Source of the DNA: Natrialba swarupiae
GTDB lineage: Archaea; Halobacteriota; Halobacteria; Halobacteriales; Natrialbaceae
DNA: 64,000 nt
NCBI RefSeq assembly: GCF_008245225.1
Contig: NZ_VTAW01000004.1
Span: forward strand, 1-64,000
Direction of reading: 5' to 3'
Shown: piece after piece, positions 1-64,000 of the stretch
Layout of the letters: each line of letters opens with the position of its first letter
Position numbering within the stretch: position 1 is the stretch's first letter
Translations under genes and position numbers: made by a program
Notes under the pieces: model-generated
Seen by the model: only the letters and a program-made list of their open reading frames with translations
Databases searched by the model: none
Told to the model about the DNA's origin: nothing

Positions 1-340
1 CATCAGCAATCATCACGTCCCTGAAGCGGTCGATATCGGCGTCAACAGTGTCAGGGACAGCGACCTCGTCGAGGCCATGCTCGACGAGGTCGCGGAAGTA
101 CTCTGCGAGAGATGGCGTCAACCGGTGATAGAAGCCACCGGGAGAGATCGTCTTGTCGGCTGTAGAGTTGTAACTGCGTCTGAAGCCAGCGAGTGTTCGG
201 CTTTCGCCTGCGGCGAAGCCGAACACGAATGCCCAGACGAAGGCAGGCATCTGGAGCTTGCGGTCGCGTTCGACCACGCCGAGTTCCTCGGCGTGCTCTT
301 CGAGGAACTCAGAGGGAAACAATGTAGTGAGCCGACGCAT
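1..340 (-). CDS. IS4 family (ISH8 group) transposase, N-terminal fragment
   Basis: The minus strand reads from an ATG at 340 to the window edge and gives 113 residues beginning MRRLTTLFPSEFLEEHAEEL. The following FVFGFAAGESRTLAGFRR and SPGGFYHRLTP segments match the N-terminus of haloarchaeal ISH8-type DDE transposases as I recall them. The last residues, DADIDRFRDVMIAD, lie just before the first catalytic Asp region of the family. The gene is cut by the window, so intactness cannot be judged. It would cut and paste its own element. A strong hairpin sits directly upstream of the start codon (see 349-387). Confidence 0.85.
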   Translation of the reverse strand, partial: MRRLTTLFPSEFLEEHAEELGVVERDRKLQMPAFVWAFVFGFAAGESRTLAGFRRSYNSTADKTISPGGFYHRLTPSLAEYFRDLVEHGLDEVAVPDTVDADIDRFRDVMIAD

Positions 341-348
341 AATCCGAG

Positions 349-387
349 ATGAGGAGGCTTCGTTGTGCACACTCGTCGCCTCCTCAT
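349..387. repeat. Hairpin just upstream of the transposase start
   Basis: ATGAGGAGGC at 349-358 is the exact reverse complement of GCCTCCTCAT at 378-387, with a 19-base loop. It lies 8 bases from the transposase ATG. In several bacterial insertion sequences a similar hairpin blocks translation of read-through transcripts. That role here is inference from position. Confidence 0.6.
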
Positions 388-514
388 TCCTCTCAAAAAG
401 ATGCCTCGATAAGTCGCCGCTGTCACGTGGTTTCTCGCTTAGCTAAAGACGGATACAGCAATGCGTATGAGTCACGTCGTCGTCACCTACTACGTCCGTG
501 ACTCCATCGGAACA

Positions 515-536
515 TGCCCTGGGAGGGCTCCGAGCC
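515..536 (-). repeat. Second copy of the tRNA-Met 3' end (possible att scar)
   Basis: Bases 515-536 match 20 of 22 positions of 674-695, the acceptor and T-arm end of the neighbouring tRNA-Met. The copy is in the same orientation, 138 bases beyond the tRNA. Duplicated tRNA 3' ends are the usual mark of a tRNA-targeting integrase. No integrase is present here, so this is probably a leftover. Confidence 0.6.
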
Positions 537-615
537 GCCGGAAGAGCAAGCTCTTCCGTGCCCTCGATCGTTCGCTATGCTCACTCTCGAGGACCTACGG
601 GTTCGTCGCCCGTTC

Positions 616-678
616 GGGCACTGGCTTTCAGACTCGTCACTCACTCCGTTCGTGACGTCGTATAGAAAGCCAGTGCCC
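616..678. repeat. 14-bp perfect inverted repeat overlapping tRNA-Met 3' end
   Basis: GGGCACTGGCTTTC at 616-629 is the exact reverse complement of GAAAGCCAGTGCCC at 665-678, and the right arm enters the tRNA acceptor stem at 674-678. The loop itself holds a further GTCAC/GTGAC dyad. It could act as a processing or termination structure downstream of the tRNA. Confidence 0.6.
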
Positions 679-826
679 GGGGAGGGCTCCGAACCCTCGA
701 TCTCCGCATGTCCCAGGTCCGAGGCTCGGCAGAGTCCTCGAGGGACACGGAGGCTTCCAAGGCGAAACCGCACCGAATCTCTGAACCCTATGAGTGCGGC
801 GCTATGTCCAGCTAAGCCACCCGGGC
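674..826 (-). tRNA. Elongator tRNA-Met (CAT) with intron
   Basis: The 5' acceptor strand GCCCGGG (826-820) pairs with CCCGGGC (681-675), with discriminator A at 674. The anticodon stem CCGCA (799-795) pairs with TGCGG (708-704), and the anticodon CAT is at 792-790. A 79-base intron at 788-710 interrupts the anticodon loop after position 37, the canonical archaeal site. The T arm GAGGGTTCGGAGCCCTC is intact. Haloarchaeal elongator tRNA-Met is known to carry such an intron, which supports the identity. No CCA is encoded. Confidence 0.95.
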
Positions 827-852
827 TCGTTCTCCCGTAGTGCGGTCCGTTT

Positions 853-859
853 CTTTAAG
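853..859 (-). promoter_or_regulatory. Probable BoxA/TATA of tRNA-Met
   Basis: The minus strand carries CTTAAAG about 27-33 bases before the mature 5' end of the tRNA at 826, the expected archaeal TATA spacing. Confidence 0.5.
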
Positions 860-929
860 CTTCTCATTCGACGCGGCCGTGTAACGGGGACCCACGGATT
901 TATCACATGCCCTTACGAACTACCGCGAC

Positions 930-2039
930 ATGAGCGTTCCCGGAATCGTCCAGTCTACTCTCGACGACGAGGAGATCGCAGCGGAAGTTTCTCTCGGCGG
1001 CGAGGATACACTTTTCATTACTCCAACACGTACGCTCGTCTATCGCGCTGAAGGACTGCTGAGCGACGAATCGGTCGACGATTTTCCACACGACGCGGAT
1101 CGCCTGACGCTGTCCGAAGGGCGACGAAAAACCACGTTCAGTCTCGAGTACCCACTCGAGGGGAGTCGCGAATTTTCCGTTCCGGCGAGCAAGACCGACT
1201 CGGCACTTCATCCCGTTCTCGCGGGCGTACTAAACGGAAACGGGATCACAGAACCTGGCGAAACGGTCGTCCAGACGTACCGGTTTAGCGAACTGACGAT
1301 CATCATCACGAGCGATCGACTCGTCAAACACATCGGCGGTGCTGTCTGGGACGAAGATTACGAGGAGTATCAGTTCGACGATGTAAGCAACCTCTCGTTC
1401 GAGGACGGGAGCGTGGCTACACAGATCGTCCTCGTCGTCGACGGTCGCCCCCAGCGGATCAAAGCGCCCAACGAGGAGGCGAACGATCTTCGGGAACGGC
1501 TCAAACGGGCGCTGTTCGACTACCACGACGTCTCCTCGCTCGAGGAACTAAACGAACGAGTCGGTGATGAAGCGGACGGGACCGAGCGAGGGGATGCCTC
1601 GATGGACTTCGGTGATGGCGTCGACCCACTCGATGCGAACCCACCCGAGCCCGACGACCGCGATATCGAGCCAGCGGAGGAACCGCCGGCGGAGACGGCC
1701 GATCTGAACGCCGATACTCACACGGGCCACCACCGTGACGACGGGAGTCGAGCCGAGTCTGAACCCGCACGAACCCGTGAGGAGCCTGCGTCCGGCGACG
1801 CCGGCAGCCACCAACGAACGGCGACCGTCGAGACCGGAAACGTCTTCGAAGATTCCGCCGGCTCCGGCGAGAGTGGGGCCCAGCAGACGATCGAACGCCC
1901 CGCGACCGACGGGCCCGACCCGGAGGTCCTCGAGCGTCTCGAGAACCTCGAGGCGGCGATCGACCGCCAGAACGAACTCATCGAGGCCCAACAGGAAACG
2001 ATCGACCAACTGATCTCCGAACTCCGCCGTGGCCGGTAG
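930..2039 (+). CDS. DUF7115-like conserved haloarchaeal protein
   Basis: A 369-residue cytosolic protein with no signal peptide or membrane segment. Residues 1-200 form a globular region, with two similar halves beginning near EDTLFITPTRTLVYR and FSELTIIITSDRLVKH; these resemble paired PH-like folds, which is inference. Residues 200-320 are an acidic, low-complexity linker rich in Glu, Asp, Pro and Arg. The last 45 residues form a coiled coil (LERLENLEAAIDRQNELIE). The ATG at 930 lies about 25 bases from ATTTATCAC, so the transcript may be leaderless. Its function is not known. Confidence 0.7.
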   Translation: MSVPGIVQSTLDDEEIAAEVSLGGEDTLFITPTRTLVYRAEGLLSDESVDDFPHDADRLTLSEGRRKTTFSLEYPLEGSREFSVPASKTDSALHPVLAGVLNGNGITEPGETVVQTYRFSELTIIITSDRLVKHIGGAVWDEDYEEYQFDDVSNLSFEDGSVATQIVLVVDGRPQRIKAPNEEANDLRERLKRALFDYHDVSSLEELNERVGDEADGTERGDASMDFGDGVDPLDANPPEPDDRDIEPAEEPPAETADLNADTHTGHHRDDGSRAESEPARTREEPASGDAGSHQRTATVETGNVFEDSAGSGESGAQQTIERPATDGPDPEVLERLENLEAAIDRQNELIEAQQETIDQLISELRRGR

Positions 2040-2061
2040 CCGCTCGCTCGCCGTCCGACTC

Positions 2062-2457
2062 TCACTCACGTCCCGTTACTTTCCGGATACACGACGACCC
2101 GAACGGGCCGAGTTCGCCCGCCTCGAGGTCGATGAAGTGCCCTGTCGACAGACTCGAGCCACAGCGTCGGCAGGTAAACTCCCCCTCTTTCGTAACAACG
2201 TCTTGCCCGAACCGGACGTACTGACGGCTCTTCGGCCGGATTATCCCGTCCTCGCGGTCGATGATCCCGCGGAGTTCCGCCTCGTCGAGGATCGTTCGGG
2301 TAACTGCGGGATCCGTGGTGACCGTCTCGATCCGGTCGACGACATCGGGAAGTGGAAGCGATTCGTGTTCGAGTCGCTCCAGAAGCGCCAATCCGAGGAC
2401 CACCCGATCGTCGAGATGATCGCGGTCGTCACCGGTGTCGCTTCCGTCTCCAGCCAT
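2062..2457 (-). CDS. DUF5830-like small conserved protein
   Basis: A 131-residue protein convergent with the preceding gene, 22 bases from its stop. Residues 20-90 look like a winged-helix type helical domain (VLGLALLERLEHESLPLPDV). The C-terminal part carries CRRCGSS, then a further Cys in FGSSCIRK, as in a small zinc-binding unit. It is conserved in haloarchaea as I recall, with no known function. The N-terminus is acidic and may be disordered. Confidence 0.6.
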   Translation of the reverse strand: MAGDGSDTGDDRDHLDDRVVLGLALLERLEHESLPLPDVVDRIETVTTDPAVTRTILDEAELRGIIDREDGIIRPKSRQYVRFGQDVVTKEGEFTCRRCGSSLSTGHFIDLEAGELGPFGSSCIRKVTGRE

Positions 2458-2559
2458 CGATAGGTGGTGTCGGGCCGGAGCGGTTAAACGTTGTGTCGAC
2501 GCCCGACGCGGGCGACGCGAGACACAAAAGCTTCGGTACTCGAGGCGAAACTCCGGCCG

Positions 2560-3291
2560 ATGTCGATTCCGTCGGCGTCGACGCGTGCGGTTGTCGGAGC
2601 GGTCGCAGTGAGTGCGATCGTTGCAGCGGGCCTACTCGTGTCGCCCGCGGCGGCGCTCTCTTCTCTCGAGTCGGTCGCGGCGAACCCGCTTTTGTTCGGC
2701 CTCGTCGTTGCGGGGCTCTATCTCGTCCGACCGCTGTTTGCCTGGCCGACGACGCCTCTCGCGGTCGTCGTCGGCTACGGTTACGGCATTGTACTCGGCG
2801 TTCCGATCGCACTGGCTGGTGTCGTCGTGACGGTGGCCCCCGTCTTCGTCGCGGCGTGTTGGGTCGCCCCCGACGGAGAGTGTGAACCCGACCGCGAGAC
2901 GCCGATGGGGCCTGCCCGATGGGGGTCGCTCGAGCGGGTTGGCGAGACGATCACGCAGTACTACCGGACGGCCGGTCCGATACGCGGCGTCGTCGCCTCC
3001 CGGCTGGCACCGATTCCGTCGGACGTTTCGACGTGTGCGGCGGCAGCAAGCGGCGTTCGAATGCGCCACCTTCTCGTCGGGACGGTGATCGGCGAACTGC
3101 CGTGGACGGTTGCCGCAGTCATCGTCGGCGCGTCGGCCGCGACGGTCACGATGGATGGACTCGGCGAACTCGGAGTCGCCCTCACGATCGCCTGTGGCCT
3201 CGCCGCTGCCCTCCTCCTTGTAGGCCCGGCGTACCGCGCGATCCGGTCACGGACCGATTCGCGGCCGTCAACGCCGTCGACCGACGGGTGA
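2560..3291 (+). CDS. TVP38/TMEM64 (VTT domain) family membrane protein
   Basis: A 243-residue integral membrane protein starting at MSIPSAS. It has an N-terminal membrane helix, a pair of helices around residues 40-100 with the motif LFAWPTTPLAVVVGYGYG, a cytosolic loop, and a VASRLAPIPSDVSTCAAAASG stretch near residue 145 typical of the SNARE-associated/VTT fold. Two more membrane helices follow. The family (DedA, TVP38, TMEM64) is linked to lipid scrambling or transport across membranes. I chose the ATG at 2560 because the upstream in-frame ATG at 2491 adds an arginine-rich tail unlike the family. Confidence 0.75.
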   Translation: MSIPSASTRAVVGAVAVSAIVAAGLLVSPAAALSSLESVAANPLLFGLVVAGLYLVRPLFAWPTTPLAVVVGYGYGIVLGVPIALAGVVVTVAPVFVAACWVAPDGECEPDRETPMGPARWGSLERVGETITQYYRTAGPIRGVVASRLAPIPSDVSTCAAAASGVRMRHLLVGTVIGELPWTVAAVIVGASAATVTMDGLGELGVALTIACGLAAALLLVGPAYRAIRSRTDSRPSTPSTDG

Positions 3292-3330
3292 CGACGCCGA
3301 TCGAACTCCTCGTACGGTCTGGGTTGACTG

Positions 3331-3414
3331 ATACGGATTGCCGTCCCTGTGTCTCGCCGCTCCAGGAGAACGGGTCCCGGACGCGGCGGTACTGACGGAC
3401 AGCAACCCGTATGA
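3331..3414. repeat. Dispersed intergenic repeat, copy A1
   Basis: An 84-base intergenic unit bounded by ATACGGATTGCCGT and ACAGCAACCCGTATGA, whose ends are imperfect inverted repeats. It aligns with 7594-7676 at about 71 of 84 positions with one single-base gap. The middle is GC-rich. A short second module, 3449-3472, follows and recurs at 34854-34877 (21 of 24 matches). Confidence 0.75.
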
Positions 3415-3473
3415 TTGCCGGTCGATCGTACAACGGCGGGCGATCGATCGGTACCGACTCGTAGCGACCCGTC

Positions 3474-3656
3474 TCACAGAAACGGATCGCTACAGTCGAT
3501 GACGACTCCGTGTTGGGGGCAGACGTACTTGCAGTGGCGCTTGTACATCGACATTTCACAAGACGGGCAGGTTGGACCTGACGATCGATCAGTGGAACCG
3601 CTGCGCTCGGGTTCGCTCGAGCCGGCGTCGGTTTCGTCGGTCCGATCGGATCCCAT
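3474..3656 (-). CDS. Small zinc finger protein, HVO_2523 family
   Basis: A 60-residue protein whose conserved core CPSCEMSMYKRHCKYVCPQ has four cysteines and ends in a HGVVIDCSDPF-type tail. This matches the haloarchaeal one-domain zinc finger family named after HVO_2523 as I recall it. I prefer the second Met (3656) over 3680, because CACTTAGC lies 25-34 bases before it and would serve as a leaderless promoter. The first 25 residues are acidic and disordered. The role is probably in nucleic-acid or protein binding. Confidence 0.65.
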   Translation of the reverse strand: MGSDRTDETDAGSSEPERSGSTDRSSGPTCPSCEMSMYKRHCKYVCPQHGVVIDCSDPFL

Positions 3657-3765
3657 ACGATCCGATTGCCGTCGGCGCATGCTAAGTGTTGGTGGTCGAC
3701 CGAGATGCCCGGCAACGCGATCGGATCAGAACGAGAGACGGAAACAGAACGGTACGTTCAGCCGA

Positions 3766-6700
3766 TCAACACTCCGACCAGCCACAGGACTCGCAGGTCT
3801 TACAGCCCTCCGAGAAGTAAAGCGACATCGAACCGCACTCGGGACACTCGGGGGATTCGCCGGCATCGATGAGATCCTGCGTCGTGTCGTCGTCGCTCGA
3901 GGCGGTTGCTGCACCGCCGTCGGTTTTGTGATCGTCGCGTCCGTCGGCGTCTGCGGACTCCTCTAAGGTCTGTTGGGTCGGGTACGGCTTGTCGATATCG
4001 TCGGCGAGATACCGGCGCATTGCAGTACCGATAGCGTCCGGGATGGACTGGATCTGCTCGCCTTTGTCCCAGGCGACTTTCGGGCTGCGGGTGCCACAGA
4101 GTTCGTCGACGATCTCCTCCGGATCGACGCCCGAGCGCAGCGAGGTCGAGATGACCTTCGCCAACGCCTCGGTAAAGGAGTTCGTGAAGCCCCCGGAGTG
4201 GCCGATGTTCGCGAACAGTTCGAACGGTTGGCCGGTCTCGGGGTCCTCGTTGATCGTCACGTAGACCTTGCCGTAGCCGGTGTCGATGCGCTGACTGACA
4301 CCCTGCAGGGCGTCGGGTCGCTCGCGCTTCTCTGTGAAGTCAACCTGGACGGGTTTCTCCCGGCTGCCGTCCCCGCCGACGACCGGCTCGAAATCCTCCG
4401 AGAGGACGTCTCGTACCTCCTCGCTCTCGAGGAACTGCTCTAAGCCGCCGAAGATCTCGTCGATCTGTTCGACCAGCGCCTGTGCGGCCTCGGTCTCGTC
4501 GGCGAAGTCGGCGTTGTCGGCACGGGTCGTCAGCACCTGCTTCGAGCGGGTGCCGTCGCGGTAGTAGGTGACGCCCTTGCCGCCGTGTTCGTAGATGTAC
4601 TCGAAGACGTCCTTGGCGTCCGTGAGCGTGGAGTCGTTTGGCGCGTTGACGGTCTTCGAGATCGCGGAGTCGACGCCTTCCTGACAGGCGACCTGAATGC
4701 CGGCGTGTTCTTTCGCCGAGAGGTCGCCGGTCGTGACGAACAGTTCACCGATGGCGTCTGGGACCGTCGAAAGTCCTTCGACGCCGTTGAACTGGTTGGT
4801 CGCCATCTGCTCCTGGGCCTCCTCTTTGACGGCGTCGACGTCGATGTCGTTGTCCTCTAAGACGCGCAGGAAGTAGTCGTCGAACTCGACTAACATCTCG
4901 TCGCCCTGGACGTCGTCGGAGACGTTCTTGTAGTAGGCGACGTTGTAGATCGGTTCGCAGCCGCCAGTGGTGTTGCCGACCATGCTCGTCGTGCCCGTGG
5001 GAGCGATGGTCGTCGTGTTGTGGTTCCGGATGGGGAATCCGTCCGCCCACTCGTCGGCGTCCAGTCCCGTCTGGTGTTCGAACCACTCGCGGTACTCCGT
5101 CGGGTTCGCGTACTTGGACTTGTCCCACTCATCGAAGCTGCCTCGCTCTTCGGCGAGTTCGTGAGAGGTCCATTTCGAGGTGTGGTTGATGTGGGTCATC
5201 AGCTGGCGCGCGACCTCGTTGGAGGCCTCGCTGCCATACTCCATGCCGAGTTGGATGTACAGCTGTGCCAGGCCCATGATGCCCAGGCCGATCTTGCGCA
5301 TCTCTCGGACCTTCTGTTCGATCTTCTCGACCGGGAAGTCCGACATGGTGACGACGTTCTCGAGGAATCGCGTCCCCATCTCGATGCGGTGGTCGAACTC
5401 CTCGAAGTCGACGGCCTCCCCGAGGAAGGCATCAACCGCGTCCTCGAGGTCGTCGTACTCCTCGCCGTGCTCGTCGTACCAGACGCGCCAGTCGGGCGCC
5501 TCGAGATCCGCGAGCGTCGAGAGGTTGATGTGGCCGAGGTTACAGGCCTCGTACTCCTCCAACGGCTGTTCTCCGCATGGATTTGTCGCTAATATTCTAT
5601 GTTCAGGATGCTTATCTATATCGAACGAGTGCTGTTTATTGACCCGCTCGAGGTAGATCACGCCGGGTTCGCCGTTCTCGTGGGCGCCCTCGACGATGTC
5701 GTCCCAGAGTTCTTTTGCGGGGATCGACAGTTCCTCGCCGACCTCGACGTAGTCGCCGAGGCCGAACATGTCGTAGAGTTCCTTGGTCTCCTCGGTGGCG
5801 ATGTGTGGCTCTTCCGTGCGCGGGTTCGTGAAGGTAAACTCCTCGCCCGCTTTGAGAGCTTCCATGAAGTCGTCGGTGATGCCGACGGAGATGTTGAAGT
5901 TCGAGAGGTGGCCTTCGACGGCGTTGCGCAGGTGTTTCGGGACTCGGCCTTCGTCGTCGATGAGCTCGCGGGCCTCTTCCAGGGCGTCCTGGAAGGAGGT
6001 GTGGGTGTAGTCGTCGGGGTCGTTCAGGCGCAGGGTCTCGGCCAGCGAGACGTCCTTGTTCTTGGCGTGGATAAACTGGATGACGTCCGGGTGGGAGACA
6101 CGCATGACGCCCATCTGTGCGCCCCGTCGGGCGCCGCCCTGGGCGATCGTCTCGCACATCTGGTCGTACGTGCGCATGAACGTGATCGGGCCGGAGGCGA
6201 TGCCGCCGGTGCTCCCGACCGCGTCGCCGTAGGGCCGCAGGCGCCAGAAGGCATAGCCCATGCCGCCGCCGCTCTGGAAGACCTGTGCGGCCTCCTTTGC
6301 GGTCTGGTGGATATCGTCGATGTCGTCGTCGGGAGAGTCGACGAAACACGCCGAGAGCTGCTGGAGTTCGTCGCCCGCGTTCATCAGGGTCGGCGAGTTC
6401 GGCATGAAATCGAGGTTTGCCATCATGCGCTGGAACTCGTCGCCAACCGACTCGACGTGGTCGCGGATCTCGTCGGGGAGTTCCGGGACGACGGTGTCGT
6501 AGGCGAACTTGTTGACGTTGTAGATAGAAAGCGTCGCCTCAGCGTCGTCGTCCGCGGTGGTGCCCGCGCCGAAGACTTCCTCGGCGAGTTCGTCTTGGCG
6601 CGGGTGGTCGGGCTTGAGCTGATCCGGCGTGACCGTGATCTCGACATCGTGCTTGCGCGCTTCGAAGACGGCTTCGGCGAGCGCGATGTTCTTGCCGACG

Positions 6701-6876
6701 CGGTCGAAGAGGTCCTCCTGGTCTTCGATAAGGTCGCCGTTGGCGTCCTTGCGAAGGTATCGTGCAGGGAGGATATTGTGATAGGCGTTGCCGGTCAGTC
6801 GCTCCTCTAGGGTCTCCCCTTCGGTTCGCTTGATCGGGAGCGTCAACTCCTCCGCGGAGAGGTCGCTTCCGCTCAT
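3766..6876 (-). CDS. nrdJ: Adenosylcobalamin-dependent (class II) ribonucleotide reductase
   Basis: A 1036-residue cytosolic enzyme that reduces ribonucleotides to deoxyribonucleotides using vitamin B12. The N-terminal part holds LMNAGDELQQLSACF (redox Cys). NPCGEQPLEEYEACNLGH near residue 430 carries the radical Cys and Glu of the active site. GTTSMVGNTTGGCEP lies near residue 630. After the catalytic barrel, a region near residues 860-960 (FELFANIGHSGG) is followed by an acidic linker and a C-terminal zinc ribbon, CPECG ... CKTCESCGW. No intein is present. Twenty-four codons around NPCGE (5569-5640) use A/T-ending codons unlike the rest of the gene. It stands alone, with no nrdB partner nearby, as expected for class II. 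Confidence 0.95.
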   Translation of the reverse strand: MSGSDLSAEELTLPIKRTEGETLEERLTGNAYHNILPARYLRKDANGDLIEDQEDLFDRVGKNIALAEAVFEARKHDVEITVTPDQLKPDHPRQDELAEEVFGAGTTADDDAEATLSIYNVNKFAYDTVVPELPDEIRDHVESVGDEFQRMMANLDFMPNSPTLMNAGDELQQLSACFVDSPDDDIDDIHQTAKEAAQVFQSGGGMGYAFWRLRPYGDAVGSTGGIASGPITFMRTYDQMCETIAQGGARRGAQMGVMRVSHPDVIQFIHAKNKDVSLAETLRLNDPDDYTHTSFQDALEEARELIDDEGRVPKHLRNAVEGHLSNFNISVGITDDFMEALKAGEEFTFTNPRTEEPHIATEETKELYDMFGLGDYVEVGEELSIPAKELWDDIVEGAHENGEPGVIYLERVNKQHSFDIDKHPEHRILATNPCGEQPLEEYEACNLGHINLSTLADLEAPDWRVWYDEHGEEYDDLEDAVDAFLGEAVDFEEFDHRIEMGTRFLENVVTMSDFPVEKIEQKVREMRKIGLGIMGLAQLYIQLGMEYGSEASNEVARQLMTHINHTSKWTSHELAEERGSFDEWDKSKYANPTEYREWFEHQTGLDADEWADGFPIRNHNTTTIAPTGTTSMVGNTTGGCEPIYNVAYYKNVSDDVQGDEMLVEFDDYFLRVLEDNDIDVDAVKEEAQEQMATNQFNGVEGLSTVPDAIGELFVTTGDLSAKEHAGIQVACQEGVDSAISKTVNAPNDSTLTDAKDVFEYIYEHGGKGVTYYRDGTRSKQVLTTRADNADFADETEAAQALVEQIDEIFGGLEQFLESEEVRDVLSEDFEPVVGGDGSREKPVQVDFTEKRERPDALQGVSQRIDTGYGKVYVTINEDPETGQPFELFANIGHSGGFTNSFTEALAKVISTSLRSGVDPEEIVDELCGTRSPKVAWDKGEQIQSIPDAIGTAMRRYLADDIDKPYPTQQTLEESADADGRDDHKTDGGAATASSDDDTTQDLIDAGESPECPECGSMSLYFSEGCKTCESCGWSEC

Positions 6877-7352
6877 GCGCGCCCCACCTCAGTGAGACCC
6901 CGCCGCCGTACACCGATTCTGACGTGTGCTCGAGTCCTGACTCTCATCATTCGTGACGAAGGTTCGGTATCCGTGAGTGGTCATAAAACATGGTGTTCTA
7001 CACTGCTGGACTTGTAATAGTACAATAGAGATTGTATCCAGAGATGGCTCTATCAAGTAGTAGCTGTATCTAATAGGTCCGTTACCTTAAATCCGTCCTT
7101 ACTATTTCCGCGACAATCACCTATGAATTTATCGACCGCTGGAAGCCATCTATCTGGTAGTGATAAAGACTGTTGATCTATTTTTCTGTCGATCAATTCT
7201 TAGGGGATTTTGCAACGATGGCGAAAAATTTTGATATGTGACAATGATATTCGATCTTCGCTCTACTACGCTAGTACTCCCACAAATCGATCAACATCCG
7301 ATTCAGTCACGGTTTCCAGAAAGATTACGTCCCTTCGCTACGGGGACGAAGT
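6877..7352. other. Intergenic A/T-rich region upstream of nrdJ
   Basis: No gene is seen in these 476 bases. From about 6960 to 7330 the base composition drops sharply compared with its surroundings. GTTTTATGA on the minus strand near 6983-6992 could be the nrdJ promoter, which would leave a leader of roughly 85 bases. A TTGATC/GATCAA dyad lies near 7172-7197. I saw no recognisable riboswitch. Confidence 0.5.
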
Positions 7353-7538
7353 ATGATCGAAGCACTGACGTCCGGGACGGCAATCCTCCTCGTCCTGGCA
7401 GTACTCGCCGCCATCGCGGTCGCCATCATCGCGATTCGGATCGCGATCAAACTGGCGATTCGCGTCGGAATCGTCGCCGTAGTCGTCCTCGCGGCGCTGT
7501 ACGCGACTGGAACGCTCGAGTTGCTCCCTCTCGGCTGA
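7353..7538 (+). CDS. Small hydrophobic membrane protein
   Basis: A 61-residue protein made almost entirely of two hydrophobic helices (residues 8-28 and 33-53), with Arg and Lys residues between them (AIRIAIKLAIRVG). It starts at an ATG next to GGACGAAGT. Short proteins of this type are widespread in haloarchaea and have no known function. It has no partner gene. Confidence 0.55.
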   Translation: MIEALTSGTAILLVLAVLAAIAVAIIAIRIAIKLAIRVGIVAVVVLAALYATGTLELLPLG

Positions 7539-7593
7539 CCCGGCCACGACCCCGCTCTCGTCCGTCCGAGTCGGCGATCGGTGAGGCTGCTCG

Positions 7594-7676
7594 AAACGGA
7601 TTGCTGTCCTTGTGTCCCGGCGCGCCCGGAGAACGGTCCCGGGCGCGGCGGTACTGGCGGACAGTAAACCGTACGA
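7594..7676. repeat. Dispersed intergenic repeat, copy A2
   Basis: Second copy of the unit at 3331-3414, bounded by AAACGGATTGCTGT and ACAGTAAACCGTACGA. It keeps the internal GGAGAACGG, TCCCGG and GCGCGGCGGTACT blocks. It lies between the small membrane protein and the end of the trp operon. Confidence 0.75.
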
Positions 7677-7811
7677 GTCACCCCTTGAACAATTCGCCGT
7701 CTTCTACCGGTGCATTCCATAGCGGCGGCGTACGTCGTCCGAGACTGGTCAGTACTGATCAAGTGTAACAGTACGTGGTGTTCGATCACTGGGCCGTCCG
7801 GTGTTGGCGAC

Positions 7812-8492
7812 TTACGCGTCCTCGAGCGACTCGAGGAAGTTCTCGATCACGTCGTGGCCAACCGCTGTCAGCACGCTCTCCGGGTGGAACTGAACCGCCT
7901 CGAGGGGGTACTCGCGGTGTCGGACGCCCATGACGAGCGTCTCGCCATCGGTCTGTGGCTCCGCCGCGGAGTCGGCACAATCGGGTTCCGTGCCGTGTTC
8001 TGCCGTGGCGACTACCTCGAGACAGTCCGGCACCTCGGTGGCGACCAGGGAGTGGTAGCGTCCGGCGCGAAAGCCTTGTTCTATCCCCTGAAACACGCCA
8101 TTTCCGTCGTGCTCGACGGCCGACGCCTTCCCGTGGACCGGTTCCGGGGCGCGACCGATCGAGCCGCCGTAGGCGTAGACGGCTGCCTCGAGGCCGAGAC
8201 AGACGCCGAGGGTCGGCACGTCGGGGCTGAGCTCCCGGACGACGTCCATCGTGACGCCGACGTCGCGGTCGTTCTTCGGATGGCCCGGACCCGGACTGAC
8301 GATGATCGCGTCGGGATCGACCGCGTACACGTCCTCGAGTGTAGCGGTGTTCTTCAGGACCTCGGTGTCGGTGCCGGGCTGCTGGCTGACGTACTCGACC
8401 AGATTGTACGTAAACGAGTCGTAGTTGTCGACGAACAGGATCGTCCGCTCGTCGACCGCCTCGGGACCGCCCTCGTTCCCTTGCACGCTCAT
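7812..8492 (-). CDS. trpG: Anthranilate synthase component II (glutamine amidotransferase)
   Basis: A 226-residue class I glutamine amidotransferase that supplies ammonia to TrpE for anthranilate synthesis, the first step of tryptophan biosynthesis. Visible motifs are DNYDSFTYNL near residue 22, PGPGHPKNDRD, the nucleophile loop GVCLGLEAA near residue 97, and the HPES His/Glu of the triad near residue 202. It is the last gene of trpD-F-E-G; its ATG overlaps the trpE stop by 4 bases, so the two are translationally coupled. An acidic insertion (EHGTEPDCADSAAEPQTD) lies before the HPES strand. Confidence 0.93.
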   Translation of the reverse strand: MSVQGNEGGPEAVDERTILFVDNYDSFTYNLVEYVSQQPGTDTEVLKNTATLEDVYAVDPDAIIVSPGPGHPKNDRDVGVTMDVVRELSPDVPTLGVCLGLEAAVYAYGGSIGRAPEPVHGKASAVEHDGNGVFQGIEQGFRAGRYHSLVATEVPDCLEVVATAEHGTEPDCADSAAEPQTDGETLVMGVRHREYPLEAVQFHPESVLTAVGHDVIENFLESLEDA

Positions 8493-10167
8493 CGACTCAC
8501 CTCCGGCGTCTCGAGATCGTTCCCTGTCGATTCCGACTCGTCGGCTGGTACTTCGATCCGCTCGAGCGCCGCGAGCACGCCACCCATCTTCTTTTCGGTC
8601 TCCTCGTACTCGGCTCTGGGATCGCTATCGGCGACGAGTCCCGCGCCGGCGCGGACGGTGATACGGTCGCGATCTCCGTCGTCTTCGACGGTCGCCGTCC
8701 GGATCACGATCGCGAAGTCGGCGTCTCCGGTCCAGGAGTAGTAGCCGACGCCGCCGCCGTAGAGTCCGCGAGGTTCGGATTCGAGGTCGTCGATGATCTC
8801 CATCGCCCGAACCTTCGGCGCGCCTGAAAGCGTTCCCGCGGGAAACGACGCTCGCGTCGCATCGAAGGCGTCCGCATCGGCGGCGAGTTTGCCGGTCACG
8901 GTCGACTCGATGTGCTGGACGTGGCTGTACTTGAGGACGTTCATGAATTCTTCGACGCGAACCGTCCCCGCCTCCGCCACGCGGCGGACGTCGTTTCGCG
9001 CGAGGTCGACCAGCATCGTGTGTTCGGCGCGTTCTTTCCCGTCGGCGAGCATCTCGCCCGCGAGACGACGATCCTCGACCGGACTCGAGCCGCGATCGCA
9101 GGTGCCCGCGATCGGGTTCGACATGACCTCGCGTCCGCGCACGGAGATCAGCGTCTCCGGGCTCGCTCCGACGACGGTGAGATCGTCGTGGTCGAGCAGA
9201 TACATGTATGGCGAGGGGTTTACCTCGCGCATCGCCTCGTAGAATCCGATCGGATCGACGTCACCGGAAAGTTCCCGTCGCCGGGAGATCACTCCCTGGT
9301 AGATGTCGCCGTCGAGGACGTGCTCTTTCGCCCGGCGGACGTTCTCCTCGTAGTCGCCGGCGGGACCGGCGATTTCGCTCTCTCGGACGAACCCGTTGGT
9401 CTCCGGCGGTTCGGCATCTCGAAGCGTCTCCACGACCGTCTCGAGTTCCGCGAGCAGGCGATCGTACGTCGCGTCGGGGTCGTCGTCCGCCGTGAGGGCC
9501 GGCGTACAGACGAGCGACACCGTTCCGTCGCGCTCGTCGAACGCGAGCGTCTTGGTCGTCAGGACGAACTGTGCGTCCGGAAACCGAGATTCAGGCCGTT
9601 CCAGGCCGACCTCCTCGAGCCAGAGGTCGTAGACGGCGTCGTAGGAGAGGAAGCCGACCAGCCCTCCCTCGAGGTGTTGTCGATCGTGGTCGGGGAAGTT
9701 CACCAGCCGAACGTCCGGCATCGCTCCCCGAAGCGCGTCGACTGCGTCACCGTCGACGTCGGTATCGATCAGGTCCAGTGGAGTATCGGAAGCGAGCGCC
9801 TCGACCGTGGTCTCTCCCGGTCCGACGGTCACGACGGCGTCCGGGTCGTAGCCGACGTAGGAGTAGCGTGCGTGGCGCTTGGCACCCACCGCGGTCGGAC
9901 GAAACGCGCCGTCGGGGTCACTCGAGGCGGTCTTTTCTGCGCTCTCGAGGAGGAAGGCGTACGGCGTTCGGTCGCCGTCGGTCGTCTCGGTGCGTCCGGT
10001 GAGCGCCGCGTACGCGGTGAGAGGCGACGTCTCGAGGTCGAGCGTCGCGGCGACTCGGACGACCGTCGGCCGATCGTCGCGATCGCCAGCGAGTACGTGG
10101 AACGTCTCCCGGTCGACGTCGAACGTCGCCGTCGACGTCGCATCGGACCGATTCGAGTCGGTGTCGG

Positions 10168-10171
<4 letters not shown>
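8489..10171 (-). CDS. trpE: Anthranilate synthase component I
   Basis: A 560-residue enzyme that converts chorismate plus ammonia to anthranilate. The chorismate-binding C-terminal half shows NPIAGTCDRG, DGKERAEHTMLVDLARND, HIESTVTGKL and FPAGTLSGAPKVRAMEII, all diagnostic. The N-terminal part, with LLESAEKTASSD, is the region that binds feedback tryptophan in the family (in-family LLES motif). The reading frame stays open upstream to 11290, but the start is placed at MTDTDSNRSD because trpF ends four bases inside it and the upstream frame is a shadow of trpF/trpD. Confidence 0.94.
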
Positions 10172-10823
<652 letters not shown>

Positions 10824-10827
<4 letters not shown>

Positions 10828-11840
10828 TGGCCCTCGATTTCCGGTGTCTCTCCTCGTAGCTTCTCGAGGTTCGCCGCGGCGTCGCCGGATTCGATCGCCG
10901 TGCGTGCGGCTTCGGCGCCGTCCTCGAGCGACGTGGCTTCGCCCGCGAGGTAGATCGCTGCGCCTGCGTTCGCGAGGATGACGTCTCGCTTCGCACCGGT
11001 GACCTCGCCCTCGACGATCCCGCGGAGATCCTCGGCGTTGGCCTCGGGCGAACTGCCCGCGATCGCCGAGATGTCGTGGCGCTCGAGCCCGAGATCGCTC
11101 GGCTCGAGCGAGTATTGCTCGACACTCTCGCCGTCGACCTCGGCGGCCACCGTCTCGTCGTGGATCGCGATTTCGTCGGTTCCCGAGCCGTGGACGACCA
11201 GGGCACGATCGACATCCATCCGTGCGAGCGCGTCCGCGAGAACGGGGACGAGTTCCGGATCGTAGACGCCGACGAGTTGGGCGTCGGCACCGGCAGGGTT
11301 GGTAAGCGGGCCGAGGACGTTGAAGATCGTCCGCATGCCGAGTTCCCTGCGGGGGCCGATGACGGCTTTCATCGCGGGGTGAAACACCGGCGCGAGCATG
11401 AATCCGATACCTGTCCGTTCGATCGCACGCTCGACGGCCGCCGGTTCCGCCTCGACGTTCACGCCGACTGTCTCTAGAACATCCGCGCTCCCGGAGGACG
11501 ACGAGACCGAGTAGTTGCCGTGTTTCGCGACCGGAACGCCGGCACCCGCGGCGACGATCGCGCTGGTCGTCGAGACGTTGATCGTATCGTAGTCGTCGCC
11601 GCCCGTGCCACAGGTGTCGACCAGTGGACTTCGGCCCGGGGAGATCGTTCGGGCCGCCTCGCGCATCCCTTCCGCGAAGCCGGCGATTTCGGCTTCGGTT
11701 TCTCCCTTCGCGCGCAATCCGGCGAGTAGCGCGCCGATCTGGGCCTCCGTCGACTCCTCGAAGACGGCCGACGACGCGGCTCGAGCCTCCGACTGTGTGA
11801 GATCTGTGCCGTCGGTCACCCGGCGAACGTACTCCTTCAT
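10824..11840 (-). CDS. trpD: Anthranilate phosphoribosyltransferase
   Basis: A 338-residue transferase that joins anthranilate to phosphoribosyl pyrophosphate. Key motifs are DTCGTGGDDYDTINVST (PRPP binding), VPVAKHGN, and FMLAPVFHPAMK. The start is the ATG at 11840 (MKEYVRRVTDG); the longer in-frame option at 11852 is a TTG inside the proposed operator. It is the first gene of the trpD-F-E-G operon. trpC, trpB and trpA are not in the window, so the late pathway must be encoded elsewhere. Confidence 0.94.
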
Positions 11841-11850
11841 TGTGAACACC

Positions 11851-11898
11851 AATGTACGTAGTTGTCCTACAATGATCGAATCAGTACATCAATTTAAA
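11851..11898 (-). promoter_or_regulatory. trp operon promoter with candidate operator
   Basis: TTTAAA at 11893-11898 is a BoxA about 55 bases before trpD. An imperfect dyad, AATGTA ... TACAAT, spans 11851-11873 and would cover the predicted transcription start near 11868. Position over the start site suggests a repressor operator. Which regulator binds is not shown. Confidence 0.5.
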
Positions 11899-12024
11899 CG
11901 TATCGGAGCGAGTGGGCCGTGGTGAACGCTCGCGTACGGATCCCGATTCGAAACCTTCAATTATGGTGGCGGGCAACGAACAGTTGCAGATGACGTGGCG
12001 CAGACGCCACGGCACGAACCAGGC

Positions 12025-12099
12025 GGGTTGGTGGTCTAGTCTGGTTATGACACCTCCTTGACATGGAGGAGGCCGGCAGTTCAAATCTGCCCCAACCCA
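12025..12099 (+). tRNA. tRNA-Val (GAC)
   Basis: A 75-base gene with acceptor stem GGGTTGG/CCAACCC and discriminator A at 12099. The anticodon stem CCTCC/GGAGG closes the loop TTGACAT, giving anticodon GAC. The T arm GGCAGTTCAAATCTGCC is intact. There is no intron. A 6-bp hairpin GTGGCG-CAGA-CGCCAC at 11995-12010 precedes it, and a run of five T follows. Confidence 0.95.
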
Positions 12100-12353
12100 T
12101 TTTTAGCGATACAACGGCGAGGAGCGTAGCGACGAGCCCGTGTCGCCAAAATGGTCGGCAGTTTGAACCAGGGAGCAGCTTCGCTGTGACCGTGGTTCAA
12201 ATTCGTCCCCCTTCGTACCGCAGCCCCTCGAGAGATATCCTTACGAGGTCGCGTGCGGGTTCCCCTCGAGCGATCATACGGTTACCGACACCTGGGACCG
12301 GGCTACTGACCGAGATCAAACGCGTAACACGCCCGAGGCGACTGGATGGCCGC
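12100..12353. repeat. tRNA-Val flank with tRNA-like fragments and hairpins
   Basis: Just after the tRNA an imperfect palindrome runs from TTTTTAGCGATACA to TGTCGCCAAAAT (12100-12152). GGTCGGCAGTTTGAACC at 12153-12169 resembles the tRNA T-arm segment GGCCGGCAGTTCAAATC, and GTGGTTCAAATTCGTCCCCC at 12192-12211 resembles another T arm. TTTGAACCA (12162-12170) pairs exactly with TGGTTCAAA (12193-12201). The rest up to 12353 holds nothing I recognise. Confidence 0.55.
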
Positions 12354-12926
12354 TCACTCGCGTTCGACGGATCGGGCTCGAGCGGATGTCGGGTCGTCGC
12401 GATCGGTGATTTCGACCGATTCGGTCCGCGTCTCGCTTTCGACACGCTCTCCGAGGAACTCCTCGATTGCACACTCGAGACAGTAGTGGTTGTAGCCAAC
12501 GTCGGTCGTGTAGACGGGAACGCCGGCGAGCGCGAACTCCTCGCGGTACCGCCTGACGAGACCCTCCTCGATCCGACAGCCACAGGAGACACACCGTTCG
12601 GGACACTCCTCGTTCGCGCGGACGACCCGCTGATCGACACTGTGGACTCGCCCGAACGTCGTCGGCGCGTGACGACGGTTCAGCCGACGACGCATCCGCG
12701 GATTGACGAACGCACCGAGGGCGACGAAGACGAAAGCGACGATAAGCATCATCGCCGCGAATACGGCCGACGCGCCCGAGAGGGCAAGTCCGCCGAGTAT
12801 CAGATTCAGAACGGCACTACCGGCGAGCAGGAGCCCGAATCCGATCGAGAGCCAGCCCGCGATGCCGTAGAGTACTGCGGAAACGTCGTCGGCGAGTTCG
12901 ACGACGCCCGGTGTCGACTCCGACAT
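12354..12926 (-). CDS. Membrane protein with C-terminal zinc-ribbon-like cysteines
   Basis: A 190-residue protein starting at MSESTPGVVELAD. Two or three membrane helices lie between residues 20 and 90 (GWLSIGFGLLLAGSAVLN and FAAMMLIVAFVFVALGAF). The cytosolic tail holds CVSCGCRIEEG, and then CLECAIEEF about 35 residues later, a C-x2-C pair arrangement typical of a zinc ribbon. The tail end is acidic. The family and function are not recognised. An in-frame start 49 codons upstream is rejected because it adds a low-quality Arg/Ser-rich segment. Confidence 0.6.
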   Translation of the reverse strand: MSESTPGVVELADDVSAVLYGIAGWLSIGFGLLLAGSAVLNLILGGLALSGASAVFAAMMLIVAFVFVALGAFVNPRMRRRLNRRHAPTTFGRVHSVDQRVVRANEECPERCVSCGCRIEEGLVRRYREEFALAGVPVYTTDVGYNHYCLECAIEEFLGERVESETRTESVEITDRDDPTSARARSVERE

Positions 12927-13082
12927 GTGCGAAGATATCCCCGTCGAGAACAAATACTTTCCCACACTGACGTGACCGTGGACCCGAGCTGTTCCGGAAT
13001 CGGACCAGTTCGGCGTCGAACGCGCCCGTTCGATCAGCCAGCGAACTCGTAACGACGATTCCGAGGAACTCACCTGAACGAG

Positions 13083-14264
13083 TCAACTCAGCTTGCGGAG
13101 CAACGCGTATCCGGCATCGCGCAGGCTGTCCGGGAGATATCGGGCGTAGACGCCGAACTGGCCGAGCGGGCCGACGGGGTATCGCGCCGGCGGTTCGGGG
13201 TGGGTGCCGGCCTCGAGGATCGCTGCTGCGACGTCCTTCGGCTGGGAGGCGAACGGACCGCCGCTTCCCCCGCCGATTAGCTGCATATCGTCGTACAGTT
13301 CGTACAGCGACTCGTAGGCCGGCGTCCGGCCGGCCTCGGGGAGTTCGTCGTCGACCCGGTCCGAGAAGTTCGTTTCCACCGGACCCGGCTCGATCACGAC
13401 GACGTCGATGCCGAACTCCTCGACTTCCGCCCGCAGCGAGTCGCTCATCGCCTCGAGTGCGTGTTTCGACCCCGAGTATGCGCCCGATCCCGGAAACGAA
13501 ACGCGTCCGGTGACACTCGAGACGTTGACGATCCGCCCCTCACCCTGGGCGCGCATGTGCGGAAGCGCCGCCCGAGTGAGTCGGTGGGGGCCGTAGACGT
13601 TGACGTCGAACTGGCGATGGAGGTCGGCCATCGGGACGTCCTCGATCGGCCCCATCTGGGCGTAGCCGGCGTTGTTGACGAGACAGTCGATCGCGCCGCC
13701 GATTTCGACGGTCCGTTCGACGACGTCGAGCACCTGATCATGATCGGTGACGTCCAGTTCGAGTGTCGTACACCCTGCCTCATCGAGCTCCTCGATGTCC
13801 GCGACGTTCCGGGCGGTCGCGATCACTTGCCACTCCTCCGCGAGGAAGGCACGGGCGCTCGCCCGGCCGATGCCCGAGGAACAGCCGGTGATCAACACGC
13901 AGTCCTTTCGAACGTACCGATCGTCCGAGGGAGGGGTACGCGCAGTGGAGTAGCCGGACGCTCCGTCACGCTCGTCGGAGCTTTCGGCCGATTCGTCTTC
14001 GGTCCGGTCGGATTCAGCATCGCGCACATCGGAGTCGACGTCACTCGAGGCGGGTCCGGTACCGTCCCCCGCGGACTCGTCGTCGGAGGGGGGATCCGGC
14101 TCGGTGTCCGGTTCCGATTCCGACTCCTCGGATCGATCGTCAGGTTCCGGCGGTTCGGAGCGGTCGTGGTCGCTCTCAGTTTCGCGCTCCGGCTCGTCGC
14201 CGACCGAATCCTCGGCCCCGTCGACCCGCTCGTCGGCTCCGTCGGCGTCGTCAGCGCTGGTCAT
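13083..14264 (-). CDS. SDR family oxidoreductase with acidic N-terminal extension
   Basis: A 393-residue protein. Residues 1-115 are an acidic, low-complexity tail of Asp, Glu, Ser and Pro; the enzyme domain starts at CVLITGCSSGIGRASA (cofactor-binding TGxxxGIG) and continues with VNNAGYAQMG and the catalytic Ser, then AYSGSKHAL (YxxxK). An NADP-linked oxidation or reduction of an alcohol or ketone is expected; the substrate is unknown. The start at MTSADDADG (14264) is preferred to 14360. Typical classical SDRs of this kind are about 280 residues, so the tail is extra. Confidence 0.85.
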   Translation of the reverse strand: MTSADDADGADERVDGAEDSVGDEPERETESDHDRSEPPEPDDRSEESESEPDTEPDPPSDDESAGDGTGPASSDVDSDVRDAESDRTEDESAESSDERDGASGYSTARTPPSDDRYVRKDCVLITGCSSGIGRASARAFLAEEWQVIATARNVADIEELDEAGCTTLELDVTDHDQVLDVVERTVEIGGAIDCLVNNAGYAQMGPIEDVPMADLHRQFDVNVYGPHRLTRAALPHMRAQGEGRIVNVSSVTGRVSFPGSGAYSGSKHALEAMSDSLRAEVEEFGIDVVVIEPGPVETNFSDRVDDELPEAGRTPAYESLYELYDDMQLIGGGSGGPFASQPKDVAAAILEAGTHPEPPARYPVGPLGQFGVYARYLPDSLRDAGYALLRKLS

Positions 14265-14559
14265 ACCTGATCCGTTCGTGAGACGACACCTAAGTATCGA
14301 CGGTTTGTCGCGCTGAACGGACGGTGGTATCCTCGTCGCATCGAACGGTCTGTCTCTCACTCGCGCGTTCTATTCCTGTAGTTGGTGGCGTGAGACCGGA
14401 GCAAGAGTGAACCGACTCGAGCGGACGACGATCGTTGCCGGTCGGAGATGGTCCGAGCAGTTTCGATTTCACTTCGTCTGATCGGCCCACGTCGTTTCCC
14501 CATCGCGAGGTGGATCCGGGAGGGAAACCGATTCGTGCAATGAGATCGAGGGACACAAT

Positions 14560-15366
14560 ATGACAGTCGTTCGTTCGCTTCGAAATCCGGAGTATACCGG
14601 CGAAAATCGATGCGGCCCCTGCACTATCGTGAACGTACTGATCGCCCTCGGTGTGAGCGCGCTGATCGGGACGGTGCTGGCCTGGACGTGGACGGCCGCC
14701 GTGGGCGTTCTCGCGGGTGCGTTGGTTCTCGGTCTCTCGTCGTGTCTCATCTGGCTTCGGGGCTATCTCGTACCGGGAACGCCGACGCTGACAAAACGAT
14801 ATCTGCCGCGGCGAATGCTGTCGTGGTTCGGCAAGGACCCGCTCGAGAACGTCGCGGTGCCCGACGAAATCGATCCCGAGGCGACGTTGCTCGAGGCGGG
14901 CGTTCTCGAACCCTGTGCGGAGGTCGACGACCTCTGTCTGACCGCGGCGTTCGACCGGGAGTGGCGGACGGAACTCGAGGCAGTCGAGGAGGAGCCGGAC
15001 CCGGCGGCGTTGCTCGATCAACTGGGGATCGAGTCCGACGACGTCGAGGTCGAGCGCTACGACGACGCGGTCGCCGTCAAACGCGACGGACGACGAATCG
15101 GCCAGTGGCCCTCGGCGACGGCCCTCCGGTTGGATACTGCCGCGTCCGGTCCGATCGCCGATCGGGTCCCCTACTGGCGTAAGCTCCAGCCAACCTCCCG
15201 TAGCGAACTCGTCGCTGGCGTCCGGATCTTTCTCGAGGAGTGTCCGGACGGCGGACCGGTCGAGTTTGCCACGGAGACCCGCGAGTCCTGTTGCTCGAGC
15301 TACGAGGTCGTCTCCGTCGTCTGTGCCGAAAGCGGCGATCGACTGCTCGAGCAGCCGGTCCAGTGA
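14560..15366 (+). CDS. Conserved haloarchaeal membrane-anchored protein, unknown function
   Basis: A 268-residue protein with two adjacent membrane helices at about residues 24-65, a basic segment (LTKRYLPRRMLSWFG) and a soluble acidic domain to the end. The N-terminus carries CGPC, and the C-terminus has a CCSSYEVVSVVC cysteine cluster. I recall similar haloarchaeal hypothetical proteins, but no function. It lies on the opposite strand to both neighbours, 33 bases from the end of the following lipoprotein gene. Confidence 0.55.
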   Translation: MTVVRSLRNPEYTGENRCGPCTIVNVLIALGVSALIGTVLAWTWTAAVGVLAGALVLGLSSCLIWLRGYLVPGTPTLTKRYLPRRMLSWFGKDPLENVAVPDEIDPEATLLEAGVLEPCAEVDDLCLTAAFDREWRTELEAVEEEPDPAALLDQLGIESDDVEVERYDDAVAVKRDGRRIGQWPSATALRLDTAASGPIADRVPYWRKLQPTSRSELVAGVRIFLEECPDGGPVEFATETRESCCSSYEVVSVVCAESGDRLLEQPVQ

Positions 15367-15399
15367 TTCGGTCCAGCAACTCGGACCGTTGGAGTCCGC

Positions 15400-17700
15400 T
15401 TACTCGCGTTCGATTGTTCCGAATAGTTCGAGGCTTGTCTCGATACCGGCCTCGAGGTCACCCTCGGTCACGTAGCCGTCGTCGCCGACGAACACTCGGC
15501 CGACCTGGTCGACTTCTGTGGTCGAACTAACGGCCGCAAAGACGACGTCGTCGCCGGTTTCGAGTCGGCCGACGTGAACGATCGCGAATTCGGGGTCCTC
15601 GCGGGAGCCGGTTAGACCGACGAACGTCTCGACGGGAGTATCCTCGCCGAGAAGCCGCCCAGTCTCCGAGTTCACGTGCTCGGGACCCTCGACCCAGCCG
15701 TCTTCGACGCCGTCGAGGCCGAGTCGACCGACGAACGATCGCGTCTCCTCATCGGTGAGCAGTTCCGCTGACGACGAGTCTGCGACCGGATTGAGCGTCT
15801 GGCCCATCACCTCCGCCTTCGGGGTCGACAGCGCGCCGACACCGGTGGGATCCCACAACGGCCACTGCGAAGCGGTGTCCGACTCGACTTCTTCCCAACT
15901 CCCCTCGGGCAGGAAGAAGCCACCCTGTTCGAGCAGTTCTAGCCGCCCGTTATCGATGTCGTGGAGTTCCTCGAGCCCACCGGTGCCCTCAACGAACGCC
16001 GCGTCGCTCGTAATGAATTCGGCCCAGTCGCTCCAGCCTTGGGGGTACCAATCGCTCCAGCCAGCCGGATACCAGTCGCTCCAGTCGGCCGGGTACCAGT
16101 CGCTCCAACCAGATGGAACGTACCTGTTACCCGGGATCATTACCACTCCCTGTTCGAGTAGTTCTGGCTGTGGGTCTTCCCAATCCTGTGGGGGCATCAA
16201 CCCACTGTTCTCGAGGAGTCGGCCGACCTGTTCCTCGGAGACGCCGCGTTCGAGCGCCACCTTTAGCGCCTCCAACGAAACGGCCTCGAAGTCCTGGTCG
16301 ATGATTCCCTCCGTGGGGAGGTCCGTCGCCGACGCGAAGGGTTGGACATCGTCGTGGACGGCGTGGTGAAGTTCACCGAGATCCAACTCGTCCCAACTAT
16401 CACCCGGGAAAAAGACGTCTGTCGCTGTTGGAGTGAGCTCCGAGGCCGGATACTCACCGGTCTCCAGCGTTCCGTCGTCACCGAGCAACGCATCGCCGGG
16501 GAGCATCAGCCGGCCGACGTCGAGCACCTCGTCGATGGCGTCGTCGGGGTTCGTTCCCGCCAACTCTTCGCCCGGGATCGTCACCAGTATTTCCTCACCC
16601 CCGACGTTCCGCGTCGTCCAAATTGCCCCTCCTACCTGGTCGTCTCCAGCTTCCTCGTAGGAGCCAGCCGGAATCAGAACGCCACCAGCTTCCAGAAGGT
16701 CGAGCCGACCGACCTCGATCTCGTGATGGTCCTCGAGCCTACCGGTGCCCTCGACAAACGCTGCATCTTCGTCAAACGTGTCGCGGGGAAACCAGGTGTC
16801 GCCGGGGAACCAGGAGTCACCAGGGAACCAGGTGTCGCCGGGGAACCAGGTGTCGCCGGGGAACCAGGTGTCGCCAGGGAACCAGGAGTCGCCGGGGATC
16901 ATTACCACACTCTGTTCGAGGAGTTCCGGATCTTCGTCAACGGCAAGCCCAGGTTCTGGATACATGACGACGCCGTTTCCGACGAGTCTCCCGACCTGTT
17001 CCTCGGAGACCCCGCGTTCGAGCGCGTCCCCAAGGGCTTCGAGCGGGACGGCCTCGAGGTCCTCGTTCAGTAACCCTCGCTTGGGTAGGAGCATCCCTTC
17101 GTGGGGCGGCATAACGTCGTCCTCGATGGCGGAGCGAAGTTCGCCGAGGTCGCCTTCATCGTAGCCCCCATCGACTTCGGAGAACAAGACGACTCCCGCA
17201 TGTTCCCCTTCCTCCTGAAAACCCAAACCAAAACCTCCTGGAATCAATTCGGGGTCGAACTCACCGTCTTCGACCAACAGGTCGCCGGGGACCATCAACC
17301 GGCCGACGTCGAGTGCCTCGTCGATGGCGTCGTCGGGATTCGTTCCCGCCAACTCCTCGCCCGGGATCGTCACCAACACTTCCTCGGCCGCGACGTCCCG
17401 CGTCGTCCGGAGTTGGGCCTCACCTCCGGCCTCTCCCGTCGTCTCGTATCCGACGACGTGGCTCGTCATCTCCGCGCGGACGTCTTCGCCGCCGACTGTC
17501 CGCTCTTCCTCGACGACGATCTCGTCGTCCTCGACCCCCTCTAAGCCGAACCGCTCGAGGCCGTCCGGCGGAACGGCCACCGGGTCGGCCTCGAACGTAT
17601 GTTCGGTCAACTCCGTCAGTTCGGAACAGCCAGCGAATCCGGCGAGACCCGTTCCCGCAAGTCCCGCAAGCATACGGCGACGGTTCACTCTCGGAACCAT
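15400..17700 (-). CDS. DUF6517-type lipoprotein with duplicated repeat-bearing insertion
   Basis: A 766-residue secreted lipoprotein. The start MVPRVNRRRMLAGLAG gives a twin-arginine-like signal and a lipobox, GFAGC, with the lipidated Cys at residue 25. Residues 35-90 and 620-766 resemble the two halves of haloarchaeal DUF6517 lipoproteins (TFEADPVAVPPDGLE; PKAEVMGQTLNPVAD). Between them is an insertion made of two copies of a module (about residues 98-353 and 361-604); both contain VTIPGEELAGTNPDDAIDE, VSEEQVGRL and VVMIPG. Copy 1 carries six WFPGD hexads (272-307); copy 2 carries GWSDWYPx octads (531-558). Function unknown; an extracellular, membrane-tethered protein is expected. Confidence 0.7.
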   Translation of the reverse strand: MVPRVNRRRMLAGLAGTGLAGFAGCSELTELTEHTFEADPVAVPPDGLERFGLEGVEDDEIVVEEERTVGGEDVRAEMTSHVVGYETTGEAGGEAQLRTTRDVAAEEVLVTIPGEELAGTNPDDAIDEALDVGRLMVPGDLLVEDGEFDPELIPGGFGLGFQEEGEHAGVVLFSEVDGGYDEGDLGELRSAIEDDVMPPHEGMLLPKRGLLNEDLEAVPLEALGDALERGVSEEQVGRLVGNGVVMYPEPGLAVDEDPELLEQSVVMIPGDSWFPGDTWFPGDTWFPGDTWFPGDSWFPGDTWFPRDTFDEDAAFVEGTGRLEDHHEIEVGRLDLLEAGGVLIPAGSYEEAGDDQVGGAIWTTRNVGGEEILVTIPGEELAGTNPDDAIDEVLDVGRLMLPGDALLGDDGTLETGEYPASELTPTATDVFFPGDSWDELDLGELHHAVHDDVQPFASATDLPTEGIIDQDFEAVSLEALKVALERGVSEEQVGRLLENSGLMPPQDWEDPQPELLEQGVVMIPGNRYVPSGWSDWYPADWSDWYPAGWSDWYPQGWSDWAEFITSDAAFVEGTGGLEELHDIDNGRLELLEQGGFFLPEGSWEEVESDTASQWPLWDPTGVGALSTPKAEVMGQTLNPVADSSSAELLTDEETRSFVGRLGLDGVEDGWVEGPEHVNSETGRLLGEDTPVETFVGLTGSREDPEFAIVHVGRLETGDDVVFAAVSSTTEVDQVGRVFVGDDGYVTEGDLEAGIETSLELFGTIERE
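16027..16110 (-). repeat. 24-bp tandem repeat (GWSDWYPx octads)
   Basis: About three and a half units of 24 bases encode the octads GWSDWYPA, DWSDWYPA, GWSDWYPQ and GWSDWAEF. Units differ at one or two positions. The repeat sits in the second module copy of the lipoprotein. Confidence 0.85.
16780..16887 (-). repeat. 18-bp tandem repeat (S/TWFPGD hexads)
   Basis: Six 18-base units encode SWFPGD or TWFPGD, the last as TWFPRD. The units are nearly identical at DNA level (GCCGGGGAACCAGGTGTC on the plus strand), which points to recent expansion. They sit in the first module copy, exactly where copy 2 carries the 24-bp repeat. Confidence 0.9.
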
Positions 17701-18068
17701 GTTCTGTCGCTGGCCGCGTTCTGCCCCACTGCTCTCGATCGGTTCGTCACAGCTCCTCCGGTTTCCCGACATGAAATAAAATCATCATTAGGGAGTAATA
17801 AGATCAAGGTGAGCTACAGGTAATCGTGGGGATTACCCAGGAGTAGGGCTTCTATCGCCGGCTGACGTCAAACACGGGGATATCGTCGATCGAACACGGG
17901 AGTTCGACCCGAACCAGTTCGTTAGCACCCGACACGTCCAGATGATTCGATGTGTTCTGCGTCGGACGTCGCTCACTCGAGGTCCGAGGAGAGCAGATCG
18001 TTACCCCTGGAACCTGGCCAGGGCGCCGTTGTGGTGGTTCTCTCGTGGGACGGAATCTGTGTCGCCGA
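17701..18068. other. Intergenic region between lipoprotein and hydrolase genes
   Basis: These 368 bases hold the lipoprotein's upstream region, with A/T-rich sequence at 17770-17830. On the minus strand an open frame ends at 17852 with plausible protein-like residues (NELVRVELPCSIDDIPVFDV), but it has no start of its own. It may be a gene remnant. I see nothing firmer. Confidence 0.4.
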
Positions 18069-18920
18069 TCACGCCCTGGTCGGCTCCGGTTCGGTCGGAA
18101 GATCGAGGTCCGCGAGGAACGTCTCACTCTCGTCGTTGAACGCCGCAGGTTGGTCCTGATTGACGAGGTGACCGGCGTCGTCGACGACGATCCGACGGCC
18201 GTGGTCGACCATCGTCGCGATCCGTTGGCCCTGGCGCGCGACGACCGGCGCTTCCCGGTCGCCGTGGATCACGAGCGTCGGGGTTTTCACACCCGTCAGA
18301 TTCGGTGGGTCGTACCGGTAGAGTGCATCGAAGACCTTCCGAAACTCCGCGGGTGAGACGTCTCCGACGGCCTCGAGGGCCTCGGATCGAACCGTCGGAT
18401 CGACGGTCAGCCAGCGGTCGCCGGTCATCGCCCGAATCGAGCCGAGCATCGACCGAAAGGTCGCGGTCGGCCCCATCATCGAGAGCGTCGCGGTGAGCGC
18501 CGGCGTCGGCGAGACGACCAATTTCATCGACGGCGGAACGGCCATCGAGGGCATCGATCTGAGCGCACCGGCGAGGATCGCCCCTGTGGCGCGATCGGGG
18601 TGACGGGCGAGATACTCCTGGACGACCATCGAACCAAGCGAGAGCCCACAGAAGATCGGGCGCTCGAGGTCGAGTTCGGCACACACCGCCTCGAGATCGT
18701 CGGCGAACAGTTCGACCGAGTACCGCTTGGGATCGGTCGAACCCGTGTGGCCGTGGCCGCGGACGTCGACCGTGACGATCCGGTACTCGTCGGCGAAGTG
18801 TTCGACCTGTGATCGCCAGGTCCGGCCGTTTAGCCACCCGCCGTGAACGAAGACGAGGGGATGGCCCTCGCCCGTCGTGTCGTACCAGATCGTGCCGTCC
18901 TCGAGCGCGAGTTCTGCCAT
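18069..18920 (-). CDS. Alpha/beta hydrolase
   Basis: A 283-residue cytosolic hydrolase. HGGWLNG forms the oxyanion loop, GLSLGSM near residue 95 holds the nucleophile Ser, and DAGHLVNQDQP near residue 255 holds the catalytic His. The acid is probably the Asp in LVIHGDREAPV. The substrate is not evident. It is 32 bases downstream of the glycosyltransferase gene and in the same direction, so it is probably the last gene of the sugar operon, but its place in that pathway is uncertain. The start at MAELALEDG fits the family. Confidence 0.85.
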   Translation of the reverse strand: MAELALEDGTIWYDTTGEGHPLVFVHGGWLNGRTWRSQVEHFADEYRIVTVDVRGHGHTGSTDPKRYSVELFADDLEAVCAELDLERPIFCGLSLGSMVVQEYLARHPDRATGAILAGALRSMPSMAVPPSMKLVVSPTPALTATLSMMGPTATFRSMLGSIRAMTGDRWLTVDPTVRSEALEAVGDVSPAEFRKVFDALYRYDPPNLTGVKTPTLVIHGDREAPVVARQGQRIATMVDHGRRIVVDDAGHLVNQDQPAAFNDESETFLADLDLPTEPEPTRA

Positions 18921-18952
18921 CGTCGGTCGTCGTCGCCGAACCCATAAAACGG

Positions 18953-20122
18953 TTAGTCCATCGACTGGGACGACTGGAGCGGCGACTCGGTGTCCGCCGC
19001 TGCGTCCGTTTCGTCGACGCAGCTGTCTCCGACGACGTCGTCGGTCGTCTCCTCGAGGGCGTCCTCGTCCACGCCGTCTTCGCCGTCGCCTGGGTCGGCG
19101 GCCGCTGGTCCGCCACGCCGATCGTAGCGTGTCACCTCGAGGGGGGCGCTCTCCTCGGCGTCCATCGAGATGGCGATACCGAGGGAGACGAGCCCGATCA
19201 GGAAGGCGACGAACGAGACGAGCGCACCGGTGAAGCCGTCGGATCCGCGGAGGGACCGGCCGAGCGAGCCGACCACACCGAGTACCCCAACTGCGAGCCC
19301 CGAGGATCCCGCGCCGTAGAAGACGACGGCCGGGTGAAACCCCTCGAGGACGTACCGGCGTTTGAGCCGCCAGAGGAAACTCCGGAGCAACAAAAGCGAA
19401 ACGTAACGGACGAACGGCACGTATCGGATACTGCTCTCCTCGTTGCCGTAGACCGCCGACATCGAGACGTCGGCGACACGACACCCCTCGAGATTGAGGT
19501 GGGTGAGGATGTGGTTGAGAAAGCCGTACTGGTCGGTGATCGACTCGAGGTCGAGTCGTTCGATCGTCTCCCGCGAGATAGCGGTGTAGCCGTTCTGGGG
19601 GTCACCGACGGTCCAATAGCCCGAGGCAAACTTCGAGAGACCGGTCAGCATCGCGTTGCCGACGAACCGGAACGTCGACATCCCCTCGCGGTCCTCCCGG
19701 CTGAGCAGTCGGTTCCCCTTCGCGTAGTCGGCTTCTCCCGTGGCGACGGGGTCGACGATCCGGTCGAGAATGTCGGGATCCATCTGGCCGTCGCCGTTCA
19801 TCACGGCGACGACGTCCATCCCGTCGGCCGCGGCGCGCTCGTATCCCGTCTTGACCGCCGCGCCGTATCCGCGGTTTTCCTCGTGGCGGATCGGTACGAC
19901 TCGCCGAGCGTCGCCGCCGTCGGTGACCGCGCGTTCGGGTTCGACGGTCTCGTTGATCTGTGCGGCCACGCGCTGGATGACCGCCCAACTACCGTCCGGA
20001 GAGGCGTCGTCGACGGCGTAGACCCGGTCGACGAAGTCGGGGACGGTCTCGATGACGCGGCCGACGAACGCCTCCTCGTCGTAGGCCGTGACGACCACCG
20101 CGACCGACTTGCCCTTATACAT
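18953..20122 (-). CDS. GT2 family glycosyltransferase (dolichyl-phosphate type)
   Basis: A 389-residue membrane glycosyltransferase. The GT-A domain starts with VVVTAYDEEAFVGRVIE, followed by VDDASPDG and the metal-binding MNGDGQMDP near residue 108. DPQNGYTAISRE lies near residue 174. Two membrane helices follow the catalytic domain (about 264-283 and 297-320), and an acidic tail ends the protein. Members of this group move a sugar from a nucleotide to dolichyl or undecaprenyl phosphate in N-glycan or surface-glycan assembly. It overlaps the upstream dehydrogenase gene by 8 bases, so it is part of the same operon. Confidence 0.85.
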   Translation of the reverse strand: MYKGKSVAVVVTAYDEEAFVGRVIETVPDFVDRVYAVDDASPDGSWAVIQRVAAQINETVEPERAVTDGGDARRVVPIRHEENRGYGAAVKTGYERAAADGMDVVAVMNGDGQMDPDILDRIVDPVATGEADYAKGNRLLSREDREGMSTFRFVGNAMLTGLSKFASGYWTVGDPQNGYTAISRETIERLDLESITDQYGFLNHILTHLNLEGCRVADVSMSAVYGNEESSIRYVPFVRYVSLLLLRSFLWRLKRRYVLEGFHPAVVFYGAGSSGLAVGVLGVVGSLGRSLRGSDGFTGALVSFVAFLIGLVSLGIAISMDAEESAPLEVTRYDRRGGPAAADPGDGEDGVDEDALEETTDDVVGDSCVDETDAAADTESPLQSSQSMD

Positions 20123-21686
20123 CGTCACCCCCGTCCGTGCGTCGCGGATCGGTTCCGTCCGTGCGGCGCAGATCGGTTGCGGATTCCTCGAGACGGGATT
20201 CGGCGGACGTCGCCCCCGCCGTGACGGGGGCGTCCTCTCGAGCGAGCGCGTCGACCGCTGTTCCGGCCACGCTCTCGCGGTCGCCCGCAGGCGGCCGACC
20301 GTTTCGCGAGCCGGCGAGGGTGTAGCTCCGGTGGTCCGTCCCGGCGAGATCCAGTTCGTCCCGCGTGTCCACGACGACGCTCGGCTCCAGGTCACCCCAC
20401 GAGATGTGGTCGAACTCCTCGTGGGCCGTCACAAGTACTGCGGCGTCGAACGCGGGGGTTTCACCCGCTCGGTCACCGGTCAACAATTCGAGTTCGACCC
20501 TGCCAACGCCGTACGCGTCGGGATCGACCAGCGGGTCGACGGCGGCGACGTCCGCGCCGCGCTCCTCGAGTTCCGCGACCACGTCGAGTGCGGGCGACGC
20601 CCTAGTTTCTTCGACGCCGGCGCGGTAGGTGAGGCCGAGGACGAGGACGGACGCCTCCGCGAGCGCGGTCCCGTCGGCCTCGAGTTCCGCCGCGAGCCTG
20701 TCGACGACGGCCCCCGCCATCCCGTCGTTTACGTCTCGAGCGGTCTCCGTCAGCGCAAGCGGGGTCTCGAGCCAGGAGAGCAGGAAGTACGGGTAGTAGG
20801 GGATGCAGTGGCCGCCGACGCCGGGACCGGGGTCGTGGAGCTGACACATCGGCAGGTCGTTCGCGGTGGCGAACGCCTCGCGAACCGAGATGCCGAGTTC
20901 GTCCGCGAGGGTGCCGAGTTCGTTCGCGAGCGCGATGTTGACGTCTCGGTAGACCCCCTCGAACACCTTCACCGCCTCGGCGGTCGTCGCGTCCGATACC
21001 TGTCGGACGTCGTTCGTCGACAGTTCGTCGTAGACGACGGTGGCGGCTCGAGTGCTCTCGCCGTCGACGCCGCCGACGACCTTTGGGTACTGCCCCCGGA
21101 TGTCCCGCACGGCCGTTCCGGAGGAGGTCCGCTCCGGGCAGAACGCCACCCCGAACTCGTCGAGTTCGAGGCCGCTTTCGGCCGCCAGGTGGGGTCGAAG
21201 GACGTCTCGGCAGGTTCCCGGCGGCAGGGTCGATTCGGCGATGACCAGATCGCCGGGGGCCAACCCGGCCGCGATATCGTCGGCGACCGCTTCGACCGTC
21301 GCGAGATCCGGTTTGCGGTCGTCAGTCAGGAGCGTTGGAACGATGATGACGTGGATCCGTGCGCGCTCTGCGGCCGTCGGGCCGTCGGTCGTCGCCTCGA
21401 GCCGGCCGCTTTCGACCTGTTCGGTGACGAGCTCCTCGAGCCCCGGCTCCCCGACGACGTGGCTCCGCCCCGCGTTGACGGTCTCGACGACGGTAGGATC
21501 GACGTCGACGCCGGTCACGTTCCCCGTCGTCTCGGCGTAGACTGCCGCGAGCGGGAGTCCCATCTTTCCGAGACCGTAGACGGCGACCGGAGTTTGGCCG
21601 TTCGTCAGGTGTTCCCGCTGTAGGGGATCGGAGTGTGTCGAGTCGTACAACGCGACGGAGTCGGCGTTCGGATCGCCACTGCACAT
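20115..21686 (-). CDS. Nucleotide-sugar 6-dehydrogenase (UDP-GlcNAc/ManNAc type)
   Basis: A 523-residue NAD-dependent enzyme that oxidises C6 of a UDP-amino sugar to the uronic acid. The Rossmann motif VYGLGKMGLPLA is near residue 37, CPERTSSGTA near 192, and the catalytic Cys lies in GVGGHCIPYYPYF. It is closest in style to WecC/WbpA enzymes. After the usual end near residue 415, about 100 extra acidic residues follow (LAREDAPVTAGATSAESR). Its ATG shares one base with the stop of the oxidoreductase upstream. In the WbpA-B-E-D pathway this would be the first enzyme. Confidence 0.85.
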   Translation of the reverse strand: MCSGDPNADSVALYDSTHSDPLQREHLTNGQTPVAVYGLGKMGLPLAAVYAETTGNVTGVDVDPTVVETVNAGRSHVVGEPGLEELVTEQVESGRLEATTDGPTAAERARIHVIIVPTLLTDDRKPDLATVEAVADDIAAGLAPGDLVIAESTLPPGTCRDVLRPHLAAESGLELDEFGVAFCPERTSSGTAVRDIRGQYPKVVGGVDGESTRAATVVYDELSTNDVRQVSDATTAEAVKVFEGVYRDVNIALANELGTLADELGISVREAFATANDLPMCQLHDPGPGVGGHCIPYYPYFLLSWLETPLALTETARDVNDGMAGAVVDRLAAELEADGTALAEASVLVLGLTYRAGVEETRASPALDVVAELEERGADVAAVDPLVDPDAYGVGRVELELLTGDRAGETPAFDAAVLVTAHEEFDHISWGDLEPSVVVDTRDELDLAGTDHRSYTLAGSRNGRPPAGDRESVAGTAVDALAREDAPVTAGATSAESRLEESATDLRRTDGTDPRRTDGGDDV

Positions 21687-22699
21687 CAGATCTCCACCTC
21701 CCGTTCGCGTTCCCGTCGTCTCGGCGGTTCCTCCCCCGAGACGAGCGCGTCGATCCGTTGGACGGTCTCGAGCGCCGCGATGCCGTCTTCGGCCGTAACG
21801 ACCGGTTCGGATCCGGAGCGGACGGTTTCGACGAACGACTCGAGTTCGTGGCGAAGCGGTTCGCCGTTGTCGACCCGCGGTCGCTCGACGACGCTCTCGT
21901 GTCGATACCGGCGCTGGCCGTCGTCGATCAGGTACTCCGGGTAGGAGTCGCGGTGGATCAAGACGGACTGCTCGAGGTAGTCGACCTCGACGAGACACTC
22001 GCGGGCGGTGACGGTGAGCTTTCTCACCTTCTTCTGGGTGACGCGACTCGCCGTCACGGTCGCGACGACGTCGCCGTAGCCCATCGTCGCGGTGGCGTAT
22101 CGGCTGTCCTCGGTGCCCATGGCCGAAATCGATTCGGGGTCGTCCTCGAGCAACGAGGCGACGATGTCGACGTCGTGGACCATCAGATCGAAGACGACGT
22201 TCCCCGGCGCCGACCGATCGATCGGCGGGCCGAGTCGCTCCGCCTCGATCGAGATCACGTCGAGATCGTCGATCAGATCGCCGACGGTCTGGACTGCCGG
22301 ATTGAATCGTTCGATGTGGCCGACCTGGAGGACGACCCCGGCGTTCTGGGCGAGTTTGGCCATCGTCCGGCCTTGCTCGATCGTCTCAGCGATCGGCTTC
22401 TCGACCAGCACGTGAACGCCCGCCTCGAGACACCGCGAGACCGTCTCGTAGTGGGCGTGAGTCGGCACCGCGACCGTCACCGCATCACAACGGTCGAGAA
22501 GCGAGTCGATATCGAGACACTCCGTCCCGTACTCGGCGGCGACCTGTCTCGCCACGTCGACGTCGTGGTCGGTGACGCCGACCAGGTCGACGCTTCGGAG
22601 TTCGCTGTAGACGCGTGCGTGATTCTCCCCCATTGCTCCGACACCGACGACGCCCACCTGCACCGGTCTGGGCGACGTCCTCGTTGGTTCCGTGTTCAT
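21686..22699 (-). CDS. Gfo/Idh/MocA family oxidoreductase (WbpB-like)
   Basis: A 337-residue NAD-dependent oxidoreductase. GVVGVGAMGENHARVYSE is the Rossmann turn and HVLVEKPIAET holds the Lys of the EKP motif near residue 96. VFDLMVHDVDI carries the His/Asp pair near residue 175. By family and context it would oxidise C3 of UDP-GlcNAc-uronic acid to the 3-keto sugar, the substrate of the neighbouring aminotransferase. The ATG overlaps the aminotransferase stop by 4 bases. Confidence 0.82.
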   Translation of the reverse strand: MNTEPTRTSPRPVQVGVVGVGAMGENHARVYSELRSVDLVGVTDHDVDVARQVAAEYGTECLDIDSLLDRCDAVTVAVPTHAHYETVSRCLEAGVHVLVEKPIAETIEQGRTMAKLAQNAGVVLQVGHIERFNPAVQTVGDLIDDLDVISIEAERLGPPIDRSAPGNVVFDLMVHDVDIVASLLEDDPESISAMGTEDSRYATATMGYGDVVATVTASRVTQKKVRKLTVTARECLVEVDYLEQSVLIHRDSYPEYLIDDGQRRYRHESVVERPRVDNGEPLRHELESFVETVRSGSEPVVTAEDGIAALETVQRIDALVSGEEPPRRREREREVEI

Positions 22700-23832
22700 T
22701 GGTTGTGGAAATAGTCGCAGATTTCTTCGACGACGACACGTCGGTCGCGCTCGCTGAGGGCGGGATGGACGGGCACGGAGAGAACCGTCTCGGCCGCCCG
22801 TTGCGCGCGCGGAAGTTCGGCCGCGGCGGTGCTGACCGTCTCGTAGGCCGACTGTCGGTGGATCGGCGTCTCGTAGTAGATCGCCGCATCGACGTTTCTG
22901 GCCGCGAGTCCGTCGGCGAGTGCGTCCCGGTCGTCCGTTCGAATCGTATACTGGTGGTAGACGTGTCTGTACCCGTCGGGCTCCGTCGGCGTCTCGAGCG
23001 GGAGATCGGCCAGCCGGTCGTCGTAGTACGCCGCGTTCTCCCGCCGGCGCTCGTTGAACTCGGGCAACCGCTCGAGTTGGCTCCGACCGATCGCGGCGGC
23101 GAGTGCCGTCATTCGGTAGTTGTGCCCGAGTCGGACGTGGTCGTAGTCGCCCGTTCCGTTCTCGGCTCGGCCGTGGTTGACGTAGCTCGCGACCCGCTCG
23201 GCGACGTCCTCGCGGTCGGTGGTGACGATGCCGCCCTCGCCGGTCGTCATGTTCTTCGTCGGGTAAAACGAGAAGCAGGCGGCGTCGCCGAAGCCGCCGA
23301 CCCGGTCGCCACGCACCGCCGCGCCGTGGGCCTGGCAGGCGTCCTCGAGAACGAAGAGATCGTGCTCGTCGGCGAGTTCACACAGCGCCGAGACGTCGGC
23401 GGCCAGTCCGTAGAGGTGGACCGGCAGGAGACCGACGACGTCGTCGCGTTCGGCGAGGACCCGCTCGACGTCCGCGGGATCGAGCGTGTACGTCTCGAGA
23501 TCGATGTCGGCGAACACCGGCGTGGCGCCGGCGAGTCGGATGGCGTTTGCGCTCGCGACGAACGAGAACGGCGTCGTGATCACCGCGTCACCGTCCTCGA
23601 CGTCTAGGGCCTCGAGTGCGGCGTGGAGTGCCGTCGTCCCGTTCGACGTCGCGACGGCGTGGTCGGTTCGGCAGTAGGCTCCAAATTCCGATTCGAACGC
23701 CCGCACTTCGGGGCCGTCGGCGAGCGCTCCCTCCTCGAGTGCCGACTCGATCCGATCGATCACGTCGGTGTCGATCGAAGGATCCGCGATCCGAACCGAA
23801 TCGTCGAGGTCGGGGTCGGTCGTTTCGCTCAT
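22696..23832 (-). CDS. DegT/DnrJ/EryC1/StrS sugar aminotransferase (WbpE-like)
   Basis: A 378-residue PLP enzyme that aminates a keto sugar on a nucleotide carrier. ATSNGTTALHAALEAL near residue 58 binds PLP phosphate, EDACQAHGA near 167 stacks on the cofactor, and SFYPTKNMTTGEGG near 186 holds the Schiff-base Lys. GYNYRMT-like GHNYRMTAL near 230 is also typical. In the proposed pathway it puts the amino group on C3. Four-base overlaps join it to both neighbours. Confidence 0.9.
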   Translation of the reverse strand: MSETTDPDLDDSVRIADPSIDTDVIDRIESALEEGALADGPEVRAFESEFGAYCRTDHAVATSNGTTALHAALEALDVEDGDAVITTPFSFVASANAIRLAGATPVFADIDLETYTLDPADVERVLAERDDVVGLLPVHLYGLAADVSALCELADEHDLFVLEDACQAHGAAVRGDRVGGFGDAACFSFYPTKNMTTGEGGIVTTDREDVAERVASYVNHGRAENGTGDYDHVRLGHNYRMTALAAAIGRSQLERLPEFNERRRENAAYYDDRLADLPLETPTEPDGYRHVYHQYTIRTDDRDALADGLAARNVDAAIYYETPIHRQSAYETVSTAAAELPRAQRAAETVLSVPVHPALSERDRRVVVEEICDYFHNQ

Positions 23833-24410
23833 GCGATCTGGTTCGGCCCCTCGAGTGGGGCTGGTAAGGGCTGCGTTTCGGCGGGCGACCCGACGGCGAG
23901 CGTGTTCGGCGGGACGTCGGACGTGACGACCGCGCCGGCCGCGACGAACGCGTTCTCCCCGACGGCGACGCCCGGTAACAGCGTCGCGTTCGCTCCGACC
24001 GAAGCGCCGTCGCGGATCGTTGGCCCCTCGAGCGCCGCGTCGCTTCGAACCGGATACTCGTCGTTCGTGAGAACGGCACCGGGCCCGACGAAGACGTTGT
24101 CACCGATCGTCGTCTGGGTCGGCACGTAGACGTTCGTCTGGAGGCTCACGTGCGAACCGATCGTCGTCTGTCCGTCGATCACCGTCTTGGTGCCGACGAG
24201 CACGTCGTCGCCGATTCGGGTTTCCTCGCGAACGAGGACGTCGTGACCCGTCGAGAAGTCGTCGCCGATCGTCACGTCGCCGTAGACGATCGACCCGGAT
24301 CGAATCGTCGCGTTGCGCCCGAGCCGGGTCGGCTCGGCGAACTCGCCGTAGCCGACGGTCACGTCGTCGTCGATCGTACAGTCCGCTCCCTGGACGAGTT
24401 CGCCCGTCAC
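23829..24410 (-). CDS. Left-handed beta-helix N-acetyltransferase (WbpD-like)
   Basis: A 193-residue hexapeptide-repeat acyltransferase. Repeats of the form [IVL]-G-x4, such as IGDDVLVGTKTVI and IGDNVFVGPGAVLTND, run through most of the chain, and NDEYPVRSDAALEGP is the usual loop region of the WbpD/WlbB group. It would acetylate the 3-amino group made by the aminotransferase. It is the first gene of the operon, with a 620-base gap upstream where the promoter must lie. Confidence 0.87.
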   Translation of the reverse strand: MTGELVQGADCTIDDDVTVGYGEFAEPTRLGRNATIRSGSIVYGDVTIGDDFSTGHDVLVREETRIGDDVLVGTKTVIDGQTTIGSHVSLQTNVYVPTQTTIGDNVFVGPGAVLTNDEYPVRSDAALEGPTIRDGASVGANATLLPGVAVGENAFVAAGAVVTSDVPPNTLAVGSPAETQPLPAPLEGPNQIA

Positions 24411-25031
24411 GGTTCACCTCCGTCAGTTCTCGAGCGTCTCGAGGGAGATCTCGTACGCACTCGAACTCGTGGTCGTCGTCGGTGTTGCTGTGTCATCGGT
24501 AGCTCGATACCCGGGTGGGAATCGTCCTGATACAGCCGGTAACGAGGTTTTGTTATCCCTGGCTTGACGGGTCCGTAGCCACGAACTACAGTCTCGGTGA
24601 TGACCGTGACCGGAGGGGAAGCGGCCACCTGCATGCACTGAACTGTCGGTTTCGATGACTGTTGTGGTTCGAAGGTGACCGGATCGCGAGAACCGACCGG
24701 AACGTAGTGTACACACCGACGACAACGTTCGGGGCGAGCGAACTGCGGGAAAAACGCGACACTGAACGGTGGACGGAGTCGACCTCGTACCGAACGGCGG
24801 GAGTACAATCTGGAGGCCGTCGCTAACGGTGATCGATCCGTCGATCGTCACCACCGAGCGGTCGAGACCGCCCGAAACATTGGATTACCCGTTAGTCACG
24901 CCCGCTAACCGGTACAATTCGATTATCAGGAGGTAGCCGTGCGATAGTAAAGGGAGAGGGTGTGACACGTGTTCGTGTGAGGTATCCGATCACACCCGAT
25001 CGATGCTCGACTCGGGAACGCGAGGGCATCC
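24411..25031. other. Intergenic region upstream of the sugar operon
   Basis: No convincing gene in 621 bases. Minus-strand open frames here are Arg-rich and lack family resemblance. An imperfect inverted repeat (GGTGATCGATC ... GATCGTCACC) lies at 24828-24852. The region must hold promoters for the sugar operon (leftward) and the DUF7344 gene (rightward; GATAGTAAAG near 24940). Confidence 0.5.
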
Positions 25032-25562
25032 ATGGCTGAACACGACCTCTCCCAGGCTGAGTTGTTCGACGTGTTCAGCAACGCCCGACGCCGGCGGACG
25101 GTTCAGTTCCTGAAACGACAGGGCGGCTCCTGTGACCTCACGGAACTCGTCGAACGAGTCGCCGCTTGGGAAAACGATGCACCACCGGAAGAGATCACGC
25201 GAACACAGCGTCGCCGGGTGTACATCTCGCTGTACCAGACGCACCTGCCGATGCTCGAGGACCACGGAATCGTCGACTGGGATCCGGACGCCCACCTGAT
25301 CGAACTCCTGCCGAACGACGACGTGTTCGAACCCTATCTCGATCGAAACCTCGGGAGAGAACGCGAGTGGCACCGTCTCTATCTCGCGGTCGCGATCGGC
25401 GGCACGTCGGTGTTCGCACTCGCCTGGGCTCTGACCGGTACGACCGCAATCGTGACACTCGTCGCAGTCGCGGTCTGTGTCGTCGTCCTCGCGCTCTCGA
25501 TCGTACAGCACGTCTCGCGACGGCCCGACCGCCAGTTTCCGCTCGGCCGTGCGAGTCGATAA
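25032..25562 (+). CDS. DUF7344 winged-helix membrane protein (copy 1)
   Basis: A 176-residue protein. Residues 1-105 form a winged helix (LFDVFSNARRRRTVQFLKRQ; QTHLPMLEDHGIVDWD) as in haloarchaeal DUF7344 proteins. Two membrane helices follow at about 118-136 and 139-158, placing the HTH in the cytosol at the membrane. It is probably a membrane-bound transcriptional regulator. A paralogue with the same layout is at 28919-29422. No partner gene is evident. Confidence 0.7.
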   Translation: MAEHDLSQAELFDVFSNARRRRTVQFLKRQGGSCDLTELVERVAAWENDAPPEEITRTQRRRVYISLYQTHLPMLEDHGIVDWDPDAHLIELLPNDDVFEPYLDRNLGREREWHRLYLAVAIGGTSVFALAWALTGTTAIVTLVAVAVCVVVLALSIVQHVSRRPDRQFPLGRASR

Positions 25563-25760
25563 CGACCGATTCTCGTCGCCCTCCACGGAGCCGATCGGTA
25601 CCGTATCTTGTCGTGACGTCTGAACATCGGACTCGGAGTGTCCACCTCGCCTCGACGTCAGCTACCGTGTCCGTCATCCCGTCGCCGAATCTTCGCCTCG
25701 AGTCGGTGTCGACCGTCGTTTCCCCCTCGTGTGCGATCGTTCCGGGTCGACGTTCGTTGC

Positions 25761-26762
25761 CTATCCCTCGTCGATCTGCGGGTCGTCGGTTACCGTCACC
25801 CAGAAGTACGTGTCCTCGTCTGCGTTCTCGTTCGTCGGGATGACTGGAGGATCGCCTTCGTACAGAAGAACGCTGATTCGAACGGTCTCTCCGGGCTCGG
25901 CAGTCGGCCCGATCTGGCGCTGACTGGTAACCGTCGCTCCGTCCGAAACGTTCGCGTCGACCTCCTGTAGCTCTGTCCGATCGACCACGTCACCGTCCTC
26001 GAGGACCTGTTGCTGGACGACGACCATGTACGCCGTCCGTTCGCCTTCTTGATTCTCGATCGAGACCGTAACGGGCACCTGCTCCCCGGGCTCGATCTCG
26101 TCCGGGAGGTCTCCGGCGACTAACTCACCGTCCTCGTCCGCCGTGTAGAGGCCGAGTTCGGTGAACCCGCCCGCCGATGCGGGGATCAAGAATCCGACGA
26201 TCAACGCCCCGATCGCGGTCGCGACCGCGACCGTGAGGAGTATCGACGACGCCGTTAGCACAGCATCGTCCGTTCGTCGAACGGCTATCACGCTGGCGAT
26301 CGGCGAAACGGTAAACCGTTCCGGCTCCGGTCTCCGGAGACGACGAATGGCACCTAGCTGTGCGAAACCGACGGTAAACACCGCGAGACTGGCAGCCAAC
26401 GGTTCGGTCTCGAGGCCCCACTCGGTAACCGGGAGCGTCAAAACGACCAGTGGAACGATCGCCAGTGACAGGGCGAACGCGAGTCCGATCCGTTCGGTGG
26501 CGTCGATTCCACGCCGATTCGTAGCCACCGCTGGCGTCTCTCGAGACGATCGCTTTGCGGTCGGAAACAGCACCGATACCAACGCGTATCCCGGGAGAAA
26601 CAACGCGAGCGGAATGGCAAAAAATAGCGTGGCGGCTCCCCCGTCCGAAACGGATGTGATGACGAAATACGAGAGGACGGCGAGTGCCGAGACGGTTGCG
26701 AGGTCCGCAGGATAGGAGAGCACGGACGCCAGTCGAGTTCGCGTATACTTTCGAAAACTCAT
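25761..26762 (-). CDS. DUF1616 domain membrane protein
   Basis: A 333-residue protein with an N-terminal membrane region. About five helices lie in residues 18-170 (ATLFFAIPLALFLPGYALVSVLFP is typical of DUF1616), and another helix is near residues 175-200. The C-terminal 130 residues form an extracellular beta domain (PVTVSIENQEGERTAYMVVV). DUF1616 proteins are common in archaeal surface-glycan gene clusters; a role there is inference from context. The ATG at 26762 (MSFRKYTRTRL) gives the usual family start. Confidence 0.75.
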   Translation of the reverse strand: MSFRKYTRTRLASVLSYPADLATVSALAVLSYFVITSVSDGGAATLFFAIPLALFLPGYALVSVLFPTAKRSSRETPAVATNRRGIDATERIGLAFALSLAIVPLVVLTLPVTEWGLETEPLAASLAVFTVGFAQLGAIRRLRRPEPERFTVSPIASVIAVRRTDDAVLTASSILLTVAVATAIGALIVGFLIPASAGGFTELGLYTADEDGELVAGDLPDEIEPGEQVPVTVSIENQEGERTAYMVVVQQQVLEDGDVVDRTELQEVDANVSDGATVTSQRQIGPTAEPGETVRISVLLYEGDPPVIPTNENADEDTYFWVTVTDDPQIDEG

Positions 26763-26859
26763 CGGCCGAATACCTCGGTTGTATCCGGTCTCTTCCGATC
26801 TGCTGTAGACGGTGCCCGTACCATTCTGGGTGGGACCTTCCACGCTCCACCGTTTTGTT

Positions 26860-26976
26860 ATGGCCGAGCTATGGGATGAACAGGCACAAAACCTTGCGCT
26901 TCAGTGCGGGGAGGATATCAACCACTCGACTGTACGTCTGCAAGACGAGATACCGTCCGTGGACCCACGCAAGTGA
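26860..26976 (+). other. Short open frame, possible mobile-element remnant
   Basis: An ATG-started 38-codon frame (MAELWDEQAQNLALQCGED...) stands in the 281-base gap before the PadR gene. The run CAGGCACAAAACCTTGCGC and the following GCGGGGAGGAT resemble the tails left by IS200/IS605-type elements in haloarchaea, as I recall. It is too short to call a gene. Confidence 0.25.
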
Positions 26977-27043
26977 ATCCGATGGAAGTATCCCCAGCTG
27001 TGGAGTCAGCACACAAGAGAACGCCGATCCAGCGCGGACATCG

Positions 27044-27319
27044 TCAGAATTCGACGTACTGTTGTTCCCATTCGCGACGTTCGTCGATACGTTGGCGGCC
27101 GTCGTCGGTGATCGCGTAGTAGTTCGTGCGTCTGTCGAGTTGTCCCTTTTCTACTAGTTCCTTGTTGACCAGCGTATCGAGGTTCGGATACAGTCGCCCG
27201 TGATTGATCTCGGAACTGTAGTATTTCTCGACTTCGTCCTTGACGGTTTGGCCCGACGGACGATCTGCGCCCGCGATGACGTACAACAGGTCTCGCTGAA
27301 AGCCAGTCAGATCGTGCAT
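27044..27319 (-). CDS. PadR family transcriptional regulator
   Basis: A 91-residue winged-helix DNA-binding protein. GFQRDLLYVIAGADRPSG, then INHGRLYPNLDTLVNKELV (recognition helix and wing), then RTNYYAITDDGRQRI are the PadR pattern. It has no extended dimerisation tail, so it belongs to the short group. The target is unknown; the gene stands alone between intergenic regions with repeats. Confidence 0.9.
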   Translation of the reverse strand: MHDLTGFQRDLLYVIAGADRPSGQTVKDEVEKYYSSEINHGRLYPNLDTLVNKELVEKGQLDRRTNYYAITDDGRQRIDERREWEQQYVEF

Positions 27320-27688
27320 TGCTCAATCACAGTGACCGTTCCACTGAGTAGATGTTTGTTATCCGTATCATACAGGGTTGTACAGCCATCTTTCACAATT
27401 TGTTTCTGGAACTAAAGTGTTTGTTCTCGAGAACGTCTCGGTTTCGTAAACGTCGGATCGACGATACGCGTTGATCTGTCCGGTACCAGTGGGTCGCCGT
27501 CCCCAGGATCTCTCTCTCTCGGACAGTGACTTCGATTCCCAGTTCGCTGGATGGTTCCGGCCCGACGTTTCGGAGATGCGCACACGATACCTGTCCGACC
27601 GTCTTCTCGTACGGACCGTTGTCGTTCGGTATCGGCGATCGATGACCCCGTCCGAACGATCACCGGTAACACGCTCCAACAATCCGTA
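27320..27688. other. Intergenic region with repeat copy
   Basis: A 369-base gap without a convincing gene. Its left part is relatively A/T-rich (promoter of PadR near 27335-27375). Its right part is filled by a dispersed repeat (27609-27694). Confidence 0.5.
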
Positions 27689-27694
27689 TCAGTC
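27609..27694. repeat. Dispersed intergenic repeat, copy C3
   Basis: Ends GTACGGACCGTTGT and AACAATCCGTATCAG form an imperfect inverted repeat. Bases 27661-27694 match 38461-38494 at 30 of 34 positions. The stop codon of the adjacent HTH gene (27689-27691) is formed by the repeat terminus, so insertion may have reset the gene's C-terminus. Confidence 0.65.
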
Positions 27695-28021
27695 GTCGGT
27701 ACGTGACAGAGAGACGCGTATTCCACCTTCGTCGATTCTCACGGCGAGTTGCTCGACCGTCGCCTCGTAGGCCGTCGTGTGAGAGCCATCGTCCTCGAAC
27801 CGGATACACTCGGCGAGGAGATCACTCTCGAGCAGGTTGCTTATTCGTCGATACACTGTCGCGGACGAGCTGTCGGTCCGATCCGTCAGCTCTTTTGCCG
27901 TCTTCGGCCCGTCGCTCGTCGCGACGAGAATCGTCCGAGCACATGTATCCCCGAGGACGTCGAGCTGCGTCGCCGGATCGACGGACGGTTCCGTCTGGGT
28001 ATTAGTTGCTTTCGTGGACAT
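27689..28021 (-). CDS. Winged-helix transcriptional regulator
   Basis: A 110-residue DNA-binding protein starting at MSTKATNTQTEP. LDVLGDTCARTILVATSDG, then KTAKELTDRTDSSSATVYRRI (recognition helix) and LLESDLLAECIRF form an ArsR-like winged helix common in haloarchaea. The final residues after VRIDEGGIRVSLSR end within a dispersed repeat. The target genes are unknown. Confidence 0.75.
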   Translation of the reverse strand: MSTKATNTQTEPSVDPATQLDVLGDTCARTILVATSDGPKTAKELTDRTDSSSATVYRRISNLLESDLLAECIRFEDDGSHTTAYEATVEQLAVRIDEGGIRVSLSRTDD

Positions 28022-28532
28022 TGTTGCTCCTCGGTTCGAACGCAACGTTCTGTTCACCCTCCGCTGTGAGGGGATTCAGTGCGGATTCTCCGGACCGTCG
28101 TGAGGCCGCGTTCGTTGACATCATAGCGTTCCAACGGAACGATCGGTAAGCGATAGTGGTATTTTATAACGATGGGCCTTCCCGATCGAAGGTCACTCAT
28201 TCTCTCGTGAAATATCGTATTTGTTCTACGAAATCACGTATTTCCCTCCTCGGAGCCGCCGAACAAGACCTACTTTGTCGGTCGAATACGGCGCAACTTG
28301 TCTGAACTCACGTTGAGGTCGATCGACGGTTCGTTTCGGTATCCGACACTGTGCCGGGTGAAGTCGCCGAAATCGCATAGAAACTGGACGTTTCCCACCC
28401 TATCCGGAACCGCAGTGAGTGAACAGTCTGTGTCCTTTATTCGCGTCTACTCCCCTGACTCCTACGACGCCCGGACGAGCACCGATACGTCGAACCAGAC
28501 ACTGATCGTCCGAGTTTCCACCCCCACCACTC
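28022..28532. other. Intergenic region with long palindrome
   Basis: No gene is seen in 511 bases. GTATTTTATAAC near 28150 is a promoter-like box. A 36-base imperfect palindrome lies at 28209-28244 (arms GAAATATCGTATTT and AAATCACGTATTTC), in an A/T-rich patch. It is roughly 190 bases upstream of the HTH gene and could be an operator. Confidence 0.5.
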
Positions 28533-28733
28533 ATGAAATCCACACAACACGACTGGCGACCGATGGAATCGTCGACGGCAGGTGCGCGCTGTCGAAACTG
28601 TGGTACACACGTCACACAGCAGTTTGCACGCGTCTTCGGCGACAACGGCGACGTCGTCCACGGCTGTCCGTCCTGTACGACCTATCGTGAGATGCAATCC
28701 GGCGATCACCTTCCAGGTGACGAACCCCGATAG
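28533..28733 (+). CDS. DUF7563 small zinc-ribbon protein
   Basis: A 66-residue protein with CRNCGTHV near residue 20 and CPSCTTYREMQSG near residue 45, two Cys pairs that would bind zinc. ARVFGDNGDVVHGC between them matches the haloarchaeal DUF7563 pattern as I recall it. Copies of this family are numerous in haloarchaeal genomes and have no known function. Confidence 0.75.
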   Translation: MKSTQHDWRPMESSTAGARCRNCGTHVTQQFARVFGDNGDVVHGCPSCTTYREMQSGDHLPGDEPR

Positions 28734-28918
28734 CTCACTCCAGTCGCCCCTCGATGTGTTTTGGTGTACAGACGCCGAGTTGAATGACTATATTTCCATA
28801 CCATTTGGCCTGAAAAAGATACCGGAGGTTAAAGTCGATGGTCGGTGAAATCCAAGCCATGTATGACGGTCAATGACGGACAGCCTGTCGAGAACGCGGT
28901 TTCACGTTCCTCTTGACG

Positions 28919-29422
28919 ATGTCTGTCCAGACGAGTAGATCGGATTCGCTGGCGGAAAGCGACGTCTTTCACATTCTGGGTAACGACCGCCGTCGAGCGA
29001 TCGTCCAGCTTCTCGCACAGGAATCGAGTCAGGTCGATGTCTCGGACGTCGCAACGGAGATCGCGGCAACCGAGTCGGATACGTCATCCGTCCCGAACAA
29101 CCTATACAAGAGCGTCTACGTCTCCTTACAGCAGACCCACCTCCCGCAACTCGAGGAGGACCGCGTCATCGAGTATGACTCGGAAGCGAAGACGATCGAG
29201 CCTGGGAGCAACTTCGAGTCCGTCCTGACCTACATCAACGGCCACGAAGACGACCGACCGTCGATCCTCCAGTTTCATCTCGCGATCTGTCTGCTGGGGC
29301 TGATCGTGATCGCACTCGCCGGCCTCGATCTTCCGGTCGTCTCGACTCTCGATCCGGTCCTCTCGAGCGTTCTGGTGTTACTCGTGGTGGCCGCCAGTAG
29401 CATCTATCGGCTGTTGAGTTGA
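28919..29422 (+). CDS. DUF7344 winged-helix membrane protein (copy 2)
   Basis: A 167-residue protein from MSVQTSRSD. The winged helix (VFHILGNDRRRAIVQLLAQ; LQQTHLPQLEEDRVIEYD) is followed by two membrane helices (FHLAICLLGLIVIALAGL and a last helix ending IYRLLS). It has the same layout as the protein at 25032-25562, so the two are paralogues 3.4 kb apart. It is probably a membrane-bound regulator. Confidence 0.7.
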   Translation: MSVQTSRSDSLAESDVFHILGNDRRRAIVQLLAQESSQVDVSDVATEIAATESDTSSVPNNLYKSVYVSLQQTHLPQLEEDRVIEYDSEAKTIEPGSNFESVLTYINGHEDDRPSILQFHLAICLLGLIVIALAGLDLPVVSTLDPVLSSVLVLLVVAASSIYRLLS

Positions 29423-29471
29423 GTTGAGTTCGCCTACCGTTTCCTGATCCTTCGTCAGCGAGTTGAGCGAC

Positions 29472-29541
29472 GACTGATACGGATTGCTGTACCGGTAGAA
29501 CCACAGGCTGAGGATCAACCGGAGAACGGTAGATCGTACGA
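29472..29541. repeat. Dispersed intergenic repeat, partial copy
   Basis: Begins with GACTGATACGGATTGCTGT, the shared terminus of the repeat family, and ends near AACGGTAGATCGTACG. The inner GGAGAACGGT block is shared with copies A1 and A2. Shorter and more degenerate than those. Confidence 0.5.
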
Positions 29542-29617
29542 GGTGAGTGCCGAGAAGAACGACGGAAACTCCGACAAGAAAATCCGTTTACGCTCCGTCC
29601 GTTGGACTGGTGGCTGA

Positions 29618-32020
29618 TCAGGCGGGGGCGTTGATCATCGGCTTGGCGATTTTATCGACAATTCCCTTGTCGTCGTCTTTGTCGTCGACGTGCTTGTCGT
29701 CAGCGTCCTTGTCGTCGACGTGTTTATCGTCAGCGTCCTTGTCGTCGACGTGTTTGTCGTCGACGTGTTTGTCGTCAACGTGCTTGTCGTCAGCGTCCTT
29801 GTCGTCAGCGTCCTTGTTGTTGACGTTCTGATTATCGGCGTGTTCGGTGTTCGCTGACTGCTCGGTGTTCGCAAGCTCCTCGTTCGATTCGCCGTCGACG
29901 GTGACGACCGCGTCGTCGGTCACCGGTTCACCGGCTACCTCGTACGGACCGTCGTCAGCGCCGTCAGATTCGACGAAGTCGAACTCCTGGTTGTTGTTGG
30001 TGTCGCGGTGAGCCATCGCGATCAGCGTCTCATCTTCCTCGAGTGGTTCGTCGAGCGTGATTTCGACGTTCTCGTGGGTTCCTTCCTCGAGGTACTCCGA
30101 GACACCGATGACGCTTCCGATGACCTCTCCAACGAGGAGGCTGCTGTCGTGGATCACCACGAACCCGCCGCTTGCCATCGTGACCTCGTCGACGACGACC
30201 GTCTGGCCGTCGGAGGCCTGGTCTTCGAACGTCACTTGTGCGGGCTGTGGTTCGTCTTCGACAGGTTCCTCATCGACCGGCTCTTCCTCGGGTTCTTCCT
30301 CAACCGGTTCTTCCTCCTCGACTGGTTCTTCGGGTTCCTCTTCGACTGGTTCTTCCTCAGGCTCTTCTTCGACCGGTTCTTCGGGTTCTTCCTCAACCGG
30401 TTCCTCCTCGGGTTCGTCGGTGAGTTCGAGGATCGCCACTTCACCGAACTCGTCGGTGAGTACCATGTGGATGTACTCTCCAGCCTCGAGTTCGTCAGTC
30501 TCGACGTTGTAGACGACGTCGTCGGTCTCACCGGCGTCGAGTGTTACCTCTTGTGCTTCGACGAGGTCACCCTCGAGTCGGAACTGTACGTCTTGTGTCG
30601 CTTCGTCGTCACCTGGGTTGGTGACCGTGGCCGTTACGGTGATCGTCTCACCGACTTCCGCTGATTCCGGTGCGTCGAGCGCGTCAACGGTGAACGACTC
30701 AGCCGGTTCTTCCTCGACCGGCTCTTCGGGCTCTTCTTCAACCGGTTCCTCTTCAGGCTCCTCCTCGACCGGTTCTTCGGGCTCTTCTTCAACCGGTTCC
30801 TCTTCAGGCTCCTCCTCGACCGGCTCCTCTAGGACGGGTTCGTCCGGAAGTTCGATCAGGAGGAAGACGTTCGCCTGTTCGATGGTTACCTCGAGTCGCA
30901 GGTCCTCGTAGGTTTCCTGCTCGTGCTCGTCGTTGTCGTCAACGGCGTTGTCGTCGACATCATTGTCGTTGTCGTCGACACCGTTGTCGTCTTCGAGGTC
31001 GTTCTCGTCGTCAGCCAGCATTTCCTCGTCCGGCACGTCGTCGAGATGCTGGACGACGAAAATCGTCGCCTGGTTGATCGTCACCTGACGCTCGTCGTCC
31101 TCGAGGTCGTTCTCGTCGTCGACGGCGTCGTCGTTGTCGTCGGCATCGTCGACATCGTTGTCGTCGGCATCGTCGTCGACGCCGTTGTCATCGTTTGCGA
31201 GGTCGTCCTCGTCGTCGAGTTCGTCGTCCTCGAGGCCATCTGCGACGACGAAGATCGTGGCCTGCTCGGCAGTGACGTCCATCTCATCGTCAGCGGTTGC
31301 GTCGTCGTCCTCGACGTCGTTCTCGTCGTCGACGTCGTTATCGTCGGCTTCGTCGTCAGCATGCTCGTCCTGCACGAGGCCGTCCTCGAGCACGACGAAC
31401 GCGGTCGCCTGATCGATCGAAACGTCCGTGTGGTCATCGATGTCGTTTTCGTCGACGGCGTCGTCATCGATGTCGTTGTCTTCGTCGTCGACGCCGTTGT
31501 CATCGTCATCGAGATCGTTCTCGTCGTGATCGACGTCGTCTCCAATCGTCGTAACGGTGGCCTGCTCGATTGTGACGTCGAGGCTGACGTCACTCATTCC
31601 GACTGCGGTGTAATCTGCGTACTCGGCGTTGTCGTCAACACCATCGTCGTTGTCGTCGACGGCGTTGTCATCAGCGTCGTTGTCGTCGACACCATCGTCG
31701 TTGTCGTCGGCGTCGTCAACGCCGTTATTGTCGTCGGCATCGTCATCGACGCCATCGTCGTTGTCGTCGACGGCGTCGTCATCGACGTCGTTATCCTCGT
31801 CGAGTTCATCCTCGTCCGGAATATCATCGACGTCGTGTACGACGTATATGTCCGCGTGTTCGATCGTTACTGTCCACGATTCGCCATCCGCGAGTTCCTC
31901 GTCACTGGCGTCAGTGTCGTGCTCGTCGAGCGCCGCGGGCGCTCCCACGGCCATCGCCCCCGTCGAGCCGACCATCATTAGCACAGTGAGTACTACGAGT
32001 AGCTTTTTGCGTGCGTTCAT
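29618..32020 (-). CDS. Secreted Asp-rich repeat protein with DUF7282 domain
   Basis: An 800-residue secreted protein with a Sec signal (residues 1-27). Residues 48-390 hold six copies of a short beta motif of the type VTIEQATxFVV (near 50, 148, 200, 249, 313, 378), separated by Asp/Asn tracts with DNDDGVDDN units like calcium-binding loops. Two EEEPEEPVEEEP linkers (397-440, 535-590) flank a CARDB-like domain (442-533, TITVTATVTNPGDDEATQDV). Residues 595-705 match DUF7282 (VTFEDQASDGQTVVVDEV; HRDTNNNQEFDF). A pentad tail (KHVDD/KDADD, 736-785) ends the chain. There is no anchor or sorting signal. Role unknown; metal binding or adhesion is a guess. Confidence 0.75.
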   Translation of the reverse strand: MNARKKLLVVLTVLMMVGSTGAMAVGAPAALDEHDTDASDEELADGESWTVTIEHADIYVVHDVDDIPDEDELDEDNDVDDDAVDDNDDGVDDDADDNNGVDDADDNDDGVDDNDADDNAVDDNDDGVDDNAEYADYTAVGMSDVSLDVTIEQATVTTIGDDVDHDENDLDDDDNGVDDEDNDIDDDAVDENDIDDHTDVSIDQATAFVVLEDGLVQDEHADDEADDNDVDDENDVEDDDATADDEMDVTAEQATIFVVADGLEDDELDDEDDLANDDNGVDDDADDNDVDDADDNDDAVDDENDLEDDERQVTINQATIFVVQHLDDVPDEEMLADDENDLEDDNGVDDNDNDVDDNAVDDNDEHEQETYEDLRLEVTIEQANVFLLIELPDEPVLEEPVEEEPEEEPVEEEPEEPVEEEPEEEPVEEEPEEPVEEEPAESFTVDALDAPESAEVGETITVTATVTNPGDDEATQDVQFRLEGDLVEAQEVTLDAGETDDVVYNVETDELEAGEYIHMVLTDEFGEVAILELTDEPEEEPVEEEPEEPVEEEPEEEPVEEEPEEPVEEEEPVEEEPEEEPVDEEPVEDEPQPAQVTFEDQASDGQTVVVDEVTMASGGFVVIHDSSLLVGEVIGSVIGVSEYLEEGTHENVEITLDEPLEEDETLIAMAHRDTNNNQEFDFVESDGADDGPYEVAGEPVTDDAVVTVDGESNEELANTEQSANTEHADNQNVNNKDADDKDADDKHVDDKHVDDKHVDDKDADDKHVDDKDADDKHVDDKDDDKGIVDKIAKPMINAPA

Positions 32021-32057
32021 AGTTGCCGTGAAGGCAGCGGATCAACGCTCTATCACC

Positions 32058-32066
32058 GCATAAACC
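32058..32066 (-). promoter_or_regulatory. Probable promoter of the Asp-rich protein
   Basis: GGTTTATGC on the minus strand lies 38-46 bases before the start codon, giving a predicted short leader. Confidence 0.4.
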
Positions 32067-32164
32067 GGCACATCAATTTCGCCGAGAAACAGATCACTAT
32101 GCATCAGGCGGTCGATTCCGCGTGAGAGGGATGCCGGGAAATGTGTGGTTAGGCGTGTGACCGA

Positions 32165-32659
32165 TCACTCGTTTTTTGACTGTTCCGGCGACTTCGAAGC
32201 GGTCGGCTCGTGGTCTGGCAAACAGACGAGGTTCTCCCGACCCAGGCGGAGTTTCGTTATCCGACCGTCCTCTTCGAGCTCCGCCAGCAGCCGACTAACC
32301 TTCGCTTTAGACCAGTCGACCGAGTCGACGATCTTCGACTGCTTCATCCGACCACCGTTTTCACTGACGAGTTGCTGAACTCTCTCCCGATCGGTCATGA
32401 ACCCCTCGCGGTTGGAGTCACCGACTCCCGTCACCGACTGGCGACTCTCGAGGCGGTTCCGAACGACGAGTGCGCCGCCGAACACTGCGAGTGCCACGAT
32501 CCCGACTATCGCTGCGAGATGTGATTCCTCTCCGGCCACGAGCGGGACGAGGGTCCCGATCGCGACCCACTGCCCAGTCTCGAGCACGTAGAGAACCGAA
32601 TCGGCCAGTGTCGTGGTGGACGGGTTCGAAGCTATCCGTCCACTGAAATGAACAGTCAT
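32165..32659 (-). CDS. Membrane-anchored helix-turn-helix regulator (DUF7343-like)
   Basis: A 164-residue protein from MTVHFSGRI. Two hydrophobic segments (ADSVLYVLETGQWVAIGTLVPL and AAIVGIVALAVFGGALVV) precede a basic/acidic linker and a C-terminal winged helix (VQQLVSENGGRMKQSKIVD; WSKAKVSRLLAELEEDGRI). The arrangement suggests a membrane-bound transcription factor with an outward-facing short N-terminus. It reads in the same direction as the Asp-rich protein, whose gene lies 144 bases downstream, so it may control it. Confidence 0.65.
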   Translation of the reverse strand: MTVHFSGRIASNPSTTTLADSVLYVLETGQWVAIGTLVPLVAGEESHLAAIVGIVALAVFGGALVVRNRLESRQSVTGVGDSNREGFMTDRERVQQLVSENGGRMKQSKIVDSVDWSKAKVSRLLAELEEDGRITKLRLGRENLVCLPDHEPTASKSPEQSKNE

Positions 32660-33018
32660 ATCGTCTATACGTGTTCGAATGCAGTCACTCGATACGGTAC
32701 GATCGGTGGCCACCACCTAAGTAGTTATTATTGGTCATTTGCTCTTTTGTTTTATCTATATATCATATCTAATGAACAGTTCGGGAATTCAATGAGTAAC
32801 GCCGTGGAGACTGCGCTCTCGTCGTCTTGTCACTCGGTTCTCGAGCGCGTTCTCACATTGTCGGACAAAACGAGTCGCAGGTTTTCGACCGAACGGAGGA
32901 TCGTAAATCTTCACTGACTGGTGTCCGATAGTGTCAGCTGCTGTCGATACGGACTCTGTCCCAGTTCCGTCGTAACCGCGATCCGTTCGGGACGGCATAG
33001 TGTCTGGACGAGCTCGGT
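32660..33018. other. Intergenic A/T-rich region
   Basis: No gene in 359 bases. The section 32710-32790 is strongly A/T-rich (AGTTATTATTGG, TATCTATATATCAT), and AATAATAACTA on the minus strand near 32725 could be the promoter of the membrane HTH gene. Confidence 0.5.
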
Positions 33019-33372
33019 TCACACCCCGGGGACGCCGACTGCATCGAAGCCCGTTACGCCGACGAGCGCGAGAACGTACAGGACGACGAGCACCGAGAGC
33101 CAGGCGACGATCGTGATCGCAGCGGCGTCAACCCAACCGCCTGGGTATCGTGCGTTGACCACTGCGAGGTAGGCGACGAACACGAGAAGTGGCCCAAGCA
33201 ACGGGATCCATCCGAAGAAGAACCCGACGAGGCCCCAGACGATTGCACCGATCAACGCAGTGATAGCCGCGTAGGTGTAGTCCTCCGCGTCGACGATCAC
33301 TTTCGCTCCGACGAATATTCCGAGTGCGCCGATCAGGAGGCTGACGACGAACACAATGAGGCTGTCGATCAT
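33019..33372 (-). CDS. Small membrane protein with four predicted helices
   Basis: A 117-residue integral membrane protein with helices at about residues 3-25, 33-53, 56-73 and 84-107. The loop VIVDAEDYTYA and segment LAVVNARYPGGWVDAA are the only polar parts. Proteins of this kind are conserved in haloarchaea with no known function. No neighbour suggests a role. Confidence 0.6.
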   Translation of the reverse strand: MIDSLIVFVVSLLIGALGIFVGAKVIVDAEDYTYAAITALIGAIVWGLVGFFFGWIPLLGPLLVFVAYLAVVNARYPGGWVDAAAITIVAWLSVLVVLYVLALVGVTGFDAVGVPGV

Positions 33373-33566
33373 ACTCTTGGGTAGGCCGCCTGATACCGAT
33401 AGTTATCTCTCACCTACAGGAACCAGTACGGTATTTCAACGCGTCGAACGTCGATCCGGCCGTGGGTCGAAGCCGACTGCGTCGAGCGAAATGTGTCAGT
33501 GCTTCCGTAACGGTTGCCGGAACTTATCCCCAGTTACGCGTCGGAGCAACCCGAACCCAAGCACGA

Positions 33567-34547
33567 TCAGGAGCCATCCGGTGTGCGGTCGGCGACCAGT
33601 CCGGTGGAGTCGGTCGAAGCCGCCAGTTCCGTTTCGTTTGCGAGCGCTCGAAGCCCCGTCTCGAGCCTGACACGTGCCTCGAAGTCGAGTTCGCGTCGCG
33701 CCTTCGAGACGTCGGCACGACTGTGTCTGACGTCGCCGGGACGCGGATCACGGTGGACGATCGGCGAGGACGAGTCGACGACGTTTCGAACCGTCTCGGC
33801 GAGCGTCCGGATCGCCGTTCGCTCACCAGTTCCGACGTTGTACGCTCTGCCCACCGTCTCCGTCGTCGCCGCACGGAGGTTCGCCCGGACGACGTCGCTG
33901 ACGTGGACGAAATCACGTGTCTGTGATCCGTCGCCCTCGACGGTTATCGGCTCTCCCGCGCGCGCCTGGTCGAGAAACATGGAGATGACCCCGCTGTATG
34001 GGCCCTGTTGTCGGGGTCCGTAGACGTTGAAGTAGCGCAACGTCACCGTCGCCAGATCGTACAGATCGGCGTAGAGTCGTGCGTACTGATCGAGCGCGAG
34101 TTTCTGGATGCCGTAGGGTGAGGTTGGATCCATCGATGCGGACTCAGTTACCGGCAATTCGTCCGGATGGCCGTAGATCGCAGCGCTCGACGCGACGACG
34201 ACCCGGGCATCCTCCCGACGTGCTCGCTCGAGGAGTTCGAGACTCGCTTCGAGGTTCGTCTCGTGACTCCGCTGTGGATCGTCGACGCTCTCGGTGACGC
34301 TGACGATCGCCGCCTGGTGGAAGACGAGATCGACGTCGTCCATCGCTCGCGCGAGGACGTCCTCGTCGCCGACGTCGCCTTCGATCACCGTCGCGTCGTC
34401 GGGGACGTACTCCCGGCGACCGCTCGAGAAGTCGTCGAGGACGCGAACCTCGTTGTGCGGGAGGAGGGCGTCGACGAGGTGGCTGCCGACGAACCCTGCA
34501 CCGCCGGTTACGAGTACCGTGCTGTCGCGAATCGCTGGCGATCCCAT
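33567..34547 (-). CDS. NAD-dependent sugar epimerase (GalE-like)
   Basis: A 326-residue extended-SDR enzyme. VLVTGGAGFVGSHLVD is the NAD-binding motif, ASSAAIYG holds the catalytic Ser, and SPYGIQKLALDQY holds the YxxxK pair. RYFNVYGPRQ and RDFVHVSDVVRA are typical of UDP-glucose 4-epimerase relatives. It probably interconverts UDP-sugars for glycan assembly; the substrate is not set by sequence. The start at MGSPAIRDSTV is chosen from the family. The last 25 residues are variable. Confidence 0.87.
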   Translation of the reverse strand: MGSPAIRDSTVLVTGGAGFVGSHLVDALLPHNEVRVLDDFSSGRREYVPDDATVIEGDVGDEDVLARAMDDVDLVFHQAAIVSVTESVDDPQRSHETNLEASLELLERARREDARVVVASSAAIYGHPDELPVTESASMDPTSPYGIQKLALDQYARLYADLYDLATVTLRYFNVYGPRQQGPYSGVISMFLDQARAGEPITVEGDGSQTRDFVHVSDVVRANLRAATTETVGRAYNVGTGERTAIRTLAETVRNVVDSSSPIVHRDPRPGDVRHSRADVSKARRELDFEARVRLETGLRALANETELAASTDSTGLVADRTPDGS

Positions 34548-34879
34548 TGTTGGCTCGAGTATCCGAGGTCCGTTTAGTATGGAATCCTTAGCGCGTCGTA
34601 ACCGGCTCCTACTCCACGCCAGCGGGGAGACGAAGGGAGCGTCCCAGGAGCACTCGACGGTACGATTCGGGTTTTCGGCAGTCTTCTTCGAAATCCAATA
34701 GAAGCGGTATCGATGTCCCTCGGGAATGTCACGGCGGCGGTCGTCGACCGACGGGAGCTGCCGGTTTGCCACAGTGGCGTTCCAACACTGCAGTAAACAG
34801 ATACGGTTTCCGACGACTGGTTGCTGTCGATCGCTCGCCGGTCTGCGCTCGACCGGCACCGACTCGTAGCGGTCCGTAT

Positions 34880-34966
34880 CATACGGTTTACTGTCAGTCA
34901 TCACCGGCGAAACCGCGACCAGTCTGCGGTTTCGCCGGTACATCGTTACAGCAATCCGTATCAGTC
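34880..34966. repeat. Dispersed intergenic repeat, copy C1
   Basis: Outer ends CATACGGTTTACTGT and ACAGCAATCCGTATCAG are inverted copies. Inside, CCGGCGAAACCGC (34904-34916) pairs perfectly with GCGGTTTCGCCGG (34926-34938) across a 9-base loop. Bases 34915-34966 match 38443-38494 at 44 of 52 positions. Confidence 0.75.
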
Positions 34967-35037
34967 GACGGTTACCGACCACAAACCACGGGATGGGTAG
35001 TCAGTACGCGAGACCAGGCTCCGTCTAGGAGTGTGAC

Positions 35038-35084
35038 CCTGGAACGAGGCTCGTTCTAGGATCTTCCCTGGCTGTGTATATATA
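35038..35084 (+). promoter_or_regulatory. Promoter and dyad operator of SipW-type gene
   Basis: GTATATATAC at 35075-35084 is a strong TATA box about 90 bases before the start codon. A 23-base dyad with 11-base arms and one mismatch lies at 35038-35060 (core GAACGAG-G-CTCGTTC), just upstream of the box, where haloarchaeal activators or repressors often bind. Confidence 0.5.
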
Positions 35085-35174
35085 CTCCTGTTCGGGGGAT
35101 CGGTTGTGATGACTCGCGTCGCGGCGGGCGTTTCGACTCCGTCGAGTGGCCCTCCGCGCGGGAGGTGACCGATC

Positions 35175-35618
35175 ATGTCTGACGAACGCAATTCGATCTC
35201 CAGACGCAACGTACTCCCAGGACTCGGTACCGCCGGCATCGGCGCCGCACCCGTCGGTGCCGGTACGAACGCGATGTTCAGCGACGACGTCGAGTTCGAG
35301 GACGACCAGCTGGTTACCGGTGAACTCGACCTCAAACTCGACTGGCAACAACACTACCTCGGCCCGACCGACGAGTGGGAGTTCGTCAACGCCCACCCGG
35401 ACGACGAGGGCGACGGCGAGCAATCGATCGGTGAAAAGCGAGTTCTCGACGACGATATCGAAGTCGACGGACCGTTCTACACCTATACGCAGAACGGATC
35501 GCGGAACTTCGACGACGACGTCCTCGAGTACTGCGGGCTCGACTACGACTACGACTTCGGCGATCAGAACACGCTGATCGGTCTCGGTGTACCCGCCATG
35601 TCCGATACGACACATTAG
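35175..35618 (+). CDS. SipW-dependent-type secreted protein, short
   Basis: A 147-residue secreted protein. SRRNVLPGLGTAGIGAA is the signal, followed by MFSDDVEFEDDQLVTGELDLKL, the hallmark of SipW/TasA-type (CalY-like) haloarchaeal proteins, and the YLGPTDEWEFVN stretch. Family members are usually longer, with a full beta domain. This one stops after about 110 mature residues, so it may be truncated or a compact variant. A dyad and TATA box lie upstream. Confidence 0.65.
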   Translation: MSDERNSISRRNVLPGLGTAGIGAAPVGAGTNAMFSDDVEFEDDQLVTGELDLKLDWQQHYLGPTDEWEFVNAHPDDEGDGEQSIGEKRVLDDDIEVDGPFYTYTQNGSRNFDDDVLEYCGLDYDYDFGDQNTLIGLGVPAMSDTTH

Positions 35619-35986
35619 CTGCTGTTAGTTATGCTCGATGTGGTAATTCATCGCTCACGACACGAATCGCTTGAGGAGTGTATAGATCTCGCTGATTCAC
35701 GGAAGGATACGCCTAACGCGACCGGTATCGGTCCAGTTGGGTTCGAGACTGGGGCCAGTTCGGTTCAGAGTCGAACCTACTGAGCGGGTAGAACGAAGCC
35801 AACGGCGCCAGCGCATTGGAGGCGTCGCGTTCGACGATCGTGGGCGTCGGACTCGCGTTCGAGCAATTTCGCTGTCGCCTCCCCACTCGACGGGGTCCGT
35901 GGCCCGGTCGGACTCGCGGATCGCCGCCTTCGACCCGTGTCGGATAACCAAACTTTAGTGTGGATCGGTCACGAATCGGGGGACGA
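35619..35986. other. Intergenic region before the ABC exporter
   Basis: No gene supported in 368 bases; open frames in it are Arg- and Ser-rich shadows. AAACTTTAG at 35950 could be the exporter's promoter. Confidence 0.5.
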
Positions 35987-36757
35987 ATGCCCTCCTCTCC
36001 GTTCGCAATCGAGGCAGACGGACTGACCAAACGCTTCGGGAGCGACGTCGCCGTCGACGGCGTCGACCTCGCCGTCGACCGCGGAACGGTCTACGGCTTT
36101 CTCGGCCCGAACGGGGCCGGAAAGACGACGACGATGCGGATGCTAACGACGCTGACGCGGCCGACTTCCGGCGAGGCGTGGATCGTCGGCAATCCCATCA
36201 CTGACCGCGACGCCGTCCGCGGATCGATCGGCTACCTTCCCGAGGAACCCCCCGTCTTCGAGGAACTCACCGGCTGGGAACAACTCGAGTACGTCGCGCG
36301 GCTTCGTGACATTCCCGCCGAACGGGCGAACGCCCGGATTGAGGCCTGGCTCGAGCGCTTTGGGCTGGCTGAGGATGCCGGCAAGCGGATCGACGACTAC
36401 TCGAAGGGGATGCGACAGAAGGTCGGGCTCGTCCAGGCGCTGTTACACGAGCCGGCGGTCGTCTTCCTCGACGAACCGACGAGCGGACTCGATCCGCGTG
36501 CCGCACGGACGGTCGTCGACGCGATCGCCGAGATGGCCGAGGATGGTCATACGATCTTCCTCTCGACGCATATCCTGCCCGTCGTCGAGAAACTCGCCGA
36601 TACCGTTGGTGTCCTCTCCGATGGACACATCGTCACCGAGGGGAGCCCCGACGCGTTGACCGCACAGGTCGAAAGCGAGACGGATTCGACGCTCGAGGAC
36701 GTCTTCCTTACGGTGACGACCGACCACGGCTCCCGCCAGGCGCGGCCAGCCGAGTGA
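35987..36757 (+). CDS. ABC transporter ATP-binding protein
   Basis: A 256-residue ATPase subunit. The Walker A loop GPNGAGKTTT is at residues 40-49, the signature YSKGMRQKV near 138, and Walker B with D-loop VVFLDEPTSGLDP near 158; STHIL supplies the switch His. It belongs to the drug/export (CcmA-like) group. The ATG at 35987 follows GGGGGA; a GTG at 35960 is possible but less likely. It overlaps or abuts the permease gene, forming a two-gene transporter. Confidence 0.92.
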   Translation: MPSSPFAIEADGLTKRFGSDVAVDGVDLAVDRGTVYGFLGPNGAGKTTTMRMLTTLTRPTSGEAWIVGNPITDRDAVRGSIGYLPEEPPVFEELTGWEQLEYVARLRDIPAERANARIEAWLERFGLAEDAGKRIDDYSKGMRQKVGLVQALLHEPAVVFLDEPTSGLDPRAARTVVDAIAEMAEDGHTIFLSTHILPVVEKLADTVGVLSDGHIVTEGSPDALTAQVESETDSTLEDVFLTVTTDHGSRQARPAE

Positions 36758-36759
36758 CA

Positions 36760-38376
36760 ATGACGTCGTTGAGCCACGTCCACGCGATCGGCCGAATCGA
36801 GCTCCGACGGCAGTGGCGTGCGATCCAGGAGAACCCGACCCAGCTCGTCGCGTTCCTGTTTGCCGGGATCTTTTTCATCCCGATGGCATTCGGCGGCCTG
36901 GCCGGCGCGTTCTTCTTCGGTCACAGTATCGCATCGGGCTCGCTCGAGTCGCCTCGGTCGTGGGGTCGGCTCGTCTTCGTTTACGCCTGGATATTCGCCG
37001 CTGGATTCGGCGGCTACCGAGCGTACTCGACGGCGCTTCGACCCGATCGACTCGACGGCATGCTGACGACCGTCTCCCACCGGGAGTTTCTCGGCGGGCT
37101 TGTCTACTCCGAAGTGCTCCTCTGGGGGATTCCGGCGGTCGTCTACAGCGCCCTCGCATCGATCGCGTTCGCCGCCGGTGTGCGTTCCGTGGCGGCGATA
37201 CCGTTTTTCTTGTTGGCGTTCGCCCTGGCGCTTTCGACCGCCCTCGCGGCCGGACACCTCGTCGCTCTCGCTGTCCGGAACGCCGGCGTTCGATCGAGAC
37301 TGCTCACCCGGCTGCGAACTGTCGTTTTCATTCTGATCGGTCTCGTGTACTTCGCAGTCATCTTCACGCAGAACTTCGCGGCCGTTCTCGATCCGCTGCT
37401 GTGGGCCCTCGAGCCGACGCCGGTCGGCTGGTACGGTGATCTGGCGCTCCTGGGGACGGCCTCGGAGGTCTCGCTGGTGCGGGCGATCGGGGCTGTCGTC
37501 TCGAGCGTCGTCTTCTTGCTCGCCTGTGTCTCCGTTCTCCCACGATTCGCCGAGTTGCTCTGGTACACCGATGGTATTCACGTCGAACACGAGGTGGAGT
37601 CGGCGACTGGATCACCGGCGACCGCGGAGTCTCGTCTCGCGGCGGTCCTCCCACGTTCGGCCGTCGGCGTCGTTTGGACCGACTGGCGGCGGGCGAAACG
37701 AGCACCGATCACGCTCTCGTTCGTGCTCTATCCGTTAGTCCTGCTGATCAATCCGATCCTGACGGTCGTTCGAACCGGAACGGTCGGGAGTTCGTTCCCG
37801 CTGTGGATCGCACTCTGTAGCGCCTGGGTTGCGGGCGTTCTCTTCTCGTTGAACGTCGTCGGCAGCGAGGGCGCGGTGCTCCCGACGACGCTGTTGAGCG
37901 ACGAGCCCGGGCGGGCGGTCGTGGTCGGACACGCGTTCGCCGGCGCGGCGCTCCTCGCACCGATCGCGGCCCCCGCAACGCTCGCCCTGTCCCTGCTCAG
38001 CCCACACTCGATCGGAACGACGCTCTCGCTGACGCTCGGAACCGTGGTCCTCGTCGCGTGCGCCGGGCTGATCGCCTCCGGAATCGGTGCGTCCATCCCC
38101 AAGTTCGAGGCGGTCAACGTCTCCCGGAGCACCCGTGCGGTCGTTCCGAGCGTCGTCGCGTTCGGGGTGTTCTCCGTCGTTCTCTCCGTGATCGCCGTTC
38201 CGTTGCTCGCAGGCCATAGCGTCCTCGTCGGCGGTGGGATCGCGTCACTGCTCGGCACCTCACACGCTCTCGTGGCGGCTGCGAGCACGGCCGTGACTGG
38301 TGCTATCGCGCTCTCCGTAGGCGCACTCTCGGCTCGCCACGCAGTCCGTACCGTCGATTCCTATCACTTCGATTGA
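36760..38376 (+). CDS. ABC transporter permease (large, ABC-2 like)
   Basis: A 538-residue membrane protein with about twelve predicted helices in two halves, the N-terminal half beginning AIGRIELRRQWRAIQENP and the second half at VGVVWTDWRRAKRAPITLSFVLYP. The repeat of a permease start motif in both halves suggests a fused duplication. It partners the ATPase just upstream. The substrate is unknown. The ATG at 36760 is used; an overlapping GTG at 36754 is an alternative. Confidence 0.82.
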   Translation: MTSLSHVHAIGRIELRRQWRAIQENPTQLVAFLFAGIFFIPMAFGGLAGAFFFGHSIASGSLESPRSWGRLVFVYAWIFAAGFGGYRAYSTALRPDRLDGMLTTVSHREFLGGLVYSEVLLWGIPAVVYSALASIAFAAGVRSVAAIPFFLLAFALALSTALAAGHLVALAVRNAGVRSRLLTRLRTVVFILIGLVYFAVIFTQNFAAVLDPLLWALEPTPVGWYGDLALLGTASEVSLVRAIGAVVSSVVFLLACVSVLPRFAELLWYTDGIHVEHEVESATGSPATAESRLAAVLPRSAVGVVWTDWRRAKRAPITLSFVLYPLVLLINPILTVVRTGTVGSSFPLWIALCSAWVAGVLFSLNVVGSEGAVLPTTLLSDEPGRAVVVGHAFAGAALLAPIAAPATLALSLLSPHSIGTTLSLTLGTVVLVACAGLIASGIGASIPKFEAVNVSRSTRAVVPSVVAFGVFSVVLSVIAVPLLAGHSVLVGGGIASLLGTSHALVAAASTAVTGAIALSVGALSARHAVRTVDSYHFD

Positions 38377-38406
38377 TCGCCGACGAACGTGTTCGCTTTT
38401 CCCGCC

Positions 38407-38494
38407 GGATACGATCTACGATCGGCCGGTACCGCCGAACCCACGACCCGTCTGCGGTTTCAGCGGTAACACGGTACAGCAATCCGTATCAGTC
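38407..38494. repeat. Dispersed intergenic repeat, copy C2
   Basis: The right end ACAGCAATCCGTATCAG is identical to copy C1, and bases 38443-38494 match 34915-34966 at 44 of 52 positions. The left end is degenerate (GGATACGATC). It lies between the exporter and pyrD, whose stop codons it separates. Confidence 0.75.
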
Positions 38495-38535
38495 CACTGA
38501 GATCGGTTCCGAGATCATTCGAGGCCGATGCAGAG

Positions 38536-39606
38536 TCACTCGAGGTCGGCTCCGACGGCCTCTTCGACCGACGAGAAACCGTCGCGCTCGAGCAACTCGA
38601 CCAACCCCCGGTTGATTCGTTTCGCGGTCGAGGGTCCTTCGTAGACGAAGCCGGTGTAGAGCTGAACGAGCGACGCGCCGGCACGGACCTTCTCGTAGGC
38701 GCGCTCGGCGGAGTCGACGCCGCCGACACCGACGATCGGGAGTTCGCCGTCGGTGTACTCCGCGAGCGTTCGGACGAGTTCGGTCGATCGATCCGCCAGC
38801 GGCTCGCCGCTCAGCCCGCCCCGCTCCTCGCGATTCGGCGACTCGAGACCCTCGCGTTCGGTCGTCGTGTTCGTCGCGACGATGCCGTCGACGTCGAACT
38901 CGCGGACGATGTCGACGAGTTCGAGGACCGACTCGTCGGGCGAGTCCGGTCCAACTTTCACCAGAATCGGTTTCTCCGCCTCGTTTTCGGCCTCGAGCGT
39001 CTCGAAGATCGTCCGTAGCTGTTCGGGCGAGGATTCGTCGAACGTCTCGGGCGTGTTCGGACAGGAGACGTTCACGACGACGTAGTCGGCGAAGGGTGAG
39101 AGACGATCGAAGACCCGCCGGTAGTCCTCGATCGCTTCTGCCTCGCTCGAGGTGTTCATCTTGCCGACGTTGACGCCGAGGGGAACGTCGGGGACGCCGT
39201 CGCGCTCGAGGCGGGACTTGATGGCTTCCATCCCGTGACCGTTAAAGCCCAGGCGGTTGATCATTCCTCGGTCCTCCCTGAGCCGGAACAGCCGTGGTCG
39301 GTCGTTGCCCGTCTGGGCGTACGGCGTCACCGTTCCGATCTCGACGAATCCGAACCCGAGTGACTCGAGCGCGTGAGTCACCTCGGCGTTCTTGTCGAAG
39401 CCGGCCGCGACGCCGACTGGGTTTGGAAACCGGGTTCCGAAGGCGTCGACCTCGAGTGCCGGGTGGTCGTACTGGTAGGCGTAGGAAACCGCGGCACGGG
39501 TCGGATACGTCGACTGGACCGCCCTGAGCGCTTGCTTCCCGAGCGCGTGGGCTCGCTCGGGTGGGAGCGTGAACGCGAGCGGACGGACCCGCGAGTACAG
39601 CGTCAT
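38536..39606 (-). CDS. pyrD: Dihydroorotate dehydrogenase, class 2 type
   Basis: A 356-residue flavoprotein that oxidises dihydroorotate to orotate in pyrimidine synthesis, normally coupled to quinone. TRFPNPVGVAAGFDKNAE, IGTVTPYAQTGNDRPRLF and INRLGFNGHGMEA match class 2 enzymes. The catalytic-base loop reads NVSCPNTPETF, with Cys where class 2 enzymes usually have Ser. VGVGGVDSAERAYEKVRAG binds FMN phosphate. The gene stands alone; the start at 39606 (MTLYSRVRPLAF) includes the membrane-association helix. Confidence 0.93.
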   Translation of the reverse strand: MTLYSRVRPLAFTLPPERAHALGKQALRAVQSTYPTRAAVSYAYQYDHPALEVDAFGTRFPNPVGVAAGFDKNAEVTHALESLGFGFVEIGTVTPYAQTGNDRPRLFRLREDRGMINRLGFNGHGMEAIKSRLERDGVPDVPLGVNVGKMNTSSEAEAIEDYRRVFDRLSPFADYVVVNVSCPNTPETFDESSPEQLRTIFETLEAENEAEKPILVKVGPDSPDESVLELVDIVREFDVDGIVATNTTTEREGLESPNREERGGLSGEPLADRSTELVRTLAEYTDGELPIVGVGGVDSAERAYEKVRAGASLVQLYTGFVYEGPSTAKRINRGLVELLERDGFSSVEEAVGADLE

Positions 39607-39730
39607 TCCGGGAAGATGTGAACGCGCCGAAGGTAAACGTCCCGGAGCGCGTCAGCGCCGTCCTCACGCCTCCGCGAACCGCATCATCGTCGCGCCGAAG
39701 TGGGAACTCTCGAGACGTCCAATCTCCCGC

Positions 39731-40945
39731 CTACGGCTCGTGGCAGTCGCCCGCGTTCCCGACCGGCGGCTCGTCGTCACTCCCGAACCGGTTCGAGTCA
39801 TCTCCGGCCTCGAGTCCGCGAAGCCGCTCGAGGCGGTCGTTGATCGACGGTGCCAGGTGGACGTGTTCGCCGATCCGGTTCCGCCGGCGCGGGAGTTCGA
39901 GTCGGTTCGCGGTGCGCTCGACGGCGTCAGCGATCTTCTCGGGGTCGAGTGCCCGTGCCGCGCGCCCGTCCGCGTCGTACAGCCCTGCCCGAACCCACCG
40001 GTCGAGACCCCACAACACGCCGACGATGCCGACGACCACGGCGACCAGCGGCTCGAGTTCTACGGTCGGGGAGACGAGCGGAACCGCGACCACGACACCA
40101 CCCACGAGCGCTTGCAGGCGGAGGATCTCCGCGAGGAGGCGTCGATCGTGGACGCCCGACTCGAGACGGGCCGCCTGTATCGCGAGAAGCCCTTCGGCGA
40201 GGGGTTCGTCCGCGAGCAGTTCAGCGGCGACGACCAGCCGCCGACGGCGAGGCAGTCCGACCGAGAGCACCCCCAGGTCCGTCCAGTCGGGATTCTCGTA
40301 GACGAGAATCGGAACGTCGACCTTCGGCGCGTCCGCGAGCAGGGTCTCGAGGCGCCGTCGCTCGTTCTCGGTCGGCTCCCGGAGGGTTCCGGACTGGGCG
40401 AGCGAGTGTGGTTCGACCCACTCCGAACCGAGGACGAAGACGGCGATGCCGACGAGTGCGCCGCCGAGAACGCCGAGCGTGGCGACGAGCACGTAGATGG
40501 TCGCGACGACGGCCGAGAGAAGGGCGATGCCGAGTGCGAGGTACCGCGCCCGTCTGTAGACTCTGGTTCGGACCGAGTGTGCCGACCGGTCCTCGTGGAC
40601 CGCGACGTTGCCGAGATCCGTTCCCACGGTCGCGATCCACAGTCCGGCGGGGAACGGAAGCCACGCGACGATCGTCACCGCGACGTCTGGAAGCGCCTCG
40701 AGGGCGGAGAGTTCAGCGATCGCGCCGGGAACGTCGATGAGGACGTAGGCCCCGGTGGCGACGAGCCAGACTGCACCGACGATGACGTACTGGTAGCGGT
40801 CGGTGTCGGTTGTAAACGTCGTCGCGCGGAGCAATCGAACCAGCAACGTTCCGAGGATCGCGAGCGTGATAGCGAACAGAAACCACTGCTCGACTGGGAT
40901 CGAGGGCGTGCTGGCGGCGGGGGTAATCGTCTCGAGCGAACTCAT
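39731..40945 (-). CDS. M48-like membrane protein lacking the HExxH motif
   Basis: A 404-residue protein from MSSLETITPAA. About seven helices are in the N-terminal half, residues 18-165. The middle region LPRRRRLVVAAELL and DEPLAEGLLAIQAARLESG aligns in style with haloarchaeal M48 peptidases where the strand is followed by HExxH, but here the helix reads IQAARLE with no His. Two further helices and an acidic tail follow. It may be a degenerate or non-proteolytic family member. Assignment is by pattern, so moderate. Confidence 0.5.
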   Translation of the reverse strand: MSSLETITPAASTPSIPVEQWFLFAITLAILGTLLVRLLRATTFTTDTDRYQYVIVGAVWLVATGAYVLIDVPGAIAELSALEALPDVAVTIVAWLPFPAGLWIATVGTDLGNVAVHEDRSAHSVRTRVYRRARYLALGIALLSAVVATIYVLVATLGVLGGALVGIAVFVLGSEWVEPHSLAQSGTLREPTENERRRLETLLADAPKVDVPILVYENPDWTDLGVLSVGLPRRRRLVVAAELLADEPLAEGLLAIQAARLESGVHDRRLLAEILRLQALVGGVVVAVPLVSPTVELEPLVAVVVGIVGVLWGLDRWVRAGLYDADGRAARALDPEKIADAVERTANRLELPRRRNRIGEHVHLAPSINDRLERLRGLEAGDDSNRFGSDDEPPVGNAGDCHEP

Positions 40946-41121
40946 CGGATCGGCTTGAGCGTCCTGTTGCCATCCGCCGAAGTGACCGGAACCGGTCTCT
41001 CGGCGCTTCGGAACTGCTGTACAGTCGTCCGTATCCCCCGGTCGACGGATAGCTATTGCGGATCGGGGCGGTCGGATCCAATCGCGGTAGTTGTGCCGGA
41101 ATTGGTCGATAGCAGGCCGTC

Positions 41122-42924
41122 TCACTCGACGGTGACGCTTTTGGCCAGATTCCGCGGCTTGTCGATCGGTCGATCGAGTTCGTACGCCGTCCAGTAGGCG
41201 AGTAGCTGTAACTGCACGTTCGTCACCACCGGCACGAGGGCCGGGTTGGTTTCGGGAACCTCGAGAACGAAGTCCGCGAGGTGAGCGACGTCCTCGGGCG
41301 AGTCGGTGACGACGACCACCGGTGCGCCGCGGGATTCGACCTCCCTGACGTTGCCGACCGTCTTTTCGACGACCTCGTTGCTACCCGTTACGAGCGCGAC
41401 GACCGGCGTTCGCTCGGTCACCAGCGCGAGCGGACCGTGTTTCAGTTCACCCGCCGGAAATCCCTCGGCGTGTGCGTACGTGATCTCTTTCATCTTGAGC
41501 GCCCCCTCGAGCGCGACCGGCCACTGGTAGCCCCGACCGATGAAGAAGTAAGCGTCGGCGTCGACGATCTCCGCCGCGATCTCACGCGCGTTCGAGGTAT
41601 CGAGCACCCGCTGGATGTCCGATGGAAGATCACGGAGCCCGCCGAGGAAGGGGTTCGGGCGACGGCCATCGAGGACGCTCGCGAGTATCGCCACTGTCGC
41701 CTGCTGACTCGCGAACGACTTCGTGGCTGCGACGCTGATCTCGGGGCCGGCACGGATGTAGACCGTGGCATCGCACTCGCGTGCTGCCGAACTGGCAACG
41801 ACGTTCGTCACGGCGAGTGTCGTCGCGCCGGCGCGGTTTGCGTCTCTGAGCGCGCCGAGCGTGTCTGCAGTCTCGCCGCTCTGGGTCACGCCGACGACGA
41901 GCGTGCCGGACTCGAGGGGGATCCGCTCGACGTCGTAGTCGCTCGCAACGAACGTCTGTGTTGGAATGCCGCGTTCGCGAAGCAACGCCGCGCCGTACTG
42001 GGTCGCGTAGTACGAGGAGCCACAGGCGACGAACTGCACGCGGTCGGTTTCCTCGACGATCGACTCGGGAAGATCCGGCAAGGTGACCGATCCGTCGAGT
42101 TCCAAGATCCGCCCCCTCGTACTCTGGCGGATCGCCTGCGGTTGCTCGTAGATCTCCTTTAGCATGTAGTGGTCGTAACCACTCTTGCCGGCGTCTTCGG
42201 GGTCCCAGTCGACCACGTCGACAGCGGGATCGACACGCTCTCCGTCATCGTCCGTGATTACGACGTCCGTCGGCGTAAGACGGGCGACCTGTCTATCCTC
42301 GAGATAGATCACCCGATCGGTGTGTTCGATGAAGGCCGGAACGTCACTCGCGAGATAGGTGGCGTCCGCTCCGAGGCCGACGACCAGCGGGGACTGACGC
42401 CGGGTTGCGTAGATCTCGTCCGAGTCGTGAAAGATCGCGGCGATCGCGTAACTGCCGTCGAGACGCTTGATCGCGTGCCGGAACGACTCCGCTGGTGAGT
42501 AGCCCCGGTCGAGAAACCGTTCGATCAGGTGTGGGACGGTCTCGGTGTCAGTGTCGCTCTCGAAGGTATGTCCTGCATCGGTTAACGTTGATTTGAGCGA
42601 CTCGTCGTTCGAGATGATCCCGTTGTGAACGACCGCGACTCGGTCGGAACAACCCGTATGCGGATGGGCGTTTTCGTCCGTCGGGGGACCGTGCGTACTC
42701 CATCGGGTGTGTCCGATACCGACCGGTCCCGTCACCGTCTTGCCGTCGAGTGTGCTCTCGAGCACCGAGAGCTCACCAGATCGCTTGTAGACGTCTAGCA
42801 TCCCGTTGGCGACTGCGATTCCAGCCGAATCGTAACCACGGTACTCGAGACTCGAGAGGCCGTCCAACAGGACGTTTTCCGTCGTATCGGGATCGGAACC
42901 CGCGTAGCCGATAATCCCACACAT
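41122..42924 (-). CDS. glmS: Glutamine-fructose-6-phosphate aminotransferase (isomerizing)
   Basis: A 600-residue enzyme making glucosamine-6-phosphate from fructose-6-phosphate and glutamine. The start CGIIGYAG exposes the nucleophile Cys after Met removal; GHTRWSTHG and HNGIISND are in the glutaminase domain. Two SIS domains follow (FVACGSSYYATQYGA; GRGYQWPVALEGALKMKEI). The C-terminus DKPRNLAKSVTVE is the usual one. Its ATG shares a base with the stop of the nucleotidyltransferase gene upstream, so they form an operon making UDP-GlcNAc precursors. Confidence 0.95.
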   Translation of the reverse strand: MCGIIGYAGSDPDTTENVLLDGLSSLEYRGYDSAGIAVANGMLDVYKRSGELSVLESTLDGKTVTGPVGIGHTRWSTHGPPTDENAHPHTGCSDRVAVVHNGIISNDESLKSTLTDAGHTFESDTDTETVPHLIERFLDRGYSPAESFRHAIKRLDGSYAIAAIFHDSDEIYATRRQSPLVVGLGADATYLASDVPAFIEHTDRVIYLEDRQVARLTPTDVVITDDDGERVDPAVDVVDWDPEDAGKSGYDHYMLKEIYEQPQAIRQSTRGRILELDGSVTLPDLPESIVEETDRVQFVACGSSYYATQYGAALLRERGIPTQTFVASDYDVERIPLESGTLVVGVTQSGETADTLGALRDANRAGATTLAVTNVVASSAARECDATVYIRAGPEISVAATKSFASQQATVAILASVLDGRRPNPFLGGLRDLPSDIQRVLDTSNAREIAAEIVDADAYFFIGRGYQWPVALEGALKMKEITYAHAEGFPAGELKHGPLALVTERTPVVALVTGSNEVVEKTVGNVREVESRGAPVVVVTDSPEDVAHLADFVLEVPETNPALVPVVTNVQLQLLAYWTAYELDRPIDKPRNLAKSVTVE

Positions 42925-44105
42925 CACCGGTCGACCTCGATTGCGCTTCTGTTACAGCCGTCGACGATCGCTCCGCTCCGGACGGTGGCATCGGCACCGA
43001 CGACCGCGCCGGGGGCGTACGTCGAACCGCCGCGATCGTTCACGCGATCCCCGAGAAGGGCACCCAGCTGTCGGCCCTCGTAGATTCGGTCTGCGACGCG
43101 AACGTCGGCTGGACCCCCGGGTGCCGTCGTTCCGGGGCCGATGCGGACGCCGCGGCCGATCACACAATCGACCAACGTCGCATTGGGACCGATTCGACCG
43201 TCCGTGTCGACGAGGCAGCGTTCGACGACAGCGTTCGATTCGACGGCCGTGTTCGTCCCGAGACAGGTGTAGGGCCCGACGACCGCCCCGGGACCGATTT
43301 CGCAATCGCTGGCCGCGACGACTGGTGTCCTGATCGTCGCGGATTCGTGAACGTTCGTCGACTCCGGAATCCGCGGCTCTTCGATCAGGGGATCTTCCGC
43401 GACGAGCGTCTGAGAGAGTCCCAGCAGATCCCACGGGTAGTTCGCCTCCGCCCAGAACCCATCTGATTCGACGCCGTGGACGGTGTTTCCGATCTCGATG
43501 AGGTGGTCGATCGCATCGACGAGCAGGTGCTCGCCAGCCCGTGGCGCGGTTCGACGAATCGCCTCGAACACCGTCTGCTCGAAGCAGTAGACTCCGACGT
43601 TGAGTCGATAGTCGCGGTCGTCCTGTGGACCCTCGACGAGTTCGACGACTGCCTCGCCGTCGGTTATTACGCCGCCGTACTCCCCGACGTCGACCCGGTA
43701 GATCAACCCGAGAGTGGCGGCCGAATCGTGTTCGTCGTGTGCGTCGAGAACGTCTCGAACCAGTGTGGCGTCGATCACCTGGTCGCCGTTGACGACGAGG
43801 AAATCTTCGTCGACGGACGACTCTGCCGTCAGAACGGCGTGGCCGGTCCCGAGCTGTTTCTCCTGTGTAACGTACGTGATCGGGACGTCCCGATAACTCG
43901 GTCCGAAGTACGACTGGACGTCCGTCCGTTTGTATCCCACGACGACGACGATCGACGTTATCCCTGCGTCGACCAGCGCGTCCAGCGTGTGCTCGAGAAT
44001 CGGTCGAACGCCAACCGACAGCATCGGTTTGGGCCGGTGGCGCGTAAGCGGTCGGAGTCGATTTCCCTCCCCGGCTGCGAGGACGACGGCGGTGCGTTCG
44101 GTCAT
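42924..44105 (-). CDS. glmU: Bifunctional sugar nucleotidyltransferase/acetyltransferase (GlmU-like)
   Basis: A 393-residue enzyme with an N-terminal nucleotidyltransferase (VVLAAGEGNRLRPLT with the GxGxR loop; VVNGDQVID; LNVGVYCFE) and a C-terminal left-handed beta helix (IGPGAVVGPYTCLG; VESNAVVERCLVD). With glmS directly downstream, conversion of GlcN-1-P to UDP-GlcNAc is likely. The substrate could instead be another hexose phosphate, since the two-domain layout is shared with other archaeal enzymes. Confidence 0.83.
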   Translation of the reverse strand: MTERTAVVLAAGEGNRLRPLTRHRPKPMLSVGVRPILEHTLDALVDAGITSIVVVVGYKRTDVQSYFGPSYRDVPITYVTQEKQLGTGHAVLTAESSVDEDFLVVNGDQVIDATLVRDVLDAHDEHDSAATLGLIYRVDVGEYGGVITDGEAVVELVEGPQDDRDYRLNVGVYCFEQTVFEAIRRTAPRAGEHLLVDAIDHLIEIGNTVHGVESDGFWAEANYPWDLLGLSQTLVAEDPLIEEPRIPESTNVHESATIRTPVVAASDCEIGPGAVVGPYTCLGTNTAVESNAVVERCLVDTDGRIGPNATLVDCVIGRGVRIGPGTTAPGGPADVRVADRIYEGRQLGALLGDRVNDRGGSTYAPGAVVGADATVRSGAIVDGCNRSAIEVDR

Positions 44106-44422
44106 TCGTCGCTATCGGCCACTCGGACGTATTTAGTTCTTACAGAGATATGATATGTGTGGTGTATATGTTATCAGCAGGAAATACCCGTGCAAAACCT
44201 TTCGGACCCGTGTTCGTACAAAAGAGTTTGTTGGTCTGGCAGATTTGTGCGAGCAGTGTTCGAGGAGCGGGGGTTCCGAGCATCGCGTCCCGGTCGGCGA
44301 CGGAAGGCGTCGTGAATTCCTCGACGCTTCGTCTCGAGAGTCGGTCGGCCGTGATCCGCTTCGCCAGGCCACCGGGAGACACCACGACCACACTTTTGCC
44401 CGATTGGCTCCAACGAACGGCC
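44106..44422. other. Divergent promoter region, glmU / DUF5788
   Basis: A 317-base gap. GAACTAAATA on the minus strand (44130-44139) is 25-34 bases before glmU, consistent with a leaderless transcript. CACACTTTT near 44392 could serve the rightward gene. The first 100 bases are A/T-rich. No gene is seen, as the longer rightward frame lacks conserved sequence. Confidence 0.55.
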
Positions 44423-44863
44423 GTGAAAGAGTACGAGCGCAAACAACTGCTCGAGCGCGTCGAGCGCGACGGGGCGACCGTCGGCGCGGGGATCCCGGAG
44501 ACGATCGCAGTCCAGGGTGAGGAGATCGATCTCCGGACGTTCGTCTTCGAGATCAAACGTCGCGAGACGGTTCCTGCGGGCGAACGCGAGCGCGTCGAGC
44601 AGGCCAAACGCAACCTCAGACGCGAGCGAACCACCCGCCTCGAGCGGATCGAGGAGGGCGACATCAGCCGCGAGGAAGGCGAGGAACTCACCCGGAGCGT
44701 TATCGGGATCGACCGCGCGCTGAACGCCTTAGAGAGCCTCGGCCCGACCGACTTAGAGCGCGAACAGCAGGCCCAGCAAGCGGCCGACACGAAACGCTGG
44801 ATGTCCTTTCTCAAGAAGGCGCTGGGCCGCGAGGACGACGCCAGCGCCCGGAGGGGTCGCTGA
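44423..44863 (+). CDS. DUF5788 family protein
   Basis: A 146-residue highly charged cytosolic protein starting at a GTG (KEYERKQLLERVERDGATVG). It is largely helical and Glu/Arg-rich with LRTFVFEIKRRETVPAGERE and the C-terminal QAADTKRWMSFLKKALG. It is conserved beside polX in haloarchaea as I recall, which suggests a DNA-related role. Its TGA overlaps the polX ATG (TGATG), so translation is coupled. GTG is chosen because upstream residues lack conservation. Confidence 0.7.
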   Translation: MKEYERKQLLERVERDGATVGAGIPETIAVQGEEIDLRTFVFEIKRRETVPAGERERVEQAKRNLRRERTTRLERIEEGDISREEGEELTRSVIGIDRALNALESLGPTDLEREQQAQQAADTKRWMSFLKKALGREDDASARRGR

Positions 44864-46632
44864 TGGCGACGAACGCGGAGATCGCCGGCCGTTTCGAGGA
44901 GTTCGCCGACCTCCTCGAGGCCGACGACGTCGAGTACAAACCCCGAGCGTACCGCCGTGCGGCGGAGAACGTCCGCGCCCATCCCTCGCCGGTAGCCGAC
45001 TACGTCGCCAACGGCGACCGCGAGACGCTCGAGGAGATCGACGGCGTCGGCGACGCAATCGCCTCGAAGATCGTCGAGTACGTCGAGACCGGCACCATCG
45101 AGGAACTCGAGGAGCTGCGCGCCGACCTTCCGATCGACATCGCCGACATCACCCGCGTCGAGGGCGTCGGCCCGAAGACCGCCGGCAAACTCTATCGCGA
45201 ACTCGGCGTCGAGACCCTCGACGACCTCGAGACGGCGGCTGACGCCGGCGAGATCCAGGCGGTCAAAGGCTTCGGCCCCAAAACGGAGGAGAACATCCGC
45301 GACAACCTCGAGTTCGCCCGCCAGATCGGCCAGCGGTACCTCCTCGGGGAGGGACGCCCCCTCGCCGACGACGTCCTCGCGCACCTCGACTCGATCGAGA
45401 CGGTCGACCGGTGTGAGGTTGCGGGGTCGATCCGTCGGTGGCGCGAGACGATCGGCGACGTCGACGTGCTGGTGGGAACCGAAACGGGCGAGGAGGTCGT
45501 CGACGCGTTCGTCGACTGGGATTCTGTCGACGGCGAGATCGAGTCGGGTCCCACGAAGGCCAGCGTCCGCGTCGGCGAGATCCGCGTCGACCTTCGCGTC
45601 GTCGCCCCCGAGGAGTTCGGCTCCGCACTCCAGTACTTCACGGGGAGCAAAGACCACAACGTCCGCCTTCGAAACTACGCGATCGACCGCGAGATGAAGC
45701 TAAACGAGTACGGTGCCTTCGACGTGAGCGCAGTCGGCGACGAGGAAGCTGGCGAGGAGACCGACGGAAGGCAGCGCGTCGGGGAGCGGGTCGCCGGCCC
45801 GACGGAAGCGGGGATGTACGAGGCGCTCGGATTGCCGTGGATTCCGCCGGAACTCCGAGAGGACCGCGGCGAGATCGACGCCGCCGAAGCCGGCGAACTC
45901 CCGGATCTCCTCACCCGCGAGGACGTCCGGGGCGATCTCCACACCCACACCGAGTGGTCCGACGGCAACACCACGATCGAGGCGATGGTCGCCGAAGCCG
46001 AGCGCCGAGGGTACGACTACTACGCCGTCGCCGACCACGCCGAGGGCCCCGGCGTCGTCGGGGGGATGGGTCTCTCCGACACCGAGATCTTAGAGCAGGT
46101 CGAAGCGATCCGCGAAGTCGATGCAGCGAGCGATATCGCGGTCCTCGCGGGAATCGAGGCGAACGTCGACGCCGACGGCGATATCGGCCTCTCGAGTGCG
46201 GTGATCGACGCCCTCGACGTCGTCGTCGCCTCGCCTCACAGCGCGCTCGATCAGGACGCCGAGACTGCCATCGAACGACTCGTCTGCGCCGTCGAGAACC
46301 CGGCAGTCGATATCCTCGGCCACCCGAGCGGCCGACTGCTCAACGAACGCTCCGGGCTCGAGTTCGACGCGACGGCCCTCGCACGGGCCGCGGCCGACCA
46401 CGACACCGCCCTGGAGATCAACAGCAACCCGCGACGACTCGATCTCTGGGGCAGCGCCGTCCAGGCCGCAATCGAGGAGGGTGCACCGATCGCCGTCAAC
46501 ACCGACGCCCACCAGCCCTCGACGCTCGAGTACCTCCGCTGGGGAGTCCACACGGCGCGTCGCGGCTGGGCCGAGCCCGCCGACGTGATCAACACCTGGG
46601 AACTCGAGGAGCTTCGGGCGTTCCTCGAGTAA
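44863..46632 (+). CDS. polX: DNA polymerase X with PHP domain
   Basis: A 589-residue repair polymerase. Residues 1-150 carry the helix-hairpin-helix segments (GVGDAIASKIVEY; VEGVGPKTAGKLY; VKGFGPKTEENI). The Pol X site lies in VAGSIRRWRETIGDVDVLVG near residue 190. The C-terminal PHP domain starts at DLHTHTEWSDGNTTIE near residue 357 and supplies 3'-5' exonuclease and AP-endonuclease-like activity in bacterial and archaeal relatives. It functions in base-excision repair or gap filling. The gene overlaps the DUF5788 gene by one base. Confidence 0.94.
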   Translation: MATNAEIAGRFEEFADLLEADDVEYKPRAYRRAAENVRAHPSPVADYVANGDRETLEEIDGVGDAIASKIVEYVETGTIEELEELRADLPIDIADITRVEGVGPKTAGKLYRELGVETLDDLETAADAGEIQAVKGFGPKTEENIRDNLEFARQIGQRYLLGEGRPLADDVLAHLDSIETVDRCEVAGSIRRWRETIGDVDVLVGTETGEEVVDAFVDWDSVDGEIESGPTKASVRVGEIRVDLRVVAPEEFGSALQYFTGSKDHNVRLRNYAIDREMKLNEYGAFDVSAVGDEEAGEETDGRQRVGERVAGPTEAGMYEALGLPWIPPELREDRGEIDAAEAGELPDLLTREDVRGDLHTHTEWSDGNTTIEAMVAEAERRGYDYYAVADHAEGPGVVGGMGLSDTEILEQVEAIREVDAASDIAVLAGIEANVDADGDIGLSSAVIDALDVVVASPHSALDQDAETAIERLVCAVENPAVDILGHPSGRLLNERSGLEFDATALARAAADHDTALEINSNPRRLDLWGSAVQAAIEEGAPIAVNTDAHQPSTLEYLRWGVHTARRGWAEPADVINTWELEELRAFLE

Positions 46633-46664
46633 TTCCTCCCGCATACCGATTCGATTCCGAACCC

Positions 46665-47117
46665 ATGCGACTCCTCCTCGACGTCATGTGCGGCGGCCTC
46701 GTCTCGTACCTGCGGATGTGCAACTACGATACAGCGTACGCCGGCGACCGCGGTCTCGAGGCCGACGACGACTTGCTCGCAGTCGCCCGCGACGAAGGTC
46801 GGACGATCCTCACCCGTGACGTTGCGTGTTCGAACCGGGCCGAGCGGTCGATTCTCCTCGAGTCCCGCGACCTCGAGGGCCAACTCGCCGAACTCGCGGC
46901 CGTCGGCGTCGATCTCACGCTCCCCGACGAGCCCGAACGGTGCGGTCGGTGTAACGGGAGACTCGAGCCCGTCGGCGAGTCGGCATCGACACCGACGTAC
47001 GCTCCCGACCCCGCGGAGACGGCAGTTTGGCGGTGTCGTGCCTGCGGTCAGCACTTCTGGCGCGGGAGCCACTGGGATCGGGTCGAGGAAACGCTCTCGA
47101 GCGTCGACACTCGGTAG
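46665..47117 (+). CDS. Mut7-C RNase domain protein
   Basis: A 150-residue protein. MRLLLDVMCGGLVSYLRM and ADDDLLAVARDEGRTILTRDV match the PIN-like Mut7-C fold with acidic residues, and CGRCNGRL ... CRACGQHFWRGSHW is its C-terminal zinc ribbon. It is probably an RNA-processing nuclease; the substrate is unknown. It begins 32 bases after polX and is likely in the same transcript. Confidence 0.85.
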   Translation: MRLLLDVMCGGLVSYLRMCNYDTAYAGDRGLEADDDLLAVARDEGRTILTRDVACSNRAERSILLESRDLEGQLAELAAVGVDLTLPDEPERCGRCNGRLEPVGESASTPTYAPDPAETAVWRCRACGQHFWRGSHWDRVEETLSSVDTR

Positions 47118-47186
47118 TGGGACGGTCGCGGGCCCGTTTCCGAGCGACCCCGAATCGTTTCACGTTTCGACGTGGAAGCAGGACCG

Positions 47187-47339
47187 ATGTCCGACGACGA
47201 CCATCTCGACCGAGCCGGAAAACAGGCGGCGTACATCACCAACGAGTGGAGCGACGACCCCGCGATCATGCAGACGCAGGCACTGTGTTACGTCGGCATC
47301 CAACTCGAGCGGATCGCCGATGCCCTCGAGGATCAGTAG
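47187..47339 (+). CDS. Small acidic protein (50 residues)
   Basis: An ATG-to-TAG frame encodes MSDDDHLDRAGKQAAYI... ending IQLERIADALEDQ. It is helical and acidic, with haloarchaeal codon use throughout. CGTTTCACGTTTCGACG upstream may hold the promoter. The fit of codon use, acidic content and position before a convergent gene supports it, but no family is recognised. Its stop overlaps the end of the convergent PHP gene by 7 bases. Confidence 0.6.
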   Translation: MSDDDHLDRAGKQAAYITNEWSDDPAIMQTQALCYVGIQLERIADALEDQ

Positions 47340-48097
47340 ACCGCGACGTCGTCGAACCGACCGTCGTAGGCGATGTGTCTCGGGTGAGTCGGCTCGAGCC
47401 CCGACAGAAAGAGCCGATCGGCCTTCTTCCAGGTATTTTCGTAACAGAGGTGTGTGAGTTCGCGCGCCGTCGTTCGTACCCGCTGTAGGCCGTTTTTGTA
47501 GACGATCCGCCGAGCGATCTCCGCCTCGAACGCCTCGAGCAGGTCCGCCTCGGTGTCGATCGCCGACTCGAAGACAGTGTGGGCGACCCCGACGGTGTCT
47601 GGGAGGTGGGCGTACGACGACGTAAACGGCGAGAGGGCGAGTTCGTCCGCGAGTTCGCGTGCCCGACGGTTGTGCCACGGGAGGTGTTTCGGGTTGAACA
47701 CCTCCACCGCGTCGATCGTCTCGGCGTAGTGTCTGACGTCCGCACCCGTGAGACTCACCGTCGCGAACTCCGGATGGGGGGCGAGTACCGTCGCGTCCTG
47801 GCGTTCGAACTCCGCCATCGCCGTCTCCAGCGGGATGAAATCCGGAACAGGCTCCTCGAGGCCGAGCGCGAGGACGTGTTTACGATCGTGCCAGGCGCCG
47901 GTAAACACCTCGCGGCCGGGGACGACCAGCAACTCGTCGCTCGAGTAGGCGGCGGCACGCTCTCTGATGTCGGGAAGACGGGTGAAGTGTGGCGCGTAGA
48001 CGACGACGTCGAGACCGACGCGCGTGGCTCGCTCGACGATCGCGTCGTCGAGTACCTTGACGTGACAGTCCACGCGAGTGACTCCGCCGTCGTTCAC
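47333..48097 (-). CDS. PHP domain metal-dependent hydrolase
   Basis: A 254-residue protein read from a GTG (NDGGVTRVDCHVKVLD). DCHVKV supplies the first metal ligand pair, APHFTR and APHPEF and FNPKHLPWHN follow, consistent with the PHP-like metal-binding barrel. The phosphoesterase substrate is unknown. Longer starts at 48217 add residues with no conservation and would overlap the divergent gene's promoter. Confidence 0.75.
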   Translation of the reverse strand: MNDGGVTRVDCHVKVLDDAIVERATRVGLDVVVYAPHFTRLPDIRERAAAYSSDELLVVPGREVFTGAWHDRKHVLALGLEEPVPDFIPLETAMAEFERQDATVLAPHPEFATVSLTGADVRHYAETIDAVEVFNPKHLPWHNRRARELADELALSPFTSSYAHLPDTVGVAHTVFESAIDTEADLLEAFEAEIARRIVYKNGLQRVRTTARELTHLCYENTWKKADRLFLSGLEPTHPRHIAYDGRFDDVAVY

Positions 48098-48220
48098 GAG
48101 AGCCCCTTTCGGGACGGTCGAGTTATGGATTCTGATTCGACGACGGTCGTTCGGAACCCAAACCAGCGACGGGATACTGCGAAAAAACCAAGAGGTCTGA
48201 CAATCGATTACGAGCATTCA

Positions 48221-48508
48221 ATGGCCTGGGAATGCGGAATCGACGGCTGTGGTGCGGTGTTCGAGGACGTCGAATCGGCAGTGATCCATCAGGCGACCGA
48301 GCACGAGCGTCCGGAGTGTAAAGTGTGTGGAACGATCGTTCCGGACGGCTACCTCGCGCTTCGCCACACGTTCAACGAACACAGCCGCGCGGAGTACGTC
48401 CGCGCTTACGGCGCTGATTCCGAGGACGTCCGCAAACGCGAGGAACTCCTTGAGGAGATCGAGGAGGTCGCAGATATGGAACTAATCGCGAACGAACTAA
48501 CCCGATAA
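48221..48508 (+). CDS. Small C2H2-type zinc finger protein
   Basis: A 95-residue protein with two Cys-pair/His-pair units: CGIDGCGAVF ... VIHQATEH and CKVCGTIVPDGYLALRHTFNEH. The rest is an acidic helical tail (EELLEEIEEVADMEL). This matches the haloarchaeal DUF7565-like zinc finger family as I recall it. It is probably nucleic-acid binding. It is divergent from the PHP gene with GAAAAAACC close upstream. Confidence 0.7.
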   Translation: MAWECGIDGCGAVFEDVESAVIHQATEHERPECKVCGTIVPDGYLALRHTFNEHSRAEYVRAYGADSEDVRKREELLEEIEEVADMELIANELTR

Positions 48509-48582
48509 CGGCGGGTTGAAACTCGCTACTGCTCGTCGGAATCGGTCGCGACCACGGTGTGTTGCCCACTCGAGTCGCGGAA

Positions 48583-49020
48583 CTACCGTTCGTCGCTGTC
48601 GAGGACTCGAATCTGATCGCCTCGCACCGTCACCGGAATCGGCACCGTCGCCTCGTACAGTTCGACCGTCACCTGATCTTTGCCCTCGTCGATGCGCTGG
48701 ACCTGGGCCTTCTCACCTTTGAACGGTCCGGCGATGAGCTCGACGATGTCGCCCTCGGCGATCCCCTCGACGTCCGGCTTCGGCGAGAGGAAGTGTTCGA
48801 CCTCCGAGATGTCGGACTCGCCGGGAACGATGCTTCGTGCGTGGGGAATCTCCTCGAGTACGCGCTCCAAGACGGCGTTGTCGTCGGCTTCGACCATCAC
48901 GTACGACGTCAGCGAGTCGGGCGCGAGCGCGGCGTGGATCTCGGCCTCCTCACGGTTGATGATCATGTCCGCGACGGTTTGTTCCTGACTCGCTGTCGTC
49001 TTGACCGCGTAGATCCCCAT
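48583..49020 (-). CDS. spt5: Transcription elongation factor Spt5 (NusG)
   Basis: A 145-residue protein with an N-terminal NGN domain ([41 protein letters not shown]) and a C-terminal KOW domain ([21 protein letters not shown]). With Spt4 it clamps RNA polymerase and aids elongation. The ATG overlaps the stop of secE (TGATG), the conserved archaeal secE-spt5 pair. Confidence 0.96.
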
Positions 49021-49193
49021 CAGAGACCACCGGTCAACAGGAGCATGATTCCGCCGATGACGAAACCAATAAACCCGACGAGTAGGATGCCTGCACCGGC
49101 GATTTTCGATACCTGAAGGAACTCCTCAGTCGTGGGTGTCGTCGCCATTTTCAACACCCGAACGTACGAGGTGAGGTCGTACGGAACGTCCAT
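49020..49193 (-). CDS. secE: Preprotein translocase subunit SecE (Sec61-gamma)
   Basis: A 57-residue protein: [20 protein letters not shown] is the cytosolic helix, and [18 protein letters not shown] is the single membrane helix, the layout of archaeal SecE. It stabilises the SecY channel. It is directly coupled to spt5 by a TGATG overlap. It begins 24-32 bases after the box GATAAAAGG, so its transcript is probably leaderless. Confidence 0.93.
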
Positions 49194-49216
49194 ATATGTC
49201 TATTCACAGCCCGGCA

Positions 49217-49225
49217 CCTTTTATC
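49217..49225 (-). promoter_or_regulatory. secE-spt5 promoter
   Basis: GATAAAAGG on the minus strand is 24-32 bases before the secE ATG, the standard distance for a leaderless haloarchaeal transcript. Confidence 0.6.
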
Positions 49226-49327
49226 TGTCTTTCGTGTCCTGCCGAGCGCCGTTGGTCACGGTCGGCTGAAGGGAAAGCGCAGATCGAGGCCACCGAACGC
49301 CCACAACGGACTGTCCAATCTGGAATT

Positions 49328-50407
49328 TCAGGGGGTGTCGACGTCCGGTCGCGAGGCGAGTGTCAACTCGACCGTTCCCGGTTCGCCGTCGCGGACGATC
49401 TCTATCTCGATCGTTTCGCCGGGCGACGTCTCGAGTGCGAGCGTCGACGAGAGCAGATCCTGGTTCGGAATCTCGCGATCGCCGATGGCCAAGATCACGT
49501 CGCCACCGGTACGAACGAGTTCGCCGTCTATGGTCGTCGTCTCGGTCGCCGGCTCGAGGACGCCGTCGGCGGGCGCGTTCGGAACGACCTCGGTTACCTG
49601 CACGCCGCCTGCCTCCTCGAGGTCGTTCGCCTCGGCGACCTGCGGGCCGACGGGATCGACGCCGACACCTATGTACGGGTGTTCGTACTCTCCCTCGCTC
49701 GCCAGGGCGGGGACCACACGGTTCGCGAGACGGGCGGCGATGGCGAAGCCGATCGTCTGGCCGGCACCCGCGAAGACGACGCCCAGCACGTCGCCCTCGA
49801 GGGAGATCAGCGGGCCGCCGCTGTTACCTGGATTGACCGGCGCATCGGTCTGGATCGCCGCGGGGATCGCGAATCCGGTCGGGCTCGGCAGCGACCGGTC
49901 GATGCCGCTGACGATCCCCTGTGAGATCGAGGCGTCGAGTCCGAGGGGATTTCCGAGCGCGAGCACCTCCTGGCCGACTACCGGGTCGTCGTCGGAGAGC
50001 GTGAGTCCCGTGGCGACGTCGGGAACGTCGTCGACGGACACGACGGCGAGGTCGCTGTGGACGTCGGAGCCGACGACTTCCCCAGTTCGCCACGCCTCGT
50101 CGGTGAACTGCAACTCGACCTCGTCGGTCCCGGCGACGACGTGGTGGTTCGTGACGACGTCCCCCTCCTCGAGGACGAACCCCGAACCGAGGCCACCGGG
50201 GGCCCCCTCGTCTCCGGGGACGGTGACGAGTACGACGTCGCCGATGCTCTCCTCGTAGATGCTCGCGTAATCCGCTTCGTCGGGCTGGTCTTCGTCCTGT
50301 GTCGCGTTGCTCGCGACTGCGGAGTGGCCCGTGGCGACCAGCGCGGCGATTCCGGACCCCACTTCGAGAAACCGACGACGACCGCACGGGGATCGGTCTG
50401 GCGACAT
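49328..50407 (-). CDS. HtrA/DegP-like trypsin-type serine protease
   Basis: A 359-residue secreted protein from MSPDRSPCGRRRFLEVG, a Tat signal. The catalytic triad is visible: His in VVTNHHVVAG, Asp in SDLAVVSV, and Ser in VNPGNSGGPL. A C-terminal PDZ domain follows (YIGVGVDPVGPQVAE; GGDVILAIGDREIP). It probably degrades or refolds misfolded surface proteins. The twin-arginine signal means it folds before export. It stands alone. Confidence 0.9.
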   Translation of the reverse strand: MSPDRSPCGRRRFLEVGSGIAALVATGHSAVASNATQDEDQPDEADYASIYEESIGDVVLVTVPGDEGAPGGLGSGFVLEEGDVVTNHHVVAGTDEVELQFTDEAWRTGEVVGSDVHSDLAVVSVDDVPDVATGLTLSDDDPVVGQEVLALGNPLGLDASISQGIVSGIDRSLPSPTGFAIPAAIQTDAPVNPGNSGGPLISLEGDVLGVVFAGAGQTIGFAIAARLANRVVPALASEGEYEHPYIGVGVDPVGPQVAEANDLEEAGGVQVTEVVPNAPADGVLEPATETTTIDGELVRTGGDVILAIGDREIPNQDLLSSTLALETSPGETIEIEIVRDGEPGTVELTLASRPDVDTP

Positions 50408-50695
50408 GCCGAGATCCACCCCGACGAGAACCATAAAACACCCACTCCGGCGAGACGCGACGACCAGGCCGCGTGTCCCCACGACGTTCTGGGGCGGACG
50501 GCACCGCAGCGTGGTGGTTCTCGGTCGGTCGCCGGGAACGCACCGAAACCAAAACACTTAGTTATTTCCGTCGGCAATGGTTGTGCGTGCGGGTCATGCC
50601 TCTTCGTCCCCGCATTCGTCTCTCGACTCGAGATACTCGAGTCGCCGTCCCGCCGGTCGACGAGCCGCCGAACCCGTCGAACCGTCCTCTCAGAG

Positions 50696-51967
50696 TTACT
50701 CCATCAGTGAATCCCGGAGGTCGTCGATCGTTGCGTCGAATCCGCCACCCTGTGCGATCGTCTCCGAGCCCCCACCGCCGCCGCCGAACGCATCCGTCAG
50801 GTCGTCGAGGATCCCGGTCGCCGACCTCGAGCCGGCCCGCCCAACGACGGCGAATGGCCTGCCGGCTTCGCCGATGGCGACGATCACGTCGTCTCCCTCG
50901 GCGGTCTCCGCTCGAACGTCGATTCGGCTCCGGACGACGTCACTGACGAGTTCGGTCTCCACGTCGCCGACCGTCGCGACGTGCCATCGTTCGCCGTCGC
51001 GTTCGAACGACTCGCCGCGATCGAGTCGAGCGGAGACGAGTTCGGACTCCGTACGCCGGAGTCGATCCTCGAGGTCGTCACGGTCTTCGATCAGCCGCTC
51101 GAGTTCGGTCGAGACCTCTTTGGCTCCCGTACCGAGCCTCCGTTTGGCGTCGAAGAGGGCTCGTTTCTCCACAGTTCGGCGGTCGATCGCTCGCGGGCCG
51201 ACCGCGAGTTCAATCCGAGTCAGCCCTTCGCCGGGATTCGACCGGCCGAGGACGGTGACGGGTCCGATCTCGCGGGTGTTTCTGACGTGAGTTCCGCCAC
51301 AGGCCGCGACGTCCCACGGCTCCGCTCGGGAGCCGGTTCTCGTGGTTCTGATCGCGGTGGCGTTTCCACCGCCCCCGTCGTCTTCGCCGATCGTGACGAG
51401 TCGGACGCGCCCCCTCCGGAGCGCCCCGTCTTCGGTCGCTTCGTTGAACGCGACGTTCTCGCGTTCGCGGGCGTCGGCGACCGGGACGTCCTCCCAGGAG
51501 ACCGGGCGCGATTTCCAGACCGCTCGGTTGACCAGTTCGTCGAGTTCGATCAGAATGTCGTCGTCGACCGTCGTACTCGTCTCGAGGTCGACTCGAACCG
51601 CTCGCTCGCCGATGTCGAACCCGCCGTAGCCGAGATCGTCGAGTAGCCGTCGGCCCGCCCCATAGAGAACGTGGCTTGCCGTGTGGGCACGCATACAGTA
51701 CATTCGAAACGACCAGTCGACCGAACACAGGACGCGGTGTCCCGCCTTGAACGTCGGCTCGGTCTCGAGGACGTGTACTTGCTCGCCGTCGACGAGTTGG
51801 ACGTCGACGACGTCGACGTCGCCGATCACCCCACGGTCGGCCGGTTGGCCCCCGCTCTCGGCGTAGAAGTAGCTTCGCTCGAGCCAGACCTGTCGGCCGT
51901 CGACCGCCGTCACCTCTGTTTCGAATCGCGTGGCGTACGGTTCCGCCGCCGCCAGTTGCCCACTCAT
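50696..51967 (-). CDS. Alanyl-tRNA editing protein AlaX-L
   Basis: A 423-residue free-standing editing enzyme that removes Ser or Gly mis-charged on tRNA-Ala. The editing domain has zinc ligands in RAHTASHVLYG (HxxxH) and AACGGTHVRN (CxxxH), near residues 103 and 220. The C-terminal DHHA1-type domain ends FGGGGGGSETIAQGG, the tRNA-binding Gly-rich loop. It lacks any aminoacylation domain. The start is the ATG at 51967, just before the family's N-terminal beta barrel. Confidence 0.9.
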   Translation of the reverse strand: MSGQLAAAEPYATRFETEVTAVDGRQVWLERSYFYAESGGQPADRGVIGDVDVVDVQLVDGEQVHVLETEPTFKAGHRVLCSVDWSFRMYCMRAHTASHVLYGAGRRLLDDLGYGGFDIGERAVRVDLETSTTVDDDILIELDELVNRAVWKSRPVSWEDVPVADARERENVAFNEATEDGALRRGRVRLVTIGEDDGGGGNATAIRTTRTGSRAEPWDVAACGGTHVRNTREIGPVTVLGRSNPGEGLTRIELAVGPRAIDRRTVEKRALFDAKRRLGTGAKEVSTELERLIEDRDDLEDRLRRTESELVSARLDRGESFERDGERWHVATVGDVETELVSDVVRSRIDVRAETAEGDDVIVAIGEAGRPFAVVGRAGSRSATGILDDLTDAFGGGGGGSETIAQGGGFDATIDDLRDSLME

Positions 51968-52037
51968 CGGTTTCACTCCACGGTCCGGAACTAAAAGTCT
52001 GCTCGCCGCTGGTTCGAACTAACCGTCGACAATTCCC

Positions 52038-52577
52038 TCACTCCGAGAGCGTCACGTCGAGACGTTCCTCGAGTGCGGCGATGACGCCGCCACCGATTCC
52101 GGCCTGGGTCGCCCGGCCTTGCTCGACCGCGAGCAGATCCTGCTCGCGGATACCCAGTTCGTCCGCGAGTTCCTCGCGCTGGAGACCCGCGTCCTGGCGG
52201 GCGTCGACGACGGTCTCGCCGTACCCGGAGACGAGATACGGGAGCGGGTCATCGTCGTAGTTCGTCCCCTCTTTCTCCCAGTGTTCGGAGTCGCCATCCC
52301 AGACCGGGTTGGCCTTCGCGACGTTCTGTGCGGCCTTTTGCTTTCGGCTCGGACCGTCGCTCGAGGAGCCACTCGAGGAGCCACTCGAGCCTGACGACCC
52401 GCTCGAGCCCCGACCCTGTCCTTTGGTCGGCGTATCGTCGTGGGGCGCACAGTCCGGACAGACCTCGAGTTCAGCGCCGGCGACCGACGCGAGCCGAAGC
52501 GAGTCGCTCTCCGCTCCGCAGAGTTCGCAGTTCGTCCCGCCGCCGCCGGAGGACGAACCGGTCGAGTACTTAGCCAT
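52038..52577 (-). CDS. mbf1: Archaeal multiprotein bridging factor (aMBF1)
   Basis: A 179-residue protein. CELCGAESDSL and CPDCAPH form an N-terminal zinc ribbon, then a Ser/Gly linker (GSSGSSGSSSGSS) and the central GDSEHWEKEGTNYDDDP. The HTH_3 domain reads DARQDAGLQREELADELGIREQDLLAVEQG. Archaeal MBF1 links regulators or the ribosome to core transcription/translation; the exact role is debated. The ATG at 52577 precedes the canonical MAKYSTG start. Confidence 0.92.
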   Translation of the reverse strand: MAKYSTGSSSGGGGTNCELCGAESDSLRLASVAGAELEVCPDCAPHDDTPTKGQGRGSSGSSGSSGSSSGSSSDGPSRKQKAAQNVAKANPVWDGDSEHWEKEGTNYDDDPLPYLVSGYGETVVDARQDAGLQREELADELGIREQDLLAVEQGRATQAGIGGGVIAALEERLDVTLSE

Positions 52578-52666
52578 GGTACCTTTTGGCAACTGTCGCA
52601 TTTCAAATCACCGCTCGGGCGATTCCATGTGACCTCGCCGCAGGCACGGACCCAAAGGAAAGGGCT

Positions 52667-52673
52667 TTTATAA
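52667..52673 (+). promoter_or_regulatory. tRNA-Leu promoter
   Basis: TTTATAA lies about 40 bases before the tRNA-Leu 5' end, a clear haloarchaeal TATA box. Confidence 0.6.
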
Positions 52674-52711
52674 TCACGCTGGATACCTTCGAGTGCAGAC
52701 AGAGAACGCGA

Positions 52712-52796
<85 letters not shown>

Positions 52797-53002
52797 TCGC
52801 ATGGGTGGACAATGTCCACCGAAAATCGCGGCACTGCCGCGAACACACGATGCAGGTGATCTCCCTTCGTGGACATCACCCACGCATAATCCTTCAGGAA
52901 ACTACACCGAACAGCGAGGGCCCTCCCCAGTACACCTCGAAGGCGTCGTCGTCCGCGAGGACCGACAGTAACTCCTTTCCCATCTCGAGCGAACGACCAC
53001 GT
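52797..53002. repeat. Run of three hairpins after tRNA-Leu
   Basis: GGTGGAC-AAT-GTCCACC (52804-52820), CGCGGCA-C-TGCCGCG (52827-52841) and GGTGAT ... ATCACC (52855-52880) are perfect or near-perfect stems in a row. The rest to 53002 is non-coding and holds the start region of the DUF420 gene. The set could be processing or termination signals. Confidence 0.55.
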
Positions 53003-53566
53003 ATGGAGTACGTCTCTCGAGAGCGAGTCCGTCCGATCGCGGCGGTGTTGAGCGTCGTCTCGTTGGCTGTCGTCTTCGCGGCAGCCGGCGGTCGGCTCCC
53101 TCAGTCGGCGGTTCCGGGGGCACCGGAGTGGGTGCTGACGGCGATTCCGCACGCGAACGTGGCCATCAGTGCGACGGCGATCGTCACGATCACGGTCGGG
53201 TGGCGAGCGATCCGCCGGGGTGACGTCGCGAGACACCGGGCCGCAATGCTGGCCTCGTTTGCACTGTTTGTGACGTTTCTCACGCTCTATCTCTACCGAC
53301 TCGTCGCGACCGGCGGTCCACAGCCGTTTCCCGGTCCCGAGGTGCTCTACCAGTTCGTCTACCTGCCCATCCTCGCGATCCACATTCTCCTCGCCGTCGT
53401 CTGTATCCCCCTCCTCTATTACGCGCTGTTGCTCGCGTTCGCGTGCCCGGTCGATGGACTCCGCCGAACGAATCACGCTCGAGTGGGACGTCTCGCCGCC
53501 GGTCTGTGGCTGATATCGTTTTCGCTCGGGATCGTCGTTTACGGCCTGTTGCACGTCGCGTACTGA
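53003..53566 (+). CDS. DUF420 membrane protein
   Basis: A 187-residue membrane protein with six predicted helices (residues 10-28, 42-62, 74-95, 111-130, 135-150, 164-185). VPHANVAISATAIV-like IPHANVAISATAIV, RRGDVARHRAAMLASF and YQFVYLPILAIHILLAV match DUF420 (YozB-type), with conserved His residues; a haem or copper link to respiratory oxidases is suspected in the family. The ATG at 53003 is chosen to match the usual N-terminal helix. Confidence 0.8.
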   Translation: MEYVSRERVRPIAAVLSVVSLAVVFAAAGGRLPQSAVPGAPEWVLTAIPHANVAISATAIVTITVGWRAIRRGDVARHRAAMLASFALFVTFLTLYLYRLVATGGPQPFPGPEVLYQFVYLPILAIHILLAVVCIPLLYYALLLAFACPVDGLRRTNHARVGRLAAGLWLISFSLGIVVYGLLHVAY

Positions 53567-53668
53567 GTTCGGTTCGGTGAGAACTCCCCTCGGCGTTCGT
53601 CTGCCGGTCGAAGCTTGAACCGTCTGGACGTGGACGTTCTCCGCGGGCACGATCGCTCGGTGTATACG

Positions 53669-54442
53669 ATGACTGAAGAACACGATCACGACGTAGCAGT
53701 AGATGTTTCGTCCGACGACGAACCACCGGTCACGGCCGATCGAGCCACGGGGACCGTCCGGTCGACGGTGACCGAGGGGGTAGAAACAGGGGTGATTCCG
53801 CTGGCCAGCGGCGGTGTGTTGCTCCTGTCGGCACTCCGATCGGCGATCCGCGGACAGCTTCGTGCGATCCCGAAAGGAATCGTCGGTGCCACACTGCTCC
53901 GATACGGCGTTCGGAAGCGTCGCTCGAGCGAGCGGACCGAGGAATCGGCGGCTTCGGACGCTGGACCTGACCGACGTGGGGAGTCCGAGCCGTCGGCCGA
54001 GGCGGCGGCCGCTTCGGATCGACCCGACTCGGGACGCGAGGGTCGACTCGAGCCGAGCGACGACGACGCCGAGGAGTCTCGGGTCGAGTTCGTCGACGAG
54101 GAGGGCGTCTCGGAGCCACGCTCGAGGCCGGCAACCGACGGTGAGGAGTCCCGCGATCCGCGGCGGACCGTGAACGACGATCCGGTCGAGATCGACGTCT
54201 CGGAGCCGGCGATGGCCGACGAGGTGAGCGAAGCGACGGGGCCGGACCCGGAGCAGGCTCAGCCGGCACAGACCGAAGCGACCGAACCCGAGCCGACTCC
54301 GACGGAGGACGCCCCGGAGTCGGCGGTCGAATCCGACGAGGACGACGACTCGAGCGACCGCGATAGCGAGGCCGACGACGAGGTGCGCGAGGACGATGAG
54401 AACGGAGAGGATGGAACCGAACCGAACGAAACCGATTCGTAA
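53669..54442 (+). CDS. Acidic protein of unknown function
   Basis: A 257-residue protein starting at MTEEHDHDVAVDV. Residues 45-85 hold one moderately hydrophobic segment (VIPLASGGVLLLSALRSAIRG and GATLLRYGVRKRR); the remaining 170 residues are Glu, Asp, Ser, Pro and Arg-rich and look disordered. I do not recognise a family. The tail may only reflect adaptation to high salt. Confidence 0.5.
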   Translation: MTEEHDHDVAVDVSSDDEPPVTADRATGTVRSTVTEGVETGVIPLASGGVLLLSALRSAIRGQLRAIPKGIVGATLLRYGVRKRRSSERTEESAASDAGPDRRGESEPSAEAAAASDRPDSGREGRLEPSDDDAEESRVEFVDEEGVSEPRSRPATDGEESRDPRRTVNDDPVEIDVSEPAMADEVSEATGPDPEQAQPAQTEATEPEPTPTEDAPESAVESDEDDDSSDRDSEADDEVREDDENGEDGTEPNETDS

Positions 54443-54507
54443 TCGGCCGGTGACCGTCACCGCACTCTCACTCGAGTGCGATCGTGAGAATCGGTTCGAC
54501 GATTGCT

Positions 54508-55701
54508 CTACGGGCAGCCGTCCGCGATCGATTCCGCCAGGTCAACCGCCACGTCGTCTCCGAACGCGTCGTCGGCGAAGACGGAGTAGTATCGATCCTC
54601 ACACGACCACTGGAGTTCCGTTCCCTCGTCGGTCGTCGCGATCGATCCCGTTGCGGTTCCGATCTCGATCGACTCGCCGCCGGTCGCGAACGTTCGCGGA
54701 CCGTCGCTCGTGGTGGTCGACACTGTCCCATTCGCACCGCGGTAGAACACCGATACTTGCGTTCGGTTCTCGTCGGGGAACTCGTAGCGGCTCACGCCGT
54801 TGCGTTCGACTCCATCGGGAAGGGCGTCGGGGTCGGGCGCTCCGACGGGGAAGGAAACGGTCTCGTCTGCTTCGTCGACGGATTCGAACTCCTCGATCGA
54901 TGGGAGAACGATCGCTTCGAACTCGTCACCGTCGCCACCATCGTCGATTTCGCCGTTCGCCTCGTCCGATTCCGACGACGGATCGAACTCGAACAGGTCG
55001 TCCTCGAGACCGGGTTCGATCTCGAGGTCGGTGTACGTCGTCTCGAGTTCCGCGCTGTCGCCGACGACGCGGTGACTGACGGGGAACAGCGTTTCCCGAT
55101 CGAGCCAGACCTCCACCCGTTCGGCGTGTCGATTCTCGACGTCGTGCTCGCTCGTCTCGAGTGGAACGGTGTACTCGGTGTCCCCGACGAGTACGTCGAT
55201 CGACCGCTCTATCGTCTCGTCTTCCGGCGGATCGAACGCGAGCCGATACGTCTCGCGGCCGTCGAGCGTGGTTTCCTCGACGTCGGAGAGGGCGTACGAG
55301 TCGTCGGTGAGATACCGTTCTTGCTGTCCGTACAGCCCCTCGAGCATCGACTGCGAGTCGGGATCGACCTCGATGTACTGTACCGAATCGGTTTCGGGCT
55401 CGTGGTGCCAGCGTCGGTCGCCGTCGGAAACGATCAGGTCGCCGTCGCCGGTCTCGATCCGTGTCGTTCCCTCCTCGCGGAGCCAGACGTCCTCCTCGTA
55501 CTGCGTCGTCTCGCCGTCGACGACCGTCCGGACCTCGAGCGTAGCGCTAACCTCGCTCGGAACTTCGTCGTTCTCGAGGCGGTCTGCGATCTCCTCGCCG
55601 GTGACGCTATCGCCGGGGACTGCGACACAGCCGGCTGTCAGGAGGGCGACGACGAGGACGACGATCGGAAGCGACCGTCGGTAGCGGGGACTCGAGGGCA
55701 T
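54508..55701 (-). CDS. LolA-like haloarchaeal lipoprotein
   Basis: A 397-residue lipoprotein with a signal and lipobox LLTAGC (Cys about residue 24). The first half (ATLEVRTVVDGETTQYEEDVW; RRWHHEPETDSVQYIEVD; YRLAFDP) resembles the open beta-barrel LolA/LppX fold, and an acidic linker (SSESDEANGEIDDGGDGDE) separates a second domain (VSFPVGAPDPDALPDGVE). It sits outside the cell, tethered by lipid. Role unknown, perhaps binding of a lipophilic molecule. The start is the ATG at 55701. Confidence 0.7.
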   Translation of the reverse strand: MPSSPRYRRSLPIVVLVVALLTAGCVAVPGDSVTGEEIADRLENDEVPSEVSATLEVRTVVDGETTQYEEDVWLREEGTTRIETGDGDLIVSDGDRRWHHEPETDSVQYIEVDPDSQSMLEGLYGQQERYLTDDSYALSDVEETTLDGRETYRLAFDPPEDETIERSIDVLVGDTEYTVPLETSEHDVENRHAERVEVWLDRETLFPVSHRVVGDSAELETTYTDLEIEPGLEDDLFEFDPSSESDEANGEIDDGGDGDEFEAIVLPSIEEFESVDEADETVSFPVGAPDPDALPDGVERNGVSRYEFPDENRTQVSVFYRGANGTVSTTTSDGPRTFATGGESIEIGTATGSIATTDEGTELQWSCEDRYYSVFADDAFGDDVAVDLAESIADGCP

Positions 55702-55810
55702 CACTCGGGTGACTGACGTGAACGACCAAATAATCGACGAATCGTTCGCACGTGTCGACTCGATGGTATGGAACAGTACACGGGGGAACAGTCGTCTGTC
55801 ACCTCGGGGA

Positions 55811-56125
55811 CTACTCCTGGTAGCCGAAGCCGCCCGCGAAGAGCTTGGAGACGTAGCTCAGTACGAGCAACGCGACGACGAGTCCGACCAAGGCGTACGG
55901 CCGAAACCCGTAGTAGATCTCCTGGATACCGTAGAGCACGACGAGGACGCCCATCAGCAACGCGGTGCCACCTGCCCATCGCGAGACGTACGCTGGATCG
56001 ACAGACTCGTCGTAGTTACCGTGGAGCTCTGCCCGCCCGCGAAACGCGATCAGATAGCCGAGATACAGAATGAGGAGTCCACAGCCGAGCCAGACCAGAC
56101 CGCTGACGACGTTGAAATCGACCAT
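55811..56125 (-). CDS. Small membrane protein (three helices)
   Basis: A 104-residue protein from MVDFNVVSGLVWLGCGLL with three membrane helices (residues 8-28, 50-68, 75-92). The central YDESVDPAYVSRWAGGTALLMG resembles DUF3784-like small proteins. No function is known. It is divergent from the Lrp gene. Confidence 0.6.
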   Translation of the reverse strand: MVDFNVVSGLVWLGCGLLILYLGYLIAFRGRAELHGNYDESVDPAYVSRWAGGTALLMGVLVVLYGIQEIYYGFRPYALVGLVVALLVLSYVSKLFAGGFGYQE

Positions 56126-56245
56126 CCTCCTGGCGGACGTGGGGAAAGCGTTCGAATAAGTCCAGCGATCGACGCCGCTCCCGTCGGTGAACCCAACGTT
56201 TTCGTATACAAAAGATATTTTCCCGTCGGAGCAAAACGGAGTAGT

Positions 56246-56674
56246 ATGAGTACGCAGGCGACGGAAGATCGGATCCTCCAGGTTCTCGAGGAGGACGCCC
56301 AGGCATCCTACACCGAGATCGCTGATCGGGCGGACGTCTCGAAACCCACGGTTCGAAAGTACATCAAACAACTCGAAGAGGACGGAGTCATCGTCGGCTA
56401 TTCGGCAGACGTCGACCCGAAGAAACTCGCGAGTCAGACCATCGCCCTCGTCGGTTTCGACGTCGCGAGCGAACGCTACGTCGAAGCGACGAAGGCGCTG
56501 AAAGGGTTCGACGAGATCGAGGCACTGTACAGTTCGAGTGGCGACCACATGCTGATGGCGGAGGTCCGCGCCGAGGACGGCGACGCCCTGGGTGAGTTTA
56601 TTTCCGACGAACTCCTCGAGATCGACGGTGTGACCGCGGCACATCCCTCGTTTCTCCAGGAGCGACTGAAGTAA
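56246..56674 (+). CDS. Lrp/AsnC family transcriptional regulator
   Basis: A 142-residue regulator. Residues 1-55 form the HTH (ILQVLEEDAQASYTEIADRADVSKPTVRKYIKQLEEDGVI), and residues 60-140 form the ligand-binding RAM/AsnC domain (FDVASERYVEATKAL; YSSSGDHMLMAEVRAED). The effector, probably an amino acid, is not known. GTATACAAAAGATATTTTCC lies just upstream and may be the promoter. Confidence 0.92.
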   Translation: MSTQATEDRILQVLEEDAQASYTEIADRADVSKPTVRKYIKQLEEDGVIVGYSADVDPKKLASQTIALVGFDVASERYVEATKALKGFDEIEALYSSSGDHMLMAEVRAEDGDALGEFISDELLEIDGVTAAHPSFLQERLK

Positions 56675-56812
56675 CCGCCTCTCGTCTTCGAACGCGTCGA
56701 TTCTCGTTCCGGACGTTCGGGCCGACGGTTTCCGGTCCATTCGCCCGGCCGTCGCCGTGTTCTCACCCGCGTCAACGCCGGTGTTTTGACCGTCCCCACC
56801 GTACGGTCGAGT

Positions 56813-57295
56813 ATGCCCACCTACGAACGACGGACGACGATCGACGCCCCGATCGAGGACGTCTGGGCCTTTTCGGCCGACGTCTCCGGACTCGAGGCGG
56901 TAACTCCCGACTGGCTGGGTCTTCGCGTCGAGTCGGTGATCGGTCCCGACGGAACGCTCGGTCGGAACGGACTCGAGGTCGGAACGGAGATTTCGCTGTC
57001 GATGCGCCCGTTCGGTGTCGGCCCACGCCAGTACTGGACGTCCCTCATTACCGAGGTCGATCGTCGCGACGGTGCGGCGTACTTTCGTGACGAGATGGTC
57101 CGTGGCCCCTTCGACCGGTGGGTGCACACGCACTCGTTTTTCGCCGACGGCGATCGGACCGTCCTTCGAGATCACGTCGCCTACGACCTCCCGTTCGGAC
57201 CTCTCTCCGGAGCGGTATCGCCGGTCTCGCACGTCGGCTTCGAGGCGATGTTCCGGGAACGCCATCGGGCGACGAACGCCGAACTCGAGCGATAA
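56813..57295 (+). CDS. SRPBCC superfamily protein
   Basis: A 160-residue START/polyketide-cyclase-like fold protein: TYERRTTIDAPIEDVWAFSADVSGLEAV and YFRDEMVRGPFDRWVHTHSF are typical. It probably binds a hydrophobic ligand, with no evident catalytic residue set. It is cytosolic. The ATG at 56813 gives the family's usual start. Confidence 0.85.
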   Translation: MPTYERRTTIDAPIEDVWAFSADVSGLEAVTPDWLGLRVESVIGPDGTLGRNGLEVGTEISLSMRPFGVGPRQYWTSLITEVDRRDGAAYFRDEMVRGPFDRWVHTHSFFADGDRTVLRDHVAYDLPFGPLSGAVSPVSHVGFEAMFRERHRATNAELER

Positions 57296-57459
57296 CGTCG
57301 TACACAGGAGTCGATCGGCGATCTGTGTGAAGAACACGAGGCGGGCGTGGTTGGATTCGACGACACCGGCGGCTCCCCGCGACCGGGTTCGCGGACCTGC
57401 GCTAACCGGTCTCTGCTGACGGCAAGTTCCGTTTCGAAAACGGTACCTCACATGAGCGA

Positions 57460-58380
57460 GTGCGCTCGGACGTGAACGGCTGGAACCTCGAGGGATCGAC
57501 GACGCCGTACGTCGCACTCGCCGCTGCGGTGTTCGCGGCGAGTACGAGCGCCATTTTGGTTCGCTGGAGCCACGCACCGTCGTCGGTCGCGGCCTTCTAC
57601 CGGACCCTGTTCACCACGGCGCTGCTCGCTCCGATCGCGCTGGTGTGGTACCGCGAGGAGTTTCGTCGCCTCTCCTGGCGCGACGGTGGCTTCGCGGCCG
57701 TCGCCGGCGTCGCGCTCGCCGTCCACTTCGCGGCCTGGTTCGAGAGCCTGAATCACACGAGCGTCGCCGCGAGCGTCACGCTCGTCCAGACCCAACCGAT
57801 CTTCGTCGCCCTCGGGGCCGCGCTCGTTCTCGGGGAGCGGGTCTCCCGGGAGACCGTCCTCGGCATCGTGATCGCGATCGTCGGCGCGACGATCATGTCC
57901 CTTGGCGACGCCGGCGAGGCACCGATCTCCGACGCGACGACGTTCGGCAACGCGCTCGCCCTTCTCGGCGCGGTCACCGTCGCTGGCTACGTACTGGCGG
58001 GCCGGTCGATCCGCCAGCGGGTCTCGTTGTTCCCCTACGTCACAGTCGTCTACACCGCCTGCGCGGCGACGCTGTTCGTCCTCGTCGGGGCACAGGGCCA
58101 CGACTACGTCGCTTACCCGGCCCGCGAGTGGCTGCTCTTTCTCGGCATGGCCGTCGGTCCCGGCGTCTTCGGTCACACCGTCGTCAACTGGGTCCTGAAA
58201 CACCTCGAGTCGGTCGTGGTCAGCGTCGCCTGGCTCGGCGAACCCGTCGGCGCGACGCTGCTCGCGCTCGCGTTGCTCACCGAGATTCCCGACGCCGTCA
58301 CCGTGGTCGGCGGCCTCGTCGTCCTCGGGGGAATCTACGTGACGACGATCGAACGCGAACGGCGTCGTGTCGATGGGTGA
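57460..58380 (+). CDS. EamA (DMT) family transporter
   Basis: A 306-residue transporter with ten predicted helices in two EamA repeats (LAAAVFAASTSAILVRWSH and LALLGAVTVAGYVLAGRS start them). AASVTLVQTQPIFVALGAALVLGERV is the conserved EamA sequence. It exports or imports small metabolites; the substrate is unknown. The start is a GTG at 57460; an ATG eight bases upstream is in another frame. Confidence 0.87.
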   Translation: MRSDVNGWNLEGSTTPYVALAAAVFAASTSAILVRWSHAPSSVAAFYRTLFTTALLAPIALVWYREEFRRLSWRDGGFAAVAGVALAVHFAAWFESLNHTSVAASVTLVQTQPIFVALGAALVLGERVSRETVLGIVIAIVGATIMSLGDAGEAPISDATTFGNALALLGAVTVAGYVLAGRSIRQRVSLFPYVTVVYTACAATLFVLVGAQGHDYVAYPAREWLLFLGMAVGPGVFGHTVVNWVLKHLESVVVSVAWLGEPVGATLLALALLTEIPDAVTVVGGLVVLGGIYVTTIERERRRVDG

Positions 58381-58401
58381 ACGTCGCGTCGTTGCCCGAC
58401 G

Positions 58402-59319
58402 TCAACGTGATCCGGTCTTCATACCCTCGGCCGAATCCTCGAAGAGTTCGCTCACGAGCCGCTTCTCCGCCTTGCGGAGATGTTCGCCGACCGTACTCGG
58501 TGCACACTCGAGTCGATCGGCGATCTGCTCGTGGCTCGTCTCGCTCGGCTGGTCGTAGTAGCCAAGTTCGTAGGCCACCGCGAGCACCTCGCGCTGGCGT
58601 TCGGTTAGCGATCGTCCCCGATGAAGGCTCTCCCGGTAGGTGCCGACCTCGAGCACCGTCGCCTCGAGCGCCGACGGGAGTGTCTCGAAGGCACTCGAGA
58701 GGTCCGACTGCGTTCCGACGACGGTGAGTTCGACGCTATCGGGGTGAAACGTTACCGGGAGCAAGACGACGAGACTATCGCTGGTGAATCGTTCGCGAAT
58801 CTCGCCGACCCCCGGCGGCGCTCGAAACCGGACGTACGCGTAGACGACGCCCGTCTCGGCGCTTGCGATCTCCCACTCGAGGACGTCCGGATCCGACTCG
58901 AGAACCCGGTGAACCGTCGCCTCGTCGGCTTCGATCGAGAGCGTGTACGTCGGCGTGTCGGTATCCGCAACCCCGCCAGCCAGGAGGTGTACCGTGTCGA
59001 CTCCCTCGCTCCCCGCGAGATCCGCGATCGGCGTGTCGTACTGTTCGGTACCGATTGTGGGGGCCTGCCGTTCGTCCTCGACTCCGGAAGCGAAGCGGCC
59101 GCCACCGGAGCGATCGTCGGTATCTCCGGGCTCGTCTCCTCTACCATCGGACCCATCGCTGCCGTCGTGTTCGTTTCCCCTACGACCGGACCCGTCCCCG
59201 CCGCCGGACTCGTCACTCCAATCGTCCGGTCCGTTTCTCCTCTCGCCGGACTCGTCTTCCGCAGTACGCTCGGCCGGCTCGGGCGTGGATGGCCGCAGTC
59301 GGGTGCGAACGTAGTTCAT
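58402..59319 (-). CDS. HTH-10 (bacterio-opsin activator type) regulator
   Basis: A 305-residue protein. Residues 1-90 are a Gly/Ser/Asp/Arg-rich low-complexity segment. The middle region (DTVHLLAGGVADTDTPTYTL; VYAYVRFRAPPGVGEIRERF) is a sensor-like domain. The C-terminal HTH_10 shows LTERQREVLAVAYELGYYDQP and SHEQIADRLECAPSTVGEHLRKAEKRL. Such proteins respond to signals and activate haloarchaeal genes. It is divergent from the cytochrome P450, which suggests control. Confidence 0.85.
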   Translation of the reverse strand: MNYVRTRLRPSTPEPAERTAEDESGERRNGPDDWSDESGGGDGSGRRGNEHDGSDGSDGRGDEPGDTDDRSGGGRFASGVEDERQAPTIGTEQYDTPIADLAGSEGVDTVHLLAGGVADTDTPTYTLSIEADEATVHRVLESDPDVLEWEIASAETGVVYAYVRFRAPPGVGEIRERFTSDSLVVLLPVTFHPDSVELTVVGTQSDLSSAFETLPSALEATVLEVGTYRESLHRGRSLTERQREVLAVAYELGYYDQPSETSHEQIADRLECAPSTVGEHLRKAEKRLVSELFEDSAEGMKTGSR

Positions 59320-59344
59320 ACACGCTCGGCAGTATCTCCCATTA

Positions 59345-59353
59345 CTTATAAAT
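59345..59353 (-). promoter_or_regulatory. Promoter of the HTH-10 regulator
   Basis: ATTTATAAG on the minus strand is 26-34 bases before the HTH-10 ATG, so the transcript is probably leaderless. Confidence 0.55.
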
Positions 59354-59406
59354 CACCGGTCCGGACCGGCAGTAACGCCACTCGAGTTTGCGGGAAACGA
59401 ACGGGT

Positions 59407-60726
59407 ATGAGCGAGACGATTCCGACTGTCGGCCGCGTTCCCGTGCTTGGAAGCGCCCTCGAGATCGGTCGGGACCCCTTTCGATTTCTGGAGGGGGCTC
59501 CCGAGGAGTACGGTCCGGTGTTTCGCGTCTCGATCCCCGGACTTTCGTTCGTCTGCTATACGGACGCCGAGCTCGTCGAGCGGGTGCTGGCCGGAAAGGC
59601 GGACCGGTACCGCAAGGATCCCCGGGAGATCGACCTCCTCGGCGACTTGCTCGGTGACGGCCTGCTCACCGCCCGCGGCGACGACTGGGAGCGCGGCCGC
59701 GAGCACGTCCAGCCCGCGTTCTATCCGGGTCGGCTCCGCGAGTATGGTGAGGAGATGCTCGATCGAACCGCCGACGAACTCGAGCGATGGGATGACGGCG
59801 AGGTGATCGACGTCCACGGGGCGGCGACGCGACTGACGTTGTCGATCGTCGCGACGACGATGTTCGGCGTCGACGACGTCGCGGAGACCGACGCCATCGC
59901 GGCCGCCGCCGACGCGATCACGAGCCGGTTCGAGCCTTCGCGCGTGCCGATGGAGATCCCATTGTGGGTGCCGACGCCGGCGAATCGACGGTATCGAAAC
60001 GCGACCGACGAACTCGACGACGTCATCGGGTCGATACTGCGGCGACGACGGGCCTCGGGTGACGAACTGAACGGTGGCGACAGTTCCGACCTCTGTTCGG
60101 CACTGCTGTCGGCCGGCGAGTCGGGGACGCTCTCCGACGACGAGATCCGGGATCATCTCGTCACCATGTTGCTCGCAGGCCACGAGACGACGGCCATCGC
60201 GTTGACGTACGCGCTCGGATTGCTGGCAACGCATCCGGACGAGCGTAAGCGCGTCCTCGAAGAGGTCCGAGCGGTCGACGAACTCACGCCCCAGACGAAC
60301 CTTCCCCGCACGGATCGCGTCGTTCGTGAGAGTCTCCGGCTCTACCCGCCGACGTATATGCTCTTTCGCCAGACCACGAAACCCGATACCGTTGCCGGAT
60401 ACGAGGTGCCAGCGGGGACGCGAGTCGTCCTCTCCCAGTGGGCGATCCACCGCAGCGACCGATACTACGACGATCCGCTCGCGTTCCGGCCCGGTCGGTG
60501 GACCTCCGAAATGCGCGAGTCGCTCCCCGAGTACGCGTACTTCCCGTTCGGCGGCGGCGCGCGCCAGTGTATTGGCCGGCGATTCGCCCTGCTCGAGCTT
60601 CGGCTCGTCCTCGCGCGAATCCTTCGCTCGGTTCGACTCGAGGCGACGCCCGAGACGGAACTGTCGCCGACGCCAGCGTTGACGTCGCGTCCCGAGAGCC
60701 CCGTCTGGGTGCGGGTTCGGCGGTGA
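59407..60726 (+). CDS. Cytochrome P450
   Basis: A 439-residue haem monooxygenase without a membrane anchor. AGHETT (257-262) is the I-helix oxygen-binding motif, ESLR (308-311) the ExxR salt bridge, and FGGGARQCIG (381-390) the haem loop with Cys388. The substrate is unknown; the sequence is in the style of fatty-acid or carotenoid hydroxylases. No ferredoxin or reductase is adjacent, so redox partners must be elsewhere. It is divergent from an HTH-10 regulator. Confidence 0.95.
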   Translation: MSETIPTVGRVPVLGSALEIGRDPFRFLEGAPEEYGPVFRVSIPGLSFVCYTDAELVERVLAGKADRYRKDPREIDLLGDLLGDGLLTARGDDWERGREHVQPAFYPGRLREYGEEMLDRTADELERWDDGEVIDVHGAATRLTLSIVATTMFGVDDVAETDAIAAAADAITSRFEPSRVPMEIPLWVPTPANRRYRNATDELDDVIGSILRRRRASGDELNGGDSSDLCSALLSAGESGTLSDDEIRDHLVTMLLAGHETTAIALTYALGLLATHPDERKRVLEEVRAVDELTPQTNLPRTDRVVRESLRLYPPTYMLFRQTTKPDTVAGYEVPAGTRVVLSQWAIHRSDRYYDDPLAFRPGRWTSEMRESLPEYAYFPFGGGARQCIGRRFALLELRLVLARILRSVRLEATPETELSPTPALTSRPESPVWVRVRR

Positions 60727-60763
60727 GCGGCCGCTCCCGAGTGGGGCGTAATCGAACCCGGAG

Positions 60764-62104
60764 TCACCGTTCGACGTGTGTCTGTGCGTCGAATCCACCG
60801 CGAACGAGCGGTTTCGCGATATGTCGGCGGGCACACGGCGGCACTTCGTACCACCCTTCTTCGAGGTCGCGCTCGAGTGGAATCTCCGCTTTCCCCGGCG
60901 CGTCGGTGTCACATTCGCGACACCGGTAGCCCTGATTTCGGCCGGCGCTCTCCATCGTCCGCCCGCAATCGGAACACGTAGGCGTCACCCGCTCGCTCCG
61001 GACGAGGTCGCGGACGGCGAACTTCTCGAGTTTGAGCGTGCCGTCCGACACCTCGCCGCAGGCGGTGATTCGATCGCCGACTCGAAGGGCGCGAACGCGG
61101 TCCCGAAAGCGCTTGGTCGGCTCGAAGGCGGCACACTCGATGGAGAGGCCGTCGACATCACCGCGCTCTTGATTACCCTCTCCGTCGCTCGAGGACTCGC
61201 CCTCGAGCGTGAAGAAGACGTGTCCGCCGCGACGGGTTTCGGGCTCGCTTGCAACTCGGCCGTCGAGTCGGTACGCGCGACCGTCGCGAACGTCGGCGAT
61301 CGATCCCTCCCGGAGGTGGACGTCGGTCCCCTGGTTCGTGACGAACAGGCGACTCGAGGCGACGGGTTCGCTCTCGATCCCCGCGGCGACCCGCCGCACG
61401 GTCTCGGGGTCGTCGCCGCGGATGCCGTAGAGGATCGGACCCGGCGTGTGGGGCACGCAGACAGTCTCGCTTTCGCCGCGGTCGACGGTGTCCCAGGCCT
61501 CCGGATAGCCGCGGTCGGCCGCGGCGAAGACGCTCTCGGCGTCGACGTCCCGCGTCGTTCCCCACCGTTGGGGCTCCCGGTAGGCGATCTGTTCGTAGGT
61601 CCATCCCTCGAGTTCGCGCCAGCTTCCGAGCGCGGCCAGCGCGCCGATCCGACCGCGGCCGTCGCCAGCGTGCCACGACCGGTAGCCGTGACGGTCGACG
61701 AGCGCGGCGGCGTCGTCGATATCGAGGTGTTCGCGGATCGCACGGCGAGCGAACCGAGCGGCGCTCTCGGGGATCGCATCGGCAGGGTGGTCGGCGACGA
61801 CGAGCCCCGGATTCGTTCGTTCGTCGGCAGTTTCGGCCAGCGACTCGAGTTCGGCACGTGCGATCGCGAACGCCCGGTCGGGGTCGCAGTCGACGTGGAC
61901 CGCGAGTGCGGCGTTTCCGCGGGTTTTGTACTCGACTGCCGGGTTCAGCCTGACGAGGAGGATCCGGCGAACGCATGCGGCCCCGCCTTCGGACCCTTCA
62001 CCGGTCGCCGGATGGCACAACCGCTCGGCGATCCGCGAAGCGACGTACGTCGTACACATCCCGCGCTCCCGCGAGTCCGTATCGTCCAGCGCGACGACGG
62101 TCAT
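60764..62104 (-). CDS. tiaS: tRNA(Ile2) 2-agmatinylcytidine synthetase TiaS
   Basis: A 446-residue archaeal enzyme that attaches agmatine to C34 of tRNA-Ile(CAU) so it reads AUA. The ATP-dependent kinase-like N-terminus has ALDDTDSRERGMCTTY, the FLD-type domain GYRSWHAGDGRGRIG, and an OB domain (VEPTKRFRDRVRALRVGDRI-like). The C-terminal zinc ribbon reads CSDCGRTME and CRECDTD. TiaS is restricted to archaea. The gene stands alone and is divergent from a regulator. Confidence 0.95.
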   Translation of the reverse strand: MTVVALDDTDSRERGMCTTYVASRIAERLCHPATGEGSEGGAACVRRILLVRLNPAVEYKTRGNAALAVHVDCDPDRAFAIARAELESLAETADERTNPGLVVADHPADAIPESAARFARRAIREHLDIDDAAALVDRHGYRSWHAGDGRGRIGALAALGSWRELEGWTYEQIAYREPQRWGTTRDVDAESVFAAADRGYPEAWDTVDRGESETVCVPHTPGPILYGIRGDDPETVRRVAAGIESEPVASSRLFVTNQGTDVHLREGSIADVRDGRAYRLDGRVASEPETRRGGHVFFTLEGESSSDGEGNQERGDVDGLSIECAAFEPTKRFRDRVRALRVGDRITACGEVSDGTLKLEKFAVRDLVRSERVTPTCSDCGRTMESAGRNQGYRCRECDTDAPGKAEIPLERDLEEGWYEVPPCARRHIAKPLVRGGFDAQTHVER

Positions 62105-62286
62105 CGTCGGTGGTTCGGTCGCGAAGACGTAACGCCTTTCGCACCGAGACGACGGTGCCCGCGACCCGAACGGTCCAGCCCGAAAGAAGTATATAACTGT
62201 ATCCGTGCCTCGAGGCCGAAATTGCGATACAGCATCCGGGTCTCCTGGGGAAACACTGATATAGGAGGAATCGCTTACGTTTCCCT

Positions 62287-63258
62287 ATGTCTCGTTCCGC
62301 ACTGGTCGGAAACGTAACCGCGATGTTAGAGGATGCGGGCTTCGTGGTGAGCGACCGGTGTGCGATCCGTCCGAAGAGTTTCGACGTCGCCGCACGGCGC
62401 GGCGAGGATCTCATCCTCGTGAAAATCCTGGGGAACATCGACGCGTTCAACGAGGCGACCGGCCACGAGATGCGCCGGCTCGGCACGTACCTCCAGGCGA
62501 CGCCACTGGTCATCGGCCTGCGCAGTCGCGACGAGGATCTCAAACCGGACGTGGTGTACTTCCGCCACGGCGTTCCCGTTTTCAGCCCCGATACGGCGTA
62601 CAACCTGTTCATCGAGGACGTCCCGCCGCTGATCTACGCCGCCCCGGGCGGGCTCTACGTCAACATCGACGGCGACCTACTCGCCGACGAGCGCGAGGGT
62701 CGCGACTGGAGTCTCGGTCGACTCGCGAACGAACTCGGCGTCTCTCGACGGACCGTCTCGAAGTACGAAGACGGAATGAACGCCTCCGTCGAGATCGCGA
62801 TGGCGCTGCAGGAACTGTTCAACGCGCCGCTGACCAATCCCGTCGACGTCCTCGAGGGAGCCGACGACGTCCACGAGACCGAGGCGACTCCCGACGATCC
62901 GGAAGCGGACCCGGACGACGAACAGGTCGTCACCGTGCTTACCCGGGCCGGCTACAGCGTTCACCCGACCGTCAGGTCGCCGTTCAAGGCAATCAGCCGG
63001 GACGAGGAAGACGTCGACGAGTCGGTCGTCCTCACCGGCCACTCGGAGTTTACCAAGACCGCCGAAAAACGCGCCCGCATCATGAGTTCGATCAGTCGGG
63101 TCACCCGAACGCGGTCGGTGTACGTCGTCGACCGCGCGAAACGCGACGCCGTCGACGGCACCGCACTCATCGAGCGCGAGGAACTCGAGCAGTTCCGCGA
63201 CGCCGACGACCTCCGGGACGTCATCCGGGAGCGCGCCGAGCGCGAAGAAGCGGTCTGA
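62287..63258 (+). CDS. Archaeal XRE-type transcriptional regulator (COG1395-like)
   Basis: A 323-residue DNA-binding protein. The N-terminal nuclease-like fold ([24 protein letters not shown]) precedes an HTH at about residues 140-165 ([22 protein letters not shown]). A C-terminal region resembles the N-terminal one ([17 protein letters not shown]). It fits the archaeal-specific putative regulator family, probably binding its own operator. TATA-like CTGATATAGG lies upstream at about 62257. Confidence 0.85.
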
Positions 63259-63403
63259 CGCCCCGCAGTTTCCCGGTTTTCAGTTGCGTGGCTACGTCGT
63301 CGACGATTTCACTGGTACCCGGGGTTGCAGTTTGTACACCCTTCAGAAACTCGAGTCACTGCCGCTGCGAATGCCGGTACCGGGGTCGCAATCGATATCG
63401 GTG

Positions 63404-63649
63404 TTAGGCGTACGTCTCTTCGAGGTACTCGACGATATCGTCGCTCTCGGGCATCCCTTCGACGTCGTTTGCTTCGTCAGTGATAACCGGGACGCCCGTC
63501 TGTCCGCTCACGCGCTCGACTTCCGTCCGATCGCCGTGTGAGCGAGGGACTTCGATCACGTCGTACTCGAGGTCGAGTTCCTCGAGTTTCGAGCGGACTT
63601 TCGCACAGAACGGACAGCCGGGGAGGTCGTACATCGTGATATCTGCCAT
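63404..63649 (-). CDS. Glutaredoxin / thioredoxin-fold protein
   Basis: An 81-residue thioredoxin-fold protein. CPFC at residues 12-15 is the redox site, GVPVI is the cis-Pro loop near residue 52, and DIVEYLEETYA is the last helix. It may act with gamma-glutamylcysteine, the haloarchaeal thiol, rather than glutathione (established for the group; inferred here). It is alone in orientation. Confidence 0.9.
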   Translation of the reverse strand: MADITMYDLPGCPFCAKVRSKLEELDLEYDVIEVPRSHGDRTEVERVSGQTGVPVITDEANDVEGMPESDDIVEYLEETYA

Positions 63650-63718
63650 AGGACGTGGTAGCTCGCTGAAACCTAAGAGCGCATCGGTCGGCGTCGAAAG
63701 CCGGCTGTCGTGTCTCGA

Positions 63719-64000
63719 TCAGAAGACGACCATTCCAGCCTCGACGGCGAAGTAGACGACGAAGTAGGCGACGAACGCGACCGCGAGAACCCACTGGCCG
63801 AGCGAGACGTCTCGGGCGTCGCCGGTCGCGGCTTTGACCAGCGGATAGCTGATGATCCCCGCCGCGAGGCCGTTTGCGATCGACGTAGTCAGCGGCATCA
63901 CCGTGATCGTCAACCCGGCGCTGATCGCCCACGCGGGATCCTGCCAGTCGATGTCGGCGACGCCCTGTAACATGATGATGCCGACGACGACCAGCGCGAG
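63719..64000 (-). CDS. NCS2 family permease, C-terminal fragment
   Basis: The minus strand encodes the C-terminal 93 residues of a membrane transporter (LALVVVGIIMLQGVADIDWQ; FSIANGLAAGIISYPLVK-like SIANGLAAGIISYPLVKAATG). The TMPLTTSIANGLAAGI region is typical of the AzgA-type purine/hypoxanthine permease branch. The gene runs past the right edge, so only its end is seen. Confidence 0.85.
   Translation of the reverse strand, partial: LALVVVGIIMLQGVADIDWQDPAWAISAGLTITVMPLTTSIANGLAAGIISYPLVKAATGDARDVSLGQWVLAVAFVAYFVVYFAVEAGMVVF

Follow-up and report, generated by a model that had tools for sequence, protein, structure and literature searches.

A predicted secreted, extremely acidic modular protein family of the Natrialbaceae with candidate position-specific beta strands on hypervariable spacers

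Introduction

The staphylococcal Sdr/MSCRAMM proteins carry folded beta modules on a charged Ser-Asp repeat spacer, the length of which varies between strains, and are attached by a sortase anchor. Among the functional amyloids of bacteria, curli CsgA and FapC are secreted proteins in which short repeated beta strands are separated by polar linkers. Here, we describe an archaeal protein that can be compared with both. It is encoded in a 64,000-nucleotide stretch (the window; positions 1 to 64,000 of contig NZ_VTAW01000004.1) of the RefSeq assembly GCF_008245225.1, named Natrialba swarupiae and counted below among the Natrarchaeobius genomes. The protein may work like an Sdr/MSCRAMM protein, but it is archaeal and not homologous, its linkers are rich in Asp/Asn and Glu/Pro, and it has no sortase anchor. 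It differs from CsgA and FapC, to which it is likened from sequence and model alone, in that its motifs are position-specific, its tracts are extremely acidic, and it has no secretion partners. Modular surface proteins with repeat spacers are a known type; the strand module described here is not covered by Pfam.

Literature on DUF7282, haloarchaeal CARDB domains and Natrinema extracellular proteins yielded nothing on the window protein or its function, and terms for adhesion, CARDB, biofilm and secretion are absent from the Natrarchaeobius genome paper.

Results

Organization of the window protein

The gene encodes a protein in which a signal peptide is followed by six strand motifs set in Asp/Asn tracts, a Glu/Pro linker, a CARDB-like region, a second Glu/Pro linker, a DUF7282 domain, a DDK(H/D) repeat and a hydrophobic tail. 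Asp and Glu make up 40% of its residues, for a net charge of about -300, and it contains neither cysteine nor an N-x-S/T sequon. The features are as follows.

29618..32020, minus strand: whole open reading frame, 800 codons, encoding an 800-aa modular secreted acidic protein with orthologues at the same locus
31940..32020, minus strand: signal peptide, MNARKKLLVVLTVLMMVGSTGAMAVGA, Sec-type by inspection, lipobox absent
31832..31876, minus strand: beta motif 1, WTVTIEHADIYVVHD, VTIEQATIFVV-type
31538..31582, minus strand: beta motif 2, LDVTIEQATVTTIGD, with its own signature (VTxIG or VxPV here in relatives)
31385..31429, minus strand: beta motif 3, TDVSIDQATAFVVLE, VTIEQATIFVV-type
31238..31282, minus strand: beta motif 4, MDVTAEQATIFVVAD, VTIEQATIFVV-type
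31046..31090, minus strand: beta motif 5, RQVTINQATIFVVQH, VTIEQATIFVV-type
30851..30895, minus strand: beta motif 6, LEVTIEQANVFLLIE, VTIEQATIFVV-type
30896..31831, minus strand: five Asp/Asn-rich tracts between the motifs, hypervariable spacers (31583-31831, 31430-31537, 31283-31384, 31091-31237 and 30896-31045)
30698..30829, minus strand: first Glu/Pro linker, EEPVEEEP units
30419..30697, minus strand: CARDB-like Ig-fold domain (approximately residues 442-534), for which orthologues pass the Pfam cut-off
30248..30418, minus strand: second Glu/Pro linker
29891..30247, minus strand: DUF7282 domain, predicted beta-sandwich (Pfam and AlphaFold2)
29666..29821, minus strand: DDK(H/D)(V/A) repeat, about ten 15-bp units
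29621..29665, minus strand: C-terminal hydrophobic tail, GIVDKIAKPMINAPA, family consensus approximately xx[ILV]Gxxx at the C-terminus

By inspection, the N-terminus is hydrophobic, ends in an AxA-type site and is near-identical across relatives, where it takes the conserved form MNARNQLLVVLTALMMVCSSGAMVAGA. The initial annotation of this DNA, made from the sequence alone, had called the protein secreted and devoid of an anchor, and the sequence supports both predictions. Neither a PGF-CTERM-type or other sorting signal nor a transmembrane helix was found in the window protein: NCBIfam gave no matches at E<=1, and the hydrophobic residues at the C-terminus are too few for a membrane span. Among orthologues, the last eight residues are 71% hydrophobic or small, with [ILV]G in 32 of 59, and are preceded by an acidic tract. 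None of the three sibling Natrarchaeobius orthologues showed the DDK(H/D)(V/A) repeat.

At the DNA level, signal-peptide codons 2-13 (window 31960-32020) keep A-ending synonyms (GCA, CTA, GTA) across genera, as against a third-position GC content of 0.82 in DUF7282 and about 0.8 elsewhere in the gene. Long plus-strand reading frames opposite the tracts (e.g. 30923-31981, 'VVVVDTVVV') were rejected as genes, being mirror images of Asp codons. A low-threshold Rfam search returned only chance microRNA matches, which lie in the repetitive tract and score far short of the cut-off.

Six strand motifs with individual identities

The six VTIEQATxFVV-type copies reported initially are no product of composition: a relaxed nine-residue pattern matches the window protein six times, at residues 49, 147, 198, 247, 311 and 376, whereas 2000 shuffled versions of it average 0.03 matches and never exceed 2. 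Motifs with the same index in different proteins are 0.513 identical, versus 0.414 +/- 0.005 when permuted, and with one protein per genus the values are 0.466 and 0.379 +/- 0.009. Each motif therefore resembles its counterpart in other proteins more than it resembles the other motifs, so that the strands are position-specific. Relatives with three motifs carry VxPV at the place of motif 2. Successive motifs are separated by linkers of 7-107 residues.

The initial annotation had proposed structure prediction as a check. For a compact orthologue, AlphaFold2 returned exactly six strands of 14-18 residues, all at the motifs, with the tracts disordered; confidence in the motif domain was low (pLDDT of about 55-70 at the strands, mean 49.8, pTM 0.37). 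DUF7282, modelled separately, gave a compact beta-sandwich (pLDDT 95). A Foldseek search with the motif model found no PDB match, the best hit having an E-value of 6.5, to beta-helix proteins, and a PDB sequence search with the motif alignment gave none. The model is compatible with a single domain of six defined strands joined by free loops, in which the pairing of strands is hypothetical. We tentatively suggest that the six position-specific VTIEQATIFVV strands form either a beta domain whose 7-107-residue loops expand and shrink freely or an intermolecular domain that builds archaeal extracellular matrix, a proposal that is possible rather than probable. The former would be a fold whose loop length and sequence are almost unconstrained.

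The acidic tracts and linkers are hypervariable

The Asp/Asn tracts of the window protein consist of 46% Asp and 10% Asn. Spacer turnover was judged on between-species pairs rather than on close strains: in 19 such pairs, gaps affect 0-4 residues in each of the signal-peptide, motif, CARDB and DUF7282 regions, versus 47-233 in the linkers. The sequence of the linker units also differs between close species, and one pair gains or loses whole EEDNETVVDEEP units. Such drift in tract length and sequence between close strains is what the initial annotation had named as grounds for abandoning its view of the tracts, and between species it is what we observed, with gain and loss of length and swapping of units beside modules that are nearly gap-free.

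The chemistry of the linkers is Asp/Asn in Natrarchaeobius; elsewhere it is Glu/Pro with as many as 58 N-x-S/T sequons. Dense linker sequons occur in L104, L114, L101, L078, L057 and others (up to 58 per protein), and Natrarchaeobius members have 0-4. Judging by these sequons, some relatives may be heavily N-glycosylated on their linkers. Two loci from another family of the order (L072 and L073) have TTE/ETT-rich linkers together with DUF7282 and a CARDB-like region, showing that linker composition changes wholesale.

CARDB-like and DUF7282 domains

A profile search of the modules, also proposed initially, identified one of the two named domains with certainty. DUF7282 (PF23951, function unknown in Pfam) spans residues 594-707 with E=2.5e-44 and 150.5 bits, against a cut-off of 27, and covers profile positions 1-112 of 112. 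The CARDB-like region of the window protein falls below the Pfam cut-off for PF07705 (22.7 bits), with only Big_3_5 matching, weakly; orthologues at L035 (30.1 bits, E=5.8e-7) and L060 (32.3 bits, E=1.2e-7) exceed it. The region is Ig-like with a strand pattern matching that of CARDB, here joined to Glu/Pro linkers and DUF7282, and DUF7282 itself is found here within a soluble acidic protein bearing an array of strand motifs.

DUF7282 is 67-84% identical across the syntenic family and 47-63% identical to copies in other proteins. A PDB sequence search with its alignment gave no matches, and Foldseek with its model found weak Ig-like matches only (best E 4e-3, TM 0.42); the predicted fold is a beta-sandwich, with no finer assignment. 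Within the domain lies a conserved HxDTNxNxxxDF or DxDTNxNxxxDF stretch, which on sequence grounds is a likelier candidate metal site than the Asp/Asn tracts.

Two further proteins carry related regions. One, in the genome of the window (L070:5733-10163, contig C99 of G000), is 1476 aa long and combines DUF7282 with long VEQxQxAAxGAAxGAL-type repeats and two matches to CARDB; the other, on a contig of a Nanohaloarchaea metagenome-assembled genome (L136), has a weak CARDB-like match at 36% identity.

A conserved locus from which the gene can be lost

With the whole protein as query, 90 of 100 related genomes gave matches to its modules, many of them to DUF7282 in other proteins. The DNA around the best matches yielded full-length orthologues with a near-identical signal peptide. 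Other Natrialbaceae loci share the genomic position, the signal peptide and the modules; the named relatives are Halopiger, Natronorubrum, Natribaculum and Natrinema. The surroundings of the gene in the window are as follows.

32165..32716, minus strand: upstream neighbour, a membrane winged-HTH protein (DUF7343)
32021..32083, minus strand: conserved promoter and leader (CGAAAT...), with a TATA-like element, GGTTTATGCG, about 44 nt before the ATG and a dyad, TGCCTTCACGGCA, at 32024-32036
28913..29422, plus strand: downstream convergent neighbour, a DUF7344 HTH protein

The DUF7343 gene lies alongside the orthologue in all 34 of the loci first collected, most of which also share genes for a small membrane protein and an NAD-dependent epimerase, as well as DUF7344, HTH, PadR and DUF1616 genes on the opposite flank. 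In 40 further genomes, chosen by DUF7343, an acidic modular protein is encoded directly downstream of it in 28; of the other twelve, 10 have DUF7343 directly next to DUF7344, without an intervening gene (L075, L076, L077, L079-L082, L084, L091 and L092). Since orthologues occupy one locus and are missing at intact sites, the orthology is genuine and the gene can be lost, and its absence from some close relatives indicates that it is dispensable.

Across the class, a profile of the six-motif region found members in 15 of 195 genomes, all Natrialbaceae. The order strands-CARDB-DUF7282, for which the initial annotation knew no described precedent, is indeed unusual, occurring among the genomes sampled only in four Natrarchaeobius (that of the window included), but it is not that of the family at large: elsewhere DUF7282 directly follows the signal peptide. 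By strict motif count, members fall mainly into groups with six, three, and one or no motifs. CARDB, DUF7282 or the two together are missing from some members; the totals in this tabulation of architectures are approximate, since the simple patterns used overlook some copies of DUF7282 and CARDB. Motif counts follow the DUF7343 tree better than chance, with 17 changes versus 38 when shuffled on a quick tree with several open forks.

In orthologues, the TATA-like element lies 43-50 nt before the ATG. A dyad, [T/C]GCC-N4-7-GGCA, is found 3-6 nt before the ATG in 59 of 62 orthologue genes, with a loop of variable length, and the combined leader pattern occurs once in the genome of the window. As an RNA hairpin, the dyad showed no covariation across the 62 leaders: its outermost pair lacks compensatory changes, and one arm changes alone. 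Either an RNA stem or an operator would suit the sequence.

Discussion

The best explanation of these data, to which we give about an even chance, is a family of modular proteins that the Natrialbaceae export, soluble and extremely acidic, with a place at the cell surface or in the extracellular matrix and with conserved beta modules on polyanionic spacers. Predicted secretion and modularity are well supported; a surface or matrix adhesion role through CARDB and DUF7282, plausible as the initial annotation had it, is one that we infer, and CARDB alone is no proof of adhesion. In this scheme, Sec would export the protein, its strand motifs would come together in a single beta domain or pair between molecules, and the ligand of CARDB and DUF7282 would be a surface glycoprotein, a polysaccharide or some other protein. 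The linkers, which turn over by the gain and loss of units but keep their charge, would serve as hydrated polyanionic spacers giving reach, hydration and charge, N-glycosylated in some relatives. Their length and charge would matter and their sequence would not, and the best analogy would be with the spacer regions of bacterial surface adhesins rather than with a calcium-loop protein.

Of the other explanations, an unlikely one is a self-assembling matrix fibre, in which the six hydrophobic strands (ATIFVV type) stack between molecules as a cross-beta structure or functional amyloid, with polyanionic tracts keeping the strands apart and the protein soluble until assembly. The motifs are short, hydrophobic on both faces and spaced by disordered polar tracts, six strands appear in the AlphaFold2 model, motif copy number varies, and the biofilm matrix of Haloferax volcanii stains with Congo red and thioflavin T, the protein responsible not being named (PMC4180959). 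However, position-specific motifs that are not interchangeable suit one fold better than repeated stickers, charge repulsion would be strong, and several relatives have one strict motif or none. It is distinctly unlikely that the protein is an envelope-state reporter or regulated surface component controlled by the adjacent DUF7343 and DUF7344 proteins, possibly via the TGCC-N4-7-GGCA dyad. The invariant adjacency of DUF7343 in the first loci, the conservation of TATA, leader and dyad in the great majority of genes and the uniqueness of the leader pattern in the genome are all consistent with such control, but both HTH genes persist at the empty sites and so have other roles, covariation lends no support to an RNA hairpin, and regulation would not account for the biochemical role.

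Quite improbable, in our view, is a specific calcium-binding matrix protein, a reading raised by the initial annotation; DNDDGVDDN units would then act as calcium sites of the EF-hand or thrombospondin type-3 kind, with the bound ion folding or cross-linking the protein. The tracts do resemble thrombospondin type-3, EF-hand and RTX repeats in their Asp/Asn-rich units and in the DxDxDG-like spacing of some copies: DxDxDG..[DE] occurs four times in the window protein, versus 0.70 in shuffles (p=0.006), and 10 and 18 times in two sibling Natrarchaeobius proteins, in which it is likewise enriched. However, this spacing is not conserved even within the genus, being absent from the fourth Natrarchaeobius protein and from four proteins of other genera, and EF-hand and RTX patterns were absent from the proteins tested. 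The tracts vary freely, duplication of units can by itself yield the enrichment, and the better conserved xDTNxNxxxDF stretch of DUF7282 is the likelier metal site. Specific calcium-binding loops are therefore not supported; non-specific cation binding by a polyanion is possible. The least probable alternative, for which we see very little chance, is a polyanionic sponge or decoy, in which the acidic tail outside the cell would serve chiefly to trap cations or cationic peptides, the modules only setting its location. A net charge maintained by composition despite sequence drift would suit a sponge, but position-specific strands and the strong conservation of DUF7282 would be left unexplained.

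The family now has an assignable locus, a promoter and natural variation. Dozens of species offer six, three or one motif, the presence or absence of CARDB and of DUF7282, linkers rich in sequons or free of them, and natural gaps at an otherwise intact locus. Comparison across these species could show which properties of disordered acidic linkers haloarchaeal surface and matrix proteins depend on, and could lead to the function of DUF7282.
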